Of a stretch of DNA of 64,000 nt, positions 1 to 64,000 are shown one piece after another (positions within the stretch are counted from its first letter, which is position 1; each line of letters starts with the position of its first letter). The position numbers and the translations under genes were made by a program. The stretch is from Geothrix fuzhouensis (GTDB lineage Bacteria; Acidobacteriota; Holophagae; Holophagales; Holophagaceae): contig NZ_JANHMQ010000001.1 in assembly GCF_024609325.1 (NCBI RefSeq), positions 620,001 to 684,000 of the forward strand. The letters run 5' to 3'. The notes under the pieces were generated by a model. The model had not been told where the DNA came from, ran no database searches, and was given only the letters and a program-made list of their open reading frames with translations.

Positions 1-695
1 AGTTTGTCGGTCATCACTTCGAAGGACTGGCTCAAATCCTGAATTTCGTCTCGGGTGTAGACCTTCACCGAGACCGTTTCCAAATGACCCTGGGCCACCT
101 TCTGCGCGGCCTCAGTGAGCTGAATCACGGGCCGGAGGTAGCGATTGGAGAGGAAGACCGCCACACCGATACCCAGCACCAGGGTCACCAGACCCACGGC
201 CAAGCTGGCGCGGATGTTCTCGCGCACGGCCCGCTGCGTTCCTTCCGTGGTGAAGCCGAGGACCAGGGTGCCGACCTGATCGGCTCGGGGCTCCTCGTAG
301 AAGACCGGCGCCACGGCCACCAGCATGTTGCTTTCCCGGCGGGTATACGTGCGCGAGATGCCATCTTGCAGGACCTGGCCTGTGGCCCATTCCGGGGTGG
401 TCGGGGTGCTGTCCAGCGCTTCCCCGTTGGCGCCATAAACCGCGCTGAACCTGAAGGAGGGGATGTTCTGGACGCCCTGGAGCACCTTGGCGATGTCCCG
501 GGTGTTCCCCGCGCTCACGGCCGGGCTCAGCGCATAGCTCGCCGTCTCAGCCACCTGCCGGGCGCTCAGTTCAGCCTGGGTGCGGATCTGCTGTTCCACC
601 CAGCGTGGGTAGTACAGCAGGTTGAAGGCGATGAACGAGAGGACCAGGATGCTGATGACAGCGCTCAGCTTGGTCTTGATGGACAGACGATACAT
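1..695 (-). CDS. HAMP-domain transmembrane receptor, partial (C-terminus beyond window)
   Basis: The frame opens at an ATG at 693-695 and runs off the left edge without a stop, giving about 231 residues. The protein starts MYRLSIKTK, followed by a hydrophobic segment (about residues 10-29), an extracytoplasmic region of about 130 residues, a second membrane segment (VGLVTLVLGIGVAVFL) and a HAMP domain beginning RPVIQLTEAAQKVAQG. This is the standard layout of a sensory receptor. The output domain is outside the window, so it may be a methyl-accepting protein, a histidine kinase or a cyclase. It lies 45 bp downstream of a full MCP gene on the same strand, in a chemotaxis operon, which favours an MCP or related signalling role. 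The open frame on the plus strand over the same bases is a shadow. Confidence 0.8.
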   Translation of the reverse strand, partial: MYRLSIKTKLSAVISILVLSFIAFNLLYYPRWVEQQIRTQAELSARQVAETASYALSPAVSAGNTRDIAKVLQGVQNIPSFRFSAVYGANGEALDSTPTTPEWATGQVLQDGISRTYTRRESNMLVAVAPVFYEEPRADQVGTLVLGFTTEGTQRAVRENIRASLAVGLVTLVLGIGVAVFLSNRYLRPVIQLTEAAQKVAQGHLETVSVKVYTRDEIQDLSQSFEVMTDK

Positions 696-740
696 GCAGG
701 GAGGCCCGGGATGCGGCTTCCAGCCTAGCAGGTAGCTGGG

Positions 741-3290
741 TTACAGCTTGAAGAGGTTCACTTCCCGGTTGAGCATGTGGACCTGGACACCCAATTGCTC
801 CACGGCGCCGCTGGAGGCGCCGATGGCACGCTCGCTCTCCACCGCCTTGCCGAGCACCCGGTTCATGGTCTCTTTCAGGGACAACACGTGGTTCTCCTGC
901 CGGGCCAGGATCTCGTGGAGGCTGCTGGCCAGAGCCCGAACCTGCTCAGTGGCCCTCGCGATCTCGTCGCTTCCCGCACTCTGTTCCCGAGTGGAATCCC
1001 GGACCACACTGGTGGCCTGCTGGACGTTCATGGCCAGCGACAGAATGTAGTTGCTGGTCTGTTGCTGCTCCTCGATGACCGAGCGGATCGTCTCCACCTG
1101 ATGGTGGATGTTGCGGTTGGCTTCGTGGATGAGGCTGGCCTGGCCGCCCTGCTGCAGGGTCTCGCTGAGGATGCTCTCGACCACCCGATCCATCCCGCCC
1201 ACGGATTCGAGGATGGCCTGGAGGGCTTCCTCGCTCTGGCCCACGGATTCGGCCCCATCCCGTACGGCGTCGATCCCCAGCTCCACCTGCTGATAGGCCT
1301 TCCTGATCTCGGCCTGGAGCCTTCCGATGATCTGCTGGATCTCCTGGGTGGATCGTCCGGTCTGCTCGGCAAGCTGCTTGATCTCATCCGCCACCACTGA
1401 GAAGCCCTTGGCCTGGCCGTCCCCATCCGTACCGCTCTGGGAGGCGATGATGGCCGCGTTCAGGGCGAGCAGGTTGGTCTGCTGGGCATGATCCCCGATG
1501 TAGTCCAGGATCTTGGCGATGTCCGACCCCTGCTGGAGCAAGGTGCGGGTCGTGGCGTGGAAGTCCTGGACGACCCGGTCGATCACCTGGATCTTGTCCC
1601 GGTTCCGGGCCACCACCTCCATGCCCCGGCCGACGGTGTGGATCACGTTCTTGGCGTAGCGCTGGGCGATCTTCACGTTGTCGTCGATGGCGGAGGTGCT
1701 CTGCTCCAGGTTCTCCGCAAACTCCCGCGTGTGCTCCGCGTGACCGGCGAGGTGGTCCACGTTCTTGGCGACATTCTTGATGGAAAGGTCAAAGTCCCGG
1801 ATGGCGGATGTGATCCCCTCCACCACCATCAGCAGTTCGTCCATGCTCTGGTTGATCTGCTGCACGCTGCCGGCCATCTGCACGATGGTGGCGTTGGTGC
1901 TCTCGGAGGCCAGGCTCAGTTCCATGGAGCTCGCGCTGATGCTGATGGAGGTGTCTGTCAGCTCGTTGATCTCCTGATGGAAAGACTCGATCAGCTCACG
2001 CTGGCCATGGCTGGATTCCCGGACCCCATCGGCGGATTCACGAATCGCGCTGGAGGCCCTGGCCAAGTCGCGGCTGGCCGCCCGGATCTGGACCACCATG
2101 CCCCGCAGGCTCCCCACCATGCGGCCGAAGCCCTGGGCCAGGGAGGCCACCTCATCATCGCTGTAGACAACCTCCAGCGTATCGATACGTCCTTCCCCGA
2201 CCCGGCTGGCGTTGCGGCTGAGCAGCAGGAGAGGCTGCTGCACGTCGCGCAGGATGAGCTGGATGAAATAGATCAGGAAGACCCCGGCCAGGACCAGGAT
2301 GGCCAGGTTGGGGCGCAGTGCCTTCCAGATGGCGTCTGCATATTCCGCCTCGGGGATCACAGCTCTCAACTGCGATCCATCTGGAAGCGCCTGCGCCACC
2401 ACGATGTCTCCACCTCCCCGCGCCTGGAGGCGGGACCCGAGCAGGTTCCCGCCTTTGCTCATCGGGAGTTGAAGCGAGATGCCGCCTCCTGCCCCCAGCT
2501 TCAGCGTCCCGATGAAGGCATCCAGATCCTCGGGTGTGGTGTTCATCTCTTGGACGAAGGCCACCGAATCCGCGAGGTTGGCGAGCTCATTCGTGGCGTA
2601 ACTCGTGACTTTGGTGCGGATCGAAGATTGAAGGGTGAGTCCCGACACCAGGATCGAGAGCATGAGCACCCCGCCAGTCATGGCCAGGATGCCAAAACCG
2701 AACTTGGCACGCAGACTGGTGGAAAAACGGGTTTGCGACTCGGTGAATCCGGGCTGGCCCGCCAGAAGCCGGAAGACCTTCATCAGATTCTGCTTGGCCA
2801 GGAAATACTGGCTGATGGCCGCCAGGGCGGCCAACACCATGAACATGGCCACCGTTACCGAGCTCACCAGGATGCTCTGGCCCAAGTAGAGCTTCTCCCA
2901 GGGGTAGGCTCCAGCACTCAGGCAGACCCCCAGGTAGAAGAACAGCAGGGACGAGGTTTGCGGGAAGCGGGTCAAAGACCGGTAGAGATCCGGTCCAAGA
3001 TGCCCTCCAGCCAAGGTCCGACCCAAGGGCTGAATCTGGAGCATGGAAATCCCGGTCCCCAGCCCAAGCAGGCCCAGGGTGGCGGCCATCCCCCCGAGGG
3101 AGAGATGGAAATCGGTTGGGGCCGCGATCCAAAACAGTACGAAGCCCACGATGAAGGCCGAAAGCCAGACAAGCCCAGTGCTCCTTCGCAGGCGCGTGAG
3201 GACCAGTGCCAGGACGGCCGAGTCTAACTGGGCGGGCGCCTCAACCTTGAGTTCGGGTCGGGGTCCAGAGATGAAATCGGGCTGCGCCAT
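741..3290 (-). CDS. Methyl-accepting chemotaxis protein, large multi-span type
   Basis: 849 residues. About six hydrophobic segments are visible (roughly residues 40-60, 66-85, 112-128, 139-160, 197-220 and 328-347), then a HAMP-like linker and a long helical cytoplasmic region. The MCP signalling hairpin is clear: QQTNLLALNAAI before the turn and KGFSVVADEIKQLAEQT after it. It should bind CheA and CheW, and a cheA/cheW pair lies upstream in the same direction. The turn is longer than usual: SQSGTDGDGQAKGF where common MCPs have about four residues fewer. The chosen start overlaps the end of rsmD by 50 bp, so a later GTG or TTG start is possible. The ligand is unknown; the four N-terminal membrane segments suggest sensing within or near the membrane rather than a large periplasmic domain. 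Confidence 0.9.
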   Translation of the reverse strand: MAQPDFISGPRPELKVEAPAQLDSAVLALVLTRLRRSTGLVWLSAFIVGFVLFWIAAPTDFHLSLGGMAATLGLLGLGTGISMLQIQPLGRTLAGGHLGPDLYRSLTRFPQTSSLLFFYLGVCLSAGAYPWEKLYLGQSILVSSVTVAMFMVLAALAAISQYFLAKQNLMKVFRLLAGQPGFTESQTRFSTSLRAKFGFGILAMTGGVLMLSILVSGLTLQSSIRTKVTSYATNELANLADSVAFVQEMNTTPEDLDAFIGTLKLGAGGGISLQLPMSKGGNLLGSRLQARGGGDIVVAQALPDGSQLRAVIPEAEYADAIWKALRPNLAILVLAGVFLIYFIQLILRDVQQPLLLLSRNASRVGEGRIDTLEVVYSDDEVASLAQGFGRMVGSLRGMVVQIRAASRDLARASSAIRESADGVRESSHGQRELIESFHQEINELTDTSISISASSMELSLASESTNATIVQMAGSVQQINQSMDELLMVVEGITSAIRDFDLSIKNVAKNVDHLAGHAEHTREFAENLEQSTSAIDDNVKIAQRYAKNVIHTVGRGMEVVARNRDKIQVIDRVVQDFHATTRTLLQQGSDIAKILDYIGDHAQQTNLLALNAAIIASQSGTDGDGQAKGFSVVADEIKQLAEQTGRSTQEIQQIIGRLQAEIRKAYQQVELGIDAVRDGAESVGQSEEALQAILESVGGMDRVVESILSETLQQGGQASLIHEANRNIHHQVETIRSVIEEQQQTSNYILSLAMNVQQATSVVRDSTREQSAGSDEIARATEQVRALASSLHEILARQENHVLSLKETMNRVLGKAVESERAIGASSGAVEQLGVQVHMLNREVNLFKL

Positions 3291-3783
3291 ATTCGCGTGT
3301 TTCGGCCAAAATCCAGCCGTCCTGTAATTCCAGCCCGGTCTGCCGGTCCGTCTCGAAGACCAGGACCCCTCCGGGGGCGGTCCAGGATTTCAACCGAGCG
3401 GCCATCTGAGACCAGAGTGCTTCGGCCTGATCGTAGGGAGGGTCCAGAAACACCACAGCCTGGTCCTGGAAGGAATTTTTGAGAAGACGCCGCAGATCAA
3501 CACGCATCGTATTGATCCCAGTTCGGTTGGCGTTACGGACTAGACAAGACCATCCTGGCTCCGTCGCCTCCACACAGGTGACCGGCGCATAACCTCTGGA
3601 ATGGGCCTCAAGCCCCACAGCCCCGGTGCCAGCACAAAGGTCCAGGAAAGGACCACTAGGCCAGCGCTGGAGGATCGAAAACAGGGCCTCCCGGGCCCGG
3701 TCTGAGGTTGGCCGCACCCGCAGGTCCCCCGCCGGAGGCGCCACGAGCCGACGTCCCTTCAGGGTCCCGGCGATGATTCGCAT
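3241..3783 (-). CDS. rsmD: 16S rRNA (guanine(966)-N(2))-methyltransferase RsmD
   Basis: 180 residues, the usual length for RsmD. This enzyme methylates G966 of 16S rRNA in the assembled 30S subunit, using S-adenosylmethionine. It begins MRIIAGTLKGRRL, a family hallmark. The SAM-binding loop DLCAGTGAVG is at residues 48-57 and the catalytic DPPY motif at 114-117. It follows fabH by 18 bp and its 3' end overlaps the MCP start by 50 bp, so it is probably co-transcribed with the surrounding genes. Confidence 0.95.
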   Translation of the reverse strand: MRIIAGTLKGRRLVAPPAGDLRVRPTSDRAREALFSILQRWPSGPFLDLCAGTGAVGLEAHSRGYAPVTCVEATEPGWSCLVRNANRTGINTMRVDLRRLLKNSFQDQAVVFLDPPYDQAEALWSQMAARLKSWTAPGGVLVFETDRQTGLELQDGWILAETREYGAARFHLWTPTRTQG

Positions 3784-3801
3784 AGCCTGGGATGGCTCGG
3801 C

Positions 3802-4833
3802 TCAGTAGGCCCAGCGCAGAAGCGTCGAGCCCCAGGTGAAGCCGGCACCGAAAGCGGACAGCACCACCAGGTCGCCCTTGGCCATCCGCTTCTCCTCAAA
3901 GGCCTGGTGGAGCGCCGTGGGGATGGTGGCCGTCGTGGTGTTGGCGTAACGGTCGATGTTCACCATCATGCGGGCAGGATCAAGCTCCAGGCGTTTAGCG
4001 GCGGCATCCATGATGCGGATATTGGCTTGGTGGGGCACGAACAGCTTCAGGTCGCTGCCGCGGAACCCGTTGCGGTCCATGAGCAGCTTGCTGTTGTCAG
4101 CCATCTCCCGCACCGCGTTCTTGAACACCTCGCTGCCGGCCTGATGGATGTAATGCTCTTTGGCGGCCACGGTTTCCGCCGTAGCGGGTTTCAGGGAGCC
4201 GCCGGCAGGCATGAACAGGAAACAGCCACCGGAGCCATCGATCTTGTGCTCAAAGTCGAGAATGCCGAGTCCATCTTCCACACGCTCCACGATCACAGCG
4301 CCGGCACCATCACCGAATAGCACCGAGGTGGCCCGGTCTTCGAGGTTGATGATGGTGGACATGATGTCCACGCCGACCAGACCCACCCGGCGGACCGCAC
4401 CAGCGGCCACCATGCTGGCGGCGGTGGTCAACGCGTAGAGGAAGCCCGAACAGGCTGCGTTCAGATCGAAACCGAAAGCGTTGTGGGCCCCCACCATGTC
4501 CTGGATGCGACAGGCGGTCGCCGGGAACAGGGTGTCAGGGGTCACGGTGGTGACCAGGATCAGGTCCAGTTCCGAGGCCTTGATACCGCGGTTATCCAGG
4601 GCCATCTGGAGGGCTGGGGCGCCGAGCTGGGAGGCACCTGTGCCGGGCTCGACCCAGCGCCGCTGGCGGATGCCGGTGCGCGTCCGGATCCACTCATCGT
4701 TGGTTTCCATGATCTTGGATAGGTCGTCGTTGGTGACCACCTTTGGGGGAAAACATTGCCCAGTGGCAGTGATTCCGACGGGGGCAGCAAGACGACGATT
4801 CAAGAGAGCCTCCGGGCGCGAAACCACCATCAT
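3802..4833 (-). CDS. fabH: 3-oxoacyl-[ACP] synthase III (FabH)
   Basis: 343 residues. FabH condenses acetyl-CoA (or a branched acyl-CoA) with malonyl-ACP to start fatty acid synthesis. The thiolase-fold catalytic triad is intact: Cys128 in NAACSGF, His268 in VPHQAN and Asn298 in YANTTTATIP. The N-terminal 18 or so residues before VGITATG are longer than in many FabH proteins, so the true start may be a little further in. Its position between cheW and rsmD is not functionally obvious and looks like simple operon neighbourhood. Confidence 0.93.
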   Translation of the reverse strand: MMVVSRPEALLNRRLAAPVGITATGQCFPPKVVTNDDLSKIMETNDEWIRTRTGIRQRRWVEPGTGASQLGAPALQMALDNRGIKASELDLILVTTVTPDTLFPATACRIQDMVGAHNAFGFDLNAACSGFLYALTTAASMVAAGAVRRVGLVGVDIMSTIINLEDRATSVLFGDGAGAVIVERVEDGLGILDFEHKIDGSGGCFLFMPAGGSLKPATAETVAAKEHYIHQAGSEVFKNAVREMADNSKLLMDRNGFRGSDLKLFVPHQANIRIMDAAAKRLELDPARMMVNIDRYANTTTATIPTALHQAFEEKRMAKGDLVVLSAFGAGFTWGSTLLRWAY

Positions 4834-4853
4834 CGCATGGACGACGCGATGCG

Positions 4854-5285
4854 TCAGGGGGCCTTGCGGAGGCGGTGTAGCAGCGCCAAGAGCCGATCTG
4901 GATCAAGCAAGGCCAAGTCCTGGCCCCCGACCCGGCAGAGCCCCGCCAGAATGGGGGCCCACGGATCTCCTTCCGCGGGATCAAGCAAATCCTCCTCGGG
5001 TGATTCCAAGGTTCCCGTTAGTCCATCCAAGGGAAGGCCCAGACGAGGCCGGAGGACGGCCATGGCCATGGGGGGCCCCTGCCGAGTCGGGCCACCCTCG
5101 ATCGCGGTCCAATCCAGCACGGGGAGGAACTCTCCCTCATGCAGTACCACGCCCTGGATGCCTGGGGGTCCGCTGGGAAGCGGCGTCACGGGAGTGAAGG
5201 CCACCACTTCGCGCAGATCGGCCACGCGCAGCAGGATCTCCCGCCCGGCGGCCCTGGTGTGGAGGAGAAGGGTGGTCTCAGACAC
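4854..5285 (-). CDS. cheW: CheW-like coupling protein
   Basis: 143 residues spanning one CheW (SH3-like) domain, with the conserved core GIQGVVLHEGEFLPVLD. CheW bridges MCPs to CheA in the chemoreceptor array. It overlaps the end of cheA by 8 bp, so translation is likely coupled. It is somewhat divergent and the spacing of conserved glycines varies from enteric CheW. An accessory CheW or a CheV-type coupling part is the main alternative. Confidence 0.8.
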   Translation of the reverse strand: MSETTLLLHTRAAGREILLRVADLREVVAFTPVTPLPSGPPGIQGVVLHEGEFLPVLDWTAIEGGPTRQGPPMAMAVLRPRLGLPLDGLTGTLESPEEDLLDPAEGDPWAPILAGLCRVGGQDLALLDPDRLLALLHRLRKAP

Positions 5286-7323
5286 CTGCCACCCGCCGCA
5301 TGAGGGATTCCATGGCCAGGCCCATCAAGGCCTCCGGATCCAACACCCAAAGGATGCCCTCCTCCTGCAGGCTGCCACCCATGATTCCAGGTGCCTGAGC
5401 CAGTTCCGGCAGGCTCCGCAGCAGGAGTTCGGACCGGCCTAGGACCTCGTCCACCCCCAACGCGATCTCCAGCCCGGTATCAGCGGTGGCACCCTGCTGA
5501 CGAAGCACCACGAGGAGCCGCTGGCCCCCGACCGGCTCGGACAGCCCGAGGCAGGCCTGGAGCGATTCCATGGGCAGATTCTCCCCCAATACCTCGACGC
5601 GGCTCCCACCCAGGAGGGCAAAGGGGCTTGCCTGGACGCGGAGCACGTGACTCAACGGAATCCCGAAGGCCTGCTGGCCACAGCGGACTTTCAGACAGCC
5701 CACCACGGCCCGGGACAGCGGAAGGCTCAAACGCACCAGGCTGCCCCGGCGTGGTTCGCTGGAGATGTGGATCTCGCCACCGAGCCCTTCCACCTCGGCC
5801 CGGACCACGTCCATGCCCACACCCCGACCGGAGATCTGGGAGGCACGCTCCTGGGTGGAGAAGCCCGGTTCCAGCGTCAGGCGATGCAGATCATCGGAAG
5901 AATGGAGCTGCCCTTCCCGGAGAAGTCCCATGCTGATCCCGCGGGCTTCGATCCGGGCAAGATCGAAACCGCGCCCGTCGTCCCGGATATCAAACCGGAT
6001 ATTCCGGCCTCGCTGGGAAGCTGAGATCTTCAGCGAACCCGCTTCAGTCTTGCCCATGGCCACTCGCTCGGAGGGGCCTTCGAGGCCGTGGTCGAGGGCA
6101 TTCCGGACCAGGTGCAGGAAGGGCTCGGCGAGCCGCCCCAACAGGCTGCGCTCCAGTTCAAGATTCCCGCCCTGGAAGGAGAGACGCACCGGCTTCCCCA
6201 TGTCACGACTGAGCGCCTTCACCATGGGCTGGATGCGCTGGAACAGGCTTTCGACCTTCACCATCCGCATCTGGAGCAGGGACTTCTGGACCTCCAGGAG
6301 GCCGGCCTCGATCTCACCCATCATGGCCATGGGGCGTTCCACATCTGGGGCCTGGAGCTGGCGCAGGACCAGACTTGCAGAATCCCTGACCTGGGCCACG
6401 GCCATGAGGCGAGCTTCCAAAGCCTCCACCCGCTGGGCCGGCAGCCTCAGCACTTCGACATCCAGGGGCACCCCTCCCGGCGAGGTGGGCGCACCGGTGG
6501 CGTCAGGCTGGGCAGGCATGGCCGGCGTACCAGGATCGGCCTTCAAGCCGGCCGGCACGCGCGCTGGGTCGGCGAGTTCCATGACCTCCAGGTCCTCCCC
6601 CGGAAGCACGCCCAGCCTCGGGAGATCCAGGGCCGGCGCGGCGACCAGCAGGAGAAAGAACAGACCATCCCGGTCGTCGTGCATCTCAAGAGGCAAGGTG
6701 GAGATGAGCTCTCCCTGGACGCCTGCCGCCTCGCTGATGCTCCTGAGGCGCTCATCGAAGGTGGCCAGGTCCAGGCGGATGCTGACGCCATGGATGGGGA
6801 TCCCCGCCAGCAGCACGGCGGTCACCCGGGTCCGTTCGTAATCGGACAGAGCCTTCAGGGCGTCCGGCGGCAGATCCAGCAGTGACGTGAGGTCCAGGAC
6901 CGCGCCATCCGGGGGCCGAGCCAACGCCTCCAGTTCACCGAGCTGGCGCCGGAGGGCCTGCAGGTAGTCGTCCGGTTCCGGCCGCCCCCGCCGAAGGTCA
7001 TCCAGGCCTGACTCCAGGGCCTGGATTCCAGATTCAAGCGTCTCAATCAGCGAGTCCGTGGAGCGCAGACGGCCCTGCCGCATCAGGTCGAAGATATCCT
7101 CCATGCGGTGGGCGGCTTGACTGAACCGGGGGAAGCCGAGCATCCCCGCCATGCCCTTGAGGGTGTGGGTCGCCCGGAAGAGAGCATTCACCGAGGCTTG
7201 AACCACATGTGCGGGCTGCGGCGACTTCAAGGTCGTCAGCCTCTGCCGGGCCTGCACGAACAGGTCCTCGCATTCGGCCCAGACATCGTCGAAGGATGGG
7301 TCCAAGAGACCTCCCGATGACAC
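5278..7323 (-). CDS. cheA: CheA-type chemotaxis histidine kinase
   Basis: 681 residues. In order: an N-terminal HPt domain with the phospho-accepting histidine in ATHTLKGMAG (about residue 53), a linker domain in place of a classical P2, a dimerisation helix pair (about 300-350), an HATPase domain with HLVRNALDHGLE (N box), DDGRGFD (G1) and GRGVGMDVV (G2), and a C-terminal CheW-like domain. CheA autophosphorylates in response to MCPs and passes phosphate to CheY or CheB, neither of which is in the window. It is the first visible gene of the leftward operon running through cheW, fabH, rsmD and the receptors. Confidence 0.92.
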   Translation of the reverse strand: MSSGGLLDPSFDDVWAECEDLFVQARQRLTTLKSPQPAHVVQASVNALFRATHTLKGMAGMLGFPRFSQAAHRMEDIFDLMRQGRLRSTDSLIETLESGIQALESGLDDLRRGRPEPDDYLQALRRQLGELEALARPPDGAVLDLTSLLDLPPDALKALSDYERTRVTAVLLAGIPIHGVSIRLDLATFDERLRSISEAAGVQGELISTLPLEMHDDRDGLFFLLLVAAPALDLPRLGVLPGEDLEVMELADPARVPAGLKADPGTPAMPAQPDATGAPTSPGGVPLDVEVLRLPAQRVEALEARLMAVAQVRDSASLVLRQLQAPDVERPMAMMGEIEAGLLEVQKSLLQMRMVKVESLFQRIQPMVKALSRDMGKPVRLSFQGGNLELERSLLGRLAEPFLHLVRNALDHGLEGPSERVAMGKTEAGSLKISASQRGRNIRFDIRDDGRGFDLARIEARGISMGLLREGQLHSSDDLHRLTLEPGFSTQERASQISGRGVGMDVVRAEVEGLGGEIHISSEPRRGSLVRLSLPLSRAVVGCLKVRCGQQAFGIPLSHVLRVQASPFALLGGSRVEVLGENLPMESLQACLGLSEPVGGQRLLVVLRQQGATADTGLEIALGVDEVLGRSELLLRSLPELAQAPGIMGGSLQEEGILWVLDPEALMGLAMESLMRRVAGV

Positions 7324-7525
7324 GGCATCGGCAGGAGGGGGAGGAGTCTGGAGTCTGGAGGTACGGATCCCTGAGGTGGCCTTCGGCCACTACCTTAGTT
7401 TTCCTTTGGGTCCGAACATCCACAAAGTGGGTCAGCACCGACCCAACAGATTGGCGCGGCGCCATGCCCCGCATCAGGAAGCTGTACCTCCAGCCCAGCC
7501 TCGAGCCTGCTTTACACTAGGCCCC
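7324..7525. promoter_or_regulatory. Divergent intergenic region between cheA and kdsB
   Basis: About 200 bp separate the divergently read cheA and kdsB, so promoters for both directions are expected here. A short hairpin (GTGGCC-TTC-GGCCAC, 7376-7390) is followed by a T-rich stretch. No confident -35/-10 pair could be assigned. Confidence 0.4.
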
Positions 7526-8311
7526 ATGCGCACCCTCGCCGTCCTCCCCTCCCGTTTTCAGGCTTCCCGCTTCCCGGGCAAGCCCCTGGCCCTCATCGCC
7601 GGGAAGCCGATGATCCAGTGGGTCTTCGATTCGGCGCGGCGGGCGGAGGGGGTCGACCGAGTGGTGGTGGCTACCGACGATGACCGTATCGCCACCGCAG
7701 TACGGGGCTTCGGAGGCGAGGCCGTGATGACGGACCCCGCCCTGCCTTCCGGCACGGACCGTACGGCAGCGGCTCTGGTGGCTCTCGGCGAATCCTTCGA
7801 CTGTGTCCTGAACATCCAGGGTGACGAACCCGCCATGCATCCCGAAACAGTGGCCGCCGTAGTCGCGCTCATGCGCGACCAGCCGGACCTGCCCATGGGC
7901 ACGGCCGCCTGCCCCTTTGCACATCCAGACGAGCTGTTCAATCCCAACGCCGTGAAGGTGGTCGTGGATGACCACAAGCGGGCCCTCTATTTCAGCCGCA
8001 GCCCCATCCCCTACCTGCGCAACAGCGCCATCTTCGAGCCGGACTTCCGGCCGTGGATGAAGCCCGAGCAGCTGGCCCACTTCAAGCGCCACCTGGGGCT
8101 CTACGCCTACCGACCAGAGACGCTCCAAGCCTTCACCCGGCTGGCACCTCATCCGCTCGAGCAAATGGAGATGCTGGAGCAGCTCCGGGCCCTGGCCGCG
8201 GGGATCCCCATCGGCGTGGCGGACACCCCCTACCTGAGCCTGGGCGTGGACGTGCCCGCTGACGTAGCCGCGGCGGAGGTCCTGCTGCGGGAGCGGGGGC
8301 TGGCGCGGTAG
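7526..8311 (+). CDS. kdsB: 3-deoxy-manno-octulosonate cytidylyltransferase (KdsB)
   Basis: 261 residues from the ATG at 7526. The frame extends upstream, but the family start is MRTLAVLPSRFQASRFPGK. KdsB activates KDO to CMP-KDO for lipopolysaccharide inner core synthesis in the cytoplasm. The nucleotidyltransferase signature is visible: the N-terminal PSRFQASRFPGKPL, then VVVATDDDRI, LNIQGDEP, and SRSPIPY near the middle. It implies an LPS-bearing outer membrane, in line with lptD nearby. It is followed by trxB after 69 bp. Confidence 0.95.
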   Translation: MRTLAVLPSRFQASRFPGKPLALIAGKPMIQWVFDSARRAEGVDRVVVATDDDRIATAVRGFGGEAVMTDPALPSGTDRTAAALVALGESFDCVLNIQGDEPAMHPETVAAVVALMRDQPDLPMGTAACPFAHPDELFNPNAVKVVVDDHKRALYFSRSPIPYLRNSAIFEPDFRPWMKPEQLAHFKRHLGLYAYRPETLQAFTRLAPHPLEQMEMLEQLRALAAGIPIGVADTPYLSLGVDVPADVAAAEVLLRERGLAR

Positions 8312-8380
8312 GCGCCTACCAGCTCAAGCGCGGTAGACTCGAAGCGCGGCCCGACGTCCGTTCCTTGCCAGGAGAAATCT

Positions 8381-9349
8381 GTGAGCCACCACAAAGTCGT
8401 CGTCATTGGTACCGGTCCCGCAGGCTACACCGCCGCGCTGTACGCCTCCCGGGCCAACCTTTCCCCCCTCATCTTCGAAGGTGTCCAGCCAGGCGGCCAG
8501 CTCACCATCACCACCGAGGTGGAGAACTTCCCCGGCTTCCGCCAGGGCATCGCCGGCCCGGCTCTCATGGACGAGATGCGCGAACAGGTCCTCCGCTTCG
8601 GCACCACCATCAAGTCCGAAACGGTCCTCACGGCCGATCTCCAGAGTCGCCCCTTCAAGCTCACCACCGACAAGGGCGACTACACGGCAGATGCGGTCAT
8701 CATCGCCACCGGCGCCTCGGCCAAGTGGCTGGGCATTGGCAAGGATGAGCAGCTGTCCCGCTCCGGCGGCGGCGTGAGCGCCTGCGCCACCTGCGATGGC
8801 TTCTTCTTCCGCGGCAAGGAGATCGCCGTGGTAGGCGGTGGCGACACGGCCATCGAGGAAGCGACCTTCCTCACCAAATTCGCCACCAAGGTCCACCTCA
8901 TCCACCGTCGCGACAAGCTCCGTGCCTCCAAGGCCATGCAGGATCGGGCCCTCAAGAACGAGAAAATCCACCCGATCTGGAACAAAACCGTACTCGACGT
9001 GATCACCGCCACTCAGGAGACCCCCATGGGCGAGAAGGTGGAGAAGATCCGCGCCCTGAAGCTGAAGGACACCGTGGACGGCAGCGAATCCGAGCTGCCG
9101 GTGGAGGGTCTCTTCGTGGCCATCGGCCACCAGCCCAACACCAGCCTCTTTGCGGGCCAGCTGCCCATGGACGAGACCGGCTACCTCGACGTGGAAAAGG
9201 GGTCCACCCGCACCTCGGTTCCCGGCGTCTTCGCTTGCGGCGATGTGCAGGACCATGTCTACCGGCAGGCCATCACCGCCGCGGGCAGCGGCTGCATGGC
9301 CGCCATCGATGCCGAGCGCTGGCTGGCGGAACAAGGTCTTGCCGAATGA
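8381..9349 (+). CDS. trxB: Thioredoxin-disulfide reductase (TrxB)
   Basis: 322 residues from a GTG start preceded by AGGAGAAA. TrxB is a flavoprotein that uses NADPH to reduce thioredoxin. The FAD-binding GTGPAG motif is at residues 10-15, the redox-active CATC at 135-138, the NADPH-binding GGGDTAIEEA near 150, and the C-terminal FAD motif GVFACGDVQD near 280. Length and order match the low-molecular-weight bacterial type. Confidence 0.95.
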   Translation: MSHHKVVVIGTGPAGYTAALYASRANLSPLIFEGVQPGGQLTITTEVENFPGFRQGIAGPALMDEMREQVLRFGTTIKSETVLTADLQSRPFKLTTDKGDYTADAVIIATGASAKWLGIGKDEQLSRSGGGVSACATCDGFFFRGKEIAVVGGGDTAIEEATFLTKFATKVHLIHRRDKLRASKAMQDRALKNEKIHPIWNKTVLDVITATQETPMGEKVEKIRALKLKDTVDGSESELPVEGLFVAIGHQPNTSLFAGQLPMDETGYLDVEKGSTRTSVPGVFACGDVQDHVYRQAITAAGSGCMAAIDAERWLAEQGLAE

Positions 9350-9386
9350 CGAGCGCCTGGTGAATGAACAGCACCTCGAGCCTCTG

Positions 9387-10499
9387 ATGCCACATCCGGA
9401 AGGTCGTGCCCTCCGGGCGGAAGTGGATCTGGGCCGCATCGCGCGCAACCTGGATCGTATCCGGACCGCCTCGGGGGGGCGTGGGATCTGGGGCGTGGTC
9501 AAGGCCAACGCCTACGGACACGGGGCCGTGCCAGTGAGTCGGGCATTGGAGGATGCTGGCGTCTACGGCTTGGCCGTCTCCAGCCTGGAAGAGGGCCTGG
9601 AACTCCGCCGGGGCGCGATCGAGTGCCCCATCCTCGTGCTCGGCGGCCTGCGGCCGGAGGCCCTCCCGGCCGCCAGCGTGGAAAACCTCACCATCGCCGT
9701 GGTGGGACCAGAGCACCTCGACGACTATGCCCGAGCCCTGCCGCAGCATCCTGTCCGGCTCCACCTCAAACTCGATACCGGCATGGGGCGGTTCGGCCTG
9801 CTGCCTTCGGAGCTGGGGGAAAACCTCCCACAACTCCAGCGGCTCTCGCCCTGGATTGAAGGGGCCATGGGGCACTTCGCCACGGCGGATGACCCGGACT
9901 CTGGCTTCGCTCAACGCCAACGGCGTACCTTCGACGCCTGCCTATCACAGTTGGCGGACGCGGGCATCCACCCGGAGCAGCGCCATCACGGAAACAGCGA
10001 CGCCTGCCTGCGCGGCATGCTGGACCAGGACACCCATGTGCGCCCCGGCTTGGCCCTCTACGGTCTGACCATGGTGGCCGAAGGGCGCGCCCTCGGTCTG
10101 GAACCCGCCCTGGAACTGGTGGCCGAGGTGGCCCGGGTGAAAGCCATGCCGGCAGGCACCACCGTGGGCTATGGCCGCACCTTCGTGGCACCCCATCCCC
10201 TCCAGATCGCCACCCTGGCCTGCGGCTATGCGGATGGCTACCGCCGGGACCTCGGCAACCGGGCGGTGGTGGGCTTCAAAGGCCGGACGTTTCCCGTGGT
10301 GGGCCGCATTTCCATGGATTACCTCACCGTGGCCCTGCCCCTGGATGTCCCGGTAGCGCCGGGAGATCCCATGACCCTCTACAGCGGAGATCCTGCCGCG
10401 GCGCATAGTCTCGAGCGCCTGGCCCAAACCCTTGGCACCATCCCCTACGAGCTGACTTGCGCCCTCCACCGCCGGATCACCCGCCGCTTCCTGCCCTGA
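9387..10499 (+). CDS. alr: Alanine racemase (Alr)
   Basis: 370 residues from the ATG at 9387; a GTG at 9360, only 11 bp after trxB, would add 9 residues. Alr is a PLP enzyme that converts L- to D-alanine for peptidoglycan. The PLP lysine is Lys39 in VVKANAYGHG, and the second catalytic base lies in GYGRTF after the barrel domain, with VGRISMDYLTV downstream. The D-alanine product links it to cell-wall synthesis. It ends 9 bp before the convergent lptD stop. Confidence 0.94.
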   Translation: MPHPEGRALRAEVDLGRIARNLDRIRTASGGRGIWGVVKANAYGHGAVPVSRALEDAGVYGLAVSSLEEGLELRRGAIECPILVLGGLRPEALPAASVENLTIAVVGPEHLDDYARALPQHPVRLHLKLDTGMGRFGLLPSELGENLPQLQRLSPWIEGAMGHFATADDPDSGFAQRQRRTFDACLSQLADAGIHPEQRHHGNSDACLRGMLDQDTHVRPGLALYGLTMVAEGRALGLEPALELVAEVARVKAMPAGTTVGYGRTFVAPHPLQIATLACGYADGYRRDLGNRAVVGFKGRTFPVVGRISMDYLTVALPLDVPVAPGDPMTLYSGDPAAAHSLERLAQTLGTIPYELTCALHRRITRRFLP

Positions 10500-10508
10500 C
10501 GGGCTCTC

Positions 10509-12848
10509 CTAGCGGCGGAAGCTGAAGAGATCCCCCAGGCCGCGCAGGGTCAGGGTCAAGTCGATCCGATCCTCCCTGCCACCGGAGACGAGGTTCGTGT
10601 TCAGGGCCACATGGGTGTACTTCAGCACGTAGGCGACACAGGGCTCCACATAGGCCAAGGCTACCTGGCTGGAGGCGAAGCCTTTCTGATGGAAGTCGTA
10701 GTTGGCGCTGAATTCCAGCCGGAGGCGATCGTCCCAGAAACGCTGGACGCCACCCGCCTGCAGACCCTTCTGGCGCACCAGGAACCGGTTGATGCCGGTG
10801 GAGAAGTAGGCCAGGTTGAAGCGGCTGCCGCTCTTGGTCTTCAGGGCCATGCTCAGGGCATTGTCGGTTCCACCGGCGCCCAGGTCTGAAGATTGGCGGA
10901 GGCTGATTCGCAGCCGTTCGTCAGGTTCCACATCCAGGTCCGTGTCCACACTCGACCAGCCCTTCTTGTAGCGCCCATCGCTGAGGATGATGGTCGATGC
11001 GTGGTAGCGGGTGGCGATCCGCAGGCGGGCCAGGTCCGCGAACCCGGTACCGGAACCGGGCCGCCCGAGAAGATGCTGCTTGAGCCCCAGTTCAAAGCTT
11101 CGCTCGCCCGAGGCGCTGTCATTAACCCCTGGGAACGAGTCCACCGTGTCGAAGCGAGGCAAGGCGCCCGCTTCTCCGTAATGGCTCGTCCCCGTCAATC
11201 CGAAGTAGGGCTCCGCCACATGCTTGAGTTCGCCCTGGTAGCCAAGGATGGAGACATCCTTGAAGCTTCGGCCAACCTGCGGGCCCGAAAGCCGCAGGTG
11301 CCCTGAGGCCAGGAATCGCGTGGCCGCGGGGCCATCCACCTCGAAAGGGCTCGTGGCCGGTATCACGACTTCTCCATTGACGCCAGCGGAGGGGTCGAAG
11401 ATCGGGGATCCGAGACTGGAGCTGTAGTGGGTGGCACGCCCCATCATTTCAAAATCCGCCCGGAAGGGGCCCCACTGCCCCAGGCGCCCGTGGATGCGGG
11501 TGTTGGCGTCCTGGCGATTCCAGGCGTAGCTCTTGTTCGGGCTCAAGGTAGTGCCACCGGTGCCAGTTGTCGTCGTGATGTCGTTAAGGCTGTAGGCGAA
11601 GCGGCCCACCCGGATGCCGCCATCCATGTATAGCGGTCCCAGCAGCGGGACAGGGAAGAAGCGGAATTCCGCCTGCGGCAGAGTCTGCCTCCTGAGGGAA
11701 GCCGGAAAACCCGAGCTGTAGAAGGGGTCACCCTGGTCATTCGAGTAGAAGAAGCTGCGCTGTTCCGCCGCAGAGAGATTGAGGTTTCCGAAGGTGAAAG
11801 TACGGCCCAGGTAGAGCGCGGAATCGAAGCTGGTGGAGCCGAGGTAGCCGAGGCCCTTGCCGAAATCTGCGTCCACCAGATTGTCCGAGGCCTGGTTCAC
11901 GTCCGCCGTAAGCTGCCAGCCATCCTCGCGCTGCCACACCTCCTTGAGCGCGTAACGGTAGCGGCGGGTGTCCAGGCTCTTCTGCTGAATGGTCTGGCCC
12001 GAGAAGCTGCCCTGGTGGGTCAGATCCGGCTGCCAGCGCGCTTCACCACCCCAGAGGACGCCCTCCTTCGTGAAGTACTCGGGCGACAAGGTGACATCGG
12101 CCGAATTTCCCAGGGTTTGATAATAGGAGAGCCCGAAGGTCGTGCCGAAGGAACTGGACATCCCAAGTTTCGGGGGAAGCAGACCGGATGTCCGTTCCGC
12201 CTGAGCGGGATAGAGCGCATAGGGCACGTAGTAGATCGGAACCGACCCGAGCAGGACTCGGGCGTTCCACAGGCTCGCGAAGCCATCGAGATCCACCTTC
12301 AGCGACGAAAGACGGGCCTTCCAGCCTGGCTTTTCCTCCGGGCAGGGGCTCAGTTCCACCGAATCGAAGGCCCAGGTGCGCAGCGTGGTGAAGGCGACGT
12401 GGCTGGAACGCAGCGTCCAGGCTGGGGGAAGGTCCATCTGGAGCGCCCAGGCTTCTCCGGAACGGCGCTCCCAATCCATCTCCAGGCGCTCGCCACGGAG
12501 CCGAAGACCCGGGCCCTCCAGGCGGATGTGGCCCTCCGCGACCAGGCGCCCTTCCGCGATGTAGTACTCGATGCGATCCGCCAGGAGCAGCAGGCCCTCC
12601 GACTGGATGGCACCCTGCTCCAGCATCCAGAGATCACCCTGCTCGCGAACGCGATCCCCACGCCAATCGAAGGGAACCCGGGAAAGGCCAGGTCCCCGTT
12701 CCACCCGGAAGGGACGGAGCGGCAGCAGGTCCGCGGGGGTGGGGGCGTCGAGCGGGGCAAGGCGCGGGATGTCTGGCAGATCCTGGGCCACCAGCAAGGC
12801 AGACAACGCGCCTAAAAGCAGACCTCGGGTCCTCCCGGGGATGGCCAT
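10509..12848 (-). CDS. lptD: LPS-assembly protein LptD (OstA)
   Basis: 779 residues from the ATG at 12848 (MAIPGRTRG); a longer in-frame extension upstream only overlaps the ZIP gene. LptD is the outer-membrane barrel that inserts LPS into the outer leaflet. A signal-like hydrophobic N-terminus is followed by an OstA/LptA-like domain (about residues 70-160, with ADRIEYYIAEGRLVAEGHI) and a large beta-rich C-terminal region with many alternating aromatic strands, ending in a short LFSFRR. It lies 7 bp downstream of the ZIP gene, in an operon with rng. LptE was not recognised in the window. Confidence 0.88.
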   Translation of the reverse strand: MAIPGRTRGLLLGALSALLVAQDLPDIPRLAPLDAPTPADLLPLRPFRVERGPGLSRVPFDWRGDRVREQGDLWMLEQGAIQSEGLLLLADRIEYYIAEGRLVAEGHIRLEGPGLRLRGERLEMDWERRSGEAWALQMDLPPAWTLRSSHVAFTTLRTWAFDSVELSPCPEEKPGWKARLSSLKVDLDGFASLWNARVLLGSVPIYYVPYALYPAQAERTSGLLPPKLGMSSSFGTTFGLSYYQTLGNSADVTLSPEYFTKEGVLWGGEARWQPDLTHQGSFSGQTIQQKSLDTRRYRYALKEVWQREDGWQLTADVNQASDNLVDADFGKGLGYLGSTSFDSALYLGRTFTFGNLNLSAAEQRSFFYSNDQGDPFYSSGFPASLRRQTLPQAEFRFFPVPLLGPLYMDGGIRVGRFAYSLNDITTTTGTGGTTLSPNKSYAWNRQDANTRIHGRLGQWGPFRADFEMMGRATHYSSSLGSPIFDPSAGVNGEVVIPATSPFEVDGPAATRFLASGHLRLSGPQVGRSFKDVSILGYQGELKHVAEPYFGLTGTSHYGEAGALPRFDTVDSFPGVNDSASGERSFELGLKQHLLGRPGSGTGFADLARLRIATRYHASTIILSDGRYKKGWSSVDTDLDVEPDERLRISLRQSSDLGAGGTDNALSMALKTKSGSRFNLAYFSTGINRFLVRQKGLQAGGVQRFWDDRLRLEFSANYDFHQKGFASSQVALAYVEPCVAYVLKYTHVALNTNLVSGGREDRIDLTLTLRGLGDLFSFRR

Positions 12849-12855
12849 GTGAAGG

Positions 12856-13578
12856 TCAGTGATGGTGCGGCAATAGCCGCGCGCTGATAAGGAAGATGCC
12901 GACCCCAGAGAGAAGCGCCACCGTGCTGCGGAGACCGGAGACTTTCTGCACTTCCGGCAGCAGATCGGAGCTGGCCACATAGAGGGCCAGACCCGCCGTG
13001 AGACCCAGGACGGGGCCCGTGGGCAGACCCAGCATGGACTGCCCGGCCGCACCCACCAAGGCTGCCAGGGCCAGGGTCGCGGCGGCCAGGATCGCGCCAC
13101 GGTTTCCGAAGCCGCGCACGAGGAAGATCGAGGCGATGGTCCCGCCTTCGGGGATGCGGTGAAACAAGATGCCCAGCACCACCAGGGGGCCCAGATTGCT
13201 GTGGGTGGCCAGCGCGGCGGCAATGGCCACCCCGTCCATGAGGCTGTGAAGAGAGAGACCCACCAGTGCGAGCACCCCGCTGAGTGGCGATCCGTCTTTG
13301 TGAGTCTCCTCGCCGTAGTGGAAGTGGAGTGTGATGCCATGCTCCATGACGTGGATCAGCAGATACCCGACGAGCACCCACATGGCGTTGCCCTCGCCGC
13401 CCTTGGCCTCCATGCATTCTGGAATGATGCGGACCAGGGTGACGGAAAGCAGGTAACCCGCCGCCACGCCCGAGAGCAGACGCATGAACTGCGCCCTGCC
13501 CTGGAGGAACCGCACCACGCCCCAGCCGCCCAGAAGGGTGGCCAGGGACGCTAAAGGGGCCAGCCAGTAGATGGACAT
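12856..13578 (-). CDS. ZIP-family divalent metal transporter
   Basis: 240 residues with about seven to eight hydrophobic segments. ZIP proteins bring zinc, iron or manganese into the cytoplasm. The two metal-site helices are clear: HSLMDGVAIAAA (about residues 131-142) and LFHRIPEGG (about 160-168). A histidine-containing loop (HFHYGEETHKDG, near 105-116) sits between helices 3 and 4, as is usual. It lies 6 bp after rng and 7 bp before lptD. The substrate metal cannot be read from the sequence. Confidence 0.88.
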   Translation of the reverse strand: MSIYWLAPLASLATLLGGWGVVRFLQGRAQFMRLLSGVAAGYLLSVTLVRIIPECMEAKGGEGNAMWVLVGYLLIHVMEHGITLHFHYGEETHKDGSPLSGVLALVGLSLHSLMDGVAIAAALATHSNLGPLVVLGILFHRIPEGGTIASIFLVRGFGNRGAILAAATLALAALVGAAGQSMLGLPTGPVLGLTAGLALYVASSDLLPEVQKVSGLRSTVALLSGVGIFLISARLLPHHH

Positions 13579-13584
13579 GATTGG

Positions 13585-15825
13585 CTACTCGGCTTTGGGC
13601 TTCTTGGCGCGGGAGGTCTTGGGTTTGGCTGCTGGCTTGGGGGTGGGGGTGGCTTCGGAGATGCCTTCCGTCTTGGCGGCAGCCTTGGTCTTGGGTCTCG
13701 GCGCGGCCTTCTTCTTGGCCGGGGCCTCCGTCACGGATTCAGGGACAGCGGGCAGCTCGGGCGCAAGAGGCAGAGCGGCCTCCGGCGTGGAGGTCACCTT
13801 CGCCCTGGGAGTGCGCTTGGGCTTCGCCGAGGGCGCCGGGGGCTCAGCAGCCACCCGAGCGGCGGCACCAAACTTCGGCCGGGGACTGGGCGTCAGCAGG
13901 CTGGCCACCAGATCGGCCGTGGCCTTGGGAGGCTCGGGCTGGGCTTCATCCCGCGGCTCCGGCCGGGGGGACGAACTGGTGAGCTCATCGGAGGACGCGG
14001 CTGAAACCTCGCCGTTCCGCTCCGCGCCACCCTTGCGGCGCCGACGACGGCGCTTGCGTTTGGCCCCTTCGCCTTTGGCCTCGTCGCCACCGGCCTCGGA
14101 GCCTTCCTCTTCGTCCTCCTCGTCCTCGGGCTTGGCGCTCTCGAAGAGGGCGCGCAGGCGCTCCCGCTCGTCCAGGGCCGCCCGCTGGAGGTCGCGGCGA
14201 TCGTATTTGAAGGCTTCCTTCTTGGGTTCCTTGGGGCCTTCGCCATGGACGCCGAGGGCCTTGTCGAAGGAGATCGGACTGTCACCGCCCAGGACCACGG
14301 TCTCGTCCTCGGGGGTGCCCTTCTCACGAGGGGGCTTGGGCGCGGGCTTCTCCACAGGAGCCTCTTCTGCCCGCTCGATCTCGGCCGACATCTCACCATA
14401 GGACATGGACCAATCGGCCAGGATGATGACCTTTGCGTCGCTCTGCTCCTCCATCAGGGAGAGGTCACGGCGCTTCTGGTTCAACAAGGCCGTGGCGATG
14501 GCGGGGGCCAGCTTTACACGAATCTCGCCGATCCCGCCCTTGGCCAGGATGCCCTGCAGCCTGCGCACCACGGAGAGCACCAGGGCTTCCATGGTCTTCA
14601 CCTTGCCGGTGCCCGCACAGGTGGGACAGGGTTCATGGTTCACGTGCTGCAGACTCGGACGAATGCGCTGGCGGGTCATGACGAGCACGCCGAAACGATT
14701 GATCTTCCCTACCTCCATGCGGGCCTTGTCGGCCTTGAGGCAGTCCACCAGACGATCCTGGACAGAGCGGATGTGGGACTCGCGCTTCATGTCGATGAAG
14801 TCGATGGCGATGAGGCCGGCCAGGTCGCGCAGGCGCAGCTGGCGGGCCACCTCCTCGGCGGCCTCCATGTTCGTCTTGAAGGCCATGTCCTCCACGCCGT
14901 CGCCGGAGGTCTTCCCACTGTTCACGTCGATGGCCACCAGGGCCTCAGTCTGATCCAGAGCCAGGGCGCCGCCGCTGGGCAGAGGCACTTTCCTGCCGTA
15001 GATGCGGTCGATCTGCTCTTCCAGTTGGAAGCGGGAGAAAAGGGGTTTCTTGCCGGTGTAGTGCTTCAGCACATCGAGGTGCTGCGGCATGGTGCGCTTG
15101 AAAAAGGACTGGGCGGCGTGGAAGGTGTCGAGATCGTCGATTTGCACCTCTTCCACGTCGGCGCTGAACGTGTCGCGCAGCGTGCGGGTGACGACATCAT
15201 CCTCCTGCCAGACCAGGCCGGGGCCTTGGCGGTGCTTGTAGCGGTTAAGCACCTCCTTGTAGGTGTCCAGGAGGTACTCCAAGTCGCGCTCGAAGTCTTC
15301 CTTGGTGACGCCCAGGCTGGCCGTGCGGACGATCACGCCGATGTCCTCGGGAATGTTCAGCGTGTCGATCAGCTGCTTGAAGTGGCGGCGCTCCTCGGTT
15401 CCCTCGATCTTGCGGCTGATCCCGTTTACGGGATTGCCAGGGGTGATGACCAGGTAGCGGCCCGCCAGGCTGATCTGGCCGGTCATCATGGCGCCCTTGG
15501 AGCCCAGCTCCTCGCGCACCGCCTGGACCAGGATCTCCTGATCCCGCTGGAGGATCTCCTGGATGCGGCCCCGGCGGCCTTCACTCATGTCCCGGGGCAG
15601 CTCGCCCAGGGGCAGAAAGCCATTCTTCTGGCCGCCAAAGTGCACGAAAGCCGCCTGGAGGCTGGTGTCTGCGCGAACGACCTTGGCCTTGTAGAGGTTG
15701 CCCTTGATCTTCTCGTTGTGGAGGAACTCGACATCGTAATCGAACAGCACACCGTCGATCAGGGTGGCCACGCGGATCTCTTCTGGATCCGTGGCGTTGA
15801 TCATCATGATTTTCTTGGGGTTCAA
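13585..15825 (-). CDS. rng: Ribonuclease E/G family endoribonuclease
   Basis: 746 residues from a TTG start at 15825, chosen because AGGAG lies 5 bases upstream; the next ATG (15807) would remove six residues. The enzyme cuts single-stranded, AU-rich RNA in rRNA maturation and mRNA decay. An S1-like RNA-binding region near residues 35-110 is followed by the DNase I-like catalytic part with ALVAIDVNSGK and LAGLIAIDFIDM, which carry the two Mg-binding aspartates, and a zinc-link CPTCAG. The last 230 or so residues are low-complexity: acidic EDEEDEEE, a basic KRKRRRRRR run, then Pro/Ala/Lys-rich repeats. Such a tail is RNase E-like and may dock RNA or partner proteins. Confidence 0.92.
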   Translation of the reverse strand: MNPKKIMMINATDPEEIRVATLIDGVLFDYDVEFLHNEKIKGNLYKAKVVRADTSLQAAFVHFGGQKNGFLPLGELPRDMSEGRRGRIQEILQRDQEILVQAVREELGSKGAMMTGQISLAGRYLVITPGNPVNGISRKIEGTEERRHFKQLIDTLNIPEDIGVIVRTASLGVTKEDFERDLEYLLDTYKEVLNRYKHRQGPGLVWQEDDVVTRTLRDTFSADVEEVQIDDLDTFHAAQSFFKRTMPQHLDVLKHYTGKKPLFSRFQLEEQIDRIYGRKVPLPSGGALALDQTEALVAIDVNSGKTSGDGVEDMAFKTNMEAAEEVARQLRLRDLAGLIAIDFIDMKRESHIRSVQDRLVDCLKADKARMEVGKINRFGVLVMTRQRIRPSLQHVNHEPCPTCAGTGKVKTMEALVLSVVRRLQGILAKGGIGEIRVKLAPAIATALLNQKRRDLSLMEEQSDAKVIILADWSMSYGEMSAEIERAEEAPVEKPAPKPPREKGTPEDETVVLGGDSPISFDKALGVHGEGPKEPKKEAFKYDRRDLQRAALDERERLRALFESAKPEDEEDEEEGSEAGGDEAKGEGAKRKRRRRRRKGGAERNGEVSAASSDELTSSSPRPEPRDEAQPEPPKATADLVASLLTPSPRPKFGAAARVAAEPPAPSAKPKRTPRAKVTSTPEAALPLAPELPAVPESVTEAPAKKKAAPRPKTKAAAKTEGISEATPTPKPAAKPKTSRAKKPKAE

Positions 15826-16175
15826 GGATTCTCCTGTGGGTTCCCAGGCTACGGCTGGCGCAGGGGATGCGCAGCGGCCTTGCGTGGGGAATGGATATCG
15901 GGATGGGAGGTCGGGAAACCGAAGGGGGCCCTGCCCTGGCTTCGGCCACCCGGGTTGGAAAAAAGGGATGGTCGTGATCCCTGGGGGCAAAGGGCGATGC
16001 CTCGATCTGCCCGCAGGATCTTCAATCATTAAACCCACTTATTTCTGGGGGGGCAAGCAAAGAGCGCCAGGAACCTCCGACACCAGGGTTGGGCGAAGTT
16101 ACACGGATGTCACAGCCAGGCCCAGAGGCGTTCACTCCCGGTCCCCAGGCTTGACAACATCTGAGGGAGACATCC
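15826..16175. promoter_or_regulatory. 350-bp divergent intergenic region between rng and pstS
   Basis: No credible gene is seen here. It must hold the promoters of the leftward rng-ZIP-lptD operon and the rightward pst operon. An A/T-richer tract occurs around 16021-16045. A Pho-box-like direct repeat is annotated separately at 16098-16115. A ribosome-binding site AGGGAG (16164-16169) precedes pstS. Confidence 0.55.
16098..16115 (+). promoter_or_regulatory. Candidate Pho box upstream of pstS
   Basis: Two similar heptamers, GTTACAC (16098-16104) and GTCACAG (16109-16115), are spaced exactly 11 bp start to start. That is the geometry of PhoB/PhoP boxes, which are direct heptamer repeats with a 4-bp gap. 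It lies 60 bp before the pstS start and a PhoB-type regulator is encoded in the same operon. The consensus of this lineage is not known to me, so this is a prediction. Confidence 0.4.
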
Positions 16176-17021
16176 ATGCAAATCCGATTCCTGGCCCAGA
16201 CCATCCTGGCTGGCCTGCTCGTGGCCGCAGCGGCCCAGGCCCAGACCGTGACTGTCATGGGCTCCACGGCCCTGGGTCCGATCGTCAAGAAGGCCGCCGA
16301 GGACTACATGAAGGCCCACCCTGGTGTCCAGATCGCCGTGAGCGGTGGCGGGTCCATGACCGGCCTGAACCAGGTGACCAGCGGTGGCTGCAACATCGGC
16401 ATTTCCGATGTTTATGCCACACCCGAGCAGGACAAGGCCGGCATCAAGAATTACAACATCGTGGTCCAGCCCTTCACCCTCATCGCCCACCCCGGCGTCG
16501 GCGTGAAGAACCTCTCTAACCAGCAGGCCGAACAGGTCTTCACTGGCAAGATCAAGAACTGGCAGGAAGTCGGCGGGAAGAACCAGAAGATCGTCCGGGT
16601 GATCCGCCCAGAGTCCTCCGGCACCCGCGCGGTTCAGAAGAAGGAGATCCTGCACGATCAGGACTTCAGCAAGGACGTACTGATCCAGGACTCCACCGGT
16701 GCCGTGGTCACCACTGTGGCCACCACGCCCGGCGCCATCTCCTTCGTGGAGCTGGAGCATCTTGAAAAGAACAAAGCACGCATCGCCGGCATCGCCTACA
16801 ACGGCGTGGCCTGCTCCAACGATGCCGTCAAGTCCGGCAAGTATCCTGTCTTCTCCTTCGGCCATGCCTACACCAACCCCGCCAAGCTGGGTGACCCCAA
16901 GGTGAAGCAGGCCGTCGAGGGGTTCCTGGCCTACATCCTGAGCCACGAGTTCCAGCAGAACGTGCTCAAGGCCGGCTACCTGCCCGTGGACTACGTCAAA
17001 TCCCTCAAGACCAAGCTGTAA
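16176..17021 (+). CDS. pstS: Phosphate ABC transporter substrate-binding protein PstS
   Basis: 281 residues with a signal peptide ending near QAQT (about residue 24). PstS binds phosphate in the periplasm and delivers it to PstCA. The phosphate-binding loops are visible: MGSTALGPIV, SGGGSMTGLNQV, and IRPESSGTRAVQ near the middle. It is the short PstS type (about 280 residues) rather than the 340-residue enteric form. It is first in the pst operon, behind a Pho-box-like element and followed by a strong hairpin. Confidence 0.95.
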   Translation: MQIRFLAQTILAGLLVAAAAQAQTVTVMGSTALGPIVKKAAEDYMKAHPGVQIAVSGGGSMTGLNQVTSGGCNIGISDVYATPEQDKAGIKNYNIVVQPFTLIAHPGVGVKNLSNQQAEQVFTGKIKNWQEVGGKNQKIVRVIRPESSGTRAVQKKEILHDQDFSKDVLIQDSTGAVVTTVATTPGAISFVELEHLEKNKARIAGIAYNGVACSNDAVKSGKYPVFSFGHAYTNPAKLGDPKVKQAVEGFLAYILSHEFQQNVLKAGYLPVDYVKSLKTKL

Positions 17022-17043
17022 TGCCAGTCGGATCCACCCTTAT

Positions 17044-17070
17044 CCACCCGGCTGACCTTCAGCCGGGTGG
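17044..17070 (+). terminator. Hairpin between pstS and pstC (attenuator or mRNA-stabilising stem)
   Basis: An 11-bp perfect stem (CCACCCGGCTG / CAGCCGGGTGG) with a 5-base loop lies 22 bases after the pstS stop. No long T run follows, so it is more likely a partial terminator or a 3' stabiliser of pstS mRNA than a full stop. Such stems commonly raise binding-protein level over that of the membrane subunits. Confidence 0.6.
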
Positions 17071-17089
17071 TTCGCGGAAAGCCGGTCCC

Positions 17090-18139
17090 ATGCCAGACGT
17101 GCTGGAAACCTCCCTCACCGCCGTCCCTGCCAACGGGGTCGGCGGTTCTTTGGCGGACGGGCCCTCAGCTCCGCCCGCTGCGGCGGAGTCGCCTGCCTTC
17201 CGGCACAGCCGCCTGCGCCGACTGACGGATCGCTGGGCCCACCTGGCCTTCCTGACTTGCAGCCTCCTCGTGGTCGGCCTCATTGGCGGCATCCTCTTCT
17301 TCCTGGCTTCCCGGGGCCTGGCAGCCTTCTGGCCCGCGGCAGGCAACACCGGCAGAGCGCTCAGCCTTTCCGAGGTTTTCCTGTCCGCCGACTGGTCACC
17401 CTCTTCGGACCGTTTCGGCATCCTGCCTTTCATTGCTGGTTCACTCGGCGTGACGGGCCTGGCCCTCCTCATTGCCGCTCCCACGGGCACCCTCACTGCG
17501 GTGTTCATCGCCAAGATGGCTCCGCCCTGGATGCGGAACCTCATGCGCCAGGTGATGGACCTACTGGTGGGCATCCCTTCGGTGGTCTACGGCATCTTCG
17601 GGCTCACCGTGGTGCTGCCCCTCGTGAGCCACACATGGCTCGCGGACGCCCCGGCCTCGGGCTTTGCCGTGTCCGCGGTGATCCTGGCCGTCATGATCGT
17701 GCCGACCATTGTCAGCCTGTCCACGGACGCCTTCGAATCCCTCCCGTCGAGCCTCGACGAGGGGGCCCAGGCTCTGGGTTCCAGCCGCTGGCAGGCCATC
17801 TGGCACGTCCTCATCCCCGCCGCCCGTCCCCGCCTGCTGACTGCTGCCGTGCTGGGCCTGGGCCGGGCCATCGGCGAGGCCATGGCTGTGCAGATGGTCA
17901 TCGGCAACAACCCACAGTGGATCGCCCTGATGCGTGAGTCCACGGACCGGGCCCCCTTCCTGCGTGCCCTGTTCACCCCGGCGGCGACTCTGACCACCGA
18001 GCTGGTCCAGGAGCTCCCCAACACGGCGGCCGGCTCGACCTGGAACAACGTCCTGTTCGCCATGGGCCTGCTGCTCTACCTGCTGACCATGGTCCTGATC
18101 TTGGCCACCCGCCGACTGGGCCGCGGGAAGGAGGCCTGA
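17090..18139 (+). CDS. pstC: Phosphate ABC transporter permease PstC
   Basis: 349 residues from the ATG at 17090. The frame is open from an ATG at 17021 that touches the pstS stop, but that longer form would be encoded through the 17044-17070 hairpin, so the later start is preferred. A hydrophilic N-terminus of about 45 residues is followed by six membrane segments. The BPD-transport loop (EALGSS-type: DEGAQALGSSRWQAIWHVLIPAA) lies near residue 235-260. PstC pairs with PstA to form the phosphate channel. Confidence 0.93.
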   Translation: MPDVLETSLTAVPANGVGGSLADGPSAPPAAAESPAFRHSRLRRLTDRWAHLAFLTCSLLVVGLIGGILFFLASRGLAAFWPAAGNTGRALSLSEVFLSADWSPSSDRFGILPFIAGSLGVTGLALLIAAPTGTLTAVFIAKMAPPWMRNLMRQVMDLLVGIPSVVYGIFGLTVVLPLVSHTWLADAPASGFAVSAVILAVMIVPTIVSLSTDAFESLPSSLDEGAQALGSSRWQAIWHVLIPAARPRLLTAAVLGLGRAIGEAMAVQMVIGNNPQWIALMRESTDRAPFLRALFTPAATLTTELVQELPNTAAGSTWNNVLFAMGLLLYLLTMVLILATRRLGRGKEA

Positions 18140-19017
18140 TGCGGGCCATGCCAGTCTTCCGCCGCTCCCGGTCCTCGAAGCTCGTGGATCGCCTCATGCG
18201 GGGTGTCCTATGGAGCATCGCGATCCTCTTCGTGGTCGTGTTGATCCTCTTCGTGGGCGCCATCCTCAAGCAGGGTTGGCCGGTCTTGAATCTCAGCTTC
18301 CTTACCAAAATGCCCGAGACCCTGGATGCGGGCGGCGGCATCAAGCCCCAGATCTTCAATTCCATCTACCTGGTGGTCCTGTCTCTGGGGCTCTCCCTCC
18401 CGGTGGGTCTGGGCGCTGGCGTCTACATGGCCGAATACGCCGGCAAAGGCCGCACGCTGAACTTCCTGCGGCTCTGCATCGAGACCCTGGCGGCCACTCC
18501 CTCCATCGTGCTGGCCCTGTTCGGTATGATCGTCTTCGTGCAGGCCATGGGTTGGAGCTTCTCCATCCGTTCGGGCGCCCTTACGCTGGCCCTGCTGAAC
18601 ATTCCTGTGATCACCCGCGTCACTGAGGTCAGTCTGCTGGGCGTCCCCCGGGAGCTCAAGGAGGCCAGCTACGGGCTGGGAGCGACCAAGCTCCAGACCA
18701 TCCTGAAGGTGGCCTTGCCTTACGCCGCCACGGGCATCCTGACCGGCCTGGTGCTCACGGCGGGCCGGGCCTTCGGCGAAAGCGCCATCCTGGTCTTCAC
18801 CGCCGGCACCAACGCCAGTGCCCACTTTCCGGACTTCCGACTGACGGTGCCCGGGGAGACCCTTTCCGTGCACCTCTGGTACGTGACCTCGGATGGCACC
18901 CTGCCCGATGCCCGGGAGATCGCGGCCGGCACCGCGGCCGTGATGATCATCGTCCTTCTCTCTCTGAACCTGCTGGTCCGACTGGTGGACCGCATCATCC
19001 GACGACGGACCCGATAA
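18139..19017 (+). CDS. pstA: Phosphate ABC transporter permease PstA
   Basis: 292 residues with six membrane segments, and the ABC-permease loop ([20 protein letters not shown]) near residue 170-190. It partners PstC and PstB for phosphate import. Its ATG overlaps the pstC stop (TGATG), so translation is coupled. Length and topology match the family. Confidence 0.94.
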
Positions 19018-19799
19018 TGCTCATTCCCACCGTCCCCGAAACCAAGCCCATCAAGCTGTCCGTCCGCAACATGGCCTTCAGCTACGGCCAGAAGAAGGTG
19101 CTGGATGGCCTATCCATGGACATCCACGCCGAGCGCGTGACGGCCATCATCGGCCCCAGTGGCTGTGGCAAGAGCACGTTCCTCAAGTGCTTCAACCGCA
19201 TCCATGAAGTCTCCAGCGCCGTGAACGTCAGCGGTGACATGAAGATCGATGGGGTGGACATCTACCGGGGCGGCATCGACGAAGTGGATCTCCGCCGGCG
19301 CGTGGGGATGGTGTTCCAGAAGCCCAACCCCTTCCCCAAGTCCATCTACGAAAACGTGGCCTTTGGCCCCCGGCTCTTCGGCGTCTCGGATCGGACCACG
19401 CTGGATGGTCTTGTGGAGGACGCGCTTCGCAAGGCCGCCCTCTGGGACGAAGTGAAGGACCGCCTGAAGGAAAGCGCCACCGGCATGAGTGGCGGCCAGC
19501 AGCAACGACTCTGCATCGCCCGGGCGCTGGCGGTGAACCCCGAGGTGCTGTTGATGGACGAGCCTTGTTCAGCCCTCGATCCCATCGCCACCGCCAAGAT
19601 CGAAGATCTCATTACCGAGTTGAAGGAGAGCCTCACCATCGTGATCGTCACCCACAACATGCAGCAGGCGGCCCGTGTGAGCGACTACACGGCCTTCTTC
19701 TGGCTGGGCAAACTGGTAGAGATGGACCTGACAGAACGCATCTTCACCACGCCGAGGGTGCAAATGACGGAAGACTACATCACGGGGAGGTTCGGCTGA
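19017..19799 (+). CDS. pstB: Phosphate ABC transporter ATP-binding protein PstB
   Basis: 260 residues. Walker [10 protein letters not shown] is at residues 46-54, the signature [15 protein letters not shown] near 158-172 and Walker [14 protein letters not shown] just after, followed by the switch histidine in VTHNMQQA. It powers phosphate import and is usually also needed for PhoR control. Its start overlaps the pstA stop (TAATG) and its stop overlaps the phoU start. Confidence 0.96.
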
Positions 19800-20464
19800 T
19801 GCGGCTGTTCGATACAGAATTGAAGGAACTCCGGGAAGGCATCATGGCCATGGCCGGGGTGGCGGAGGAGATGATCGAGCTCACCATCCAGGCCTTGGCC
19901 GAGCCTTCGCCGGCCAAGGCTGAGCAGGTGAACCACCTGGACCGCAAGATGGATGAGTGGGAGCTGAGACTGGATCAGCAGTGCATCGACCTCCTTGCGC
20001 TCCGGAACCCCGCGGCTTCGGACCTGCGGCGCATCGCGTCCAGCCTCAAGATCATCCCCGAGCTGGAGCGCATCGGCGACCACTGCTGCAACATCGCCCG
20101 CCGCGTGGGCATGGTCCATCCGCCCATCCTTGCCGGGAACGACCTGGAGCGCCTGGGCACGGAGACCCGGAGCATGGTTCGCCGCGCCGTGGACGCCTTC
20201 GTGAGCAACGACGCCGCTCTGGCCCACGCCGTCATCCTGAGCGACGACAGCGTGGACGCCCTCTACGGGAAGCTCTATCGCGACTTGCTGCGCAGCATGC
20301 TGGCCGATCCCCTCTGCATCGAAAGGGCCAGCCACCTGATCCTTGTCATCAAGAACTGGGAGCGCATCGCGGACCAGGCCACCAATATCGCGGAGGAGGT
20401 GCTCTTCATCCTCGAGGGCCGCAATGCCAAGCACCCCTATCTCCGCGGCGATTCCGTAGAATAA
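19799..20464 (+). CDS. phoU: Phosphate signalling protein PhoU
   Basis: 221 residues from the ATG that overlaps the pstB stop. PhoU is a helical metal-binding protein that links the Pst transporter to PhoR and shuts off the Pho response in high phosphate. The two-fold repeated three-helix layout is visible, with the metal motif ELERIGDHCCNIA (first repeat) and WERIADQATNIAEE (second repeat). It fits the family in length and position. Confidence 0.93.
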   Translation: MRLFDTELKELREGIMAMAGVAEEMIELTIQALAEPSPAKAEQVNHLDRKMDEWELRLDQQCIDLLALRNPAASDLRRIASSLKIIPELERIGDHCCNIARRVGMVHPPILAGNDLERLGTETRSMVRRAVDAFVSNDAALAHAVILSDDSVDALYGKLYRDLLRSMLADPLCIERASHLILVIKNWERIADQATNIAEEVLFILEGRNAKHPYLRGDSVE

Positions 20465-20478
20465 GGGCAAAGGACTCC

Positions 20479-21183
20479 ATGCCGCACATCCTCCTCCTGG
20501 AAGACGACACTGAGATCCGCCTGGGTCTCGAACAGCATCTGCGCCGGGAGGGCTTCAGCCTGACCAGCGTGGGTACCGGCCGCGAGGCCCTGCAGGCCCT
20601 CGGAACCTCCGGGCTCAGGCTCGATGCGGCGCTCCTGGACCTGAGCTTGCCTGACATGGACGGCCTTGACGTGCTTCGCGCCATCCGCGCCCACGCCGTG
20701 CACCGCGGCCTTCCTGTGCTGCTGGTGACCGCCCGGAGCGAGGAGATTGACCGGGTGCTGGGACTTGAACTGGGCGCCGATGATTACATTTCCAAGCCCT
20801 TCTCCACGCGGGAGCTGGCGGCTCGGCTGCGGGCCATCCTGCGCCGATCCACACCGCCCGATGCGTCTGAACGCCCCCCTCAACTGGCCTTCGGACCCAT
20901 CACCGTCGACCTTGACATGCACACCGCCCGGGTCGATGGGCAGGTCCTGGATCTCACCCGCCGCGAGTTCGAATTGCTGGCCTATTTCCTGGCCAACCCC
21001 CGCCGGGTCCTGACACGCGAGAAGATCCTCCAACAGGTGTGGGGCCTCGAATACCTGGGCGAGAGCCGCACCATTGATGCCCATGTGCGCCGCGTCCGCG
21101 CCAAGCTAGGCCCGGTCGCGGCAGAGCAGATCGAAACTGTGGTGGGGGTGGGCTATCGACTGGGTGGGCCCAGCGACGCTTAG
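20479..21183 (+). CDS. phoB: PhoB-type phosphate response regulator
   Basis: 234 residues from the ATG at 20479, with AAGGA 4-8 bases upstream of it. The receiver domain has the acidic pair Glu8-Asp9, the phospho-acceptor Asp54 (LLDLSLP) and Lys106 (SKPF). The C-terminal winged helix of the OmpR/PhoB type includes LTRREFELL and TIDAHVRRVRAKLG. It should bind Pho boxes such as the candidate at 16098-16115. It closes the pst operon and its stop overlaps the convergent phoR stop by 4 bp (TTAG). The identity as PhoB rests mainly on context. Confidence 0.88.
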   Translation: MPHILLLEDDTEIRLGLEQHLRREGFSLTSVGTGREALQALGTSGLRLDAALLDLSLPDMDGLDVLRAIRAHAVHRGLPVLLVTARSEEIDRVLGLELGADDYISKPFSTRELAARLRAILRRSTPPDASERPPQLAFGPITVDLDMHTARVDGQVLDLTRREFELLAYFLANPRRVLTREKILQQVWGLEYLGESRTIDAHVRRVRAKLGPVAAEQIETVVGVGYRLGGPSDA

Positions 21184-22532
21184 GCCTGCTCGCTTCGGGT
21201 CGGCTGGGGTGGGAGCATCACCTTGAAGGTGGCCCCGTTGCCAGGCCGACTTTCGACCGTGACTTCCCCCCCCATCAGGCGGCAGAGATGCTTCACGATG
21301 GCCAGCCCCAGACCTGTGCCAGGCTTGGCCTTGGCGACCTGGGACCGATAGAAGCGCTCGAAGATGCGCCCCTGCTCCGCCTCCGGTACGCCAGGGCCCT
21401 GGTCGGACACCTCCCAGAGCTGGCCCTGGGGTGAGAGGTGAACCCCAAGTCGCACCCTGCCACCCGGCGGACTGAACTTGATCGCGTTGGACAAGAGATT
21501 CTCCAGCACCTGGCTCAGGCGCAGGGGATCCGCCTGCAGTACGCTTCCCTCAGGCGCGTCCAGGTCCACGTCCAGCTGGACGGAAGCCTCGGTGAGTCGG
21601 GCCTGCTGATCCTTCACCACCGAGGCGATGAAGGCTGCGAGATCGAGGCGGACCGGATCAAGATGCAGCGCCCCGCTTTCGATGCGGCTCAGCTCGGAGA
21701 GGTCACCCAGCAGCATCGCCAGCCGGTCCACGGATCGGAGGATGGATTGGGCCCCCGCTTGCGCCGTATCCGGCAGCGCCTCTTCCTGAAGGTTTTCCGC
21801 AGCGATCCGGATGGCTGTGACCGGCGTCTTCAGCTCGTGGCTGACGTTGGAGATGAACTTCTGGCGGGTGGTCTCCAGGGCCTCCTGGCTCGTGACATCG
21901 TCGAGGGTGAGCAGCACGCCAGACACGCTACCCAGCGGGGCGAAGGGGATGGCCCGCACCCGAAGCGTCCGACCCGCCCGGACCAACCGCCACTCTGAGG
22001 GCGCTCCGCGGTAGGCCTTCTCCACGGCCGGAGGACTGTCGGGATCGCCGAACACCTCCCTGACCGTCATGCCTTTCCCCAGGGGCGCCCCCAGGCCAAG
22101 GTGGCGCTGGGCCGCCGGGTTGAACTGCTCCAATCCGCCGGAGGGACCGAAAAGCAGCACCCCCTCCTCCAACCGCGCCATGATGCCCGGAAGCAACCGG
22201 TCCTCCCGGGCCGCGCGTTCCCGGAGGTCAAGATTCTCTTGCTCCATGGCTGACCAGGCCCGGGGCAGATCCTCGATGGTGCTGGGACGGGAGCCACCCA
22301 GCAGACGGCCAAGGGGTTCCGCCACCAGGCGGACCTGCCACCGGGCCATGAGGATGATCACCAGGACCACCGTGGCGACGAGGCCGAGGAACCAAGGTGC
22401 GGAGACCCCTTTGTGGACGGTGACGCCCAGCCCCAGCCCCAGGAACAGCACGGCCCCCAGGCAGACCAGCGCCCGCCCCAGAAAGGCCCGCACACTGGGG
22501 CCGGCCTCGTGATGTGTGTCACGTACAACCAT
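21180..22532 (-). CDS. phoR: PhoR-type sensor histidine kinase
   Basis: 450 residues. Two N-terminal membrane segments (about residues 17-60) are followed by a short linker, a PAS domain (about 110-205), HisKA with the phospho-histidine in SNVSHELKTPV, and an HATPase domain with NLLSNAIKFSPPGG and GTGLGLAIVKH. This matches PhoR, which lacks a large periplasmic domain and senses through Pst/PhoU. It is encoded on the opposite strand to phoB, tail to tail, so the pair cannot share one mRNA, unlike the usual phoBR operon. Confidence 0.87.
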   Translation of the reverse strand: MVVRDTHHEAGPSVRAFLGRALVCLGAVLFLGLGLGVTVHKGVSAPWFLGLVATVVLVIILMARWQVRLVAEPLGRLLGGSRPSTIEDLPRAWSAMEQENLDLRERAAREDRLLPGIMARLEEGVLLFGPSGGLEQFNPAAQRHLGLGAPLGKGMTVREVFGDPDSPPAVEKAYRGAPSEWRLVRAGRTLRVRAIPFAPLGSVSGVLLTLDDVTSQEALETTRQKFISNVSHELKTPVTAIRIAAENLQEEALPDTAQAGAQSILRSVDRLAMLLGDLSELSRIESGALHLDPVRLDLAAFIASVVKDQQARLTEASVQLDVDLDAPEGSVLQADPLRLSQVLENLLSNAIKFSPPGGRVRLGVHLSPQGQLWEVSDQGPGVPEAEQGRIFERFYRSQVAKAKPGTGLGLAIVKHLCRLMGGEVTVESRPGNGATFKVMLPPQPTRSEQA

Positions 22533-22645
22533 GCCCTCAGACCATACACCGTCCGCAGTGCGCCACCTACGGTCTCCCGGCCAATTTACGCTGCGTATAC
22601 GCCACCGGAGCCATTACAGTGGAGGACGGATCTGTGGGAGTAGTC

Positions 22646-23293
22646 ATGTCCTTGAATGCCGTGATGCGCTGGCTCAAACCCAGAGAGATGGTTTTTTTCG
22701 ATCTCCTCGAATCCGCCTCGAGCAATGTGTACCAGGCGGCCCAGCTGTTTGATCGTGAAATCCGCAGCGGCGATCCGGACCGATTCGCGGAGCTGCGTCG
22801 GCAGATGAAGGATCTGGAGCATACCGGCGACGACATCACCCACGAAATCATCGACCGCCTGAACCACACCTTCGTCACACCCATCGACCGCGAAGACATC
22901 CTGACCCTCACCCACGCCATTGACGATGTGATCGATCGCATCCATTCCGTGTGCGAGCGCCTGATCCTGTATCGCATCAGCCATGTGATGCCAGCGGTCA
23001 CGGAAATCAGCTCCATCATCGTGGAAGGCGCCGGCGAGATCCTCCACTTGACGCGCTCCCTGCGCAACATGTCCAACCAGAAAGAGATTGGCGATCGTAT
23101 CCGGCGGGTCCATGCCCTGGAGAACAAGGCTGATTCCATCTATCACGCTGGCTTGGCCCAACTCTTCGAAAATCCGAAGGATCCCATCGAGCTGGTGAAG
23201 TGGAAGGAAATGCTCGAGAAGATCGAGGACGCCACCGACCGGATCGAGCTGGTGGCCAAGGTTATCGGCTCCACCGTCATGAAGAACGCATAG
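22646..23293 (+). CDS. DUF47 family PhoU-like accessory protein of the Pit transporter
   Basis: 215 residues from the ATG at 22646, with GGAG six bases upstream. It is an all-helical PhoU-like protein (TIGR00153/DUF47) with LEHTGDDITHEIIDRLNHTFVTP and DREDILTLTHAIDDVIDRI. Genes of this family nearly always precede pit, as here (13 bp gap), and are thought to regulate Pit activity. It is transcribed divergently from phoR. Confidence 0.9.
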   Translation: MSLNAVMRWLKPREMVFFDLLESASSNVYQAAQLFDREIRSGDPDRFAELRRQMKDLEHTGDDITHEIIDRLNHTFVTPIDREDILTLTHAIDDVIDRIHSVCERLILYRISHVMPAVTEISSIIVEGAGEILHLTRSLRNMSNQKEIGDRIRRVHALENKADSIYHAGLAQLFENPKDPIELVKWKEMLEKIEDATDRIELVAKVIGSTVMKNA

Positions 23294-23306
23294 GCCGGAG
23301 CAACCC

Positions 23307-24314
<1,008 letters not shown>

Positions 24315-24326
24315 ACCAATACCTAA

Positions 24327-24470
24327 GGTCACAGGCATGTGACCGCGAATGAGTGAATCCGTCACAGGCCGAAGCCATTCTGGAAGGCCCGGTTCACAAC
24401 AACTGCGTAACCCCTTGGTATCACTCTATTTTCGTGAGATTACCAACGAGGCCGCAGGCCTGTCACAGGC
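24327..24470. promoter_or_regulatory. Intergenic region with three copies of GTCACAGGC
   Basis: Within 193 bp between pit and the GNAT gene, the nonamer GTCACAGGC occurs at 24328-24336, 24361-24369 and 24462-24470. The first copy sits in a perfect inverted repeat GGTCAC-AGGCAT-GTGACC (24327-24344). A related GTTCACA lies at 24392-24398. The repeats resemble the GTCACAG half of the candidate Pho box before pstS. They may be operator sites for the following operon; the palindrome could alternatively be a weak pit terminator. Confidence 0.45.
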
Positions 24471-24507
24471 GCCTCCGATCCTGGTTTCGACACCAGGGAG
24501 GTACCCC

Positions 24508-25044
24508 ATGACCATCGAGACCATCACCCCCCATCCCGAGGGCGCCCGCTACGCCGTCCGGCCGCTCTCCAGCGCCGACTTTGTCCATCTCAAGCGTCTT
24601 GAAGCCGAGATCTGGTCCAGCGACGGCGCCGGGGAGCTCTGCCCCCACTACCTGCGCCTCTGCACTGAGCTCTACGGCGACTGGTGCTTCCTCGCCATGG
24701 ACGGCGACCGGCCCGTGGGCTACGTGCTCAACTTCGTGAAGGGAACCACGGTCTTCTGCGCCACCCTGGCCGTGCATCCCGAGTACCAGAAGGGCCGGGT
24801 GAACTACCTGCTCATCCGGGCCATGGTTTCCAAGTTGCTCCAGGAGAACGTGGAGGAGTGCCGGTTCCTCGTGGAGCCTGGTAACGACGATGCTCGCAGC
24901 GTCCACCACGCCCTGGGCGCCCGGGTGGTAGCCGAGGTGCAGGACTACTACGCCCCTGGCGACACGCGGCTCTGGTCCGCGATCACCCGCGAGGACCTCG
25001 AGCGCGTCCGGGCCCGCTACACCCGCCTCAAGCTGGTCAGCTGA
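24508..25044 (+). CDS. GNAT-family N-acyltransferase
   Basis: 178 residues from the ATG at 24508, with AGGGAGG six bases upstream. It has the GNAT fold pattern: an N-terminal YAVRPLSSADF, the central strand FCATLAVHPEYQKGRVNYLLIRAMV that forms the acyl-CoA binding site (a variant of Q/RxxGxG/A, with GRVN where GxG is usual), and a C-terminal SVHHALGARVVAEVQDYY. The substrate is not known. It begins a run of four overlapping genes that goes on with a PlsC-like acyltransferase and an arginase-family enzyme. Confidence 0.82.
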   Translation: MTIETITPHPEGARYAVRPLSSADFVHLKRLEAEIWSSDGAGELCPHYLRLCTELYGDWCFLAMDGDRPVGYVLNFVKGTTVFCATLAVHPEYQKGRVNYLLIRAMVSKLLQENVEECRFLVEPGNDDARSVHHALGARVVAEVQDYYAPGDTRLWSAITREDLERVRARYTRLKLVS

Positions 25045-25724
25045 TGAGCTGGGCTGGCGTCCTCTGGCCCACCTTCGCCCTGCTTCCCGACTTGGCGGCC
25101 GGCGCGGAGGCTCAGCCTGGCATGCACCGCTGGGCCCGGCGCCTCCTGCCGGCGCTGGGCGTGGAACTCGAAGTGGCCGGGTATCCCCGGAAGGACATCC
25201 CCCTCTGGGTGGCCAATCACCTCAGCTGGGTGGATCCCGTCGCGCTCATGAGCCTGCGCCCCATGGGCACCATCGCCAAGGGTGAGGTCACGGGCTACCC
25301 CGTCATCGGACGCTGGGCGCGGAAATCCGGCATCCATTTCGTGGACCGGACGGACGCCACCAGCCGAGCCGCGGCGCTGGCCAGCTTCGCCGCCTCGCTC
25401 CAGGAGGGTCGGGACATGCTGCTGTTCCCTGAGGGCACCACCACCCGGGGCGAGCGACTGGCGCCGTTCTACGAAGGTGGCTTGAGGGCCGCCTTCGATC
25501 TTGGCCTGCCCGCCCAACCCTTCCGCATCAGCAGTCCTGCCCCCCACTACCCCTGGACCGGCGACGAAACGCTGCTCCCGCACCTCCGCACCCTCTTCAC
25601 CACCCGCACGCCCCTCACGGTGGTGGCGGAGGCCCCCCTGCACCCGGCCGGGTTCAGCGACCCCGATCAGTGGATCGCCGCCTTCCGCGCAGCCCTCGAA
25701 CCCCGGAGCCCTCATGTCCGTTGA
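25044..25724 (+). CDS. PlsC-like 1-acylglycerol-3-phosphate (or lyso-lipid) acyltransferase
   Basis: 226 residues, with its start overlapping the GNAT stop (TGATGA). The acyltransferase motif HX4D is at His59-Asp64 (NHLSWVD), and the substrate-binding motif LFPEGTTTRGERL is near residue 130. Members O-acylate lysophosphatidic acid or, in the OlsA subgroup, lyso-ornithine lipid. Unlike many PlsC proteins it has little N-terminal membrane sequence. The substrate cannot be settled from sequence alone. Confidence 0.85.
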   Translation: MSWAGVLWPTFALLPDLAAGAEAQPGMHRWARRLLPALGVELEVAGYPRKDIPLWVANHLSWVDPVALMSLRPMGTIAKGEVTGYPVIGRWARKSGIHFVDRTDATSRAAALASFAASLQEGRDMLLFPEGTTTRGERLAPFYEGGLRAAFDLGLPAQPFRISSPAPHYPWTGDETLLPHLRTLFTTRTPLTVVAEAPLHPAGFSDPDQWIAAFRAALEPRSPHVR

Positions 25725-26673
25725 TGTCCTCATGCATGGCCTCCGCACCGGCCTGACGCCTTTCCTGGGCCTTCCCCTGGCCCTCGACCCGCGCCCCACC
25801 ACCGGGGTCGTCCTCGGCGTGCCCTGCGACGCGGGCGTGATCAACCGCCCCGGCGCCCGCCTGGGCCCCTGGGCCCTGCGGGCGGCCTCCATGGGCCTCG
25901 GGACGCATCCGATGCCCGACCGCCTGCGCGAAGGCTACGTGGCCCTGGGGCCTGCCGCCGCCGATGGGTGGCTGGACGGCGGCAACATCCCCACCCTGCC
26001 CTTCTCCCTCACCGAAGCCTTGGAGACGGTCCAGGCCACGGTGGGCGGATGGGCCATGAATGGCTGCCGCACCTTCCTCCTGGGCGGCGATCACGCGCTT
26101 ACCCTCGGTGCGCTACGGGCCTTGGCGCTTCAGCATGGGCCTCTGGGCCTGCTGCACCTGGACGCCCACCCGGACGCCGCCGACGGCGCCGCCTGGGGCA
26201 CGCCCATCCACCACGGCACCTGGGTCCGGCAGGCACTGGAAGAAGGCCTGCTGGATCCAGAGCGAGTCGTGCAGGTGGGCCTGCGGGCCCCACGCTTCGA
26301 CGACGAGGAATTGGCCTTCCTCCAGGCCGCGGGCGTGCGCCTGTGGACGCCATCCGACCTCCGGGATCCCCGACTCGATTCCCGCCTGGCTGCGGATCTC
26401 GCGGCTGTGGGGCGGGGTCCAGCTTATCTGAGTCTGGACCTGGATGTCCTGGACCCCGTCTTGGTACCGGCCGTCGCCGAACCCGTACCCGGGGGTCTCA
26501 GCGTGGAAGAAACCTTGCGCCTCATCCGCGCCGTCCACCGCTGGCCTGAGCCCTGGGTGGGCGCGGACCTCATGGAACTTGCTCCCACACTTGATGGCGC
26601 CGAGGCCAGCGCCCGGGTTGCCGTCCATCTCGCCCTTCATCTGCTCGCCGGAGGCTCCCATGAGTGCCCTTGA
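25714..26673 (+). CDS. Arginase/agmatinase/formiminoglutamase family hydrolase
   Basis: 319 residues from the ATG at 25714, overlapping the acyltransferase gene by 11 bp. The binuclear Mn site is intact: GGDH (124-127), DAHPD (150-154) and SLDLDVLDP near 245. The family cleaves guanidino or formimino groups (arginine to ornithine plus urea, agmatine to putrescine, and others). The start NRPGARLGPWALR resembles the substrate-loop region of the family. Arginase is one possibility but agmatinase or another ureohydrolase is equally open. Confidence 0.87.
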   Translation: MSVDVLMHGLRTGLTPFLGLPLALDPRPTTGVVLGVPCDAGVINRPGARLGPWALRAASMGLGTHPMPDRLREGYVALGPAAADGWLDGGNIPTLPFSLTEALETVQATVGGWAMNGCRTFLLGGDHALTLGALRALALQHGPLGLLHLDAHPDAADGAAWGTPIHHGTWVRQALEEGLLDPERVVQVGLRAPRFDDEELAFLQAAGVRLWTPSDLRDPRLDSRLAADLAAVGRGPAYLSLDLDVLDPVLVPAVAEPVPGGLSVEETLRLIRAVHRWPEPWVGADLMELAPTLDGAEASARVAVHLALHLLAGGSHECP

Positions 26674-27154
26674 GGCCTTCCGCAGCACCCATGGCGAACC
26701 CACCTGGGACGACATCATCACCGGGCATGACTTCGGTTTTCTGGCGGCGGTCGAGATCCAGGCCTGGGTGCCTGGCGAAGGCTCTGCGGCCACCCGCTTG
26801 AGAGCTCTGGAAGGCGAGGGACTCCATACGTTCGAGGCCCACCTGTGGGCGGCCTGCTCCGAGGCCGTGGGCAAGACCCCCAGGCCCGGCAGCGCCCGGT
26901 GGTCCGAAGCCCAGGACCGCTGGCGAGAGGCCATGCTGCGTGAGGCCCTGGCCTTGGAAAGCACGGCCGTCCAGCTGGCGGTCAAGATGGAGTGCCTCTA
27001 CGAACAGGTGGGCTGCCCCGACGACATGCTAGGGATGCTGCGACCATCCCAGCCTTGGTCCGGCACCCCGGCCACGGTGGATCCCCAAGCCGTGCAACAG
27101 TTCCTCAATAGGACTAGGCGAAACTCCTCCCATCGATCGGGGTCGAATTTTTAG
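26660..27154 (+). CDS. Uncharacterised 164-residue soluble protein
   Basis: Not recognised. The ATG overlaps the end of the arginase-family gene by 14 bp, so it belongs to the same translationally coupled set. The protein is mostly helical in appearance with no signal peptide or membrane segment: a tryptophan-rich N-terminal half (WDDIITGHDFGFLAAVEIQAW) and a helical stretch WREAMLREALALESTAVQLAVKMECLYEQVG. The C-terminus is basic and polar. No catalytic motif is apparent. Confidence 0.72.
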   Translation: MSALEAFRSTHGEPTWDDIITGHDFGFLAAVEIQAWVPGEGSAATRLRALEGEGLHTFEAHLWAACSEAVGKTPRPGSARWSEAQDRWREAMLREALALESTAVQLAVKMECLYEQVGCPDDMLGMLRPSQPWSGTPATVDPQAVQQFLNRTRRNSSHRSGSNF

Positions 27155-27192
27155 GCTTGTGCCACCCTGGGGGCTCTTCCTCTGGAGTCCCG

Positions 27193-29121
27193 ATGCCTTT
27201 GTCCGACCCCAGGCTGGATGAACTCCTGAGCGACGGCACGCTGAGGCTGGAATTCCTGTTGCGCTGGCTGTTGGAAGCCTCGCCCGTCGATACCGTGGAC
27301 GGCGAGGCCCGGCGTACGACCCGGCTCCGCCGCCTCCACGCGGCCCTGACCTTCCGGGGGCTTATCGGCCCCCTGTCAGAGGCTTGGAACCATGCGTCGG
27401 CCATCCGCCTGCTGGCGGAGACGGGCCTGCCAGACCGCACAACCTTGATGGGCGAAGGCTTCCTGCGCATCGTGGACCGAATCATTCCCCGCCTGGATCC
27501 CGAAGGGGACCTCTATGCTTTGTTGGATCGGCTGGATCTGAATGAAGCCGATGCAGCCTGGATAGAGAGCCTGCCGGCGGACCTGCGGATCCTCTGGGGA
27601 TCCCTGTTGGCGCCACCCAAGGAGATCTGGGCCTATGCCGCCCGCCTGCTAGCCCACCGGGCCGCCGCCGTGGGCCTATCCAGGGATCTGTTGGCCCTGG
27701 ATCCTGAGGGCAGCGATGTGGATTCTCCCTTCTTCCACCTCACCCGGGTCGTGCATGACGCCGGGGAGCACCCCGAGGATGTCGAGGCCCGAGCGGCCTG
27801 GGAGACCTGTTGGACCGCCTGCGTCACGACTCTGGCTCAGGCCCATGCCCGCCTCAATGATCGTGGCGTGTCCACGGATCTGGTGTTCCGGCTCGAATTG
27901 CTGGAGGCCCAGCTGACACGCATCGGCCAGCTCCTGGACTTCGCCACGGGGCTGGGCGACGGCACCGCCCTCGCCGCCGAGCTGGTGCGGGGCAGCGCCG
28001 CGCAGCATGGGTTGTTGACCTTGCTGCGCACCACGGTCAAGCGCCTGGCCCGCAAGGTGGTGGAGCACACTGGCGAGACGGGGGAGCACTACATCGCCCG
28101 GGACCGGGCCGAGTGGTGGGCCATGTGCAAGTCTGCCGCGGGCGGTGGTCTCCTCACAGCTGGCACGGCCCTTTTCAAGGTCAGCCTCGCCGCCCTGCCC
28201 CTGGCTCCCCTCCTCCTGGGTGCCGCCCTTACTTCCAACTACGCAGTCAGCTTCTGCACCATGCAGTTGCTGGGCTTCACGCTGGCGTCCAAGCAGCCCG
28301 CCATGACGGCCGCCGCCCTGGCGCGGACCCTGGAAGAGGATGACGGCCAGGCGCGGGAAATCGAACTGGTGGCGGCCATCACGCGTACCCAGGTCATTGC
28401 CACCCTGGGCAATGTGTTGGTCACCATGCCCGTGGCGGCGGGGCTCGTGGCCGGCTGGGTCTGGCTGAGGGGTCACGTCCCCCTGGACCACGAGGCGGCT
28501 CTGCACGGCCTCCAGGGCACCCACCCCTTCCATGGTTGGACCTTGGTTTTCGCTGCCCTCACGGGCGTGCTGCTCTGGCTCTCCAGTCTGGCCGCGGGCT
28601 GGACCGCCAATTGGAGCGCCTACCGCTGCCTGCCCGAGGCCTTGGCCCAGAACCACCGCCTGCGCTCCTGGTTCGGTGCCAGCGGCGCCGAGGCCCTAGG
28701 TCGGTTCGCGCAGCGGCACCTGGCGGGCTTCGCGGGCTACACGGCCCTGGGCGCCCTGCTCGTCTTCGTGCCCATGGCCTTCGCCTTCGCGGGCATCCAC
28801 GCGGAAGTGCGCCACGTCACCCTCCAGGCGGCCTCGCTGGCCTTGGGCGCCGCCACGCTCTGGTTCGAGGGCACCCTGGCCTGGAAGGAGGTCCTCTGGG
28901 GCCTGTTCGGCATCGGCCTCATCGGCGTTCTGAATTTCACGGTGTCCTTCGCCTTGGCCCTCTGGACGGCCCTGCGGGCCCGGGATCTCAGCGGCCGGGC
29001 CCGCCGCCGCCTCTGGCTGGAGATCCTCAAAGCCTTCAACCGGAATCCCGGTCGCTTCCTCCTCCCGCCACGCCGAGGTGCTACCCTCGACAGCCGTGTC
29101 CCAGGAGACTCCCATGCGTAG
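27193..29121 (+). CDS. Gcr-family ('site-specific recombinase') integral membrane protein
   Basis: 642 residues from the ATG at 27193. It resembles the PF10136 family named after the gonococcal gcr gene. The N-terminal half (about 1-310) is helical and soluble. The C-terminal half has about six membrane segments, with the family-like stretch TSNYAVSFCTMQLLGFTLASKQPAMTA. The protein has none of the catalytic residues of tyrosine or serine recombinases, so the historical 'recombinase' name is doubtful; membrane function is more likely. It overlaps the next gene by 8 bp. Confidence 0.8.
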   Translation: MPLSDPRLDELLSDGTLRLEFLLRWLLEASPVDTVDGEARRTTRLRRLHAALTFRGLIGPLSEAWNHASAIRLLAETGLPDRTTLMGEGFLRIVDRIIPRLDPEGDLYALLDRLDLNEADAAWIESLPADLRILWGSLLAPPKEIWAYAARLLAHRAAAVGLSRDLLALDPEGSDVDSPFFHLTRVVHDAGEHPEDVEARAAWETCWTACVTTLAQAHARLNDRGVSTDLVFRLELLEAQLTRIGQLLDFATGLGDGTALAAELVRGSAAQHGLLTLLRTTVKRLARKVVEHTGETGEHYIARDRAEWWAMCKSAAGGGLLTAGTALFKVSLAALPLAPLLLGAALTSNYAVSFCTMQLLGFTLASKQPAMTAAALARTLEEDDGQAREIELVAAITRTQVIATLGNVLVTMPVAAGLVAGWVWLRGHVPLDHEAALHGLQGTHPFHGWTLVFAALTGVLLWLSSLAAGWTANWSAYRCLPEALAQNHRLRSWFGASGAEALGRFAQRHLAGFAGYTALGALLVFVPMAFAFAGIHAEVRHVTLQAASLALGAATLWFEGTLAWKEVLWGLFGIGLIGVLNFTVSFALALWTALRARDLSGRARRRLWLEILKAFNRNPGRFLLPPRRGATLDSRVPGDSHA

Positions 29122-29995
29122 AGTGCTTCTCCCTGCCCTGCTCGCCGGATCAGTGGCCCTTCCGTTCGCGGCCCCCCTGCGCGCCGAAAGCAAGCCCGCC
29201 CCCGTCCGCCTGACTCCCTTGCGCCTGAGCCCGTCCTGTACGGTGTCGCAGGAGATCGGCATCAGCAAGATCGACCTTGCCTTCTCCCGGCCCGCCGTGA
29301 GAGGCCGCAAGATCTGGGGTGACCTTGTGCCCTTCGGCCAGGTCTGGCGAACCGGTGCCAACAGCGCGACCACTATCACCTTCAGTCACCCTGCCAAGGT
29401 GGCGGGCAGGGACGTACCCGCGGGTACCTATGGCTTCTTCGCCATCCCCGGTGAGAAGACCTGGACCCTCATCCTGAACAAGAAAGCCAAGCAGTGGGGG
29501 GCCTACGAGTACAAGACTGCGGAAGACCTGCTGCGCTGGGAGGCCACGCCTCAGACCGGGCCCTTCCAGGAATACCTGGACTACCGGGTGATTCCCATCG
29601 ATAACGCCCACGCCACCGTGGAACTGGGCTGGGAGAACCTGCGTGTGAGCTTCCCCGTGGTCTTCGACACCAAGGCCATCTACTGGGCCCACCTCGAAGA
29701 CACCATCAAGAAGGCGCCGGACAACGACTGGGTGCCCTGGTACCAGGCCGCCAAATACTGCCAGGAGCAGGCCATCGAACCGCAGAAGGCCCTCGCCTGG
29801 ATCCAGAAGAGCCTGAAGATCAGTGAGACCTACTCCAACCATGAAGTGGCCGCCCGCATCGACAAGGACGCCAAGCGCATGCCCGAAGCCGTCGCCCATC
29901 TCCAAAAAGCCATCGACCTCTCCAAAGGCAAGACCCCGAAGGAATACACGGAAAACCTGGAGAAGGAGATGGTGGCCTGGAAGGCTGGGAAGTAG
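29114..29995 (+). CDS. DUF2911 exported protein with C-terminal helical (TPR-like) region
   Basis: 293 residues from the ATG at 29114, with CAGGAGA upstream. A signal peptide ends near LRAES (about residue 26). The DUF2911 domain follows: LSPSCTVSQEIGISKIDLAFSRPAVRGRKIWG, then WRTGANSATTITFS and GTYGFFAIPGEKTWTLILNK. The last 100 residues are helical, with YQAAKYCQEQAIEPQKALAWIQKSL, similar to TPR units. The biochemical role is not known. It is probably periplasmic. Confidence 0.85.
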   Translation: MRRVLLPALLAGSVALPFAAPLRAESKPAPVRLTPLRLSPSCTVSQEIGISKIDLAFSRPAVRGRKIWGDLVPFGQVWRTGANSATTITFSHPAKVAGRDVPAGTYGFFAIPGEKTWTLILNKKAKQWGAYEYKTAEDLLRWEATPQTGPFQEYLDYRVIPIDNAHATVELGWENLRVSFPVVFDTKAIYWAHLEDTIKKAPDNDWVPWYQAAKYCQEQAIEPQKALAWIQKSLKISETYSNHEVAARIDKDAKRMPEAVAHLQKAIDLSKGKTPKEYTENLEKEMVAWKAGK

Positions 29996-29998
29996 GGA

Positions 29999-30667
29999 TC
30001 AGACCCCCTTCTTCTCCGCTCCCCAGATGATCTTGTGTAGCTGCATCTGCACTCGCACGGGCAGGCCGTCGGCGACGACCTGCTCGGCGAGCCAGGCGGG
30101 GTCGAGGCGGCCCCAGACGGGGCTGAAGAGGACTTCCATGCGATCCCACACCTGCCGCTCGGCGCACCAGGTCTTGGCCCAGGCGTAGTCAGCCTGGTCG
30201 CAGAGCACGAACTTCAGCTCGTCCTGGCCGGAAACCATGTGATCGAGGTTGGTTTCCAGCCAACGATGGACCTCGCCGCTGCCAGGGGTCTTGCGGTCCA
30301 CGATCTTGATGACGTTGCGGGGCACGGGCGCCAAGTCGTGACTGCCTGCGGTCTCCAGCGCGACTTCGTAGCCCAGATCCAGCAAGGCTCGAAGCAAGTC
30401 CGGCGCCTGAGGATGCGCCAGTGGCTCACCGCCGGTCAGCTCAACGAATGGAGCATTGGGGCCCTTCCGCGGTGGGCCGAGGCGCTGTTTCACCTCCTCC
30501 AGCAGGTCCTCCAGCTCCCGCATGGCACCGTCATAGAAGGCGTACTCGGTATCGCAGTAGACGCAGCGCAGCGGACAGCCCGTGAGGCGGATGAACAGGC
30601 AGGGCCGGCCGATGCGGGCGCCTTCGCCCTGGATCGAATGGAACACCTCATTGATCTTGAATCGCAT
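29999..30667 (-). CDS. queE: 7-carboxy-7-deazaguanine synthase (QueE)
   Basis: 222 residues. QueE is a radical SAM enzyme that forms the 7-deazaguanine core of queuosine. It starts MRFKINEVFHSIQGEGARIGRP, the family signature, and carries the cluster motif Cys31-X3-Cys35-X2-Cys38. The motif LTGGEP, used for SAM binding, is near residue 80. Other queuosine genes are not in the window. It ends 4 bp from the convergent DUF2911 gene. Confidence 0.95.
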   Translation of the reverse strand: MRFKINEVFHSIQGEGARIGRPCLFIRLTGCPLRCVYCDTEYAFYDGAMRELEDLLEEVKQRLGPPRKGPNAPFVELTGGEPLAHPQAPDLLRALLDLGYEVALETAGSHDLAPVPRNVIKIVDRKTPGSGEVHRWLETNLDHMVSGQDELKFVLCDQADYAWAKTWCAERQVWDRMEVLFSPVWGRLDPAWLAEQVVADGLPVRVQMQLHKIIWGAEKKGV

Positions 30668-30689
30668 GGATGGTCACTTTTCTACAGCT

Positions 30690-30872
30690 AAGGATCACAG
30701 ACAAGGCAAAAGCGGAACACCGAGGACGCAGAACACCACAGAAGACACAGAGAAAACACTAACCCCAGAATCCGCGCCATCCGTGCCAACACCAGGATGA
30801 ATCGTGAGTCGTCCTCTGTGCTCTCTATTGCCTTCTTTGCTCTCTGTGTTCCTGCTTTTTTTTGCTCCTTGG
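30690..30872. repeat. Non-coding imperfect inverted-repeat element of CACAGAG-type
   Basis: Between queE and the SDR gene the base composition changes to A/C-rich on one side (30703-30765, with GAACACCGAGGACGCAGAAC and GACACAGAG) and T/G-rich on the other (30808-30872, with GTCCTCTGTGCTCTCT and CTCTCTGTGTTCCTGC). The right arm is an imperfect reverse complement of the left. Such CACAGAG/GAACAC arms are common in dispersed intergenic repeats of environmental bacteria. Small open frames here look non-coding. Confidence 0.65.
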
Positions 30873-30893
30873 CACTGGGGGTAGACCTGGGGA

Positions 30894-31628
30894 TCATCGG
30901 TCCACCCACCGTCGCCCGCCATCCAGGGTGAGGATATCGCCCGTCAGGAAGGGGCTGTCGGCGGCGTAGCGCACGGCACGGCAGAGATCGGCAGGTTCGC
31001 CATTTCGCTTCAGGAGCGTGCGATCCGCCAGGAAGGCGACATCGCTGCCTTCGGCGGGCAGCACGGCCCCCAGGGCGTGCCCAACCACCCGCACCGTGGG
31101 TGCCAGCAACTGGGCCAAGCCTGGTACCAACGTAGCCAGCCCGGCCTTGGCGGCGCTGTAAGGCAGGCGCATCAGCCAGGGGTGGTGGATGGACGTGTCC
31201 AGGAGAATCTGCAGGCAGGCACCATCCGCAAGGTGCGGAGCCAAAGCCTGGGCGCAGAGGAATGGGAAGCTGAGGTTCATGCGCCAGGTGATGTCGAGCG
31301 ACGCCGGCGTCCAGGTGCCGAGGGATTGTTCAGGGAAGGTCCCGGCAAGCAGCACAGCCCCGGAAATCTCCCAGCCGTCCGACTTCAATCCATCCAGATC
31401 TGCCATCATTCTGGAGCCCAGATCAGGGTTCTCTGCATTCCATACCAGCGTCCGGACTCTGACCGTGGCTGAAAGGCCTTCCACCCACTCCTCTCCGCCC
31501 CAAGGTTCCGAACTGGTCAACACCAGATCATGATCCCGGGCCAGATCCTCCGCCAAGGCGCGCCCCAGGCGCCGCCGCCCCCCCACCAGCACCCAGCAGG
31601 GCCTGTCGTTCCGCGAGATCCGCTCCAT
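30894..31628 (-). CDS. SDR-family oxidoreductase (FolM/pteridine-reductase-like)
   Basis: 244 residues. Rossmann-fold short-chain dehydrogenase with GGRRRLGRALA (about residues 16-26) as the nucleotide loop and YSAAK as the catalytic Tyr-X3-Lys. The C-terminal LTGDILTLDGGRRW is the usual SDR ending. The basic GRRRLG loop suggests NADPH, as in dihydropteridine or monapterin reductases, but the substrate is not clear. The usual NAG motif appears as LLAG. It is divergent from the phosphatase gene with only 25 bp between starts, so the promoters must overlap one or both genes. Confidence 0.85.
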   Translation of the reverse strand: MERISRNDRPCWVLVGGRRRLGRALAEDLARDHDLVLTSSEPWGGEEWVEGLSATVRVRTLVWNAENPDLGSRMMADLDGLKSDGWEISGAVLLAGTFPEQSLGTWTPASLDITWRMNLSFPFLCAQALAPHLADGACLQILLDTSIHHPWLMRLPYSAAKAGLATLVPGLAQLLAPTVRVVGHALGAVLPAEGSDVAFLADRTLLKRNGEPADLCRAVRYAADSPFLTGDILTLDGGRRWVDR

Positions 31629-31653
31629 CGGGGCATTCTTTCACAAAGGTCCC

Positions 31654-34209
31654 ATGAACCCCTACCTCAAACGCATCCGTTGGCGCCTGTTCTGGATCAG
31701 CTTCATCTGCCTGACCTTGGCGCTCGGCTCGTTCGCGATCAACCAATGGGTCTACGCGAAGTCGGATGACCAGTGCTCCTGGGTGCTGGAGAACGGCAAG
31801 ATCGTCATCCGGGAGATCCTGCCCGAGGGCGTGGCGGAGGAGGCGGGCCTGCTGGAGGGCGACGAGCTGGTGAAAATCCAGGGACGGGCCTTCGAACCCA
31901 CGATGGAGGGTACTGCGAAGGCCCAGCGGTTCATCAATGCCAAGACCGAAGGCTCGATCCTCATCTACACCGTCAAGCGTCAGGGGCGCCAGATCCTGCT
32001 GCCCCTGCGCCTGGTGAAGCCGCTGGACCTGGTGCAGCTCGCCCTGCTGCTGAACGGCATCCTGGCCTGGGCCGTCAGCCTGCTCGTGGTGGTTTCCGCA
32101 CCCGAGCGGAAATCCTCGAGGCACTTCTTCTACCTGGCTTCGATGACCCTCCTCATGTCTGGCGCGACCCAGTCGGGAAATGCGCCCGTGGCCATGACCC
32201 TGACGGTCTTCCTGATGGCCGGCGCAGCCGCGGCCCTGGTGCCGCCGCTTTGGATCCACTTCTTCCTGCGCTTCCCACACCCGTTTGAGCTGCGGAAGAA
32301 CAGCCGTTTCCTCCAAGCCATCTACGGCATATTCGCCTTGCTGGCCATCCTCGTGATTCTGAGAGGGGCCTGGGAGGTGATGTATTTCAGCACGCCCAAG
32401 CACTTGGTGGGTATGCCTCCAGACGGCACACTCAGGGCTCTGCACACTTTCGCCCAGTTCCTGCCGATCCCGTTCTGGGTCGGCTCGGCGCTTACGGGCC
32501 TCGGCTTCTTCGCCGTAGGGACCTTCCGTTCCCCGGAACGTCTCCGGAAAGCCCTGCTGCCTTCGCTGTTCGTGGCGGCCTTCCTCTGCCTCGACCTGCT
32601 GGCCTGGACGATCCTCCAGACCAAGTACAACAGCCTCCTGTTCCGCCGACAGACCTTCATCTTCATGCTCCCGGCACCGCTGCTCCCGCTGAGCTTCGCG
32701 TACGCCATCTTCCGCCATGGCCTCTTCGAGGTGCGGAGGGCGCTGGTGCGGTGGGTGAGCTACATGGCCATCCTGGCGCTCACCGTGGCAGGTTACCTGG
32801 GAGGCCTGGCCTGGGGTTTCTCGCATCTCTCCTCCATCCCCCCCGGTTGGGCCGGGGCCCTCATCGGCCTGCTGGCGCTGCCCCTGGGCTGGACCCTGCG
32901 CCTCCTGCTGAAGGGCATCCGCCGCCGCTTCCGGCGGGACTTCGCCAGCACGCGCGAGATCGCCCTCAGCTCCGTGCGCGAACCCCGTAAACGCTTCAGC
33001 GAAGAGGCCCTGCTCAAGTCCCTGCGCCACGCCCTGGGTGAAGCCTTCCGACCCCAGCTCCTGGAGGTGCTGCCCATCGAGGCGCGCCACATTCTCCTGC
33101 CCGCCGCTGAAACCACGGATCGGGAGGACCGGCGCGTGCACTTCCCGCCCCAGCCCCTGCGCCTTCCCCCGAGCCTGCTCCGCCTTGCCCGGGAGAACCG
33201 CGAGCTGGTGCTGGGTCTGGGCAGCGAGGAGGCCGACTGGATCCGGGAGCAAGGAGAAGGCCTCCGCGCTCATGTGGATGCCCTGGAGGCTCAGCTGCTT
33301 CTGCTCATTCTGGCCGGGGATCACCCCCATAGCGCCGTCCTCCTGGGTGGGAAATACGCCGAATTGAACTACGGCCGCGAAGACCGCGAACTGCTGCGCG
33401 AGGTGGCCCTGGCAGCCGGGCAAGTCCTGGAAACGGCCATGATGCACCAGCGCCTCTTGGCCCAGGAGCGGCTGAGCCAGGAACTGGAGACCGCCCGGCG
33501 CATCCAGGAAGGGCTCATCACCTCACACCTGCCGCCCATTCCGGGCTTCCAGGTGGCCCTGCGCCTGGAACCCGCCCAGGAGACGGGCGGTGATTTGCTC
33601 TTCGTCAAGCGGCGCCCCAGCGGCAACTGGCTGGCGGCCGTAGGCGATGTCTGCGGCAAAGGCCTCGCTGCGGCCCTCTACATGGCTCAGGCCACGGCTC
33701 TGCTGGAACAGGCGGCCCAACGGGAAGATCAGAGCCTCGAGGAGATGCTAGGCTGCCTCGATCACACCCTCCGCCAATTGCTGGGACAGCGGGGCTTCCT
33801 CACCCTTGTCCTCCTGGAGTGGAATGAACAGGGTCACTACCGTCTGGCTCGCGCCGGGCATCCCGGTGCCCTGATGCTTCAGGGGGTTGCGGAGGATTGC
33901 TCCGCTGAGATGACACCCCATGGCCGCGGGCTGGGCCTGCGCCCGGCGGGCCCCGGTGATTGGCAGGTGATCGAAGGGGTGCTGCCCCCAAAAGGCTGGA
34001 TGGTGCTCTACAGCGACGGCCTGTCCGAGGCCATGAACCACGAGGGAGAGCTCTATGGCGTGGCCCGCCTCTGCAACCAGCTCCGTCGGCTCTGGGGCAC
34101 GGGTAGCCCCCGGGCGGCCTGCGAGGCGGTCTTCCGGGATGTAGCGGCATTCGATACCCAGAACCGGGATGACCGGACTCTGTTTATCCTGGGAAGGGAG
34201 CATTCATGA
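31654..34209 (+). CDS. Membrane PDZ/SpoIIE-type PP2C serine phosphatase
   Basis: 851 residues. One N-terminal membrane helix (about 11-32) leads to a PDZ domain (about 45-125, with EAGLLEGDELVKIQGR). Then come about seven membrane segments (about 130-430), a soluble linker possibly of GAF type (about 450-610), a coiled linker with LETARRIQEGLI, and a C-terminal SpoIIE/RsbU phosphatase (about 620-850). The metal-binding motifs are present: ETGGD, GDVCGKG, RAGHPG and YSDGLSEA. Such proteins usually dephosphorylate anti-anti-sigma factors; none is encoded nearby. The next two genes are translationally coupled to it. Confidence 0.9.
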   Translation: MNPYLKRIRWRLFWISFICLTLALGSFAINQWVYAKSDDQCSWVLENGKIVIREILPEGVAEEAGLLEGDELVKIQGRAFEPTMEGTAKAQRFINAKTEGSILIYTVKRQGRQILLPLRLVKPLDLVQLALLLNGILAWAVSLLVVVSAPERKSSRHFFYLASMTLLMSGATQSGNAPVAMTLTVFLMAGAAAALVPPLWIHFFLRFPHPFELRKNSRFLQAIYGIFALLAILVILRGAWEVMYFSTPKHLVGMPPDGTLRALHTFAQFLPIPFWVGSALTGLGFFAVGTFRSPERLRKALLPSLFVAAFLCLDLLAWTILQTKYNSLLFRRQTFIFMLPAPLLPLSFAYAIFRHGLFEVRRALVRWVSYMAILALTVAGYLGGLAWGFSHLSSIPPGWAGALIGLLALPLGWTLRLLLKGIRRRFRRDFASTREIALSSVREPRKRFSEEALLKSLRHALGEAFRPQLLEVLPIEARHILLPAAETTDREDRRVHFPPQPLRLPPSLLRLARENRELVLGLGSEEADWIREQGEGLRAHVDALEAQLLLLILAGDHPHSAVLLGGKYAELNYGREDRELLREVALAAGQVLETAMMHQRLLAQERLSQELETARRIQEGLITSHLPPIPGFQVALRLEPAQETGGDLLFVKRRPSGNWLAAVGDVCGKGLAAALYMAQATALLEQAAQREDQSLEEMLGCLDHTLRQLLGQRGFLTLVLLEWNEQGHYRLARAGHPGALMLQGVAEDCSAEMTPHGRGLGLRPAGPGDWQVIEGVLPPKGWMVLYSDGLSEAMNHEGELYGVARLCNQLRRLWGTGSPRAACEAVFRDVAAFDTQNRDDRTLFILGREHS

Positions 34210-34697
34210 CCCGCAGCCCACTTCGATGGACCATCCCCTCTCTCCTGGTACTCCAGCTGCTCATGCTCTGGCTGCAGGGGGCCCAGCTGCACCGCCAGAA
34301 CCAGGTCCTTCAGGGCCTGCGTGAAGACATCCAGGCCCTCACAGAATCATTGGACAACAGTCAGGGTCCGGTTTCCGACAGTGACGACACCGAGGCGGTG
34401 CCCGCGAGCACCCCCCCCAAACTCCAGCCCCATGCGCACGTCGCGGTGCTCGGCATCCAGGAAGAGCAGGATGCGGCCGTCAAGGATTTGCAGGCCTCCC
34501 GTGAATCGGCCCAGAAGGCCGTGAAGGACGCCCGGGAAACCCAGTCCAAGATCTCCATCGAGGAGAACGCCAGGAAAGCGGAGGAAACCCGAAAGGTTCA
34601 AGCTGCCACAAGCTCCTGGACAAACTGGGCCTGGGCCGCCACGGGCCTGGTGGCGCTGGCCTTGGTGGCCCGCTCGTGGATTCGCCGGCGGGGTTGA
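34206..34697 (+). CDS. Uncharacterised coiled-coil protein with membrane segments at both ends
   Basis: 163 residues; the ATG overlaps the phosphatase stop (ATGA). A membrane segment near residues 9-25, a coiled-coil-like middle (NQVLQGLREDIQALTESLD, then ESAQKAVKDARETQSKISIEENARKAEETRK) and a second membrane segment near 137-155 ending WIRRRG. Both termini are thus probably anchored, with the helical middle on one side of the membrane. Its position between the phosphatase and a SirB1-like gene suggests shared work, but no function is known. Confidence 0.75.
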   Translation: MTRSPLRWTIPSLLVLQLLMLWLQGAQLHRQNQVLQGLREDIQALTESLDNSQGPVSDSDDTEAVPASTPPKLQPHAHVAVLGIQEEQDAAVKDLQASRESAQKAVKDARETQSKISIEENARKAEETRKVQAATSSWTNWAWAATGLVALALVARSWIRRRG

Positions 34698-35494
34698 TGT
34701 CCCTCCTGGAATACCTCCGCCTGGATCCGCACTGCCGGAACCTGGCCGAAGGCGCCATCCATGCGGTCGCCCCGGCCCTGGAAGACCCCGACCCGGCCCC
34801 CGTGATCATGCAACTGAATGAATGGGCCTTCGTCCTCGCTGGGCGCATGCCTCTGCCCTGGGACACCCACAAGGCCCTGGAGGCACTCAACCATCTGCTC
34901 TTCACCGAGCTTGGGTTCGAAGGCGACCGGGAGACCTACGATGATCCCCTGAACGCCTTGCTCCCGGCAGTGATGGCAAGGCGCAAGGGCCTGCCCATCG
35001 CCCTCTCCATCCTCTGGATCGATCTGGCCCGGCGACTGGGCTTTGACGCCGTGGGCGTAGGGTTGCCAGGACACTTCATCACTGCCCTGCGCGCCGGATC
35101 ATCCCTGCTCTGCTTTGACCCCTTCAATGGCGGGCGGGTCGTGGGCGAGGAAGGCGGAGCCGCTCTGGTGAAGGCCGCCAGTGCCGGTCGGATTACCTTC
35201 CACCGGGACATGCTTCGGCCCGCCACGGATCGCCAGATCCTCATCCGTCTCGTGCGCAACCTGCACCTGCGCTTTATGAATGCCGAGGACTGGGAGGAGG
35301 CGCTTTGGACGGCCACCCACCTTATCCTGCTGGATCCAGAGGATTCCCGGTCCCACAAGGAGCGTGCTTTCGTTCACCTCCAGCGGGAGGAACCCGGACC
35401 GGCTCTGCGCGACCTCCGCGAAGCCCTGCGCCTCAGCGTCGATCCCGACCCCGAGATCCAGGCGTGGCTCCAGCAGCTGGAGGCCTCGAGCTAG
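34697..35494 (+). CDS. SirB1/transglutaminase-like protein with C-terminal TPR-like tail
   Basis: 265 residues from the ATG overlapping the previous stop (TGATG). It matches the SirB1 family (PF13369-like): PLNALLPAVMARRKGLPIALSILWIDLARRLGF, then GVGLPGHFITAL, then a C-terminal TPR-like DWEEALWTATHLILLDPEDSRSHKERA. The transglutaminase cysteine is not evident (the equivalent position reads PIALS), as is normal in this family. Its role is not known. Its stop overlaps the convergent PYP-like gene by CTAG. Confidence 0.85.
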   Translation: MSLLEYLRLDPHCRNLAEGAIHAVAPALEDPDPAPVIMQLNEWAFVLAGRMPLPWDTHKALEALNHLLFTELGFEGDRETYDDPLNALLPAVMARRKGLPIALSILWIDLARRLGFDAVGVGLPGHFITALRAGSSLLCFDPFNGGRVVGEEGGAALVKAASAGRITFHRDMLRPATDRQILIRLVRNLHLRFMNAEDWEEALWTATHLILLDPEDSRSHKERAFVHLQREEPGPALRDLREALRLSVDPDPEIQAWLQQLEASS

Positions 35495-35937
35495 GCGTTC
35501 TGCCCGAGGCATTTCCGGACCGCGACAGTGACATCCTTCCCTTTGTGAAGAAAGACGATCACCACCCGGACCGGGCCATCTGGGAAGGGGAAGGTGAATT
35601 GAAAGGTTCGCGAAGGTTCGTTTCCATGGCAGAACTCTCGGAAGGCACCGAGAAAGGCCTGCACGGAGGTGCATGGCGCGATCTCGGTGAAGAAGTTCCG
35701 TCCGATCACACTCAAGGGCTCGCGTTTGGCGAGTCTGCTCTCCGCTTGGTTGTAGGCGAGGATGGTTCCATGCTCCGCCAGGACGATCACGCCGAACGGG
35801 AGGCCGTCCAGTTCCGTTGAGGAAAGATCCGGGATTCCCCGCAGATCGCGATAGCAGGTCCTGCAGATGCCGTGGGAATCCTCAGCCTCGCTTTGCCCGA
35901 TCAGGGCTCCACACCAGGCACACAACACATTTGGCAT
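35491..35937 (-). CDS. Photoactive yellow protein-like PAS protein with N-terminal zinc-finger-like module
   Basis: 148 residues. Residues 1-35 hold two CxxC pairs (Cys6/Cys9 and Cys25/Cys28), as in a small zinc ribbon. Residues 42-143 align by eye over the whole length with the photoactive yellow protein of Halorhodospira: LDGLPFGVIVL, ILAYNQAE, VIGRNFFTEIAPCT. The chromophore-site residues of PYP are conserved at the right spacing: Tyr62 (PYP Tyr42), Glu66 (Glu46), Arg72 (Arg52) and Cys89 (Cys69, the p-coumarate thioester site; 27 residues from the Tyr in both). Thr50 is replaced by Ala70. It may be a blue-light sensor or a PAS relative binding another ligand. No output domain is present. 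Confidence 0.85.
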   Translation of the reverse strand: MPNVLCAWCGALIGQSEAEDSHGICRTCYRDLRGIPDLSSTELDGLPFGVIVLAEHGTILAYNQAESRLAKREPLSVIGRNFFTEIAPCTSVQAFLGAFREFCHGNEPSRTFQFTFPFPDGPVRVVIVFLHKGKDVTVAVRKCLGQNA

Positions 35938-36001
35938 CGCAGCTCCTGACTGCTGAGTACCGCTCCCCGCGCACGGATCACCGACCGCTGTTGGCCGTTG
36001 A

Positions 36002-36385
36002 TTACCGGGCCGTGTCCACCATCTTGATCAAGGCTGCCTCAACTTCATGCGCAATGGGGAGCAGTGCGGGATCCTGGGATAGTCCTGCCAGCAGGTCGGA
36101 TGGGGGAATCAGTCCAATTCTCGTGTGCCCTTGCTCCGTGTAGACGGAAATACGGCAGGGCAGCGCCATGTTCAGGCGCAAGTCGAGGCCGAGGACTTTG
36201 GCCGCCTGGCCGGGGTTGCACACCTCAAACACGCGGCAGGCCTCGGCAAAGGGGAAACCCTTGCTACGCAACGTGTTGGCCAGGTCATGGACATGGAGCA
36301 CCCCGAAGCCCCCGGCCGTCACTGCGGCTTCTAGATCGGCCGAGGCCTGCTCGAACGGTTTACCGGATTCGACGATGTAGTACAT
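36002..36385 (-). CDS. DUF302 family protein
   Basis: 127 residues from the ATG at 36385, with GGAGGTGGAAG directly upstream. The DUF302 pattern is visible: an N-terminal MYYIVESGKPFEQASADLEAAV, the turn FGVLHVHDLANTLRSKG, and the conserved VFEVCNPGQAAKVL and LPCRISVY. The fold is a small alpha-beta domain of unknown function that may bind heme or a small ligand, and is often found near redox or sulfur genes. It lies between the PYP-like gene and maeB on the same strand. Confidence 0.85.
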   Translation of the reverse strand: MYYIVESGKPFEQASADLEAAVTAGGFGVLHVHDLANTLRSKGFPFAEACRVFEVCNPGQAAKVLGLDLRLNMALPCRISVYTEQGHTRIGLIPPSDLLAGLSQDPALLPIAHEVEAALIKMVDTAR

Positions 36386-36453
36386 CTTCCACCTCCAGTG
36401 GGTTCCACCACGGACCTGAGGCCGTGGGTTTCCGGGAGGCAACACTAACACGG

Positions 36454-36477
36454 CGCAGGGGCCCGAAGGCCCCTGCG
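36454..36477 (-). terminator. Hairpin terminator downstream of maeB
   Basis: A perfect 10-bp stem (CGCAGGGGCC / GGCCCCTGCG) with a CGAA loop lies 22 bp after the maeB stop on the minus strand. The T run after it is weak, so it may be a partial terminator. Confidence 0.6.
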
Positions 36478-36499
36478 ACTGACAGCTGATAGCTGATAG

Positions 36500-38752
36500 C
36501 TACTTCTGCTGCGCTTCCACGACAGTGAGCGCCGTGAGGTGGATGATGTCATTCATGTCGCTGTGCCGCTGGAGCACATGGACCGGAGCCGCCATGCCGC
36601 AGGTGATGGGGCCGATGACTTCAGCGCCCGCCAGCCGCTGCACCAGCTTGTAGCCGATGTTCCCGCTGGTGAGGTCGGGGAATACCAGCACGTTCGGGCC
36701 ACCCGGCAGGTCCACCCAGGGGTAGTCCTCGGAGAGGATGCCATCACCCAGGGCGGTGTCCGCCTGCATCTCGCCGTCACATTTGAGGTCGGGGCGCTGG
36801 GCCTTCACGATCTCCACGGCCTTCTGGACCTTGCGGACCAACGGATGGTCCACGCTGCCGAAATCAGAGAAGGAGAGCATGGCGACCCTGGGATCCATGT
36901 TGAAGGTGTCTTTGGCCAGGTCCGCTGTCAGGAGGGCGATCTCGGCCAGCTGCTCACTGCTGGGCTCGATGTTCATGGTGGTGTCGGCGAAGAACAGCAC
37001 GCGGTTCTTCAGCACCATGGTGTAGACACCGCAGGCGCGCTTGACGCCCTTCCGGGTGCCGATGACTTCCAGGCAGGGCCGGATGGTGTCGGGGTAGTAC
37101 ATCGTCAGGCCGGCGATCAAGCCATCGGCCTTGCCCATGCGGCACATCAGAGCGCCGAAGTAGATGCGCTCCTGCACCTTGCGGCTGGCCTCGAAGCTGG
37201 TCACACCGCGGCGCTTCCGCAGCTCATAGAAAGCCTCTTCGGCCTCCTTGCGCCAGGCCACGCTACCGGGGTCCAGGATCTCAATGCCACCGAGCGAGAT
37301 GCCGTGGTCAGCCGCCACAGCCTTCACCTTAGCCGGGTCGCCCAGGAGGATGGGAATACAGATGCCCTCCTCCACCATCTGGGAGACGGCCTGCAGGATC
37401 AGCGGATGGTCGCCCTCGGGGAAGACCACGCGCTTGGGGTTGGCCTTGGCCCGGTGGATGACGCTGCGGATCACATCCTTGCTGCGGCCCTGGAGCCCCT
37501 CCAGGCGCTCCTTGTAGGCCTGCATGTCGGCGATGGGCTGCTTGGCCACGCCCGTCTCCATGGCGGCCTTGGCGACGGCCGGGGCCACCCACAGCAGCAC
37601 CCGGGGGTCGAAGGGCTTGGGGATGATGTACTCAGGGCCGAAGGTGAACTTCTGGCCCGAGTAGGCCTTCACCACAGAATCAGGCACCTCTTCCTTGGCC
37701 AGGGCGGCCAGCGCCTTGGCGGCGGCCAGCTTCATGGGCTCGTTGATCTCCGAGGCGCGCACATCCAAGGCGCCGCGGAAGATGAAGGGGAAGCCAAGGA
37801 CGTTATTCACCTGGTTGGGGTAGTCGCTGCGGCCCGTGGCCATGATGATGTCGTCGCGCGTGGCTTTGGCAGTGGGGTAGTCGATCTCAGGATCGGGGTT
37901 GGCCATGGCGAAAACGATGGGGTTCTTGGCCATCGCCTTGATCATGTCGGGCGTCAGGACGCCTTTGCTGGAGCAGCCCACGAACACATCGGCCCCGACG
38001 ATGACATCGCCCAAGGTGCGGAGGTCCGACTTCTTGATGAACCGCTCCTTGTAGACGTTCATGCCCTCGGTGCGACCTTCGTAGACAAGGCCCTTGGTAT
38101 CGCAGAGCCAAAGGTTCTCCAGCTTCACGCCCGCAGCGATCATCATGTTCGCGCAGGCGATGGCCGCAGCCCCCGCGCCGCTGAACACCACCTTCATGTC
38201 GCCCAGCTTCTTCCCGATCAACTCGGACGCATTCATGAGGGCCGCGGTGCTGATGATGGCCGTGCCGTGCTGGTCGTCGTGGAAGACGGGGATATTCATC
38301 TCCTTCTTCAGACGGGTTTCGATCTCGAAGCACTCGGGGGCCTTGATGTCTTCGAGGTTGATGCCGCCGAAGGTGGGCTCCAGAGCCTTCACCACTTGGC
38401 AGAAGCGATCAACATCCAGCTCGTTCACTTCGATGTCGAACACGTCGATGTCGGCGAAACGCTTGAAGAGCACGCCCTTGCCTTCCATCACGGGTTTACC
38501 GGCGAGGGCGCCGATGTTGCCGAGGCCCAGTACGGCCGTGCCGTTGGAGATCACGGCCACCAGGTTGCCCTTGGCGGTGTACTTGTACGCGTCTTCAGGG
38601 TTCTTCTCGATCTCAAGGCAGGGCTCCGCCACTCCAGGCGTGTAGGCATTGGAGAGATCCCGGGCGGTGGAGCAGGGCTTGGTGGCGACGACTTCGATCT
38701 TGCCCTTCCTTCCCTGCGAATGGTAATCGAGGGCTTCCTGCTTGCGTTTCAT
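36500..38752 (-). CDS. maeB: NADP-dependent malic enzyme fused to a phosphotransacetylase domain (MaeB type)
   Basis: 750 residues from the ATG at 38752, with AAGGAG seven bases upstream. It decarboxylates malate to pyruvate. The N-terminal malic enzyme part (to about residue 425) has [19 protein letters not shown], the catalytic [12 protein letters not shown] and the NADP-binding [13 protein letters not shown]. The C-terminal part (about 430-750) is phosphotransacetylase-like ([16 protein letters not shown], then [13 protein letters not shown] and [14 protein letters not shown]). In MaeB the second domain is usually regulatory, responding to acetyl-CoA, rather than catalytic. Confidence 0.94.
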
Positions 38753-38934
38753 GGCCACACTCCTTGAAATGAGTGCCCTATCAATGGGCTGAATGCCACC
38801 CAGCATACACCTCGTATTACGCAATTATGCCTGCAAGGTCATCAATCACTCCCTTTGTTGCACGGATCACAAGAGATGCTTTCACAGCGGACCGCCCTGG
38901 ATTACGATCCAACGACCCCCCTCCCGGAGCTTCC

Positions 38935-39483
38935 ATGCGCGTGCTGACCTTTCTGCTGCCCTGCCTGTTGGCCGTTCCCGTCGTCGCCCAGAAGGCCAAG
39001 GCGCCCGCCAAGGCAGCCGAATCGGTCAAGGCCGCCAAGGTGGATTGGGATGGCGAATGGACGCTTGCAGCCTCGCAAAGCGACAAGCTCGACGAGCAGA
39101 TTGAGGCTCACGTCAAGGATCTGAACTTCGCCATGAAGCTCTTCTGGAAGAAGAAGCTCCAGTCGGCGTGCAGGCCCTTCAACAAACTCGACATCCTGGC
39201 GGGGGAAAGCTTCTCCGTGACCATGGGCCGGGAACGCCCCGTCGACACCCCAGCCGACGGCACGGAGAGCGACTGGAAGCGCAGCGATGACACCGTCTTC
39301 AAGGCCACCCTCACCAAGGACGGCCCCACCATGATCCAGACCCTCACCGGCGATGGCTACACGCTGAAGTACGTCTACTCCATGCGGAAGGATGGAAACT
39401 CCCTGGCCCTGCAGGTGACCTACACCCACCCCAAGCTGGACAATCCCTTCTCGTACAAGCTTGTCTTCATGCGGAACGACTGA
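38935..39483 (+). CDS. Uncharacterised exported protein
   Basis: 182 residues from the ATG at 38935, with CGGAG upstream. A signal peptide ends near VVAQK (about residue 20). The rest looks like a single beta-rich domain: WDGEWTLAASQSDKLDEQIEAHVKDL, then TLTGDGYTLKYVYSMRKDGNSLALQVTYTHP, which resembles lipocalin-like proteins. Not recognised. It is divergent from maeB, with 182 bp between. Confidence 0.75.
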   Translation: MRVLTFLLPCLLAVPVVAQKAKAPAKAAESVKAAKVDWDGEWTLAASQSDKLDEQIEAHVKDLNFAMKLFWKKKLQSACRPFNKLDILAGESFSVTMGRERPVDTPADGTESDWKRSDDTVFKATLTKDGPTMIQTLTGDGYTLKYVYSMRKDGNSLALQVTYTHPKLDNPFSYKLVFMRND

Positions 39484-39514
39484 CCGCCCGGCCAGGTCGG
39501 AGCACACTAGGGGC

Positions 39515-40489
39515 ATGCGACCGCTGGCCCCGCCGCCCCTTCCCTGCCGTCCCCCCTGGTGGGCCAGCTCCGGCCACCTCCAGACCATCCTCGGCAACTA
39601 CCTCCCCGGGAAGCCCTCCGCCCACGCGTCCAAACCATTCCGCATTCCCCTGCCAGATGGCGACCAACTCACGGGGCGCCATTACCCCGGCGAGACCGAC
39701 ACACTGGTGCTGATCTTCCATGGTCTGGGTGGGGATGATCAGGCGCACTACGTGCGACGCACCATCGCCCTGGCCCGGAAGCTCGGCCACCATGTCTGGA
39801 CCGTCAACCACCGAGGTTGCGGCGAGGGCCGTGGTTTGGCGACGCGCCCCTACCACAGTGGATCGGGGGATGATCTGGGCGCGGCCTTCTCGGCCGCCCG
39901 GGAGCGCCATCCCGGGCTGCGGCAGTTGGCCATCGGCTATTCCCTTTCGGCCAACGCCCTTCTGTTGAATCTGGGCAATGGGCTGCCGGAACCCGCCGCG
40001 CGTCCCGATTTTGCCATCGCCGTTAATCCACCGGTGGATCTGGGGGCCTGCTCCTCCCGCATCCACGCCGGCCTCAGCCGCCTCTATGAGCTGCGCTTCA
40101 TCAAACGCTGCCGCAAAGCCATCCGCCAGCGCGTGGAGGATGGCCTCATCCCGGACATCTACCGGACCTGGCCACTGATGAGCCTTCGGCAGTTCGACAA
40201 CGCCTACACCACGAAGGCTGCGGGGTTCCAGGACGCCGATGATTACTACGCCAAGTGCTCCGCCCGGCCGCACCTATCGAAGATCACCGTCCCCACCGTC
40301 ATCCTCATGGCCAAGGACGATCCCTTCATCCCCTGGCGGCATGCCGCCGAGGCGGACCCATCGCCCGCCGTCCACCTGCACATCGAGCCCTGCGGCGGCC
40401 ACATGGGCTACCTCACCCGCGACCTGCCTGGGCATCGCTGGCTACCCTATGCCGTCGACCACTACATCCGTGAGCTGCTCAACGGGTGA
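39515..40489 (+). CDS. YheT-family alpha/beta hydrolase
   Basis: 324 residues from the ATG at 39515. It matches the YheT/EMB8 family of esterase-like hydrolases: an N-terminal WWASSGHLQTILGNYLP, then the oxyanion region LIFHGLGGDDQAHYVR. The nucleophile elbow reads GYSLSAN where the family usually has GxSLGGN, so the residue after the catalytic serine-leucine is serine instead of glycine. The acid DDPFIP and the histidine in CGGHMGY complete the triad. The substrate is unknown. Confidence 0.88.
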   Translation: MRPLAPPPLPCRPPWWASSGHLQTILGNYLPGKPSAHASKPFRIPLPDGDQLTGRHYPGETDTLVLIFHGLGGDDQAHYVRRTIALARKLGHHVWTVNHRGCGEGRGLATRPYHSGSGDDLGAAFSAARERHPGLRQLAIGYSLSANALLLNLGNGLPEPAARPDFAIAVNPPVDLGACSSRIHAGLSRLYELRFIKRCRKAIRQRVEDGLIPDIYRTWPLMSLRQFDNAYTTKAAGFQDADDYYAKCSARPHLSKITVPTVILMAKDDPFIPWRHAAEADPSPAVHLHIEPCGGHMGYLTRDLPGHRWLPYAVDHYIRELLNG

Positions 40490-40506
40490 AGACACTTCCC
40501 GCGGCT

Positions 40507-41763
40507 TCAGTGGGAATCCACCAGGACCAGGGTCTTCTCCGGTCCCGCCCCCTGAGTCCAGACGAGGGAGGCTCCCTGGTGGCACATGGCGATCCTGGGG
40601 GACCCACAAGTCGACCCTGGCGCCGAGCCCATGATTCTGGGGGCGGACCAGGCCCCATGGCGGATCCGGAGAGAGATGTGGTCTCCCTTCGTCCCGCGCT
40701 GGACGACCAGGAAGCCCGCCCGCCCGTCCGGCCCCAGGTCGATGGCGTAGTCGTGCGGGCGTCCCTGATCGTGATCAAGACACTCCACACCGGGCTCCCA
40801 ATTACGTGCCCTGAAGGCCTTCGAGAACAGCCGGGACACCCCCCCGCTTTCGCGCTGACACCAGGCCGCCAAAGCCTCGCCATCCCCATTCATGACCAAC
40901 CGCGGCGAGGAGATCTCCTGGGCGGTGGTAAGCGTGAACGGTTCACTCCAGTCGCCCGCCTGAACGTCGTAGAAGCTCGCCTCGAGCGCGGCCCGCTGGC
41001 CGTAGGGGGCGTGGATCCACAGGGCGAGGGCGTTCCCGTGGTCGTCCATGGCCACTTGATGGTGATGGGCCAGGTGCGCGACCACGGGGACGGGATGATC
41101 CGACCAGATTCGGTCTGAAGGCCAGTAGTGGCTGGCCATCAATCCTTCAAACAGGCTGTCCTGGGCCTCCCAAAGCACCATGGCGTGCTCCCGGTGGTTA
41201 GCGGCCAGTTGGGGTGAGGCAGTGGGATCCGAGGAAACACCGAGCACCACCGGTTCCTTCTCCCAGGCGTCTCCCCGCGTGCTGAAGGACTGGGCCATCA
41301 CTTCGATCCGCCCCACCTTCTCATGGAGCCACACCACGAGCGCATCTCCGCGTCGGTCCACTGCGACCTGGAGGTGACGGATCGATCCGGGTGTCCGGAA
41401 CACCACATGCCCCAGATCCTCGCCGGTTCCCAGCGCCTTGCCGATGATCTGCCGCTCTTCCCCGAGATCCGCCAGCCAGACCGCCAGACCCCGACCCTCG
41501 GGGTTCAGCGCGAGTCTGGGATTCATCCCCTCACCGAAGGGAAAAGGCTTGAGTGCCGGCGAAGCGGCCGGCCCCATGGGCATGGCCCACAGACTGCCGC
41601 CGTTCTCCCACAGGGCCACCCCGTGGCCCCGATGATCCAGCGCCAAGCGGGCGTCTCCGAGAGGGCCTCGATCGAGCAGGGCCACCGCCCGCCACCCGCC
41701 CCCTGATTCCGCTGGGGCCGGCTTGAGCACTTGTGCGAAACGTTTGAGAAGTTCCATGGCCAT
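40507..41763 (-). CDS. Uncharacterised protein of eight tandem propeller-like repeats
   Basis: 418 residues, or 416 from the second ATG. About eight repeats of 40-60 residues each end with a pattern (A/V)xDxxGxAxxxW: ALDHRGHGVALW, ALNPEGRGLAVW, AVDRRGDALVVW, AANHREHAMVLW, AMDDHGNALALW, VMNGDGEALAAW, then two degenerate copies. This suggests a beta-propeller. No signal peptide or membrane segment is seen, so it is probably cytoplasmic. No known family was recognised. It stands alone after an AT-rich stretch behind the cysteine desulfurase gene. Confidence 0.78.
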   Translation of the reverse strand: MAMELLKRFAQVLKPAPAESGGGWRAVALLDRGPLGDARLALDHRGHGVALWENGGSLWAMPMGPAASPALKPFPFGEGMNPRLALNPEGRGLAVWLADLGEERQIIGKALGTGEDLGHVVFRTPGSIRHLQVAVDRRGDALVVWLHEKVGRIEVMAQSFSTRGDAWEKEPVVLGVSSDPTASPQLAANHREHAMVLWEAQDSLFEGLMASHYWPSDRIWSDHPVPVVAHLAHHHQVAMDDHGNALALWIHAPYGQRAALEASFYDVQAGDWSEPFTLTTAQEISSPRLVMNGDGEALAAWCQRESGGVSRLFSKAFRARNWEPGVECLDHDQGRPHDYAIDLGPDGRAGFLVVQRGTKGDHISLRIRHGAWSAPRIMGSAPGSTCGSPRIAMCHQGASLVWTQGAGPEKTLVLVDSH

Positions 41764-41840
41764 GCGGCCCTCTCATCCGGAGACTCGGGACCACTCAGCC
41801 CCTCTCCCAGCTCGGACCATGATGTCATCCAGGAACAACG

Positions 41841-41876
41841 CAAAACATCATGAAAAATATATACCGTTTGTGTAAT
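41841..41876 (-). promoter_or_regulatory. AT-rich tract, probable promoter region of the repeat-protein gene
   Basis: A 36-bp tract that is mainly A/T (with TATATACC and GTGTAATT) stands out in a G+C-rich sequence, about 80-110 bp before the start at 41763. It is the likely promoter for that gene; no exact -35/-10 pair could be set. Confidence 0.35.
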
Positions 41877-43046
41877 TTACAGACTTGATATAGCGTCTCC
41901 GCTGCCACTCCGAAGGTTCGCCACCAGCCCCGGAAGCAAATCGGCTACTTCCTGGATCTGGGACTCGGTGGTGCCCCGCCCTAGGCTGAACCGCACCGTT
42001 CCCCGGGCGTAGGTGTCGAGCACATGCATGGCGCGCAGCACATGGCTGGGCTCGCGCATGCCCGTGCTGCAGGCGCTGCCGGTGGACACACAGATACCCC
42101 GTTCCGCCAGCTTCAGCTGCAGCGCCTCGCCCTCGATGCCCGCGAACCCGGCCAGGCAGGTATTGGGCAGGCGCTCGGCGGCGGCGCCATGGATGCGCAC
42201 GTCGGGGATGTCTGCGAGGATGCGGGCCTCCAGGGTGTCCCTGAACCCGCGGACGCGTGTCATTTCTGGCAGGCGCGCCTTCGCCAGCTCAGCCGCTTTG
42301 CCAAGGCCGACAATCCCCGGCACGTTTTCGGTGCCTCCGCGCCGGCCACGTTCCTGGGAACCACCCAGCATGAGCGGCTTCAGGCGCACGCCCCGCCGGA
42401 TCATGAGCAGACCCGTACCCTTCGGGCCGTGGAATTTGTGGCCGCTGAGGCAGAGCAGATCCGCGCCCCAGGCCACGGCGTCCACGGGAACCTTGCCCAC
42501 GGCCTGGGTGGCGTCCACCAGGAAGAGGGCGCCTTTGCCCTTGGCGATGCGGGCAGCCTCGGTGACCGGAAAGAGGACGCCGGATTCGTTGTTGGCGGCC
42601 ATGACGGCCACCAGGGCCGTGTCCGTATGCACGGCGGCCTCAAGCACCGCCAGGTCCAGGCGCCCCTCGTCATCCACGCCCACATCCGTAACCTCGCCCC
42701 CCTGACCCTTCCACCACATCACCAAGGCGCGCACCGCCGGATGCTCCACCGCCGTGGTGACCAGGTGCCGCTTCGTCGGGAACGCCTCCCACACGCCGCG
42801 GAAGGCATGGTTCAGGCTCTCCGTGCCGCCGCTGGTGAAGACGATCTCCGCGGGCGTGCAGCCTACCAGGGCCGCCACTTGCTCCCGTGCGGCCACGATC
42901 GCGCCATCCGAGAGATGGCCCAAGGCATAGGCCGCGCTGGCGTTGCCAAAGCGCTCCGTGAACCAGGGCCGCATGGCCTCGAAAACCTCGGGGTCGAGGG
43001 GCGTTGTGGCGTTGTGATCGAGATAGATCAGGTCCATGGATCTCAT
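41877..43046 (-). CDS. Cysteine desulfurase (NifS/IscS family)
   Basis: 389 residues. PLP enzyme that takes sulfur from cysteine for Fe-S clusters and thio-modifications. It starts MDLIYLDHNATTPLD after three residues, carries the PLP lysine Lys204 (SGHKFHGPKG) and the catalytic Cys326 (STGSACSTG). The region MAANNESGVLFPV binds PLP. Its ATG overlaps the stop of the upstream hydrolase (ATGA). No iscU or nifU gene is adjacent, so whether it serves Fe-S assembly or tRNA thiolation is open. Confidence 0.93.
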   Translation of the reverse strand: MRSMDLIYLDHNATTPLDPEVFEAMRPWFTERFGNASAAYALGHLSDGAIVAAREQVAALVGCTPAEIVFTSGGTESLNHAFRGVWEAFPTKRHLVTTAVEHPAVRALVMWWKGQGGEVTDVGVDDEGRLDLAVLEAAVHTDTALVAVMAANNESGVLFPVTEAARIAKGKGALFLVDATQAVGKVPVDAVAWGADLLCLSGHKFHGPKGTGLLMIRRGVRLKPLMLGGSQERGRRGGTENVPGIVGLGKAAELAKARLPEMTRVRGFRDTLEARILADIPDVRIHGAAAERLPNTCLAGFAGIEGEALQLKLAERGICVSTGSACSTGMREPSHVLRAMHVLDTYARGTVRFSLGRGTTESQIQEVADLLPGLVANLRSGSGDAISSL

Positions 43047-43888
43047 TGTCCCATCCCTGATCGCCCCCGAAGGAAGGTCAGGGCCTCGGACCAGGGAGAA
43101 TGCCCGGGGATCATGGGCAGTTCATTGTGAGAGGCTTGGGGTACTTCCCAGACGCGAACCGGCCCGACCGTTCCCTGGGCCAGCCGTCGTCCCTGCGCGG
43201 CGCCCACCACCTCGTCCCGCCCCGCCACCACGATCGCCACGGGGCCGTGATAGCCATGGATCGCCCCCAGGCTGTCCCAGCGATCCCGCAGGATCAGGCT
43301 CATGGGGAGGTAGGGATAGTGGTGCGCGGCCACTTCAGTCATCCGGGCGAAGGGAGTGGCCAGAAGCAACCCGGCCACCGACTTCGGCTCAGCGGCAGCC
43401 ACCTGCACAGCCACACCGGAACCGAGGCTCTCTCCCAGCAGGAACACCGGGGCTCCTGATTCCTCATTCAATCGGCGCAAGGCGGCGCGGGCATCAGCCA
43501 CCAGCGAGGCCTCCGAGCGCTCACCCTCCCGGGGACCGTAGCCCGGGTACTCCAGCAGCACGCCTTCGAAACCCGCGGCCTCCAAGACCGGCAGGTAGCC
43601 CGCCCGCCCCAAGGCGTCCCCTGCGTTGCCATGCAGCACGAGGACCCGGGCTCGACCCAGCCGCGCTGCCCGCCGCCAGCCAAGCAGTCTCCCCTGGGCG
43701 TCCTGCCAGGACACCAGACGGATGCCCACAGCCCTCTGGAGGGCCTCTGGCTCGGTTTCGCGGTCGGGGAAGTACATCATTCGCCGCTGGGTCAGGAAGG
43801 CCAGAAGGCAGAGCCCCGCATAGATGCCGAGGCCCCAGGCCACCCATTTGAAGAGGCTGACGATCCAGAGGGGCCAGGACCGGACCAC
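43043..43888 (-). CDS. Membrane-anchored alpha/beta hydrolase (BEM46-like)
   Basis: 281 residues from a GTG at 43888. A membrane segment at about residues 8-31 is followed by a hydrolase domain with LVLHGNAGD (oxyanion), LEYPGYGPREG and the nucleophile GESLGSG, then the acid in VVAGRDEVVG and a late histidine in ASHNELP. This is close to the BEM46/YqkD type. The substrate is unknown. It lies in a three-gene run after the AlaX-type gene, with the stop overlapping the cysteine desulfurase start. Confidence 0.86.
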   Translation of the reverse strand: MVRSWPLWIVSLFKWVAWGLGIYAGLCLLAFLTQRRMMYFPDRETEPEALQRAVGIRLVSWQDAQGRLLGWRRAARLGRARVLVLHGNAGDALGRAGYLPVLEAAGFEGVLLEYPGYGPREGERSEASLVADARAALRRLNEESGAPVFLLGESLGSGVAVQVAAAEPKSVAGLLLATPFARMTEVAAHHYPYLPMSLILRDRWDSLGAIHGYHGPVAIVVAGRDEVVGAAQGRRLAQGTVGPVRVWEVPQASHNELPMIPGHSPWSEALTFLRGRSGMGQ

Positions 43889-43891
43889 GGC

Positions 43892-45079
43892 TCAGCCCCC
43901 CGTCGCCAGGAGGTGGGCCAGGGCTTCGGCTCTGGCTGCCAGGTCCGGCGCCTTGCCCTGGAAGGTTTTCCCGGAGCCACCGCCCTTGGCTCCGAGGATC
44001 GCCGCCACAGCCTTGCCAGCCACTGGCACATCCAGGCCAGATCCTTCGCCCGCACACAGCAGGAAGAGCCCCTGCCCGCCCTGATCGGAGGTCAAGAACA
44101 CCGCCTTGGCGGAATCCGCCATGAGAACGCCCCGGGCCAGCTTCTGGAGGAAGGCCATGTCCTTCCCCTCCAGGTGCGCGTCCACCAGGAACCCGGGCCG
44201 GGCGGCCAGGGCGGTGGCCTGGAAGTCCGCCAGTTCCTCCTCCAGCTTCCGGTTCCGGCGTTCCAGAGCCAGCAGCTGGCCCAGCTTGGTCTGGAGGGCG
44301 GGCACCAGATCTTCGTCCGGCGCACCCAGCAGGGTGCGCAGTGCTGCATTGCGCTCTTCATGCGCGCCCAGGCGGAGCCGCACCCTTCCTCCAGCTACAT
44401 AAAAGAGGCGCGTGCCACCCCGGATGCTCTCGGTGCCGAGCAGCTTCAGGGCCTCGATCTCGCCTGTGTGGTGCAGGTGCGTGCCCCCGCAGGTATTCAG
44501 GTCCACACCCTCAATCTGAACCAGACGGATGGCCCCGGCGTGGCCTTCGGGCAGACCCCGGGAACGGACCGCCTCCTGCCCGTAGGCCTCGGGGCTGACC
44601 CACCGCGCCGAAACCTCTCGCCGAGCGCGGATCTCCGCCGCCACCGCCTCCTCCAACCGACTCATCTCGGCAGGCGATAGCGATGGCGCATCCAGTTCGA
44701 TGTCACAGACCTGCGGCCCCAGGTGGAAGGCCGTTGTCCCCCACTTGAAGTGATCCTGGGCGACGGCGGTGAGCAGATGCTGGCCCGTATGCTGCTGCAT
44801 GTGATCGAACCGGCGGCCCCAGTCGAGCGTCAGCGTGGCCGGGCCTTCCGCCAGCGGCGAGGCCAGGTAGTGGCGGATGCCGCCCTCCCCCTTCTGCACC
44901 TCCAGCACGGCCACCCCATTCAAGGTGCCTTGGTCGCAGGGCTGGCCGCCGCCCTCGGGGTAGCAGACGGTGTCCTCCAGGATCACGAAAGAACGGCCCT
45001 TCTCCTCGCCGCAGCGCAGGATGCGGGTCTCCAGCAAGGTGGCAAAGGGATCGCGCTCGTAGGCAGGAAGCTGAGTCAT
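43892..45079 (-). CDS. Alanyl-tRNA editing (AlaX-type) protein with DHHA1 domain
   Basis: 395 residues. It has the AlaRS-like editing domain without a synthetase core: PEGGGQPCDQG, then the zinc site HxxxH (His97 and His101 in QQHTGQHLL) and CGGTH (Cys197 and His201). A C-terminal coiled segment and DHHA1-like domain (about 290-390, with GGGSGKTFQGKA) follows. Stand-alone proteins of this kind hydrolyse Ser- or Gly-tRNA(Ala). It is the first gene of the operon with the hydrolase and cysteine desulfurase, and is divergent from rarA. Confidence 0.9.
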   Translation of the reverse strand: MTQLPAYERDPFATLLETRILRCGEEKGRSFVILEDTVCYPEGGGQPCDQGTLNGVAVLEVQKGEGGIRHYLASPLAEGPATLTLDWGRRFDHMQQHTGQHLLTAVAQDHFKWGTTAFHLGPQVCDIELDAPSLSPAEMSRLEEAVAAEIRARREVSARWVSPEAYGQEAVRSRGLPEGHAGAIRLVQIEGVDLNTCGGTHLHHTGEIEALKLLGTESIRGGTRLFYVAGGRVRLRLGAHEERNAALRTLLGAPDEDLVPALQTKLGQLLALERRNRKLEEELADFQATALAARPGFLVDAHLEGKDMAFLQKLARGVLMADSAKAVFLTSDQGGQGLFLLCAGEGSGLDVPVAGKAVAAILGAKGGGSGKTFQGKAPDLAARAEALAHLLATGG

Positions 45080-45124
45080 GGGGGGAGCCTAGCACGGCGC
45101 TGATACGCTGGAACGGTCGCTGCC

Positions 45125-46513
45125 ATGTCCCACATCCCCCTGCCCGAACGCCTCCGCCCCACCACCCTCGACGAGGTGGTGGGCCAGGGCCATCTGCTGG
45201 GCCCCCGAGGCGCCCTGACGCGGCTGACCGCAGGGGGGCGACTTCCATCCATGGTGATGTGGGGCCCGCCGGGCACCGGCAAGACCACCCTGGCCCGCAT
45301 CCTGGCCGAGGCCACGGGCCATGGGTTCATGGAGTTTTCGGGAGCCAGCGGCAGCGCGGCGGAGCTGAAGAAGTTCCTGGCGGACAGCCGCGAGATGCCC
45401 CTGTTCCGCACCGTGCCGCCCGTGGTGTTCCTGGACGAGATCCACCGCTTCAACCGGGCCCAGCAGGACATCCTGCTGCCCTTCCTGGAGCGCGGCGAGG
45501 CCATCCTCATCGGCGCCACCACGGAGAACCCGGCCTTCTACTTAAATCCGGCGCTGCGCAGCCGCTGCCAGCTCATCGCCCTCAAGGCCCTGGAGCCCGT
45601 CCACATCCAGCAGGTGCTCAAGCGGGCCTGGGCCAAGGAGCGGCCCAGGCAGCCGGAGCCCGCCGAAGTCTTTGAGTGGCTCTCCCACTGGGCCGGTGGC
45701 GATCTGCGCTCGGCGCTGTCGGGCTTGGAGACCTGGATGGAGATGCCGGATCCGGATCTGGAATCCCTGCAGGGCGCCCTGGGTGGCCGCATGATGTTCG
45801 ACCGCGCCGACGGCCACTACGACTTGGCCAGCGCCTTCCAGAAAAGCCTGCGGGGGTCCGACGCGGATGCCGCCCTCTACTACCTGAGCCGCATGATCCG
45901 TGGCGGCGAGGATCCCCGCTTCATCGCCCGGCGCCTCATGGTCTGCGCCGCCGAGGACGTGGGCAATGCCGATCCCCAGGCCTTCCTTCTCTGCGAAGCC
46001 GCCAGCCGGGCCGTGGAACAGATTGGCTGGCCTGAGGCCCGCATCCCCCTGGCCCAGGCCGTGATCTACGTGGCCAACGCTGCCAAGAGCAACGCCACCG
46101 TCCTGGCCGTGGATGCGGCCCTGGCGGCCGATGACGCCCCCATCCCCGAGGCCATCCGTGACGCCCACACCGCCACGGCCCGGAAGGCCGGCCGTGGTGC
46201 GGGTTACCACTACTCCCACGACGACTACGACCGCGAGCAGACTTTCCTCCCTGACAAGCTCAAGGGAACATCCTTTTACGAACCGAAACGCCCCCAGGAA
46301 CGGAACTGGCGTGACCACCAGGAACCCGATGCCACGGCGCTTGCCGGCCTGTGGGGGGCCTGGGTCGAAGCCCATCCCGAAGGTGGCGAGGTGCCTCTGG
46401 ATGCCTGGAGCGCCGAGCTGTCTAGCAGCCGCGAAGCCCTGGCCCGGGCCATCCACAAACTGGCCCAGGGGAAGTTCACCCTGGGCCGGAAGCTGGAAGC
46501 AAAGCCGATCTGA
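45125..46513 (+). CDS. rarA: Replication-associated recombination protein A (RarA/MgsA)
   Basis: 462 residues. AAA+ ATPase related to clamp loaders that acts at stalled replication forks. Walker A GPPGTGKTT is at residues 47-55, Walker B VVFLDEIHRF near 100, and the sensor region IGATTENPAFYLNPALRSRC follows. The C-terminal part with DDAPIPEAIRDAH and GAGYHYSHDDYD matches RarA tetramer domains. It ends exactly next to the convergent pirin gene. Confidence 0.95.
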   Translation: MSHIPLPERLRPTTLDEVVGQGHLLGPRGALTRLTAGGRLPSMVMWGPPGTGKTTLARILAEATGHGFMEFSGASGSAAELKKFLADSREMPLFRTVPPVVFLDEIHRFNRAQQDILLPFLERGEAILIGATTENPAFYLNPALRSRCQLIALKALEPVHIQQVLKRAWAKERPRQPEPAEVFEWLSHWAGGDLRSALSGLETWMEMPDPDLESLQGALGGRMMFDRADGHYDLASAFQKSLRGSDADAALYYLSRMIRGGEDPRFIARRLMVCAAEDVGNADPQAFLLCEAASRAVEQIGWPEARIPLAQAVIYVANAAKSNATVLAVDAALAADDAPIPEAIRDAHTATARKAGRGAGYHYSHDDYDREQTFLPDKLKGTSFYEPKRPQERNWRDHQEPDATALAGLWGAWVEAHPEGGEVPLDAWSAELSSSREALARAIHKLAQGKFTLGRKLEAKPI

Positions 46514-47380
46514 TCACTCCAGATGGCCCATGCGTCCCGCCTGGTAGTCCGTGATGGCCTGTTCGATCTCTTCGCGGGTATTCATCACGAAGGGGCCGTA
46601 GTGGGCGATGGGCTCCCGGATGGGCTCCCCGGCCAGCAGCATGAGGCTGACGGGCGAGGTGGCTTCCAGGGCCAAGTCGTCCCCGTCGCCCAGCAATGCC
46701 ACCGAGTTCGCCGACACTTCCGTGCCTTCGATGCGGATGTCTCCGTGCAGCGGTACCGCCGCGGCGATCCACCCGGCCGGAATGCTGTGCTGGAACCGCG
46801 CGCCGGTCTCCAGTTCGAGGTGGGCATAGGCGATCTTCGCGGGGGTCTGGGCAGGACCGGTCACGCCCGCCCAGGTGCCCGCCAGCACGCGCATGCGGCC
46901 GCCGGGGAGGGGCTTCCAAGGCATGGCTTCTGGCTGCAGATCGGTATAGCCGGGAGTCGAGCCCTTCAGGGCCTTGGGCAGGTTGATCCAGAGCTGCACG
47001 CCCTCGATGGGACCGCCGGTCTCGAGATGCTCTGGCACCGGCATCTCCTCATGGACGATGCCTGCCCCCGCGTTCATGAGCTGGGCGCCGCCAGGTCGCA
47101 GAAGGCCGGACCCACCGGTGCTGTCCCGGTGCCGGAAGGCGCCCTGGATGAGGTAGGTGAGGGTCTGGAAGCCGCGGTGGGGGTGGGGCGGGAAGCCCGC
47201 GTCCGTGCCCGGTGGCAGCACCATGGGGCCGAAGTGGTCCATGAGCAGGAAGGGGTCCATGGCGCGGAAGGCATCGGCGCCCCGATGCCCCTGGCCAGGC
47301 ACCAGGCGCGTGAGGGGCACCCGGTTGCCATCCTCCGTGGGGAGGCCTGGCACGACGAGGGAGACAGGTTTGAAGGACAT
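46514..47380 (-). CDS. Pirin family protein (first of two)
   Basis: 288 residues in the two-cupin pirin form. Metal-binding residues are in HPHRGFQTLTYLIQGAFRHRDS and AGAGIVHEEMP, as in pirins with quercetin dioxygenase activity. The C-terminal cupin is intact (LLAGEPIREPIAHYGPFVMNT). It lies 9 bp after the second pirin gene (47390-48088), in the same direction. The natural substrate is not known. Confidence 0.92.
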   Translation of the reverse strand: MSFKPVSLVVPGLPTEDGNRVPLTRLVPGQGHRGADAFRAMDPFLLMDHFGPMVLPPGTDAGFPPHPHRGFQTLTYLIQGAFRHRDSTGGSGLLRPGGAQLMNAGAGIVHEEMPVPEHLETGGPIEGVQLWINLPKALKGSTPGYTDLQPEAMPWKPLPGGRMRVLAGTWAGVTGPAQTPAKIAYAHLELETGARFQHSIPAGWIAAAVPLHGDIRIEGTEVSANSVALLGDGDDLALEATSPVSLMLLAGEPIREPIAHYGPFVMNTREEIEQAITDYQAGRMGHLE

Positions 47381-47389
47381 GGGACCTCC

Positions 47390-48088
47390 TTAGGCGAGAT
47401 CAAAGAACAGGATTTCCGAAGGCGAACCAGCCACCACGGTGAGGGCCGGTTCCCCTTCCATGCGGGCAGAATCCCCCGCGTTCATGGTCGTGCCATTGAG
47501 CGTCACGGAACCCTTGGCCACGTGGACGAAGCCGGCGCGCCCGGTTGGGATCACGGCCTTCGCTTCTCGCCCCGCCTCCAGGCGGGCTGCGAACACCTTC
47601 ACGTCCTGGAAAAGCTTCACGGAGCCTTCGGCACCATCAGGGCTGGCGATGAGACGCAGCTGGTTGTGCAGCTCGATTTCGGGAAATGCCACCTGGTCGT
47701 ATCGGGGGGTCAGCCCCTGCCGGCCTGGCAGAATCCAGATCTGGAGAAAATGCACCGGCTCCGCGGCTGAAGCATTGAACTCGCTGTGGCGGATGCCGGT
47801 GCCGGCACTCATGACCTGGGCTTCGCCGGGGCGGATGACCCCGTGCGTGCCCAGGCTGTCACGGTGTTCCAGGGCCCCTGACAGCACCCAGGTGAGGATC
47901 TCCATGTCCCTGTGGCCGTGGGTTCCGAAACCCTTGCCTGCTTGCACCCGGTCTTCGTTGATGACTCGCAAGGCGTGGAACTGCTGATGGTCGGGATCGA
48001 AGTACTCCCCGAAGGAAAAGGTGTGGCGGGTGTCCAGCCATCCGAAATCGAAGTGGCCCCGGGCCCCGGCAGGTCGCAGCGTGATCAT
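47390..48088 (-). CDS. Pirin family protein (YhhW-like, second of two)
   Basis: 232 residues from the ATG at 48088, with GGAGG upstream. It is of the shorter YhhW type: DTRHTFSFGEYFDPDHQQFHALRVINED, GFGTHGHRDMEILTWVLSGALEHRDS and GTGIRHSEFNAS carry the metal ligands. Two pirins of different subfamilies in one transcript suggest related cupin dioxygenase roles, perhaps in flavonoid or other aromatic turnover, but this is open. Confidence 0.92.
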   Translation of the reverse strand: MITLRPAGARGHFDFGWLDTRHTFSFGEYFDPDHQQFHALRVINEDRVQAGKGFGTHGHRDMEILTWVLSGALEHRDSLGTHGVIRPGEAQVMSAGTGIRHSEFNASAAEPVHFLQIWILPGRQGLTPRYDQVAFPEIELHNQLRLIASPDGAEGSVKLFQDVKVFAARLEAGREAKAVIPTGRAGFVHVAKGSVTLNGTTMNAGDSARMEGEPALTVVAGSPSEILFFDLA

Positions 48089-48203
48089 GGCGCCTCCTGG
48101 AAGCATTTTACGTGTTTAAACTCGTATTTCAAGTCCCCCCTGAAAAAAACCGGCACTGATCGATGACCTGGACGTATCTTTGGGGCATCCGACGGAGGTC
48201 GCC

Positions 48204-48632
48204 GTGATCACACGGGTGCTGGTGGGTGTGGACTTCTCCGAAGCCTCGAAGCAGGCCCTGGAGCGTGCCGGGAACTGGGCAGCCCGCTGCGGAGTGCCCC
48301 TGGTCGCCATGCACGTCCTCCAGCCGCCCGCGCCCATGTTGCCTGAGGCGCAGATCGCCCTGCCCGACCCGGCTTGGCTGAAGAGCATGGAGGACCATGC
48401 CCGGGAGCAGCTGGAAGCCTGGGTCAAACCCTACGGAGGTTCAGAGGTCATCGTGAAGTGGGGCGGCCCTGCGGAGGAACTGATCTCGGAAGCGGACCCG
48501 AAGACGCTGCTGGTGGTGGCCCAGGTCGGCCATTCCACCCTGGAACGCCTCCTCTTCGGCAGCACCGCCGCCCGTGTGGTGCGGTTGGCACCCTGCGACG
48601 TGCTTGTCGTGCGGACCGAGAAGACACACTAG
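48204..48632 (+). CDS. Universal stress protein (UspA family)
   Basis: 142 residues from a GTG start supported by GGAGGTC just upstream. A single Usp domain: VLVGVDFSEASKQALERA at the N-terminus and the ATP-binding motif in GHSTLERLLFGSTAARVV at the C-terminus, then CDVLVVR. It probably binds ATP. Its stop TAG is formed in the CTAG that borders the MITE-like element immediately downstream. Confidence 0.92.
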   Translation: MITRVLVGVDFSEASKQALERAGNWAARCGVPLVAMHVLQPPAPMLPEAQIALPDPAWLKSMEDHAREQLEAWVKPYGGSEVIVKWGGPAEELISEADPKTLLVVAQVGHSTLERLLFGSTAARVVRLAPCDVLVVRTEKTH

Positions 48633-48901
48633 GGTCTGTTCTCAAAGTGGATGCGAGCCGCGACGCCGTCCAGCCGCGCGCATGGCCAGGCGGCGGCCGA
48701 AGGGCGATGCGGGACATCGTTCGAGGTCGCCAACGCAGCCAGGGGTGCGGCTGGGCGACGTCCCGAAAGGCAAGGGGCGGCGCCCGGCGCGATGCGGCGT
48801 CAAGCTCCTCGTCGATAGTGCCGCAATCGCCTTCGTCGCTTTCCTGGCCTCGCTTGGGCGGCGCCCCTTGCGCGGCCACACCCCACTTTGAAAACAGACC
48901 C
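48632..48901. mobile_element. 270-bp MITE-like element with 19-bp terminal inverted repeats
   Basis: The left end GGGTCTGTTCTCAAAGTGG (48632-48650) and right end CCACTTTGAAAACAGACCC (48883-48901) are inverted repeats with one mismatch in 19. The element is flanked by TA on each side (48630-48631 and 48902-48903), the remains of a duplicated TA in an original CTAG. The inside has G+C-rich open stretches but no transposase, so it would be moved in trans by an IS with matching ends. GGGTCTGTT ends are typical of IS5-type elements. Confidence 0.78.
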
Positions 48902-49884
48902 TAGCCTGCAAGTTGCCTGACGAGGGCGGCCATATCGGTGGCTTGGCGCTGGAGGATGGACTCGGCTGCGCGGTGCAGACCCTCCAGGTGTTCCGGGCTG
49001 GTGTCATCCATCTCGCTGAGGCCGGCGTCGAGATCAGCCTGGAAGCGCAGGTAGCGGGGAACACCGTCTGCGGCTGGAGGCAGCAGCTGACGCAGCTGGT
49101 AGTCCACGGTGTCGGCGACGCCATCGAAGATCACATCCAGCACGGGTCGGGCCCACCCGGCCACGCCCCATCCTTTCGCGTCCTCGTACCGGTAGGGTCG
49201 GGCGTAGAGGCCCGTACCGAGGGATACCAGCAGGATGCCGTCCCTGCTCCGGCCTGCTTTGGCCAGGGCCTGCCAGCCTTCGGCGTAGGCGCACATGGCG
49301 GGGTTGTTGGCAAAGACGCCGCCATCCACGAGCACATCACGATCGCCTGGCCAGGACACCAGCAGGGGCTCGAAGTAGGTGGGCGCGGCACTGGTGGCCC
49401 GGGCCGCCACGCGCATGGGCACGTCATAGCGGGCGTCCTCTCGCGCCCGGCGGCGACGGTAGAAGAACGCGTCCCGCTTCTCGAGGTCGTAGGCCGTCAC
49501 CAACACTTCCACGAGCGCCTCCTTCAGGCGCGACTCCCCAAAATACTGCGCGAGCACCCCTTCGATGCCATCGCTCGGATACTTCGCTGCCCGCAGGCCC
49601 ATGGGATTCGTGAGGCGCCGCCAAAGGCTTTCATCGAAGATCCGCCCACCTTCCTTCACGTAGAGACCAGCTAGGTCCTGCGCTGAGTAGCGGGGTCGAC
49701 CCCCGTCCCCTGGCATCGCCAGCCCCAACGCCAGGATGCCTCCTGTGCTGGTGCCTGTGATCAGATCGAAGCAGTCGGAAATGGGACGGCCGGTTTGCCG
49801 CTCCAACTCTCCCAGCACCAGAGCCGGGATCAGACCGCGGACACCTCCGCCATCGATGGAGAGGATGCGGAAGGGTTTGGGCAT
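48901..49884 (-). CDS. Patatin-like phospholipase
   Basis: 327 residues from the ATG at 49884. Patatin hydrolases use a Ser-Asp dyad to cut acyl lipids. The oxyanion motif DGGGVRG is at 11-17, the nucleophile GTSTG at 44-48 (Ser46), and the catalytic Asp187 in VDGGVFANNP. No signal peptide is visible, so it is likely cytoplasmic. Its stop codon TAG lies partly in the right end of the MITE-like element. Confidence 0.92.
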   Translation of the reverse strand: MPKPFRILSIDGGGVRGLIPALVLGELERQTGRPISDCFDLITGTSTGGILALGLAMPGDGGRPRYSAQDLAGLYVKEGGRIFDESLWRRLTNPMGLRAAKYPSDGIEGVLAQYFGESRLKEALVEVLVTAYDLEKRDAFFYRRRRAREDARYDVPMRVAARATSAAPTYFEPLLVSWPGDRDVLVDGGVFANNPAMCAYAEGWQALAKAGRSRDGILLVSLGTGLYARPYRYEDAKGWGVAGWARPVLDVIFDGVADTVDYQLRQLLPPAADGVPRYLRFQADLDAGLSEMDDTSPEHLEGLHRAAESILQRQATDMAALVRQLAG

Positions 49885-49901
49885 GGGGCATTCTATGCCA
49901 T

Positions 49902-49929
49902 GAAAAACGGGCCATGCGGCCCGTTTTTC
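49902..49929 (-). terminator. Hairpin terminator between gcdH and the patatin gene
   Basis: A perfect 12-bp stem (GAAAAACGGGCC / GGCCCGTTTTTC) with an ATGC loop lies just after the gcdH stop (49947) on the minus strand, with T5 in the descending arm. It is a clear Rho-independent terminator, and would also stop the opposite direction. Confidence 0.85.
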
Positions 49930-49946
49930 ATGGGTGGGAAGGGCGA

Positions 49947-51137
49947 CTAGCGATAAGCAGGAATCCCAGTCACTTCCTGGCCGATGATGAGGGTGTGCAT
50001 ATCGTGCGTACCCTCGTAGGTGTAGACACTCTCGAGGTTGGCCATGTGGCGCATGACGGGGTACTCGTCGAGGATGCCGTTGGCGCCCAGGATGGTGCGG
50101 GCCTTGCGGCAGACTTCGAGGGCGATGTTCACGTTGTTCATCTTGGCCATGGAGACCTGGGCGGTGGTGTAGGTTTTGGCGTCCTTCAGGCGGCCCAGCT
50201 GGTGCACCAGCAACTGGCCCTTGGTGATCTCCGTGACCATCCAGGCCAGCTTCTCCTGCTGGAGCTGGTAGCTGGCGATGGGCTTGTCGAACTGGATCCG
50301 GGTCTTCGCGTAGTCCAGGGCGCACTGGTAGCAGGCGTCCGCGGCGCCCAAGGCGCCCCAGGCGATCCCGTAGCGGGCCTGGGTGAGGCAGCCCAGGGGG
50401 CCCTTCAAGCCCTTCACGTTGGGCAGCAGGGACGTGGCCTCGTCGACGATGACGTCTTCCAGCACCAGCTCGGAAGTGGTGGAGGCACGCAGGCTCCACT
50501 TGCCCTTCATCTCGGGGGCGCTGAACCCGGGGGTGCCCTTCTCCACGAGGAAGCCGCGGATGCCGTCCTCAGTCTGGGCCCACACCACGGCCACATCGGC
50601 CACGGTGCCATTGGTGATCCACATCTTGGTGCCGTTGATGCGCCACTTGCCGCCGGGTTCCCGCACGGCCTTGGTGAGCATGCCACCGGGGTTGGAGCCG
50701 AAGTCGGGCTCCGTGAGGCCGAAGCAGCCGATCTTCTCGCCGGTGGCCAGCTTGGGCAGCCAGTGCCGCCTCTGTTCCTCACTGCCGTAGGTGTAGATGG
50801 GCCACATGACGAGGCTGCCCTGCACGGAGGCGAAGGAGCGGAGGCCGGAGTCACCACGCTCGAGCTCATACATCAGCAGGCCGTAGGCGACGTTGGACAC
50901 GCCCATGCAGCCGTATTCCTCGGGCAGCGAAGGGCCGTAGAAGCCCAGCTCGCCCATCTTGGGGATGAGGTGCTTGGGGAAGGTCTGGTCCTGGGCGTGC
51001 TTCTCGATGATGGGCAGCACTTCAGCGTTGACGAACTTCCGCGCGGTTTCGCGGATCATCCGTTCTTCTTCGGTGAGCAGGCCCTCGAAGCCCATGTAGT
51101 CGGTGATGTGGGTGAAGGTGGCGTAGGCGCCGGCCAT
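49947..51137 (-). CDS. gcdH: Glutaryl-CoA dehydrogenase-type acyl-CoA dehydrogenase
   Basis: 396 residues. FAD enzyme that converts glutaryl-CoA to crotonyl-CoA, decarboxylating in most members. The catalytic glutamate is in YEGTHD near residue 375, followed by TLIIGQEVTGIPAY, which is close to the glutaryl-CoA dehydrogenase C-terminus. The substrate arginine-serine pair reads LRSFASVQGSLVM. FAD contacts are in GLTEPDFGSNPGGM and WITNG. It would serve lysine, tryptophan or aromatic degradation. Other genes of such a route are not in the window. Confidence 0.88.
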   Translation of the reverse strand: MAGAYATFTHITDYMGFEGLLTEEERMIRETARKFVNAEVLPIIEKHAQDQTFPKHLIPKMGELGFYGPSLPEEYGCMGVSNVAYGLLMYELERGDSGLRSFASVQGSLVMWPIYTYGSEEQRRHWLPKLATGEKIGCFGLTEPDFGSNPGGMLTKAVREPGGKWRINGTKMWITNGTVADVAVVWAQTEDGIRGFLVEKGTPGFSAPEMKGKWSLRASTTSELVLEDVIVDEATSLLPNVKGLKGPLGCLTQARYGIAWGALGAADACYQCALDYAKTRIQFDKPIASYQLQQEKLAWMVTEITKGQLLVHQLGRLKDAKTYTTAQVSMAKMNNVNIALEVCRKARTILGANGILDEYPVMRHMANLESVYTYEGTHDMHTLIIGQEVTGIPAYR

Positions 51138-51304
51138 GGGGAACTCCTGGAATGCCCTGAAGCCTCGGGCGATGGAACGGAAACGGCGCTGCAGCAGCGC
51201 GCCGGGGCCAGTCTACCGCCCTGTCCAAAGCTGACGGACGTTCCAACGCGCGGCGACGCCCAGATCCGTGTCGTGGAGGGCAATCTCCTTGACGAAGTGG
51301 AAAA

Positions 51305-51904
51305 TCAGGCACCCTGGGCCGGGTCCTCCAAGAGCCTGCCCCCGGTGGCATGAGGGGTTTCGTGGCAGTGGCGGCAGCGGGCCTCGTAGGCCTCGGCGGC
51401 GCCCACCAGCACCTGGCCGCCGGTCTGCACCATGCGCTGGGTCCGCCCCGCCAGAGCGCCACACACCATGCAGATGGCCTGAAGCTTGGTCACATATTCC
51501 GCCTTTGCCAGCAGGATGGGCATGATGCCGAAGGGCTCGCCATTGGAGTCCTGGTCCAGGCCGCCGGCGATGATCCGCACGCCCCGGTTGGCCAGATCTT
51601 CGATGATGGGGATGAGACCTTCATCCATGAACTGGACCTCATCCAGGGCGATCACCTGGGCTTCGGGATCCAGGTGCCGGGCCAGTTCGACGCTGTCCTT
51701 CACGGGGACGGCGTCATGCTTGCGCTGGCTGTGGCTGGCAATGGCGGAAACGTCGTAGCGGTCGTCCAGGGCGGGTTTGAAGACCTGGACCTTCTGCTTG
51801 GCGATGATGGCCCGCTTGATGCGCCGGATCAGTTCCTCGGACTTGCCCGAGAACATGGGACCGCAAATCACCTCCAGGGAACCCTGGCGCTGGTGCACGA
51901 ACAT
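51305..51904 (-). CDS. tdk: Thymidine kinase (Tdk)
   Basis: 199 residues of the type II thymidine kinase. Walker A GPMFSGKS is at residues 15-22. The catalytic glutamate is in ALDEVQFM. The lasso with zinc cysteines is visible: CMVCG and CRHCHETPHATG. Salvages thymidine to dTMP. It is the last gene of a four-gene run with DUF1844, TPR and DUF4388 genes, which has no clear functional link. Confidence 0.94.
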   Translation of the reverse strand: MFVHQRQGSLEVICGPMFSGKSEELIRRIKRAIIAKQKVQVFKPALDDRYDVSAIASHSQRKHDAVPVKDSVELARHLDPEAQVIALDEVQFMDEGLIPIIEDLANRGVRIIAGGLDQDSNGEPFGIMPILLAKAEYVTKLQAICMVCGALAGRTQRMVQTGGQVLVGAAEAYEARCRHCHETPHATGGRLLEDPAQGA

Positions 51905-51913
51905 CGGGAATCC

Positions 51914-53074
51914 TTATCGCTTGGGCCGCGGGTCCGGCTCGGGAGCCTTGGCCGGGGCCATGGGGTCGGGAAGACTGGTCAGATCGGGAACCGGATTCTT
52001 CCCGTCCAGCGTGCTTCCAAGCCGCTTCGCGAGTGCCACGCCGCCATCTTTCGGGGCCGCCATGCGGAGCGCCCATTCGTGCCGGAGCAGGGTCGGACCT
52101 TCGGGCACCACCTGGACATCCACGGGCTGGAGGCTGGCCAGGCCCAGGTTCATGGAGCCGCGCTCGTGGGGTACATACAACACCAGTGGAATCACGAACC
52201 CCAGCAGGACCAGAGGCCACAACAGCGGGCTCGGCTCCCAGGTTTCCGGCGCCAGGTCAGGATGGCCCTCCACCCATGGGCGGGTCACCTTGACCTGCGT
52301 ACCACCTGAATGAGGCTCCAGGAGACCGGCCGCCAGGAGATCGGCCACTGCCTTGCAGGTATCCAGCTCCTCGTAGCGGCTGACCTGGATGACCTCCCTG
52401 GCACTCTGGGGGTGGTCGAAGTAGGAGAGAACCATCTCCTGCTCATGGGTGAGCCCCGAGGAACCATGCACCTGGCCCCTGCCGTCGAGCACCGAGGAAA
52501 CGTCACGATCAATGTCCAGGCGCAGAGCCTGGGCCTTGGGAGATCGGCCCAGCGCGGTGTCTAGGCCCGGCAGGCGACGTTCCACTTCAGGCCACTCGTC
52601 CTGGATGCGGGCGGCCTCCATCAGGATCGTGTCCACGGGGATGGGGACAAAGTGTTCCCGGTCCAGGTCGGTCGGGAGGAAGGAATCGAAACGATAGTCC
52701 CCCTCCACCCACCGGAACGAGCGGTGGAGGATGGCGGTAGCCTGGCTGAAGAGGGCGTCCTGCAAATCGGCGGCTGTGACTTTGCCACTCTCCAGCAGGA
52801 GCGTCCCCATGCGCTTGAGGGTCTGCCGCTGCATTTGGACCATGCTCAGCAGTTCCTCGCCGGTGAGCCTGCCCAGGCGCACCAGCATGGTGCCCAGACG
52901 ATCCTCCATGCGGACCTGGTTGGAGTCGCAACCGACAATCTCGCCGTTCTCGAAGAAGACTTTGACGAACTCCTGCCCCTGGGAGAGCACCAGGGTGCCG
53001 TTCTTCCCCTGGATCTTGATCATGTTGAACAGGGAGAAGAGGTCGAAGTCCCTGAGGGATCCTTCCAGCGCCAT
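51914..53074 (-). CDS. DUF4388 (PATAN) domain protein with one membrane segment
   Basis: 386 residues. Residues 1-165 match DUF4388: MALEGSLRDFDLFSLFNMIKIQGKNGTLVL, then the helical GKVTAADLQDALFSQATAILHRSFRWVEGDYRF. A winged-helix-like part (about 210-265) is followed by a membrane segment near residue 284-300 (LLWPLVLLGFVIPLVLYVP) and a short exposed tail. The PATAN family is linked to chemotaxis- or two-component-type signalling in other bacteria. Its direct role here is unknown. Confidence 0.87.
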   Translation of the reverse strand: MALEGSLRDFDLFSLFNMIKIQGKNGTLVLSQGQEFVKVFFENGEIVGCDSNQVRMEDRLGTMLVRLGRLTGEELLSMVQMQRQTLKRMGTLLLESGKVTAADLQDALFSQATAILHRSFRWVEGDYRFDSFLPTDLDREHFVPIPVDTILMEAARIQDEWPEVERRLPGLDTALGRSPKAQALRLDIDRDVSSVLDGRGQVHGSSGLTHEQEMVLSYFDHPQSAREVIQVSRYEELDTCKAVADLLAAGLLEPHSGGTQVKVTRPWVEGHPDLAPETWEPSPLLWPLVLLGFVIPLVLYVPHERGSMNLGLASLQPVDVQVVPEGPTLLRHEWALRMAAPKDGGVALAKRLGSTLDGKNPVPDLTSLPDPMAPAKAPEPDPRPKR

Positions 53075-53075
53075 C

Positions 53076-54959
53076 TCAGGCCCTCCTCAGAACAAGCTTC
53101 AGCCACGAACGGAGGTAGAGCAGGCCCACCAGGAGTGCTCCGAGTGCGAGCCACGTGGAGGTGGGGTCCGGAAGAATCTCGCCTGGGTACCGCACAGATC
53201 GGCTGGTGGCGAGGACCATGCCCACCGCGAGAGTGAAGGGGAGGAACTCCATCAGAGCCTCCCGCGTCTCCCCCAGGAAGGCCAGATCGCATCCCGGCAA
53301 TAGGACGATCAAGGTCTTGTGGATCCATCGAGTGGTCCGCTGATGTTCTGCGACCTCGTCGAGCTTCTTCCGTCGGCTTTCCGTGTGGAGCCCGTCCCTC
53401 AGCACGAAGAGGTGATGGCACTTAGAGCACACCTCGGGATCGGGGCTATCGGTGGTGTGATAGGGCTCACCACAGCGGATGCACTGGCCCGGGTGGGCCA
53501 GCCGCAGGCTCCTTCGGACTCTCAGGAGGAAGACCGAAATGCCCAGGAGGGGTAGCAGAAGAGCCACCAGGAAGGCGGGTTCAGAGAAGGGCAGCCGTTC
53601 CTCCTTGTGCCTCGCGGCGGCATCTGCGAGAGCTTCTGCCCGGAGCGGGGTGTCAGGAAGGGGCGTGGGGTAGGTACGCACGTCCTTCCGGGCATCGTTC
53701 AGGGCGATCAGACGAGCATAGGCTTCGGGGGCAGCCGCCTGGGCCTCGTCCTGTTTGGCGGCTCCCAGAGCCGTGTCGAGCCGATTGAACGCGAGGATGC
53801 TCTGGTTGAGAAGGACTTCCATCCTCGGTCCCGCCCGCTGGGCATCCTGGAAGGCACGCTCGGCCGCGGCGATATCGCCTAACTGGTACCGTGCGACACC
53901 GAGGTTGTTCAGCACCTCGGCCTGATCCGGGTGACGGCCCACCAAAGCCGCGAAGGTATCTTCGGCCTCTTTCCATTGCTGATTCTGTAGTTGTTCCCAC
54001 CCCTTGAGGAAGGCCTGGTCACTGGGGGGCAGCAGCCGCAACGCGGCCGCTGGGACAGGCTGAACTTGGGGCTGGAGCTGGAGGATCTGGATGCTGGGCC
54101 CGGGCTCCCGGGCTGCCAGGGGCTCCATGACGGCCAGGATGGGATGGATCAGCTGGAACAACATGATGAAGGCCGTGATCCTCACCTCGGAAGGCAGGAG
54201 GAAAGGGGCCAGCAGGATCAGCCAGAGCAGAGCCGCCACCAAGGGGTCCAGTCCCAGAAGCACCGGTCCGGCCAGAATCACGGCCCCAATCAGTGCGGCG
54301 AGCGCCGGAGCAATGCCCTTGTGCTGAAGTGGTTCCTCCCAGAGATGGCGGAGGACATGGCGGTAGCGCAACCCCATGGTGAGGGCCCAGCCCCAGAGCA
54401 ACAGGGTGGCGCTCAGCCGCAGCATCCCCAGGTGCTGTAACAGCCAGAGCCAGCGCTGGGCGGGCTGTTCTATGCGCAGGCGCGTGAGCCGGAGCAGGTC
54501 GGGGAAACTCCATAGCCATCCTCGCAGCCCCTGCTGCCGCATCAGCGCGATCCGACTGCCGAGCAGAGTGGGGTGGTCGGGAGCCCATCGATCCACGGCC
54601 TGGAGCGCCTCCAACCCCAACGCCGGATGGCCGGCCAACCCCTGCTGCCGGGCCCAGATGGCCGCAGCCTCCACCAGCGGCGTGACGTCCATGGTGGAGT
54701 AGGTACGTTGCAGCGCTTCAACTTCCACCTGGACCGCCCGCACAGCTTCGGGGTTGCCTTTCAAGATGGCCTCGAACAGATGGTTCGCCCGATGGCTGAG
54801 CGCAATGGCAGGCGCTGACGCTGGGCCCAAAGATGTTGCAACAGGCTTGGGCGTTTCCTGCGTGGGCGCGGCCTGCAGGCCCGAATGACCCGCGAACCCC
54901 GCCAGAACGACAGCGCGCAAGACCTGGATGAATCCGATGGCCATCCTTCTGAGGCTCAT
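53076..54959 (-). CDS. Large membrane protein with TPR and zinc-ribbon-like region
   Basis: 627 residues. A signal-like N-terminus, a helical region (about 50-165), several membrane segments (about 185-290), a TPR-like region (about 330-400, with AEVLNNLGVARYQLGDIAAAERAFQDAQ), another membrane segment near 463, then CIRCGEPYHTTDSPDPEVCSKCHHLF, a four-cysteine zinc-ribbon-like motif, and two further hydrophobic segments at the end. Not recognised as a named family. Its start overlaps the stop of the DUF1844 gene. Confidence 0.8.
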   Translation of the reverse strand: MSLRRMAIGFIQVLRAVVLAGFAGHSGLQAAPTQETPKPVATSLGPASAPAIALSHRANHLFEAILKGNPEAVRAVQVEVEALQRTYSTMDVTPLVEAAAIWARQQGLAGHPALGLEALQAVDRWAPDHPTLLGSRIALMRQQGLRGWLWSFPDLLRLTRLRIEQPAQRWLWLLQHLGMLRLSATLLLWGWALTMGLRYRHVLRHLWEEPLQHKGIAPALAALIGAVILAGPVLLGLDPLVAALLWLILLAPFLLPSEVRITAFIMLFQLIHPILAVMEPLAAREPGPSIQILQLQPQVQPVPAAALRLLPPSDQAFLKGWEQLQNQQWKEAEDTFAALVGRHPDQAEVLNNLGVARYQLGDIAAAERAFQDAQRAGPRMEVLLNQSILAFNRLDTALGAAKQDEAQAAAPEAYARLIALNDARKDVRTYPTPLPDTPLRAEALADAAARHKEERLPFSEPAFLVALLLPLLGISVFLLRVRRSLRLAHPGQCIRCGEPYHTTDSPDPEVCSKCHHLFVLRDGLHTESRRKKLDEVAEHQRTTRWIHKTLIVLLPGCDLAFLGETREALMEFLPFTLAVGMVLATSRSVRYPGEILPDPTSTWLALGALLVGLLYLRSWLKLVLRRA

Positions 54960-55243
54960 GACTTGGAGTCCCCAGGAATACCCGCAGCCGTCTTGAGATC
55001 CATCAAGCGCATCCGGAGGCCGTACAGGATGTCTTCAAGCTGGCGCGTCTCCGCCTCATCCCGGGAAGCCTCGGTCTTCTCTTTCAACACGCCAAGCAGG
55101 TCTACGTAGAATCGCGCCACGGTGGGGTTCGCGGGCGGGACTTCCTTCATCATCGGGTGTGGCACGCCTAGGGCCATAAGCGCTTGTTCCGCCAAGAGAT
55201 GCATCAGGGCGGTCAAGGAGGCTTCCGGCACCGCAGGATTCAT
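54956..55243 (-). CDS. DUF1844 family small protein
   Basis: 95 residues. It fits DUF1844: SLTALMHLLAEQALMALGVPH, then NPTVARFYVDLLGVLKEKTEASRDEAETRQLEDILYGLRMRLMDL. The family is short and helical, and is often encoded near signalling or cell-envelope genes. Its ATGA-type overlap with the TPR membrane gene suggests co-translation. No function is known. Confidence 0.85.
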   Translation of the reverse strand: MNPAVPEASLTALMHLLAEQALMALGVPHPMMKEVPPANPTVARFYVDLLGVLKEKTEASRDEAETRQLEDILYGLRMRLMDLKTAAGIPGDSKS

Positions 55244-55428
55244 GGGCTACCTCGAACACTTTCAGGACTTGTCTGCCCGGAAGCCTACCACAGGCCGGAT
55301 TTTCCTGCATCCAACCCGAAACGCCCCGCGCCGCAACGGGACGGGAGACCGGCAAGTCGCTTTTTGACGAAAAGCACTCGGCGTTAGCGCAGCCCTGTGG
55401 AACGATGAATGGGTTTGGAGGAAGACTC

Positions 55429-56448
55429 ATGCGACGCCTCGTTCCTGCCCTTATGCTTCCGGTTCTCTGCCTCTCCGTTCAGGCAGAGCAGACGGGCCGC
55501 ATCTCCGGAAAGGTCCTCAACAAGGAGGGCAAACCCATCCCCGGTGCCAAGGTCAATCTCAAGCGGACCGATCGGGCCTGGACCAAGGACCTGACTCCCG
55601 ACAAGAACGGGAACTTCCTCCAAGTCGGTCTCGAGCCCAAGGAGTTCGAGATGACCGTGACCGCCCCTGGGTATGTGGACTACAAAGAAGCCATCAAGAT
55701 CCCTCTCGCTGATGTCCTGGTCAAGAACGTCACCCTCCTGACTCCTGCAGAAGCCCGCACTGCCCCTCCTGCCGCTGGGACCCAGGCTGTTCCAGAGGAT
55801 CCCGGCGCCGCTCTTGATGCCGAAGGCCGTGATGCCTTCAACGCCGCGATCCCGCTCTACAACGAAGGCAAGTACGAGGAGGCCCTGCCCCAGGTGGACA
55901 AGGCCTACAAGACCCTGACCGACGCCCTGACCAAGCTGAAGGACGACGCGGCCAAGGCCGAGTTGGCGCCTGAGCTCCTGAAGATCGAGCGGGTGCTGGG
56001 CATCTGCATCGCCCAGGCGGGGACCAAGAAAGAGGACGCCGAGCCCTACCTCTTGAAGGCTCTGGAGCGGAACCCGAAGGACGAGCGGGTGATCGCCGGT
56101 CTGATCGAGACCAGCAAGGCCAAGGCTGACAAGGCGGCCGAGCAGAAGTACACCGCCATGCTGGAGGCCATCCAGGGACCCAACCCTGACTTGATCTACA
56201 ACAAGGGCGTCGAGGCATTCAACGCCGGTAAGACCAAGGAAGCCAAGGCCCAGTTCCTGAAGGCCCTGGAAGTGGATCCCAAGTACGCCGAGGCCCACTA
56301 CCTTCTAGCCATGGTTGAATTCGGCGAGAACAACCTGCGGGGCACCAAGCAGCACCTCGAAAAGTACATCGAGCTCGCGCCCACCGGCAAGAATGCTGCG
56401 ACCGCCCGGGAGATGCTGAAGGATCCTTCCTTGAAGCGGATCAAGTAG
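55429..56448 (+). CDS. Exported protein with carboxypeptidase-regulatory-like and TPR domains
   Basis: 339 residues from the ATG at 55429, with GGAGGAAG upstream. A signal peptide ends near VQAEQ (about residue 20). A CarboxypepD-regulatory-like beta domain follows (about 22-105: GRISGKVLNKEGKPIPGAKVNL and GLEPKEFEMTVTAPGY). The rest is TPR repeats (about 125-335: YNEGKYEEALPQVDKAYKTL, YNKGVEAFNAGKTKEAKAQFLKALEVDPKY). It is probably a periplasmic or surface scaffold. It ends in a strong terminator. Confidence 0.87.
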   Translation: MRRLVPALMLPVLCLSVQAEQTGRISGKVLNKEGKPIPGAKVNLKRTDRAWTKDLTPDKNGNFLQVGLEPKEFEMTVTAPGYVDYKEAIKIPLADVLVKNVTLLTPAEARTAPPAAGTQAVPEDPGAALDAEGRDAFNAAIPLYNEGKYEEALPQVDKAYKTLTDALTKLKDDAAKAELAPELLKIERVLGICIAQAGTKKEDAEPYLLKALERNPKDERVIAGLIETSKAKADKAAEQKYTAMLEAIQGPNPDLIYNKGVEAFNAGKTKEAKAQFLKALEVDPKYAEAHYLLAMVEFGENNLRGTKQHLEKYIELAPTGKNAATAREMLKDPSLKRIK

Positions 56449-56455
56449 GCACTTG

Positions 56456-56499
56456 CGCCAAAAGAAGAGGGCCCCGATCGGGGCCCTCTTCTTTTGGCG
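56456..56499. terminator. Bidirectional terminator between the TPR gene and xth
   Basis: A perfect 44-bp palindrome: 20-bp arms (CGCCAAAAGAAGAGGGCCCC and its complement) around GATC, with T-rich descending arms in both directions (CTTCTTTT). It ends the rightward TPR gene and the leftward xth operon. Confidence 0.92.
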
Positions 56500-56510
56500 T
56501 GGGGAAACAC

Positions 56511-57287
56511 CTAAAGGAGTTCGAGGCTGATGGGGCAATGATCCGAGCCCAGCACATCGGCGTGGATGCAGGCGTCTTTCACCCGGTCCATCAGCGTCCG
56601 GCTGGCGAGGAACAGGTCGATCCTCCACCCGACATTCCGCTCCCGGGCGCCGCCCCGGGCAGTCCACCAGGTGTAGAGGCCAGGCACCCCCGGGTTGCGT
56701 TCCCGCAACACATCCACCAGGCCCGCGCCCAGGTAGAGCTTGAAGTCCTCGCGCTCCTCCGGCGTGAAACCTGGATTCTTGACGTTGTCCTTGGGGCGGG
56801 CGAGGTCGATTTCCTCAGGGGCCACATTCATGTCCCCGGTGAGGATCACCTGGTCGCCAGCCTGATGATGCTTTGCGACGATGGCCGCGAGGTCCTTCGC
56901 GAATTGGCGCTTGAGGGGCAGTCGCACCAGTCCCTGGGAGGCATTGGGAAAGTAGCCCGCGATGAAGACGAGCTTGTCCTTCCGCGAAACAATCATACGG
57001 CCTTCGGCGTCATAGCCATCGATGCCTAGACCCTTGCCATGAGTGAATCCGAGGTCCTTTTTCGCGAGCGTCGCGGAGCCGGCGTACCCCTTCTTGCTCG
57101 TAGCGGGGAACCAGCTCACGTCATAAGCGCTTTCGATCTGGCGCCGCACAGCGAGGTCCACCTCCTCCCACTCGCAGCGGATCTCCTGGAGGGAGAGCAC
57201 ATCGGGTTCCGCCACCTCCAGCCAGTCCATGAATCCTTTCTTCAGGACCGACCGGAAGCCGTTCACGTTCCAGCTGTAAAAGCGCAT
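56511..57287 (-). CDS. xthA: Exodeoxyribonuclease III (Xth/ExoA family)
   Basis: 258 residues from the ATG at 57287, with GGAGGA upstream. AP endonuclease/3' exonuclease. The family motifs are clear: FYSWNVNGFRS, LSLQEIRCEWEE (metal-binding Glu), GDMNVAPEEIDLARP and WRIDLFLAS, ending GSDHCPI with the catalytic His. It belongs to an overlapping leftward run with arsC-like, SRPBCC and metG genes. Confidence 0.94.
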   Translation of the reverse strand: MRFYSWNVNGFRSVLKKGFMDWLEVAEPDVLSLQEIRCEWEEVDLAVRRQIESAYDVSWFPATSKKGYAGSATLAKKDLGFTHGKGLGIDGYDAEGRMIVSRKDKLVFIAGYFPNASQGLVRLPLKRQFAKDLAAIVAKHHQAGDQVILTGDMNVAPEEIDLARPKDNVKNPGFTPEEREDFKLYLGAGLVDVLRERNPGVPGLYTWWTARGGARERNVGWRIDLFLASRTLMDRVKDACIHADVLGSDHCPISLELL

Positions 57288-57297
57288 GGTTCCTCCC

Positions 57298-57639
57298 TCA
57301 GGGGACCAGCTTCTCATAGGCGACGGAATCGAATCCAATGATCACGCCTTTGGGATGCACGAGGATGGGCCGCTTGAGCAGGTTGTTGTCCTCGATCATG
57401 AGGGCGATGGCCTCGGCCTTGGTGAGCTTCCGGTCCTTCAGGCCAAGTTCCTTGTACCTGGGGCTCTTCGTCCCGAGCATGGGCGCGGGATCGTTGGGCA
57501 GTAGACCTTCCAGCTCGACGGTTGCCAAAGGCTTCCGGTAGTAATCCCGGATCTCCACCTCGATGCCCAGTTCCGCCAGTCTCGCCTTGGCGTTGCGGCA
57601 GGTGGTGCAGCTCGACTTCATCCAGAGCACCGCGGTCAC
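57298..57639 (-). CDS. ArsC/Spx-family thioredoxin-fold protein
   Basis: 113 residues from a GTG at 57639, with GGAGGA upstream. Thioredoxin-fold with CxxC at residues 11-14 (CTTCRNAKARL), then LLKRPILVHPKGVIIGF, the conserved proline-bearing segment of ArsC/Spx/YffB proteins. With no other arsenic genes in view, glutathione- or Spx-like redox functions are as likely as arsenate reduction. Confidence 0.88.
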   Translation of the reverse strand: MTAVLWMKSSCTTCRNAKARLAELGIEVEIRDYYRKPLATVELEGLLPNDPAPMLGTKSPRYKELGLKDRKLTKAEAIALMIEDNNLLKRPILVHPKGVIIGFDSVAYEKLVP

Positions 57640-57977
57640 AGTTCCTCCACGAAGCGGTCCAGCAACCGGTCGGTCCGCCAGCGGAGCAGGCCGAACAGCA
57701 GGAAGGCGGACCAACCCTTCATGCGGCCCTCCAGGCGGAGATGAGCGCCCTTGGGGTCCGGAGCGAGAATTAGTTCTCCGGATTCAACCGCCCCCGGCAC
57801 TGTGCGAGTCCAGCGCAGCACCAGGCGACCCTCGCCAGCCTCCAGAGGGGCCCAGCCCCGCACCGAGCGCAGGCTCTTGAAGGCGATAGGCGAGTCCTGC
57901 TGCAGGCGCCCGACGATGTGTTCGTAGGGCGCATCCGTGAGGAGCTCGGCCTCGAAGCTGAAAACAGGTTGCTTCAC
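57636..57977 (-). CDS. Small SRPBCC-like (START-fold) protein
   Basis: 113 residues. It has the pattern of the SRPBCC fold: FSFEAELLTDAPYEHIVGRLQ, then a run of strands with LRLEGRMKGW and a long C-terminal helix (LLRWRTDRLLDRFVEEL). Its start overlaps the metG stop by 4 bp and its stop overlaps the arsC-like start, so all three are coupled. The assignment is tentative and no ligand is known. Confidence 0.72.
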   Translation of the reverse strand: MKQPVFSFEAELLTDAPYEHIVGRLQQDSPIAFKSLRSVRGWAPLEAGEGRLVLRWTRTVPGAVESGELILAPDPKGAHLRLEGRMKGWSAFLLFGLLRWRTDRLLDRFVEEL

Positions 57978-59875
57978 TTCACCAGGAACCCGGGTTGGGC
58001 ATCGTCAGGCGGAGCCACCAGGTAGGGTTTGCTGGCGTTGTCGCTGGCGGCCAGCAGCATGCCGTGGCTTTCGATGCCCATGAGCTTACGAGGTGCCAGG
58101 TTCGCCACCACGACCACCAAGCGGTTGAGCAGGTCGGCCGGCTCATAGGCCTTGCCGATGCCGCCCACGATGGTGCGCTGCTCGAGGCCGATATCCACCT
58201 TCATCTTGATGAGCTTGTCGCTCTTGGGCACGCGCTCGGCTTCGAGCACCCGGCCCACACGCAGGTCCACCTTGAAGAAGGTGTCGGCGTCCACGGTCTC
58301 CCGAATTTCTGGAACATCCAGATTGATCTTGGTTTCCGCGGGGGCGGCAGCGGCTTCCAATTCGCTCATTTCCTTCTCCTTGTCGATGCGCTGGAACAGG
58401 GGTTTGGGGTCGCCGATACGGCCGATGGCCGGACCATCCAGGGCGAACCCATGGAAGGTGGTTGCCGCCACCTGGGTGGTGTGACCCAGGGATTCCCACA
58501 GGGTCTGGGCCAATTCGGGCATCACCGGCGCCACGAGCAGGGCCGTGGCTCGCAATGCCCGGTAGAGAATCGCCAGCACGGCGTTCAGTTTGGAGTCGTT
58601 GGCCGGATCCTTGGCCAGCTTCCAGGGCTCGGCCTTGACAATGTAGCCGTCCAGGGCCCGCAGATAGGTCCACAACGCATCCAAGGCGCCATTGAAGTCG
58701 TTGCCGCGGGCCTTCTCCAGATACTCGGGAAAGACTGCCAGAAGCTGATCCGCCATCGCCTGGTCCAGCTCGTCCATCACCGTGGGCATGGGCACCACAC
58801 CGTCGCGGTAGCGCTGGATCATGCTGAGAGTGCGAGAGGCCAGGTTCCCCAGGCCGTTCGCCAGGTCGGCGTTAAGCCGGTCCATGAAACCCTCGTAGCT
58901 GAAGCCGCGATCGTGGCCCACCTGCATGTCGCGCATGAAGTAGAAGCGCAGAGCGTCGTTGCCGAATCGCAGCAGGGTGTCCGGGCGCACCACGTTGCCC
59001 TTGCTCTTGGACATCTTGTCCTCGCCCATGAGCCACCAGCCGTGGGCCAGGATGGTGGTGGGCTGGAACATGCCGGCAGCCATTAGGAAGGCCGGCCAGT
59101 AGACCGCATGGAAGCGGAGGATGTCCTTGCCCACGAGTTGGAGGTCCGGCGGCCAGGTGTTGGCAGGACAGCCCGTGAGGTAGTTGAGCAGCGCGTCGAA
59201 CCACACGTAGATGACGTGCTTCTCGTCGCCGGGGACTGGGATGCCCCAGCTGATGCTGGTGCGGCTGATGGAGAGGTCCTGCAGGCCGCCCTCCACGAAG
59301 CGCTTGACTTCGTTGAAGCGGAAGTCCGGCTGCACGAATTCCGGACGCTCCTCGTACAGCTTCAGGAGGCGGTCCTGGTAGGCGCTGAGGCGGAAGAAGT
59401 AGGTCTCCTCCTCCAACTCCACCAGCTGGTGGGCGAGGCCCTGGGCCTGCAGTTCCTTGGCCTGGGTCTCGGTGACATAGGCTTCGTCGCTGACCGAATA
59501 CAGCCCCTTGTAGGTGGCCTTGTAGATGTCGCCCTTGTCCAGGAGGCGCTTGAAGAGGCGCTGCACCTGGGCCTTGTGGTCCTCGTCCGTGGTGCGGATG
59601 AAGCGGAAGTGGGTCATGCCCATGCGCTTCCATAGTTCCGTGTAGTTGGCCACCACCTCGTCCGCCAGCTGCTTCGGCGTGATGCCCCGGGCCGCGGCGG
59701 CCTTCTCCACCTTCTGGCCATGTTCGTCCGTACCCGTCAGGAAATACACCTCTTCGCCGCGCATGCGGTGGAACCGGGCGATCACGTCCGCCAGCACCGT
59801 GGTGTAGGTGTGGCCGATGTGGGGCCGGTCGTTGACGTAGTAGATGGGCGTGGTGACGTAGAAGGGCTTGGACAC
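57974..59875 (-). CDS. metG: Methionyl-tRNA synthetase (MetG)
   Basis: 633 residues. Class I synthetase with HIGH at 19-22, a KMSKS motif (DKMSKSKGN) near residue 295, a helical anticodon-binding domain, and a C-terminal tRNA-binding (OB-fold) domain at about 520-633 (TFFKVDLRVGRVLEAE, LGI-type VANLAPRKLMGIESHGM). No zinc-knuckle cysteine pairs were noted in the insertion domain, so it is of the zinc-free subtype. It is downstream of tag by 21 bp. Confidence 0.96.
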   Translation of the reverse strand: MSKPFYVTTPIYYVNDRPHIGHTYTTVLADVIARFHRMRGEEVYFLTGTDEHGQKVEKAAAARGITPKQLADEVVANYTELWKRMGMTHFRFIRTTDEDHKAQVQRLFKRLLDKGDIYKATYKGLYSVSDEAYVTETQAKELQAQGLAHQLVELEEETYFFRLSAYQDRLLKLYEERPEFVQPDFRFNEVKRFVEGGLQDLSISRTSISWGIPVPGDEKHVIYVWFDALLNYLTGCPANTWPPDLQLVGKDILRFHAVYWPAFLMAAGMFQPTTILAHGWWLMGEDKMSKSKGNVVRPDTLLRFGNDALRFYFMRDMQVGHDRGFSYEGFMDRLNADLANGLGNLASRTLSMIQRYRDGVVPMPTVMDELDQAMADQLLAVFPEYLEKARGNDFNGALDALWTYLRALDGYIVKAEPWKLAKDPANDSKLNAVLAILYRALRATALLVAPVMPELAQTLWESLGHTTQVAATTFHGFALDGPAIGRIGDPKPLFQRIDKEKEMSELEAAAAPAETKINLDVPEIRETVDADTFFKVDLRVGRVLEAERVPKSDKLIKMKVDIGLEQRTIVGGIGKAYEPADLLNRLVVVVANLAPRKLMGIESHGMLLAASDNASKPYLVAPPDDAQPGFLVK

Positions 59876-59896
59876 AGGGGCTCCGAGCCTTCCAGT

Positions 59897-60472
59897 CTAG
59901 CGCGACTTGGGCCCCTGCCGCTTCCAGCAGGTGGCCACATGGTCGTCCACCAGGCCCAGGGACTGCAGGTACGCGTACATGATCGTGGGCCCCACGAAGG
60001 TGAAGCCCCGCATCTTGAGCGCCCGGCTCAAGGCCTCGGCCTCCGGGGACACGGCCGGAACCTCCGCCAGGGTGCGCGGATGGTTCACTTTCGGTGCCCC
60101 GCCCACGAAAGACCACACAAAGGCGTCGAAGCTGCCGAATTCCGTCTGAACTGCCAGGAAGGCCCGAGCGTTTTTCCGGGCCGAGAAGACCTTCAGGCGA
60201 TTGCGCACGATGCCCGGGTCCTGAAGGGCGACTTCCAACTCGGCGTCGGTCATCGCGGCGACCTGGACGGGGTCGAACCCGAGGAAGACCCGCCGGTAGG
60301 CCTCCCGCTTGCGCAGGATGGTGATCCAGCTCAGCCCGGCCTGGGCCCCTTCCAGCACCAGCTTCTCGAAGAGGCGCCGATCCTCGTGCTGAGGGACGCC
60401 CCACTCCTCATCGTGGTAGGCGATGTAAAGCGGATCCTTGCCACACCAGCCGCAGCGGACCTTCTTATTCAT
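59897..60472 (-). CDS. tag: DNA-3-methyladenine glycosylase I (Tag)
   Basis: 191 residues. Base-excision enzyme that removes 3-methyladenine from DNA. It has the zinc-binding RCGWCGKDPLYIAYHDEEWG at the N-terminus, GAQAGLSWITILRKREAYR in the middle, and NHPRTLAEVPAVS and MRGFTFVGPTIMYAYLQSLGLVDDHVATC near the end, with the second zinc site residues. Length is typical. Confidence 0.95.
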   Translation of the reverse strand: MNKKVRCGWCGKDPLYIAYHDEEWGVPQHEDRRLFEKLVLEGAQAGLSWITILRKREAYRRVFLGFDPVQVAAMTDAELEVALQDPGIVRNRLKVFSARKNARAFLAVQTEFGSFDAFVWSFVGGAPKVNHPRTLAEVPAVSPEAEALSRALKMRGFTFVGPTIMYAYLQSLGLVDDHVATCWKRQGPKSR

Positions 60473-60486
60473 GCCCTTCCCCCCCT

Positions 60487-60521
60487 ATGAGAACAGGGCG
60501 GCCGAGCCGCCCTGTTCTCAT
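60487..60521 (-). terminator. Hairpin terminator downstream of ppi
   Basis: A perfect 16-bp stem (ATGAGAACAGGGCGGC and its complement) with a CGA loop lies between the ppi stop and the tag start on the minus strand. The T run is short (GTTCTC), so strength may rely on the long stem. Confidence 0.75.
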
Positions 60522-60535
60522 GGTTCAGATGAAGC

Positions 60536-60997
60536 CTAAGCCTCGACCACCGTCGCCTTGATGATGCGGTCGTTGGCCTTGATGGCCTGGACCACCTTGA
60601 TGTCGGCATCCGAGACGCACTGGCCGAAGACCGTATGCACGCCATCCAGATGACTGGGGGCACTGCCATTGCAAATGAAGAACTGGCTCCCACCCGTATT
60701 TGGGCCGGCATGCGCCATGGAAAGGGCACCCAGCTTGTGCTTGTGGGGATTGCCCGCCGTCTCGCATTTGATCTTCCAGCCGGGGCCGCCAGTGCCGGGC
60801 ATGCCCGAGGCGCCGGCACGGGTGTTGGGGCAGCCACCCTGGATGACAAAATCGGGGATGACCCGGTGGAAGGCCAGGCCATCGTAGAAGCCAGTCCCGA
60901 CCAGCTTCACAAAGTTCGCCACGGTGCCCGGGGCTTCCTTCGGGAACAACTCCAGGTTGATGTCGCCCTTGTCGGTCTGGAAGAGCACACGGGTCAT
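60536..60997 (-). CDS. Cyclophilin-type peptidyl-prolyl isomerase
   Basis: 153 residues. Cyclophilin fold with [20 protein letters not shown], the active-site stretch [13 protein letters not shown] and the [14 protein letters not shown] motifs. No signal peptide is seen, so it is a cytoplasmic PPIase close to PpiB. It is divergent from the next gene and ends before a strong hairpin. Confidence 0.95.
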
Positions 60998-61053
60998 GGT
61001 TCACCTCTCAGGTTCAATCCTCCAGAATAGAAGCTCCTCCACCTGGAGTCAGC

Positions 61054-61533
61054 ATGAACTTCCTCCGCCCCCTGGCCGCCCTCTGCCTCGCCTGCACGCT
61101 CCAGGCCCAAACCATCGATGCCCAGGCCACGGGCGGTGGGGAATTGAAGATCGGCGCCAGGACCTACCGCTTCGAGCTCAAGGCGCTGTTCACGGCCCCA
61201 CCCAAGGGCGGTCTTCCGGGTGCGTTCCGATTCCAGGGCCGTCTGGTCCCCACTGGATCCGAACAGCCCTTCGATCTGGATCTTACCGTGCTGAAGACGG
61301 GGACCCTCTACATGCTTCGCATCGATCGGAAGGGGGTCGATTCGTACCCGGAAAGCTGGGCCGCCACCTTGAAGACCCGCATCCGGCCGATATCCATGAA
61401 GGACGGGCCCGGCGGCCGGGTGGAGGTGGAGTGCCTGGGGACCCTGTCGGGCATCATCGCCCGCAAGCCACAGGTGGCGACTTGGCAGGGGCGCATCTGG
61501 GCCACCTTCCCTGGGGAAGCTCTCCGCCGCTGA
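61054..61533 (+). CDS. Uncharacterised exported protein
   Basis: 159 residues with a signal peptide ending near LQAQT (about residue 19). The mature part is beta-rich (GGGELKIGARTYRFELKALF, FRFQGRLVPTGSEQPFDLDLTVLKTGTLYMLRIDRKG). Not recognised. It begins a rightward run with a lipoprotein gene, a ferredoxin and a hydrolase. Confidence 0.75.
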   Translation: MNFLRPLAALCLACTLQAQTIDAQATGGGELKIGARTYRFELKALFTAPPKGGLPGAFRFQGRLVPTGSEQPFDLDLTVLKTGTLYMLRIDRKGVDSYPESWAATLKTRIRPISMKDGPGGRVEVECLGTLSGIIARKPQVATWQGRIWATFPGEALRR

Positions 61534-61579
61534 GACCTCCGGGCCGCTGATCGCATATCATCAAGGTTCCGGAGGTTTC

Positions 61580-62005
61580 ATGAAGCTTCACCCCCTCGTT
61601 CCCGCCTTGTTGGTGCTGGGAGCCATTTCCTTCCTGGGTTGCCGCAAGGTTCCCCTGACTCCCAAATCTCCCATCCAGGCTGGAACCGTCGTGTTCCGCT
61701 TCACCCACAAGGTGCAAGGCCCGGTGGAATTGAGCCTCGATGGTGCCCGCATCCCCGTTCAGCAACAGCCGAAAGGAGCGACCAGCCTCGTGGTGAAAGG
61801 CCTGGCTTCCGGCAAGCACCGCTTCTTCCTCACCAGCCAACGCGAGACGTTCAGCCCCGATCTGGGTGAGTTGGACATGGGCACTGACCATGGGGTCTAC
61901 CAGATCACGCTGGTCCAGAAGCTGAATGCCGTCCTCTACGGCAAACCCGATCCCCTGCCCACCGCCGAAGGTCTGGCAGGCGTGACCGCGACGCTCGTCA
62001 AGTAG
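61580..62005 (+). CDS. Uncharacterised lipoprotein
   Basis: 141 residues. The N-terminus has a lipobox (AISFLGC, Cys21) after a short basic and hydrophobic segment, so it is likely lipid-anchored. The mature domain is beta-rich (FRFTHKVQGPVELSLDGARIPV, SLVVKGLASGKHRFFLTSQRETFSPDLGELDMG). No family recognised. GGAGG lies upstream. Confidence 0.8.
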   Translation: MKLHPLVPALLVLGAISFLGCRKVPLTPKSPIQAGTVVFRFTHKVQGPVELSLDGARIPVQQQPKGATSLVVKGLASGKHRFFLTSQRETFSPDLGELDMGTDHGVYQITLVQKLNAVLYGKPDPLPTAEGLAGVTATLVK

Positions 62006-62007
62006 CG

Positions 62008-62301
62008 ATGGCGCTGATGGCCCGCACCCACCGGGCGGACCTCATCATTGGCGGGCGGGGATCCCTGATGAACCGCTGTCTGGCCGCCGGCCTGCCAGTG
62101 GCCTCCGCCTGCTCTGGCCAGGGTGTCTGCGCCCGGTGCATGATCACGACCCTCGAGGGGGGTACGCACCTGTCCCCACCCCGGCCCCATGAAACCAAAG
62201 TGCTGGAACGGCACGGGGCGGGACCAGAGCAACGTCTCAGCTGCCAATGCCGGATTGCAGACCCCTCCGCGACAGTGCTGATCACCACGGGCTACTGGTG
62301 A
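62008..62301 (+). CDS. [2Fe-2S] ferredoxin
   Basis: 97 residues. The cluster ligands are Cys35, Cys41 and Cys44 (CX5CX2C in CSGQGVCARC) with a fourth in RLSCQC (Cys79 by alignment to the RLxCQ motif). This spacing is the adrenodoxin/ISC-like type. It starts 2 bp after the lipoprotein stop and overlaps the next gene by 4 bp. The electron partner is not obvious from context. Confidence 0.88.
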   Translation: MALMARTHRADLIIGGRGSLMNRCLAAGLPVASACSGQGVCARCMITTLEGGTHLSPPRPHETKVLERHGAGPEQRLSCQCRIADPSATVLITTGYW

Positions 62302-63287
62302 AACGTCGGACCTGGATTTCCCTCTGTGCCCTGCCCCTCCTCGCCGTAGGGGGATTCATGGGGTGGAAGGCCTGGCAGGTGGCCCGGGAACTGGTGGACC
62401 CGCCCTTCTACCATCCACAGCCCCTGGCGCGGGTGGATGCCACCTACCGAGAGCTCGCGGCGGGCGGAGACGGGGACCCCGGGGGTGACTGGTCTCCCGA
62501 GGAAGTGGAGGGCCTGCAGGTCTGGCGTCTGCGGAGGCGCAAGCCTTCGCCCGGTGTGGTCTTGCTGCTCCATGGCTTCGGAGATGATCGCTGGGGCACC
62601 AGCCCGGCCCTGAAGTGGTTCCCTGGCCTCGATGCCATGATCTTCACCTACCGCCGGCGGGATGATGCTTTGCGGAAAGGCGGTCCGGCACCCGCTGTCA
62701 CCTTCGGCGTGGTCGAGTCCCAGGATGTGGTCCGCATCGTCCACCATCTCGAAACCTCGGGCACGCCACGCCGGCGGATCCTCCTGATGGGCCGGAGTCT
62801 GGGCGCCTCCATCGGTTTGATGGCCCTGGCCGACCTGGAACGGGAAGGCAGAGGCCCTCTCGCAGGGCTGATCTGGGAGGGTGCCCCCGCCAGCAGCCGG
62901 AGCTTCGCCGAGCGTCTGGTCCGCGGTCCCAAGGACAGGTGGTGGCATGTCCTCGCGGCGCCGATCGGAGCCCTGGCCAGCCGGGCGGCCGGACACATGG
63001 GTGGCTATGATCCTGAGGCCACGGATCTGCTGCGCCGGACCGCTGGCTCTCATCTCGCCACGCCCAGTCTCTGCTTCCTCGCCACCCAGGACCGGCTGGC
63101 GCCTCCAGAGGTCCAGCGGGCCCTGGCGACCCGCTTCGCCTCGATCCGGGTGGTGGAAGTACCGACCTGGCACCTGCATTGCGCCGAGGTTCTAGGGCCA
63201 GCCTACGCGGCCACCATTCGGGAAGCTGTGGACAGCTGGTTCCCGGACGCGGCAAGGGGCCCCGAAAGGCCCCCTGCGAATCATTGA
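62298..63287 (+). CDS. Membrane-anchored alpha/beta hydrolase
   Basis: 329 residues from a GTG that overlaps the ferredoxin stop (GTGA). A membrane segment near residues 6-22 is followed by a hydrolase domain: LLLHGFGDDRWG (oxyanion), nucleophile elbow GRSLGAS, acid in LATQDRLAPPEV and late histidine in WHLHCAEV. Substrate unknown. It differs from the BEM46-like protein at 43043-43888. Confidence 0.85.
   Translation: MKRRTWISLCALPLLAVGGFMGWKAWQVARELVDPPFYHPQPLARVDATYRELAAGGDGDPGGDWSPEEVEGLQVWRLRRRKPSPGVVLLLHGFGDDRWGTSPALKWFPGLDAMIFTYRRRDDALRKGGPAPAVTFGVVESQDVVRIVHHLETSGTPRRRILLMGRSLGASIGLMALADLEREGRGPLAGLIWEGAPASSRSFAERLVRGPKDRWWHVLAAPIGALASRAAGHMGGYDPEATDLLRRTAGSHLATPSLCFLATQDRLAPPEVQRALATRFASIRVVEVPTWHLHCAEVLGPAYAATIREAVDSWFPDAARGPERPPANH
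63257..63274 (-). terminator. Possible hairpin between the hydrolase and the CsgG-like gene
   Basis: A 6-bp stem GGGGCC / GGCCCC with a CCGAAA loop lies at the end of the hydrolase gene, 27 bp beyond the CsgG-like stop. It has no T tract and may be incidental. Confidence 0.3.
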
Positions 63288-63300
63288 AGAGAATAAGGCG

Positions 63301-64000
63301 CTAGTCGTCTTCGTTGGCTGCGACCGTGGCGCGGAGAAGTTTGGGCGTGATGCGCTGGACGATGGGTTCAAAGACCTTGTTCACCAGTTCCTCGTCGTAT
63401 TGGACCTCAGCACCGGTGCCCGCCACCTTCACGCTGGTGTCGGAAAGCTTGTCCTCGTCTTTCCAGGCCCCCAGGATTTCGCCCGTCTCCACCTCGATGA
63501 GGCGGATGTCCAGGCGACCTGTGAAGGAGGCTTTCTTCACGTTCACGCTGCCTGCCACGGCGCCGGCCATGCCATCGCCCGTCACCTTGCTCACCAGCGC
63601 GCCCACGCCCCAGCCGGTGCCAAAGCCGCCTTCCTTGTACGCGAATCGCGTGATCTTGCCGGTCATCACGTACTTCACGCCGAGCAGCTTGCCAATCTTC
63701 TGGACGGTGGCGGTATCCACCTCACCGCTCTGCTGGAAGTTCAGCTCCTCGCGGATTTCGGAGAGCCGTTCGCGCTCGATGACGCGGATCTTGTTCCGGC
63801 CCTTCTCCATGATCTCGGTGGTGAAGAGGTCCCGGAGTTGATTGGAGATGGTCCCCATCTGGTTGCCCCAGCCGCCGAAGCGCCAGCCATGCCAGGCATC
63901 TGGCGCGGCCTTGAATTCCAGGATGGCGATGCGCGGGAGCTTCGCCTTCTCCTCTTTGGACAATTTCTTCTGGGCAAGGGCCGGGGTCGCCACGGCGAGA
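63301..64000 (-). CDS. CsgG-family outer-membrane/lipoprotein-type protein, partial (start beyond window)
   Basis: The frame is open to the right edge, giving at least 233 residues; the visible end is LAVATPALAQ, the tail of a signal peptide, so the true start lies a short way past 64000. It has the CsgG-type domain: RIAILEFKA, a helical region with RVIERERLSEIREELNFQQSG, LGVKYVMTGKITRF, and FTGRLDIRLIEVETGEILGAWKDE. Members secrete curli or act as stress lipoproteins. No cysteine lipobox is visible in the visible part. Confidence 0.85.
   Translation of the reverse strand, partial: LAVATPALAQKKLSKEEKAKLPRIAILEFKAAPDAWHGWRFGGWGNQMGTISNQLRDLFTTEIMEKGRNKIRVIERERLSEIREELNFQQSGEVDTATVQKIGKLLGVKYVMTGKITRFAYKEGGFGTGWGVGALVSKVTGDGMAGAVAGSVNVKKASFTGRLDIRLIEVETGEILGAWKDEDKLSDTSVKVAGTGAEVQYDEELVNKVFEPIVQRITPKLLRATVAANEDD

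What the first reader, a model, noticed from the sequence alone, without database searches (positions are those of the whole stretch)
35491..35937. Photoactive yellow protein-like blue-light sensor domain with a zinc-finger-like cap
A 148-residue protein reads as a full PYP-fold PAS domain with Cys, Tyr, Glu and Arg of the PYP chromophore site all kept, and with the Tyr-to-Cys spacing (27 residues) identical to PYP. Only Thr50 is changed (to Ala). An N-terminal CxxC...CxxC module precedes it, which the classical PYP does not have. PYPs are rare, and a version with a zinc-binding cap, here beside a DUF302 gene, would be a new architecture. Many PAS proteins share parts of this pattern, so chromophore binding is not proven.
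Basis: partly seen in the sequence, partly recalled or inferred. Interest (0 to 1): 0.75.

Follow-up and report, generated by a model that had tools for sequence, protein, structure and literature searches.

The report
Zinc-capped blue-light sensor in Geothrix
A small gene of a soil bacterium (Geothrix) encodes a relative of photoactive yellow protein, a well-studied blue-light sensor, with an unusual cysteine-rich, probably metal-binding cap in place of the normal front end; the light pocket is intact, but the usual genes for making its pigment were not found, so light sensing is likely but unproven.

Summary
The gene is real: a 148-aa minus-strand ORF with a Shine-Dalgarno-like AGGAG, dN/dS 0.13-0.30 against 11 relatives, and capped copies in 18 of 47 genomes of the genus, its own included. 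It is a photoactive yellow protein (PYP) homologue in the broad sense: TIGR02373 94 bits against 42 for generic PAS. It lies below the TIGR02373 cut-off, as do 6 of 8 other PYP relatives scanned. Eight of nine published pocket residues are identical; Tyr42, Glu46 and Cys69 are kept in 18 of 18 capped sequences. The "changed" Thr50-to-Ala is the published consensus. The four cap cysteines are invariant in 18 of 18; one capped PYP lies outside the family. Neither of two PYP surveys mentions zinc or Geothrix in its main text. Against: the only lyase found is histidine ammonia-lyase, no PYP-type CoA ligase passes, while 9 of 10 control PYP genomes have a non-histidine-type lyase; no signalling partner specific to it was found. 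A new variant of a known kind.

The parts
35491..35937 (-). pyp-like gene, 148 aa, cap + PYP-type PAS domain
   Evidence: dN/dS 0.13-0.30 in 11 of 11 pairwise comparisons made
35943..35947 (-). Shine-Dalgarno-like AGGAG, 5 nt before the ATG
   Evidence: read from the sequence
35839..35937 (-). N-terminal cap, residues 1-33, CxxC-x15-CxxC (Cys6, 9, 25, 28)
   Evidence: four Cys invariant in 18 of 18 rows of A2; x15 spacing in 17 of 18 capped PYPs listed, x17 in L120; Pfam DZR_2 weak, 9 of 18 members at E up to 1, best 0.0021
35515..35826 (-). PYP-type PAS core, residues 38-141
   Evidence: TIGR02373 residues 37-129, 94.3 bits; PF00989 42.1 bits
35752..35754 (-). Tyr62 = PYP Tyr42
   Evidence: Tyr in 18 of 18
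35740..35742 (-). Glu66 = PYP Glu46
   Evidence: Glu in 18 of 18
35671..35673 (-). Cys89 = PYP Cys69, chromophore thioester site in PYP
   Evidence: Cys in 18 of 18
36002..36451 (-). DUF302 gene, 64 nt upstream, same strand (neighbour, not a conserved partner)
   Evidence: within the held stretch of 7 of 14 main-clade loci, 5 of them in this position
36500..38824 (-). malic-enzyme-like gene (named by eye), same strand
   Evidence: on this side of pyp in 13 of 14 main-clade loci
34676..35494 (+). transglutaminase-core + TPR gene, convergent, overlaps the pyp stop by 4 nt
   Evidence: on this side of pyp in 13 of 14 main-clade loci

Best explanation
It is a PYP-family blue-light photoreceptor of Geothrix in which the N-terminal stretch that caps the PAS domain in classical PYP is replaced by a small four-cysteine, probably zinc-binding, ribbon. 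Inferred mechanism: p-coumarate taken up from decaying plant matter (no dedicated enzymes to make it were found in the 97% complete genome) is activated by a general CoA ligase and bound through Cys89 (PYP Cys69), with Tyr62 and Glu66 holding the phenolate. Blue light isomerises it and changes the N-terminal side of the domain. The ribbon, sitting where classical PYP changes on illumination, then carries the signal to an unknown partner. Shown: homology, intact pocket, conserved cap, purifying selection. Inferred: chromophore, light response, zinc, signal path.
For: Profile and sequence: TIGR02373 94.3 bits E=5.5e-27 against PF00989 42.1 bits; TIGR02373 is matched by 18 of 18 A2 members. Of 34 PDB sequences listed, 33 are PYPs or PYP-derived tags, one is unrelated at E 0.85. 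Pocket: 8 of 9 published pocket residues identical and the ninth Val66->Ile; Tyr42, Glu46, Phe62, Ala67, Pro68, Cys69 and Phe96 kept in 18 of 18 (pocket list from PMC12826048). Ala50, Leu49 and Ser47 are family consensus. Cap: Cys6/9/25/28 invariant in 18 of 18; last cap Cys to Cys69 is 61 residues in the 17 Holophagaceae sequences listed. Selection: dN/dS 0.13-0.30. The phmmer alignment to Hhal PYP starts at its residue 18, so the cap takes the place of the N-terminal region, to which HDX-MS shows the light signal spreading in classical PYP (PMC4477167, passages). The main clade is one starred group of 13 rows, 98/97.
Against: No TAL found: the only PF00221 gene is histidine ammonia-lyase (TIGR01225 633.5 bits, cut-off 539.15; flexirubin TAL model 306.9, cut-off 700). 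Of the 18 genomes with a capped gene, 16 have one full-length lyase of the same 600-617-bit class, one a fragment, one none, whereas 9 of 10 control PYP genomes hold a lyase outside that class. No TIGR02372 ligase over the cut-off here or in 77 family genomes, while 3 of 10 controls have a full-length match (319-336 bits). Score under the TIGR02373 cut-off. Tyr94 is Phe and Met100 is absent in 18 of 18, unlike classical PYP. Neither of the two characterised PYPs in the tree falls in its clade. With PAS outgroups the capped rows were not one group and L120 joined an outgroup row (long branches). In HDX the N-terminus of classical PYP was slightly protected, not loosened, by light. No signalling partner specific to pyp was found. 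No capped gene was found in 29 of 47 genus members, some of them incomplete. The host is not known to live in light (recalled).
Confidence: 0.55

Rival explanations
1. A PYP-derived domain that no longer senses light: Cys89 and the cap cysteines act as a thiol/redox or metal sensor in an Fe(III)-reducing anaerobe (host physiology recalled).
For: No dedicated chromophore supply found, unlike 9 of 10 control PYP genomes for a non-histidine-type lyase. A cysteine-rich cap. A similar cap sits on non-PYP PAS proteins that carry further cysteines (L125, L131, L132). A light-to-redox switch has been proposed for some methylobacterial PYPs (PMC9664959).
Against: In that proposed switch Cys69 is replaced, and in some Tyr42 too, whereas here Tyr42, Glu46 and Cys69 are kept in 18 of 18. 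Tyr and Glu hold the phenolate chromophore in PYP; a bare thiol sensor would not be expected to need them (inference).
Confidence: 0.25
2. The pocket binds another aromatic thioester or free phenolic ligand (for example a lignin-derived cinnamate other than p-coumarate), so it is a ligand sensor or a sensor with a different pigment.
For: Intact pocket with no TAL or dedicated ligase found; Tyr94 and Met100 changed in 18 of 18.
Against: No direct evidence; the surveys describe p-coumarate as the PYP chromophore.
Confidence: 0.14
3. An ordinary PAS domain that resembles PYP by chance or convergence.
For: Pfam assigns generic PAS.
Against: TIGR02373 scores above the PAS profiles (94 against 42 bits); 33 of 34 PDB sequences listed are PYPs or PYP-derived; near-identical pocket set.
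Confidence: 0.02
4. A decaying or non-functional gene.
For: Patchy distribution, capped genes in 18 of 47 genomes of the genus; its slot is empty or holds another ORF in 7 of 7 relatives without the gene whose slot was held whole.
Against: dN/dS 0.13-0.30 in 11 of 11 comparisons made, no stop inside, cap cysteines and pocket invariant.
Confidence: 0.04

Closest known systems
Ppr-PYP domain, Rhodospirillum centenum (PDB 1mzu)
   Same: PYP-type PAS core with Tyr42, Glu46, Cys69 and the FFTEvAPCT motif; best PDB match E=1.2e-20
   Different: [quoted passage not shown] no cysteine cap in the aligned stretch; Met100 present
Classical single-domain PYP, Halorhodospira halophila (1nwz and others)
   Same: Pocket 8 of 9 identical, Tyr-Cys distance 27
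   Different: No CxxC-x15-CxxC (its N-terminus is recalled); Thr50, Tyr94, Met100 differ, Trp119 lost here; operon with TAL and pCL (PMC12826048)
Other Acidobacteriota PYPs: short uncapped (L118, L123, L134-L137, L140), EAL-PYP (L022, L119), PYP-V4R (L043, L121), PYP-kinase (L029, L041); fusion partners named by eye
   Same: Same PYP core
   Different: No cap seen in these; the longer ones carry other domains
Cap-PAS proteins L125, L131, L132, and C-terminal CxxC...HGICPxC tails of two sensors in the same genome (L101, L103)
   Same: Two CxxC knuckles, the second as HGICxxC or YGVCxxC
   Different: No PYP core beside them; loop between the knuckles is 21 residues in the cap-PAS proteins and longer in the tails, not 15

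Membership tests
PYP family, broad sense (Xing et al. 2022, PMC9664959: PYP homologue with Cys69) | Cys at position 69 | tested here: met
   Cys89; 18 of 18 capped sequences
PYP family, broad sense | Tyr42 and Glu46 | tested here: met
   18 of 18 each
PYP family, broad sense | Closer to PYP than to other PAS families | tested here: met
   94.3 bits TIGR02373 against 42.1 PF00989 and 33.5 PF08448; PDB hits. The tree with PAS outgroups is unreliable for this point (long outgroup branches)
PYP family, broad sense | Match to the PAS_PYP profile of Xing et al. | not testable with these tools
TIGR02373 photo_yellow equivalog | Score over the curated cut-off 143.05 | tested here: not met
   94.3 bits. 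Not filed in this narrow group; 6 of 8 other PYP relatives scanned also fall short (79-126 bits), 2 of 8 and the Ppr fragment pass; the survey says the model covers 20% of its BLAST-found homologues
PYP photoreceptor (function) | p-coumaroyl thioester and photocycle | not testable with these tools
   needs purified protein
PYP photoreceptor (function) | Chromophore supply genes TAL and pCL in the genome | tested here: not met
   not strictly defining: the survey states TAL in 5% and pCL in 32% of its predicted pyp operons
Zinc ribbon | Two CxxC knuckles, invariant | tested here: met
   18 of 18
Zinc ribbon | Match to a zinc-ribbon profile over its cut-off | tested here: not met
   for P0001, DZR_2 13.1 bits, cut-off 27; 9 of 18 members at E up to 1, best 0.0021
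Zinc ribbon | Bound zinc | not testable with these tools

The most novel reading that the evidence does not exclude
A photoreceptor class in which a metal ribbon has taken the place of PYP's light-responsive N-terminal cap, so that light releases, or metal/redox state locks, a zinc-ribbon effector: a two-input (light and metal/redox) switch in an iron-reducing anaerobe that borrows its pigment from plant litter.
Probability: 0.22. Interest if true: 0.75.

Novelty: new variant of a known kind. Interest (0 to 1): 0.5.

Why it matters
How single-domain PYPs pass their signal on is described as unknown in both surveys (PMC9664959; PMC12826048 abstract). A PYP whose N-terminal region has been exchanged for a conserved cysteine module gives a concrete test object: does the cap respond to light, and what binds it? 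It would also extend PYP light sensing to Geothrix, apparently without its own chromophore synthesis. The 2025 survey classed only proteins over 200 aa as multidomain, so an architecture of this size would not appear among its multidomain proteins.

Tried and rejected
Rejected: Thr50->Ala as a warning sign (Ala50 is the consensus). DUF302 as a functional partner (within the held stretch of 7 of 14 main-clade loci, in two orders). The SpoIIE-type phosphatase gene two genes beyond pyp's neighbour as a pyp-specific partner (it is also there in 8 of 8 pyp-less relatives whose locus was found). An internal promoter or terminator at pyp (0 promoter-like sites; 1 terminator-like site against 0.8 expected, inside the gene). 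The histidine ammonia-lyase as a hidden TAL.

Led nowhere: plasmid search (4 records, best places under 60% identity, none over 80% of the query). Tree with PAS outgroups (long branches). Context of capped PYPs outside the main clade (no shared neighbour seen; crude gene calls). Paper searches: PYP with Geothrix 0 papers, PYP with zinc ribbon 0, Geothrix with photoreceptor 0, PYP/p-coumaric acid/uptake/Leptospira 0; Geothrix with coumar 6 and xanthopsin with zinc 5, none on the point as far as titles and abstract starts show. One paper asked for was not held.

Dropped rows: the 18 sequences of the residue counts are 17 of the 19 capped Holophagaceae genes found, plus L120; left out were L034 (near-copy of L031) and the second capped gene of G048 (L159, fetched later), while L024 and L040 are copies of L009 and L008. 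The dN/dS run took 11 of the other 13 main-clade genes (not L034, L035). The tree also left out L019, L021, L044 and the outgroup PAS rows. L045, L046 and L126 gave empty cuts. In some searches at most 9 and 15 first-look candidates per genome were scored, so genes may have been missed.

Full report
Observation. The window holds a complete 148-aa ORF on the minus strand at 35491..35937, preceded by AGGAG 5 nt before the ATG. It is co-directional with a DUF302 gene (36002..36451) and a malic-enzyme-like gene (36500..38824), and convergent with a transglutaminase/TPR gene whose 3' end overlaps the pyp stop by 4 nt. The genome is Geothrix-like: the nearest named records are G. campi (87% identity) and G. 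fermentans (77%). Codon comparison with 11 of the other 13 main-clade genes gives dN/dS of 0.13-0.30 in 11 of 11, so the gene is under purifying selection.

What it is. Residues 37-129 match TIGR02373 (photoactive yellow protein) with 94.3 bits, E=5.5e-27, against 42.1 bits for PF00989. Of 34 PDB sequences listed 33 are PYPs or PYP-derived tags, best Ppr-PYP 1mzu at 1.2e-20; one is unrelated at E 0.85. The curated cut-off of TIGR02373 (143.05) is not met. As calibration, 6 of 8 other PYP relatives scanned fail it too (79-126 bits); 2 of 8 and the Ppr fragment pass. Xing et al. state that the model covers 20% of the PYP homologues they found by BLAST (PMC9664959; I read the Results section). 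I therefore file it in the broad PYP family, not in the equivalog.

Pocket. Of the nine published pocket positions (PMC12826048, section 5), eight are identical and Val66 is Ile. Over 18 capped sequences Tyr42, Glu46, Phe62, Ala67, Pro68, Cys69 and Phe96 are kept in 18 of 18. Real departures are Tyr94->Phe (18 of 18), loss of Met100 (0 of 18 keep it) and loss of the Trp119 segment (read from the alignments).

Cap. Cys6, Cys9, Cys25 and Cys28 are invariant in 18 of 18 rows of alignment A2. The inner spacing is 15 and the distance from the last cap Cys to Cys69 is 61 in the 17 Holophagaceae sequences listed; L120 differs (17 and 66). No Pfam ribbon passes its cut-off for P0001 (DZR_2 best E 0.0021 in 9 of 18 members), so zinc binding is inferred from the cysteine pattern. 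The cap looks like a borrowed module. The pattern HGICxxC occurs three times in this genome (0 in the reversed control), the other two as C-terminal tails of a two-component-propeller protein and a dCache-like sensor (dCache under its cut-off). In Acidobacteriota a similar cap also precedes non-PYP PAS domains (L125, L131, L132). Homology of these caps is suggested by the motif, not shown.

Distribution. TIGR02373 matches 35 of 77 family genomes at E<=0.001. By my count of that table 24 of the 77 have a match over 80 bits. Capped genes occur in 18 of 47 genomes of the genus, 19 genes, and none was seen in the 30 genomes of other genera in the family. Strong matches there, and in one Geothrix genome (L023), are uncapped or fused. 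In 396 genomes drawn from the phylum, the matches over 65 bits outside the family were 6 genes in 5 genomes; 1 of the 6, L120, has the cap. In 250 genomes drawn from L120's family, 7 had a PYP at E<=1e-12 (8 genes), 1 of 8 capped. Only part of the first-look candidates was scored in both searches. In the tree without outgroups the 18 capped sequences lie on one side of a branch with weak support, 50/80, and the 13 main-clade sequences have 98/97; 17 without L120 held together are not rejected (p-AU 0.216). In the tree with PAS outgroups the capped rows were not one group and L120 joined an outgroup row, with long-branch warnings. A single origin of the cap is possible but not shown.

Context. 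In 13 of 14 main-clade loci, the window included, the gene sits between the malic-enzyme-like gene and the transglutaminase gene. DUF302 is near it within the held stretch in 7 of 14: 5 between malic-enzyme-like gene and pyp, 2 on the other side. Of the 7 held whole, two have a short gap of about 110 nt and five have another small, lipoprotein-like ORF in the slot. A SpoIIE-type phosphatase gene close by is there with or without pyp. The gene thus behaves as a single-gene cassette. Outside the main clade the neighbours differ (crude gene calls).

Chromophore supply. The genome (97.45% complete) shows one aromatic ammonia-lyase gene. It is histidine ammonia-lyase (TIGR01225 633.5 bits, cut-off 539.15; PDB best match histidine ammonia-lyase 6v6h). 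Of the 18 genomes with capped genes, 16 have one full-length lyase of 600-617 bits, one (G025) a fragment, one (G024, 72% complete) none; the motif RSHAAG was read in the 8 of these whose loci I held. No TIGR02372 ligase is over the cut-off in the family genomes (0 of 77). Their substrates are untested. So the lack of a dedicated ligase is common among PYP genomes, but the lack of a non-histidine-type lyase sets Geothrix apart and speaks against home-made p-coumarate. The survey states TAL in 5% and pCL in 32% of its predicted pyp operons and allows for uptake of p-coumarate. In two other genera of the family (g7, g9), 7 of 10 genomes have a second lyase within about 0.8 kb of a CoA-ligase-like match.

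Mechanism. Shown: homology, intact pocket, conserved cap, selection. Inferred: p-coumarate from the environment, general CoA ligase, thioester at Cys89, light-driven isomerisation, a change at the N-terminal side (HDX-MS in classical PYP shows the signal reaching the N-terminal capping region, with slight protection of the N-terminus; PMC4477167, passages), output through the ribbon. I give 0.55 to a working blue-light sensor and lower odds to a thiol/metal sensor or another ligand.

Novelty. PYPs in Acidobacteriota are known (2.4% of 984), as are many PYP fusions. Neither survey's main text contains "zinc", "Geothrix" or "holophag". Open-library searches for PYP with Geothrix and PYP with zinc ribbon returned 0 papers. 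Supplements were not readable, so individual Geothrix sequences may be in their lists. Of PMC9664959 I saw abstract, Results and passages; of PMC12826048 abstract, sections 4, 5, 6, 8 and passages. I call it a new variant of a known kind.

Noticed in passing
L022, L044 (G060, G062), L119 (G247): PYP fused to the C-terminus of an EAL-type domain (named by eye), in two families of the phylum; the survey's table lists EAL fusions with PYP at the N-terminus.
   Followed up: partly
L125, L131, L132: A similar four-cysteine cap before non-PYP PAS domains that carry further cysteines; a possibly unnamed cap-PAS family.
   Followed up: partly
L101, L103 (own genome, C1:560683 and C2:239068): CxxC...HGICPxC tails at the C-termini of two other sensor proteins (Reg_prop propeller; dCache-like); a recurrent ribbon with no zinc-ribbon Pfam match.
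   Followed up: partly
L151-L154 (G065, G060, G062, G070; genera g7, g9): A second aromatic lyase (motif RYHGCG) with a CoA-ligase-like match within about 0.8 kb, in genomes that also hold PYP fusions; could supply p-coumaroyl-CoA or belong to a pigment cluster.
   Followed up: partly
L142, L143, L144, L148, L149: The slot between the malic-enzyme-like and transglutaminase genes holds a lipoprotein-like ORF (by eye) in five Geothrix genomes without pyp: a variable gene slot.
   Followed up: partly
L159 4355-4801 (G048:C5): A second, divergent capped PYP (CxxC...SSSICxxC) in G048, with a hemerythrin-like ORF about 1.4 kb downstream (by eye).
   Followed up: no
L029, L041 (G070, G065): PYP at the N-terminal side of a short histidine-kinase-like protein (by eye) in another genus of the same family.
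   Followed up: no
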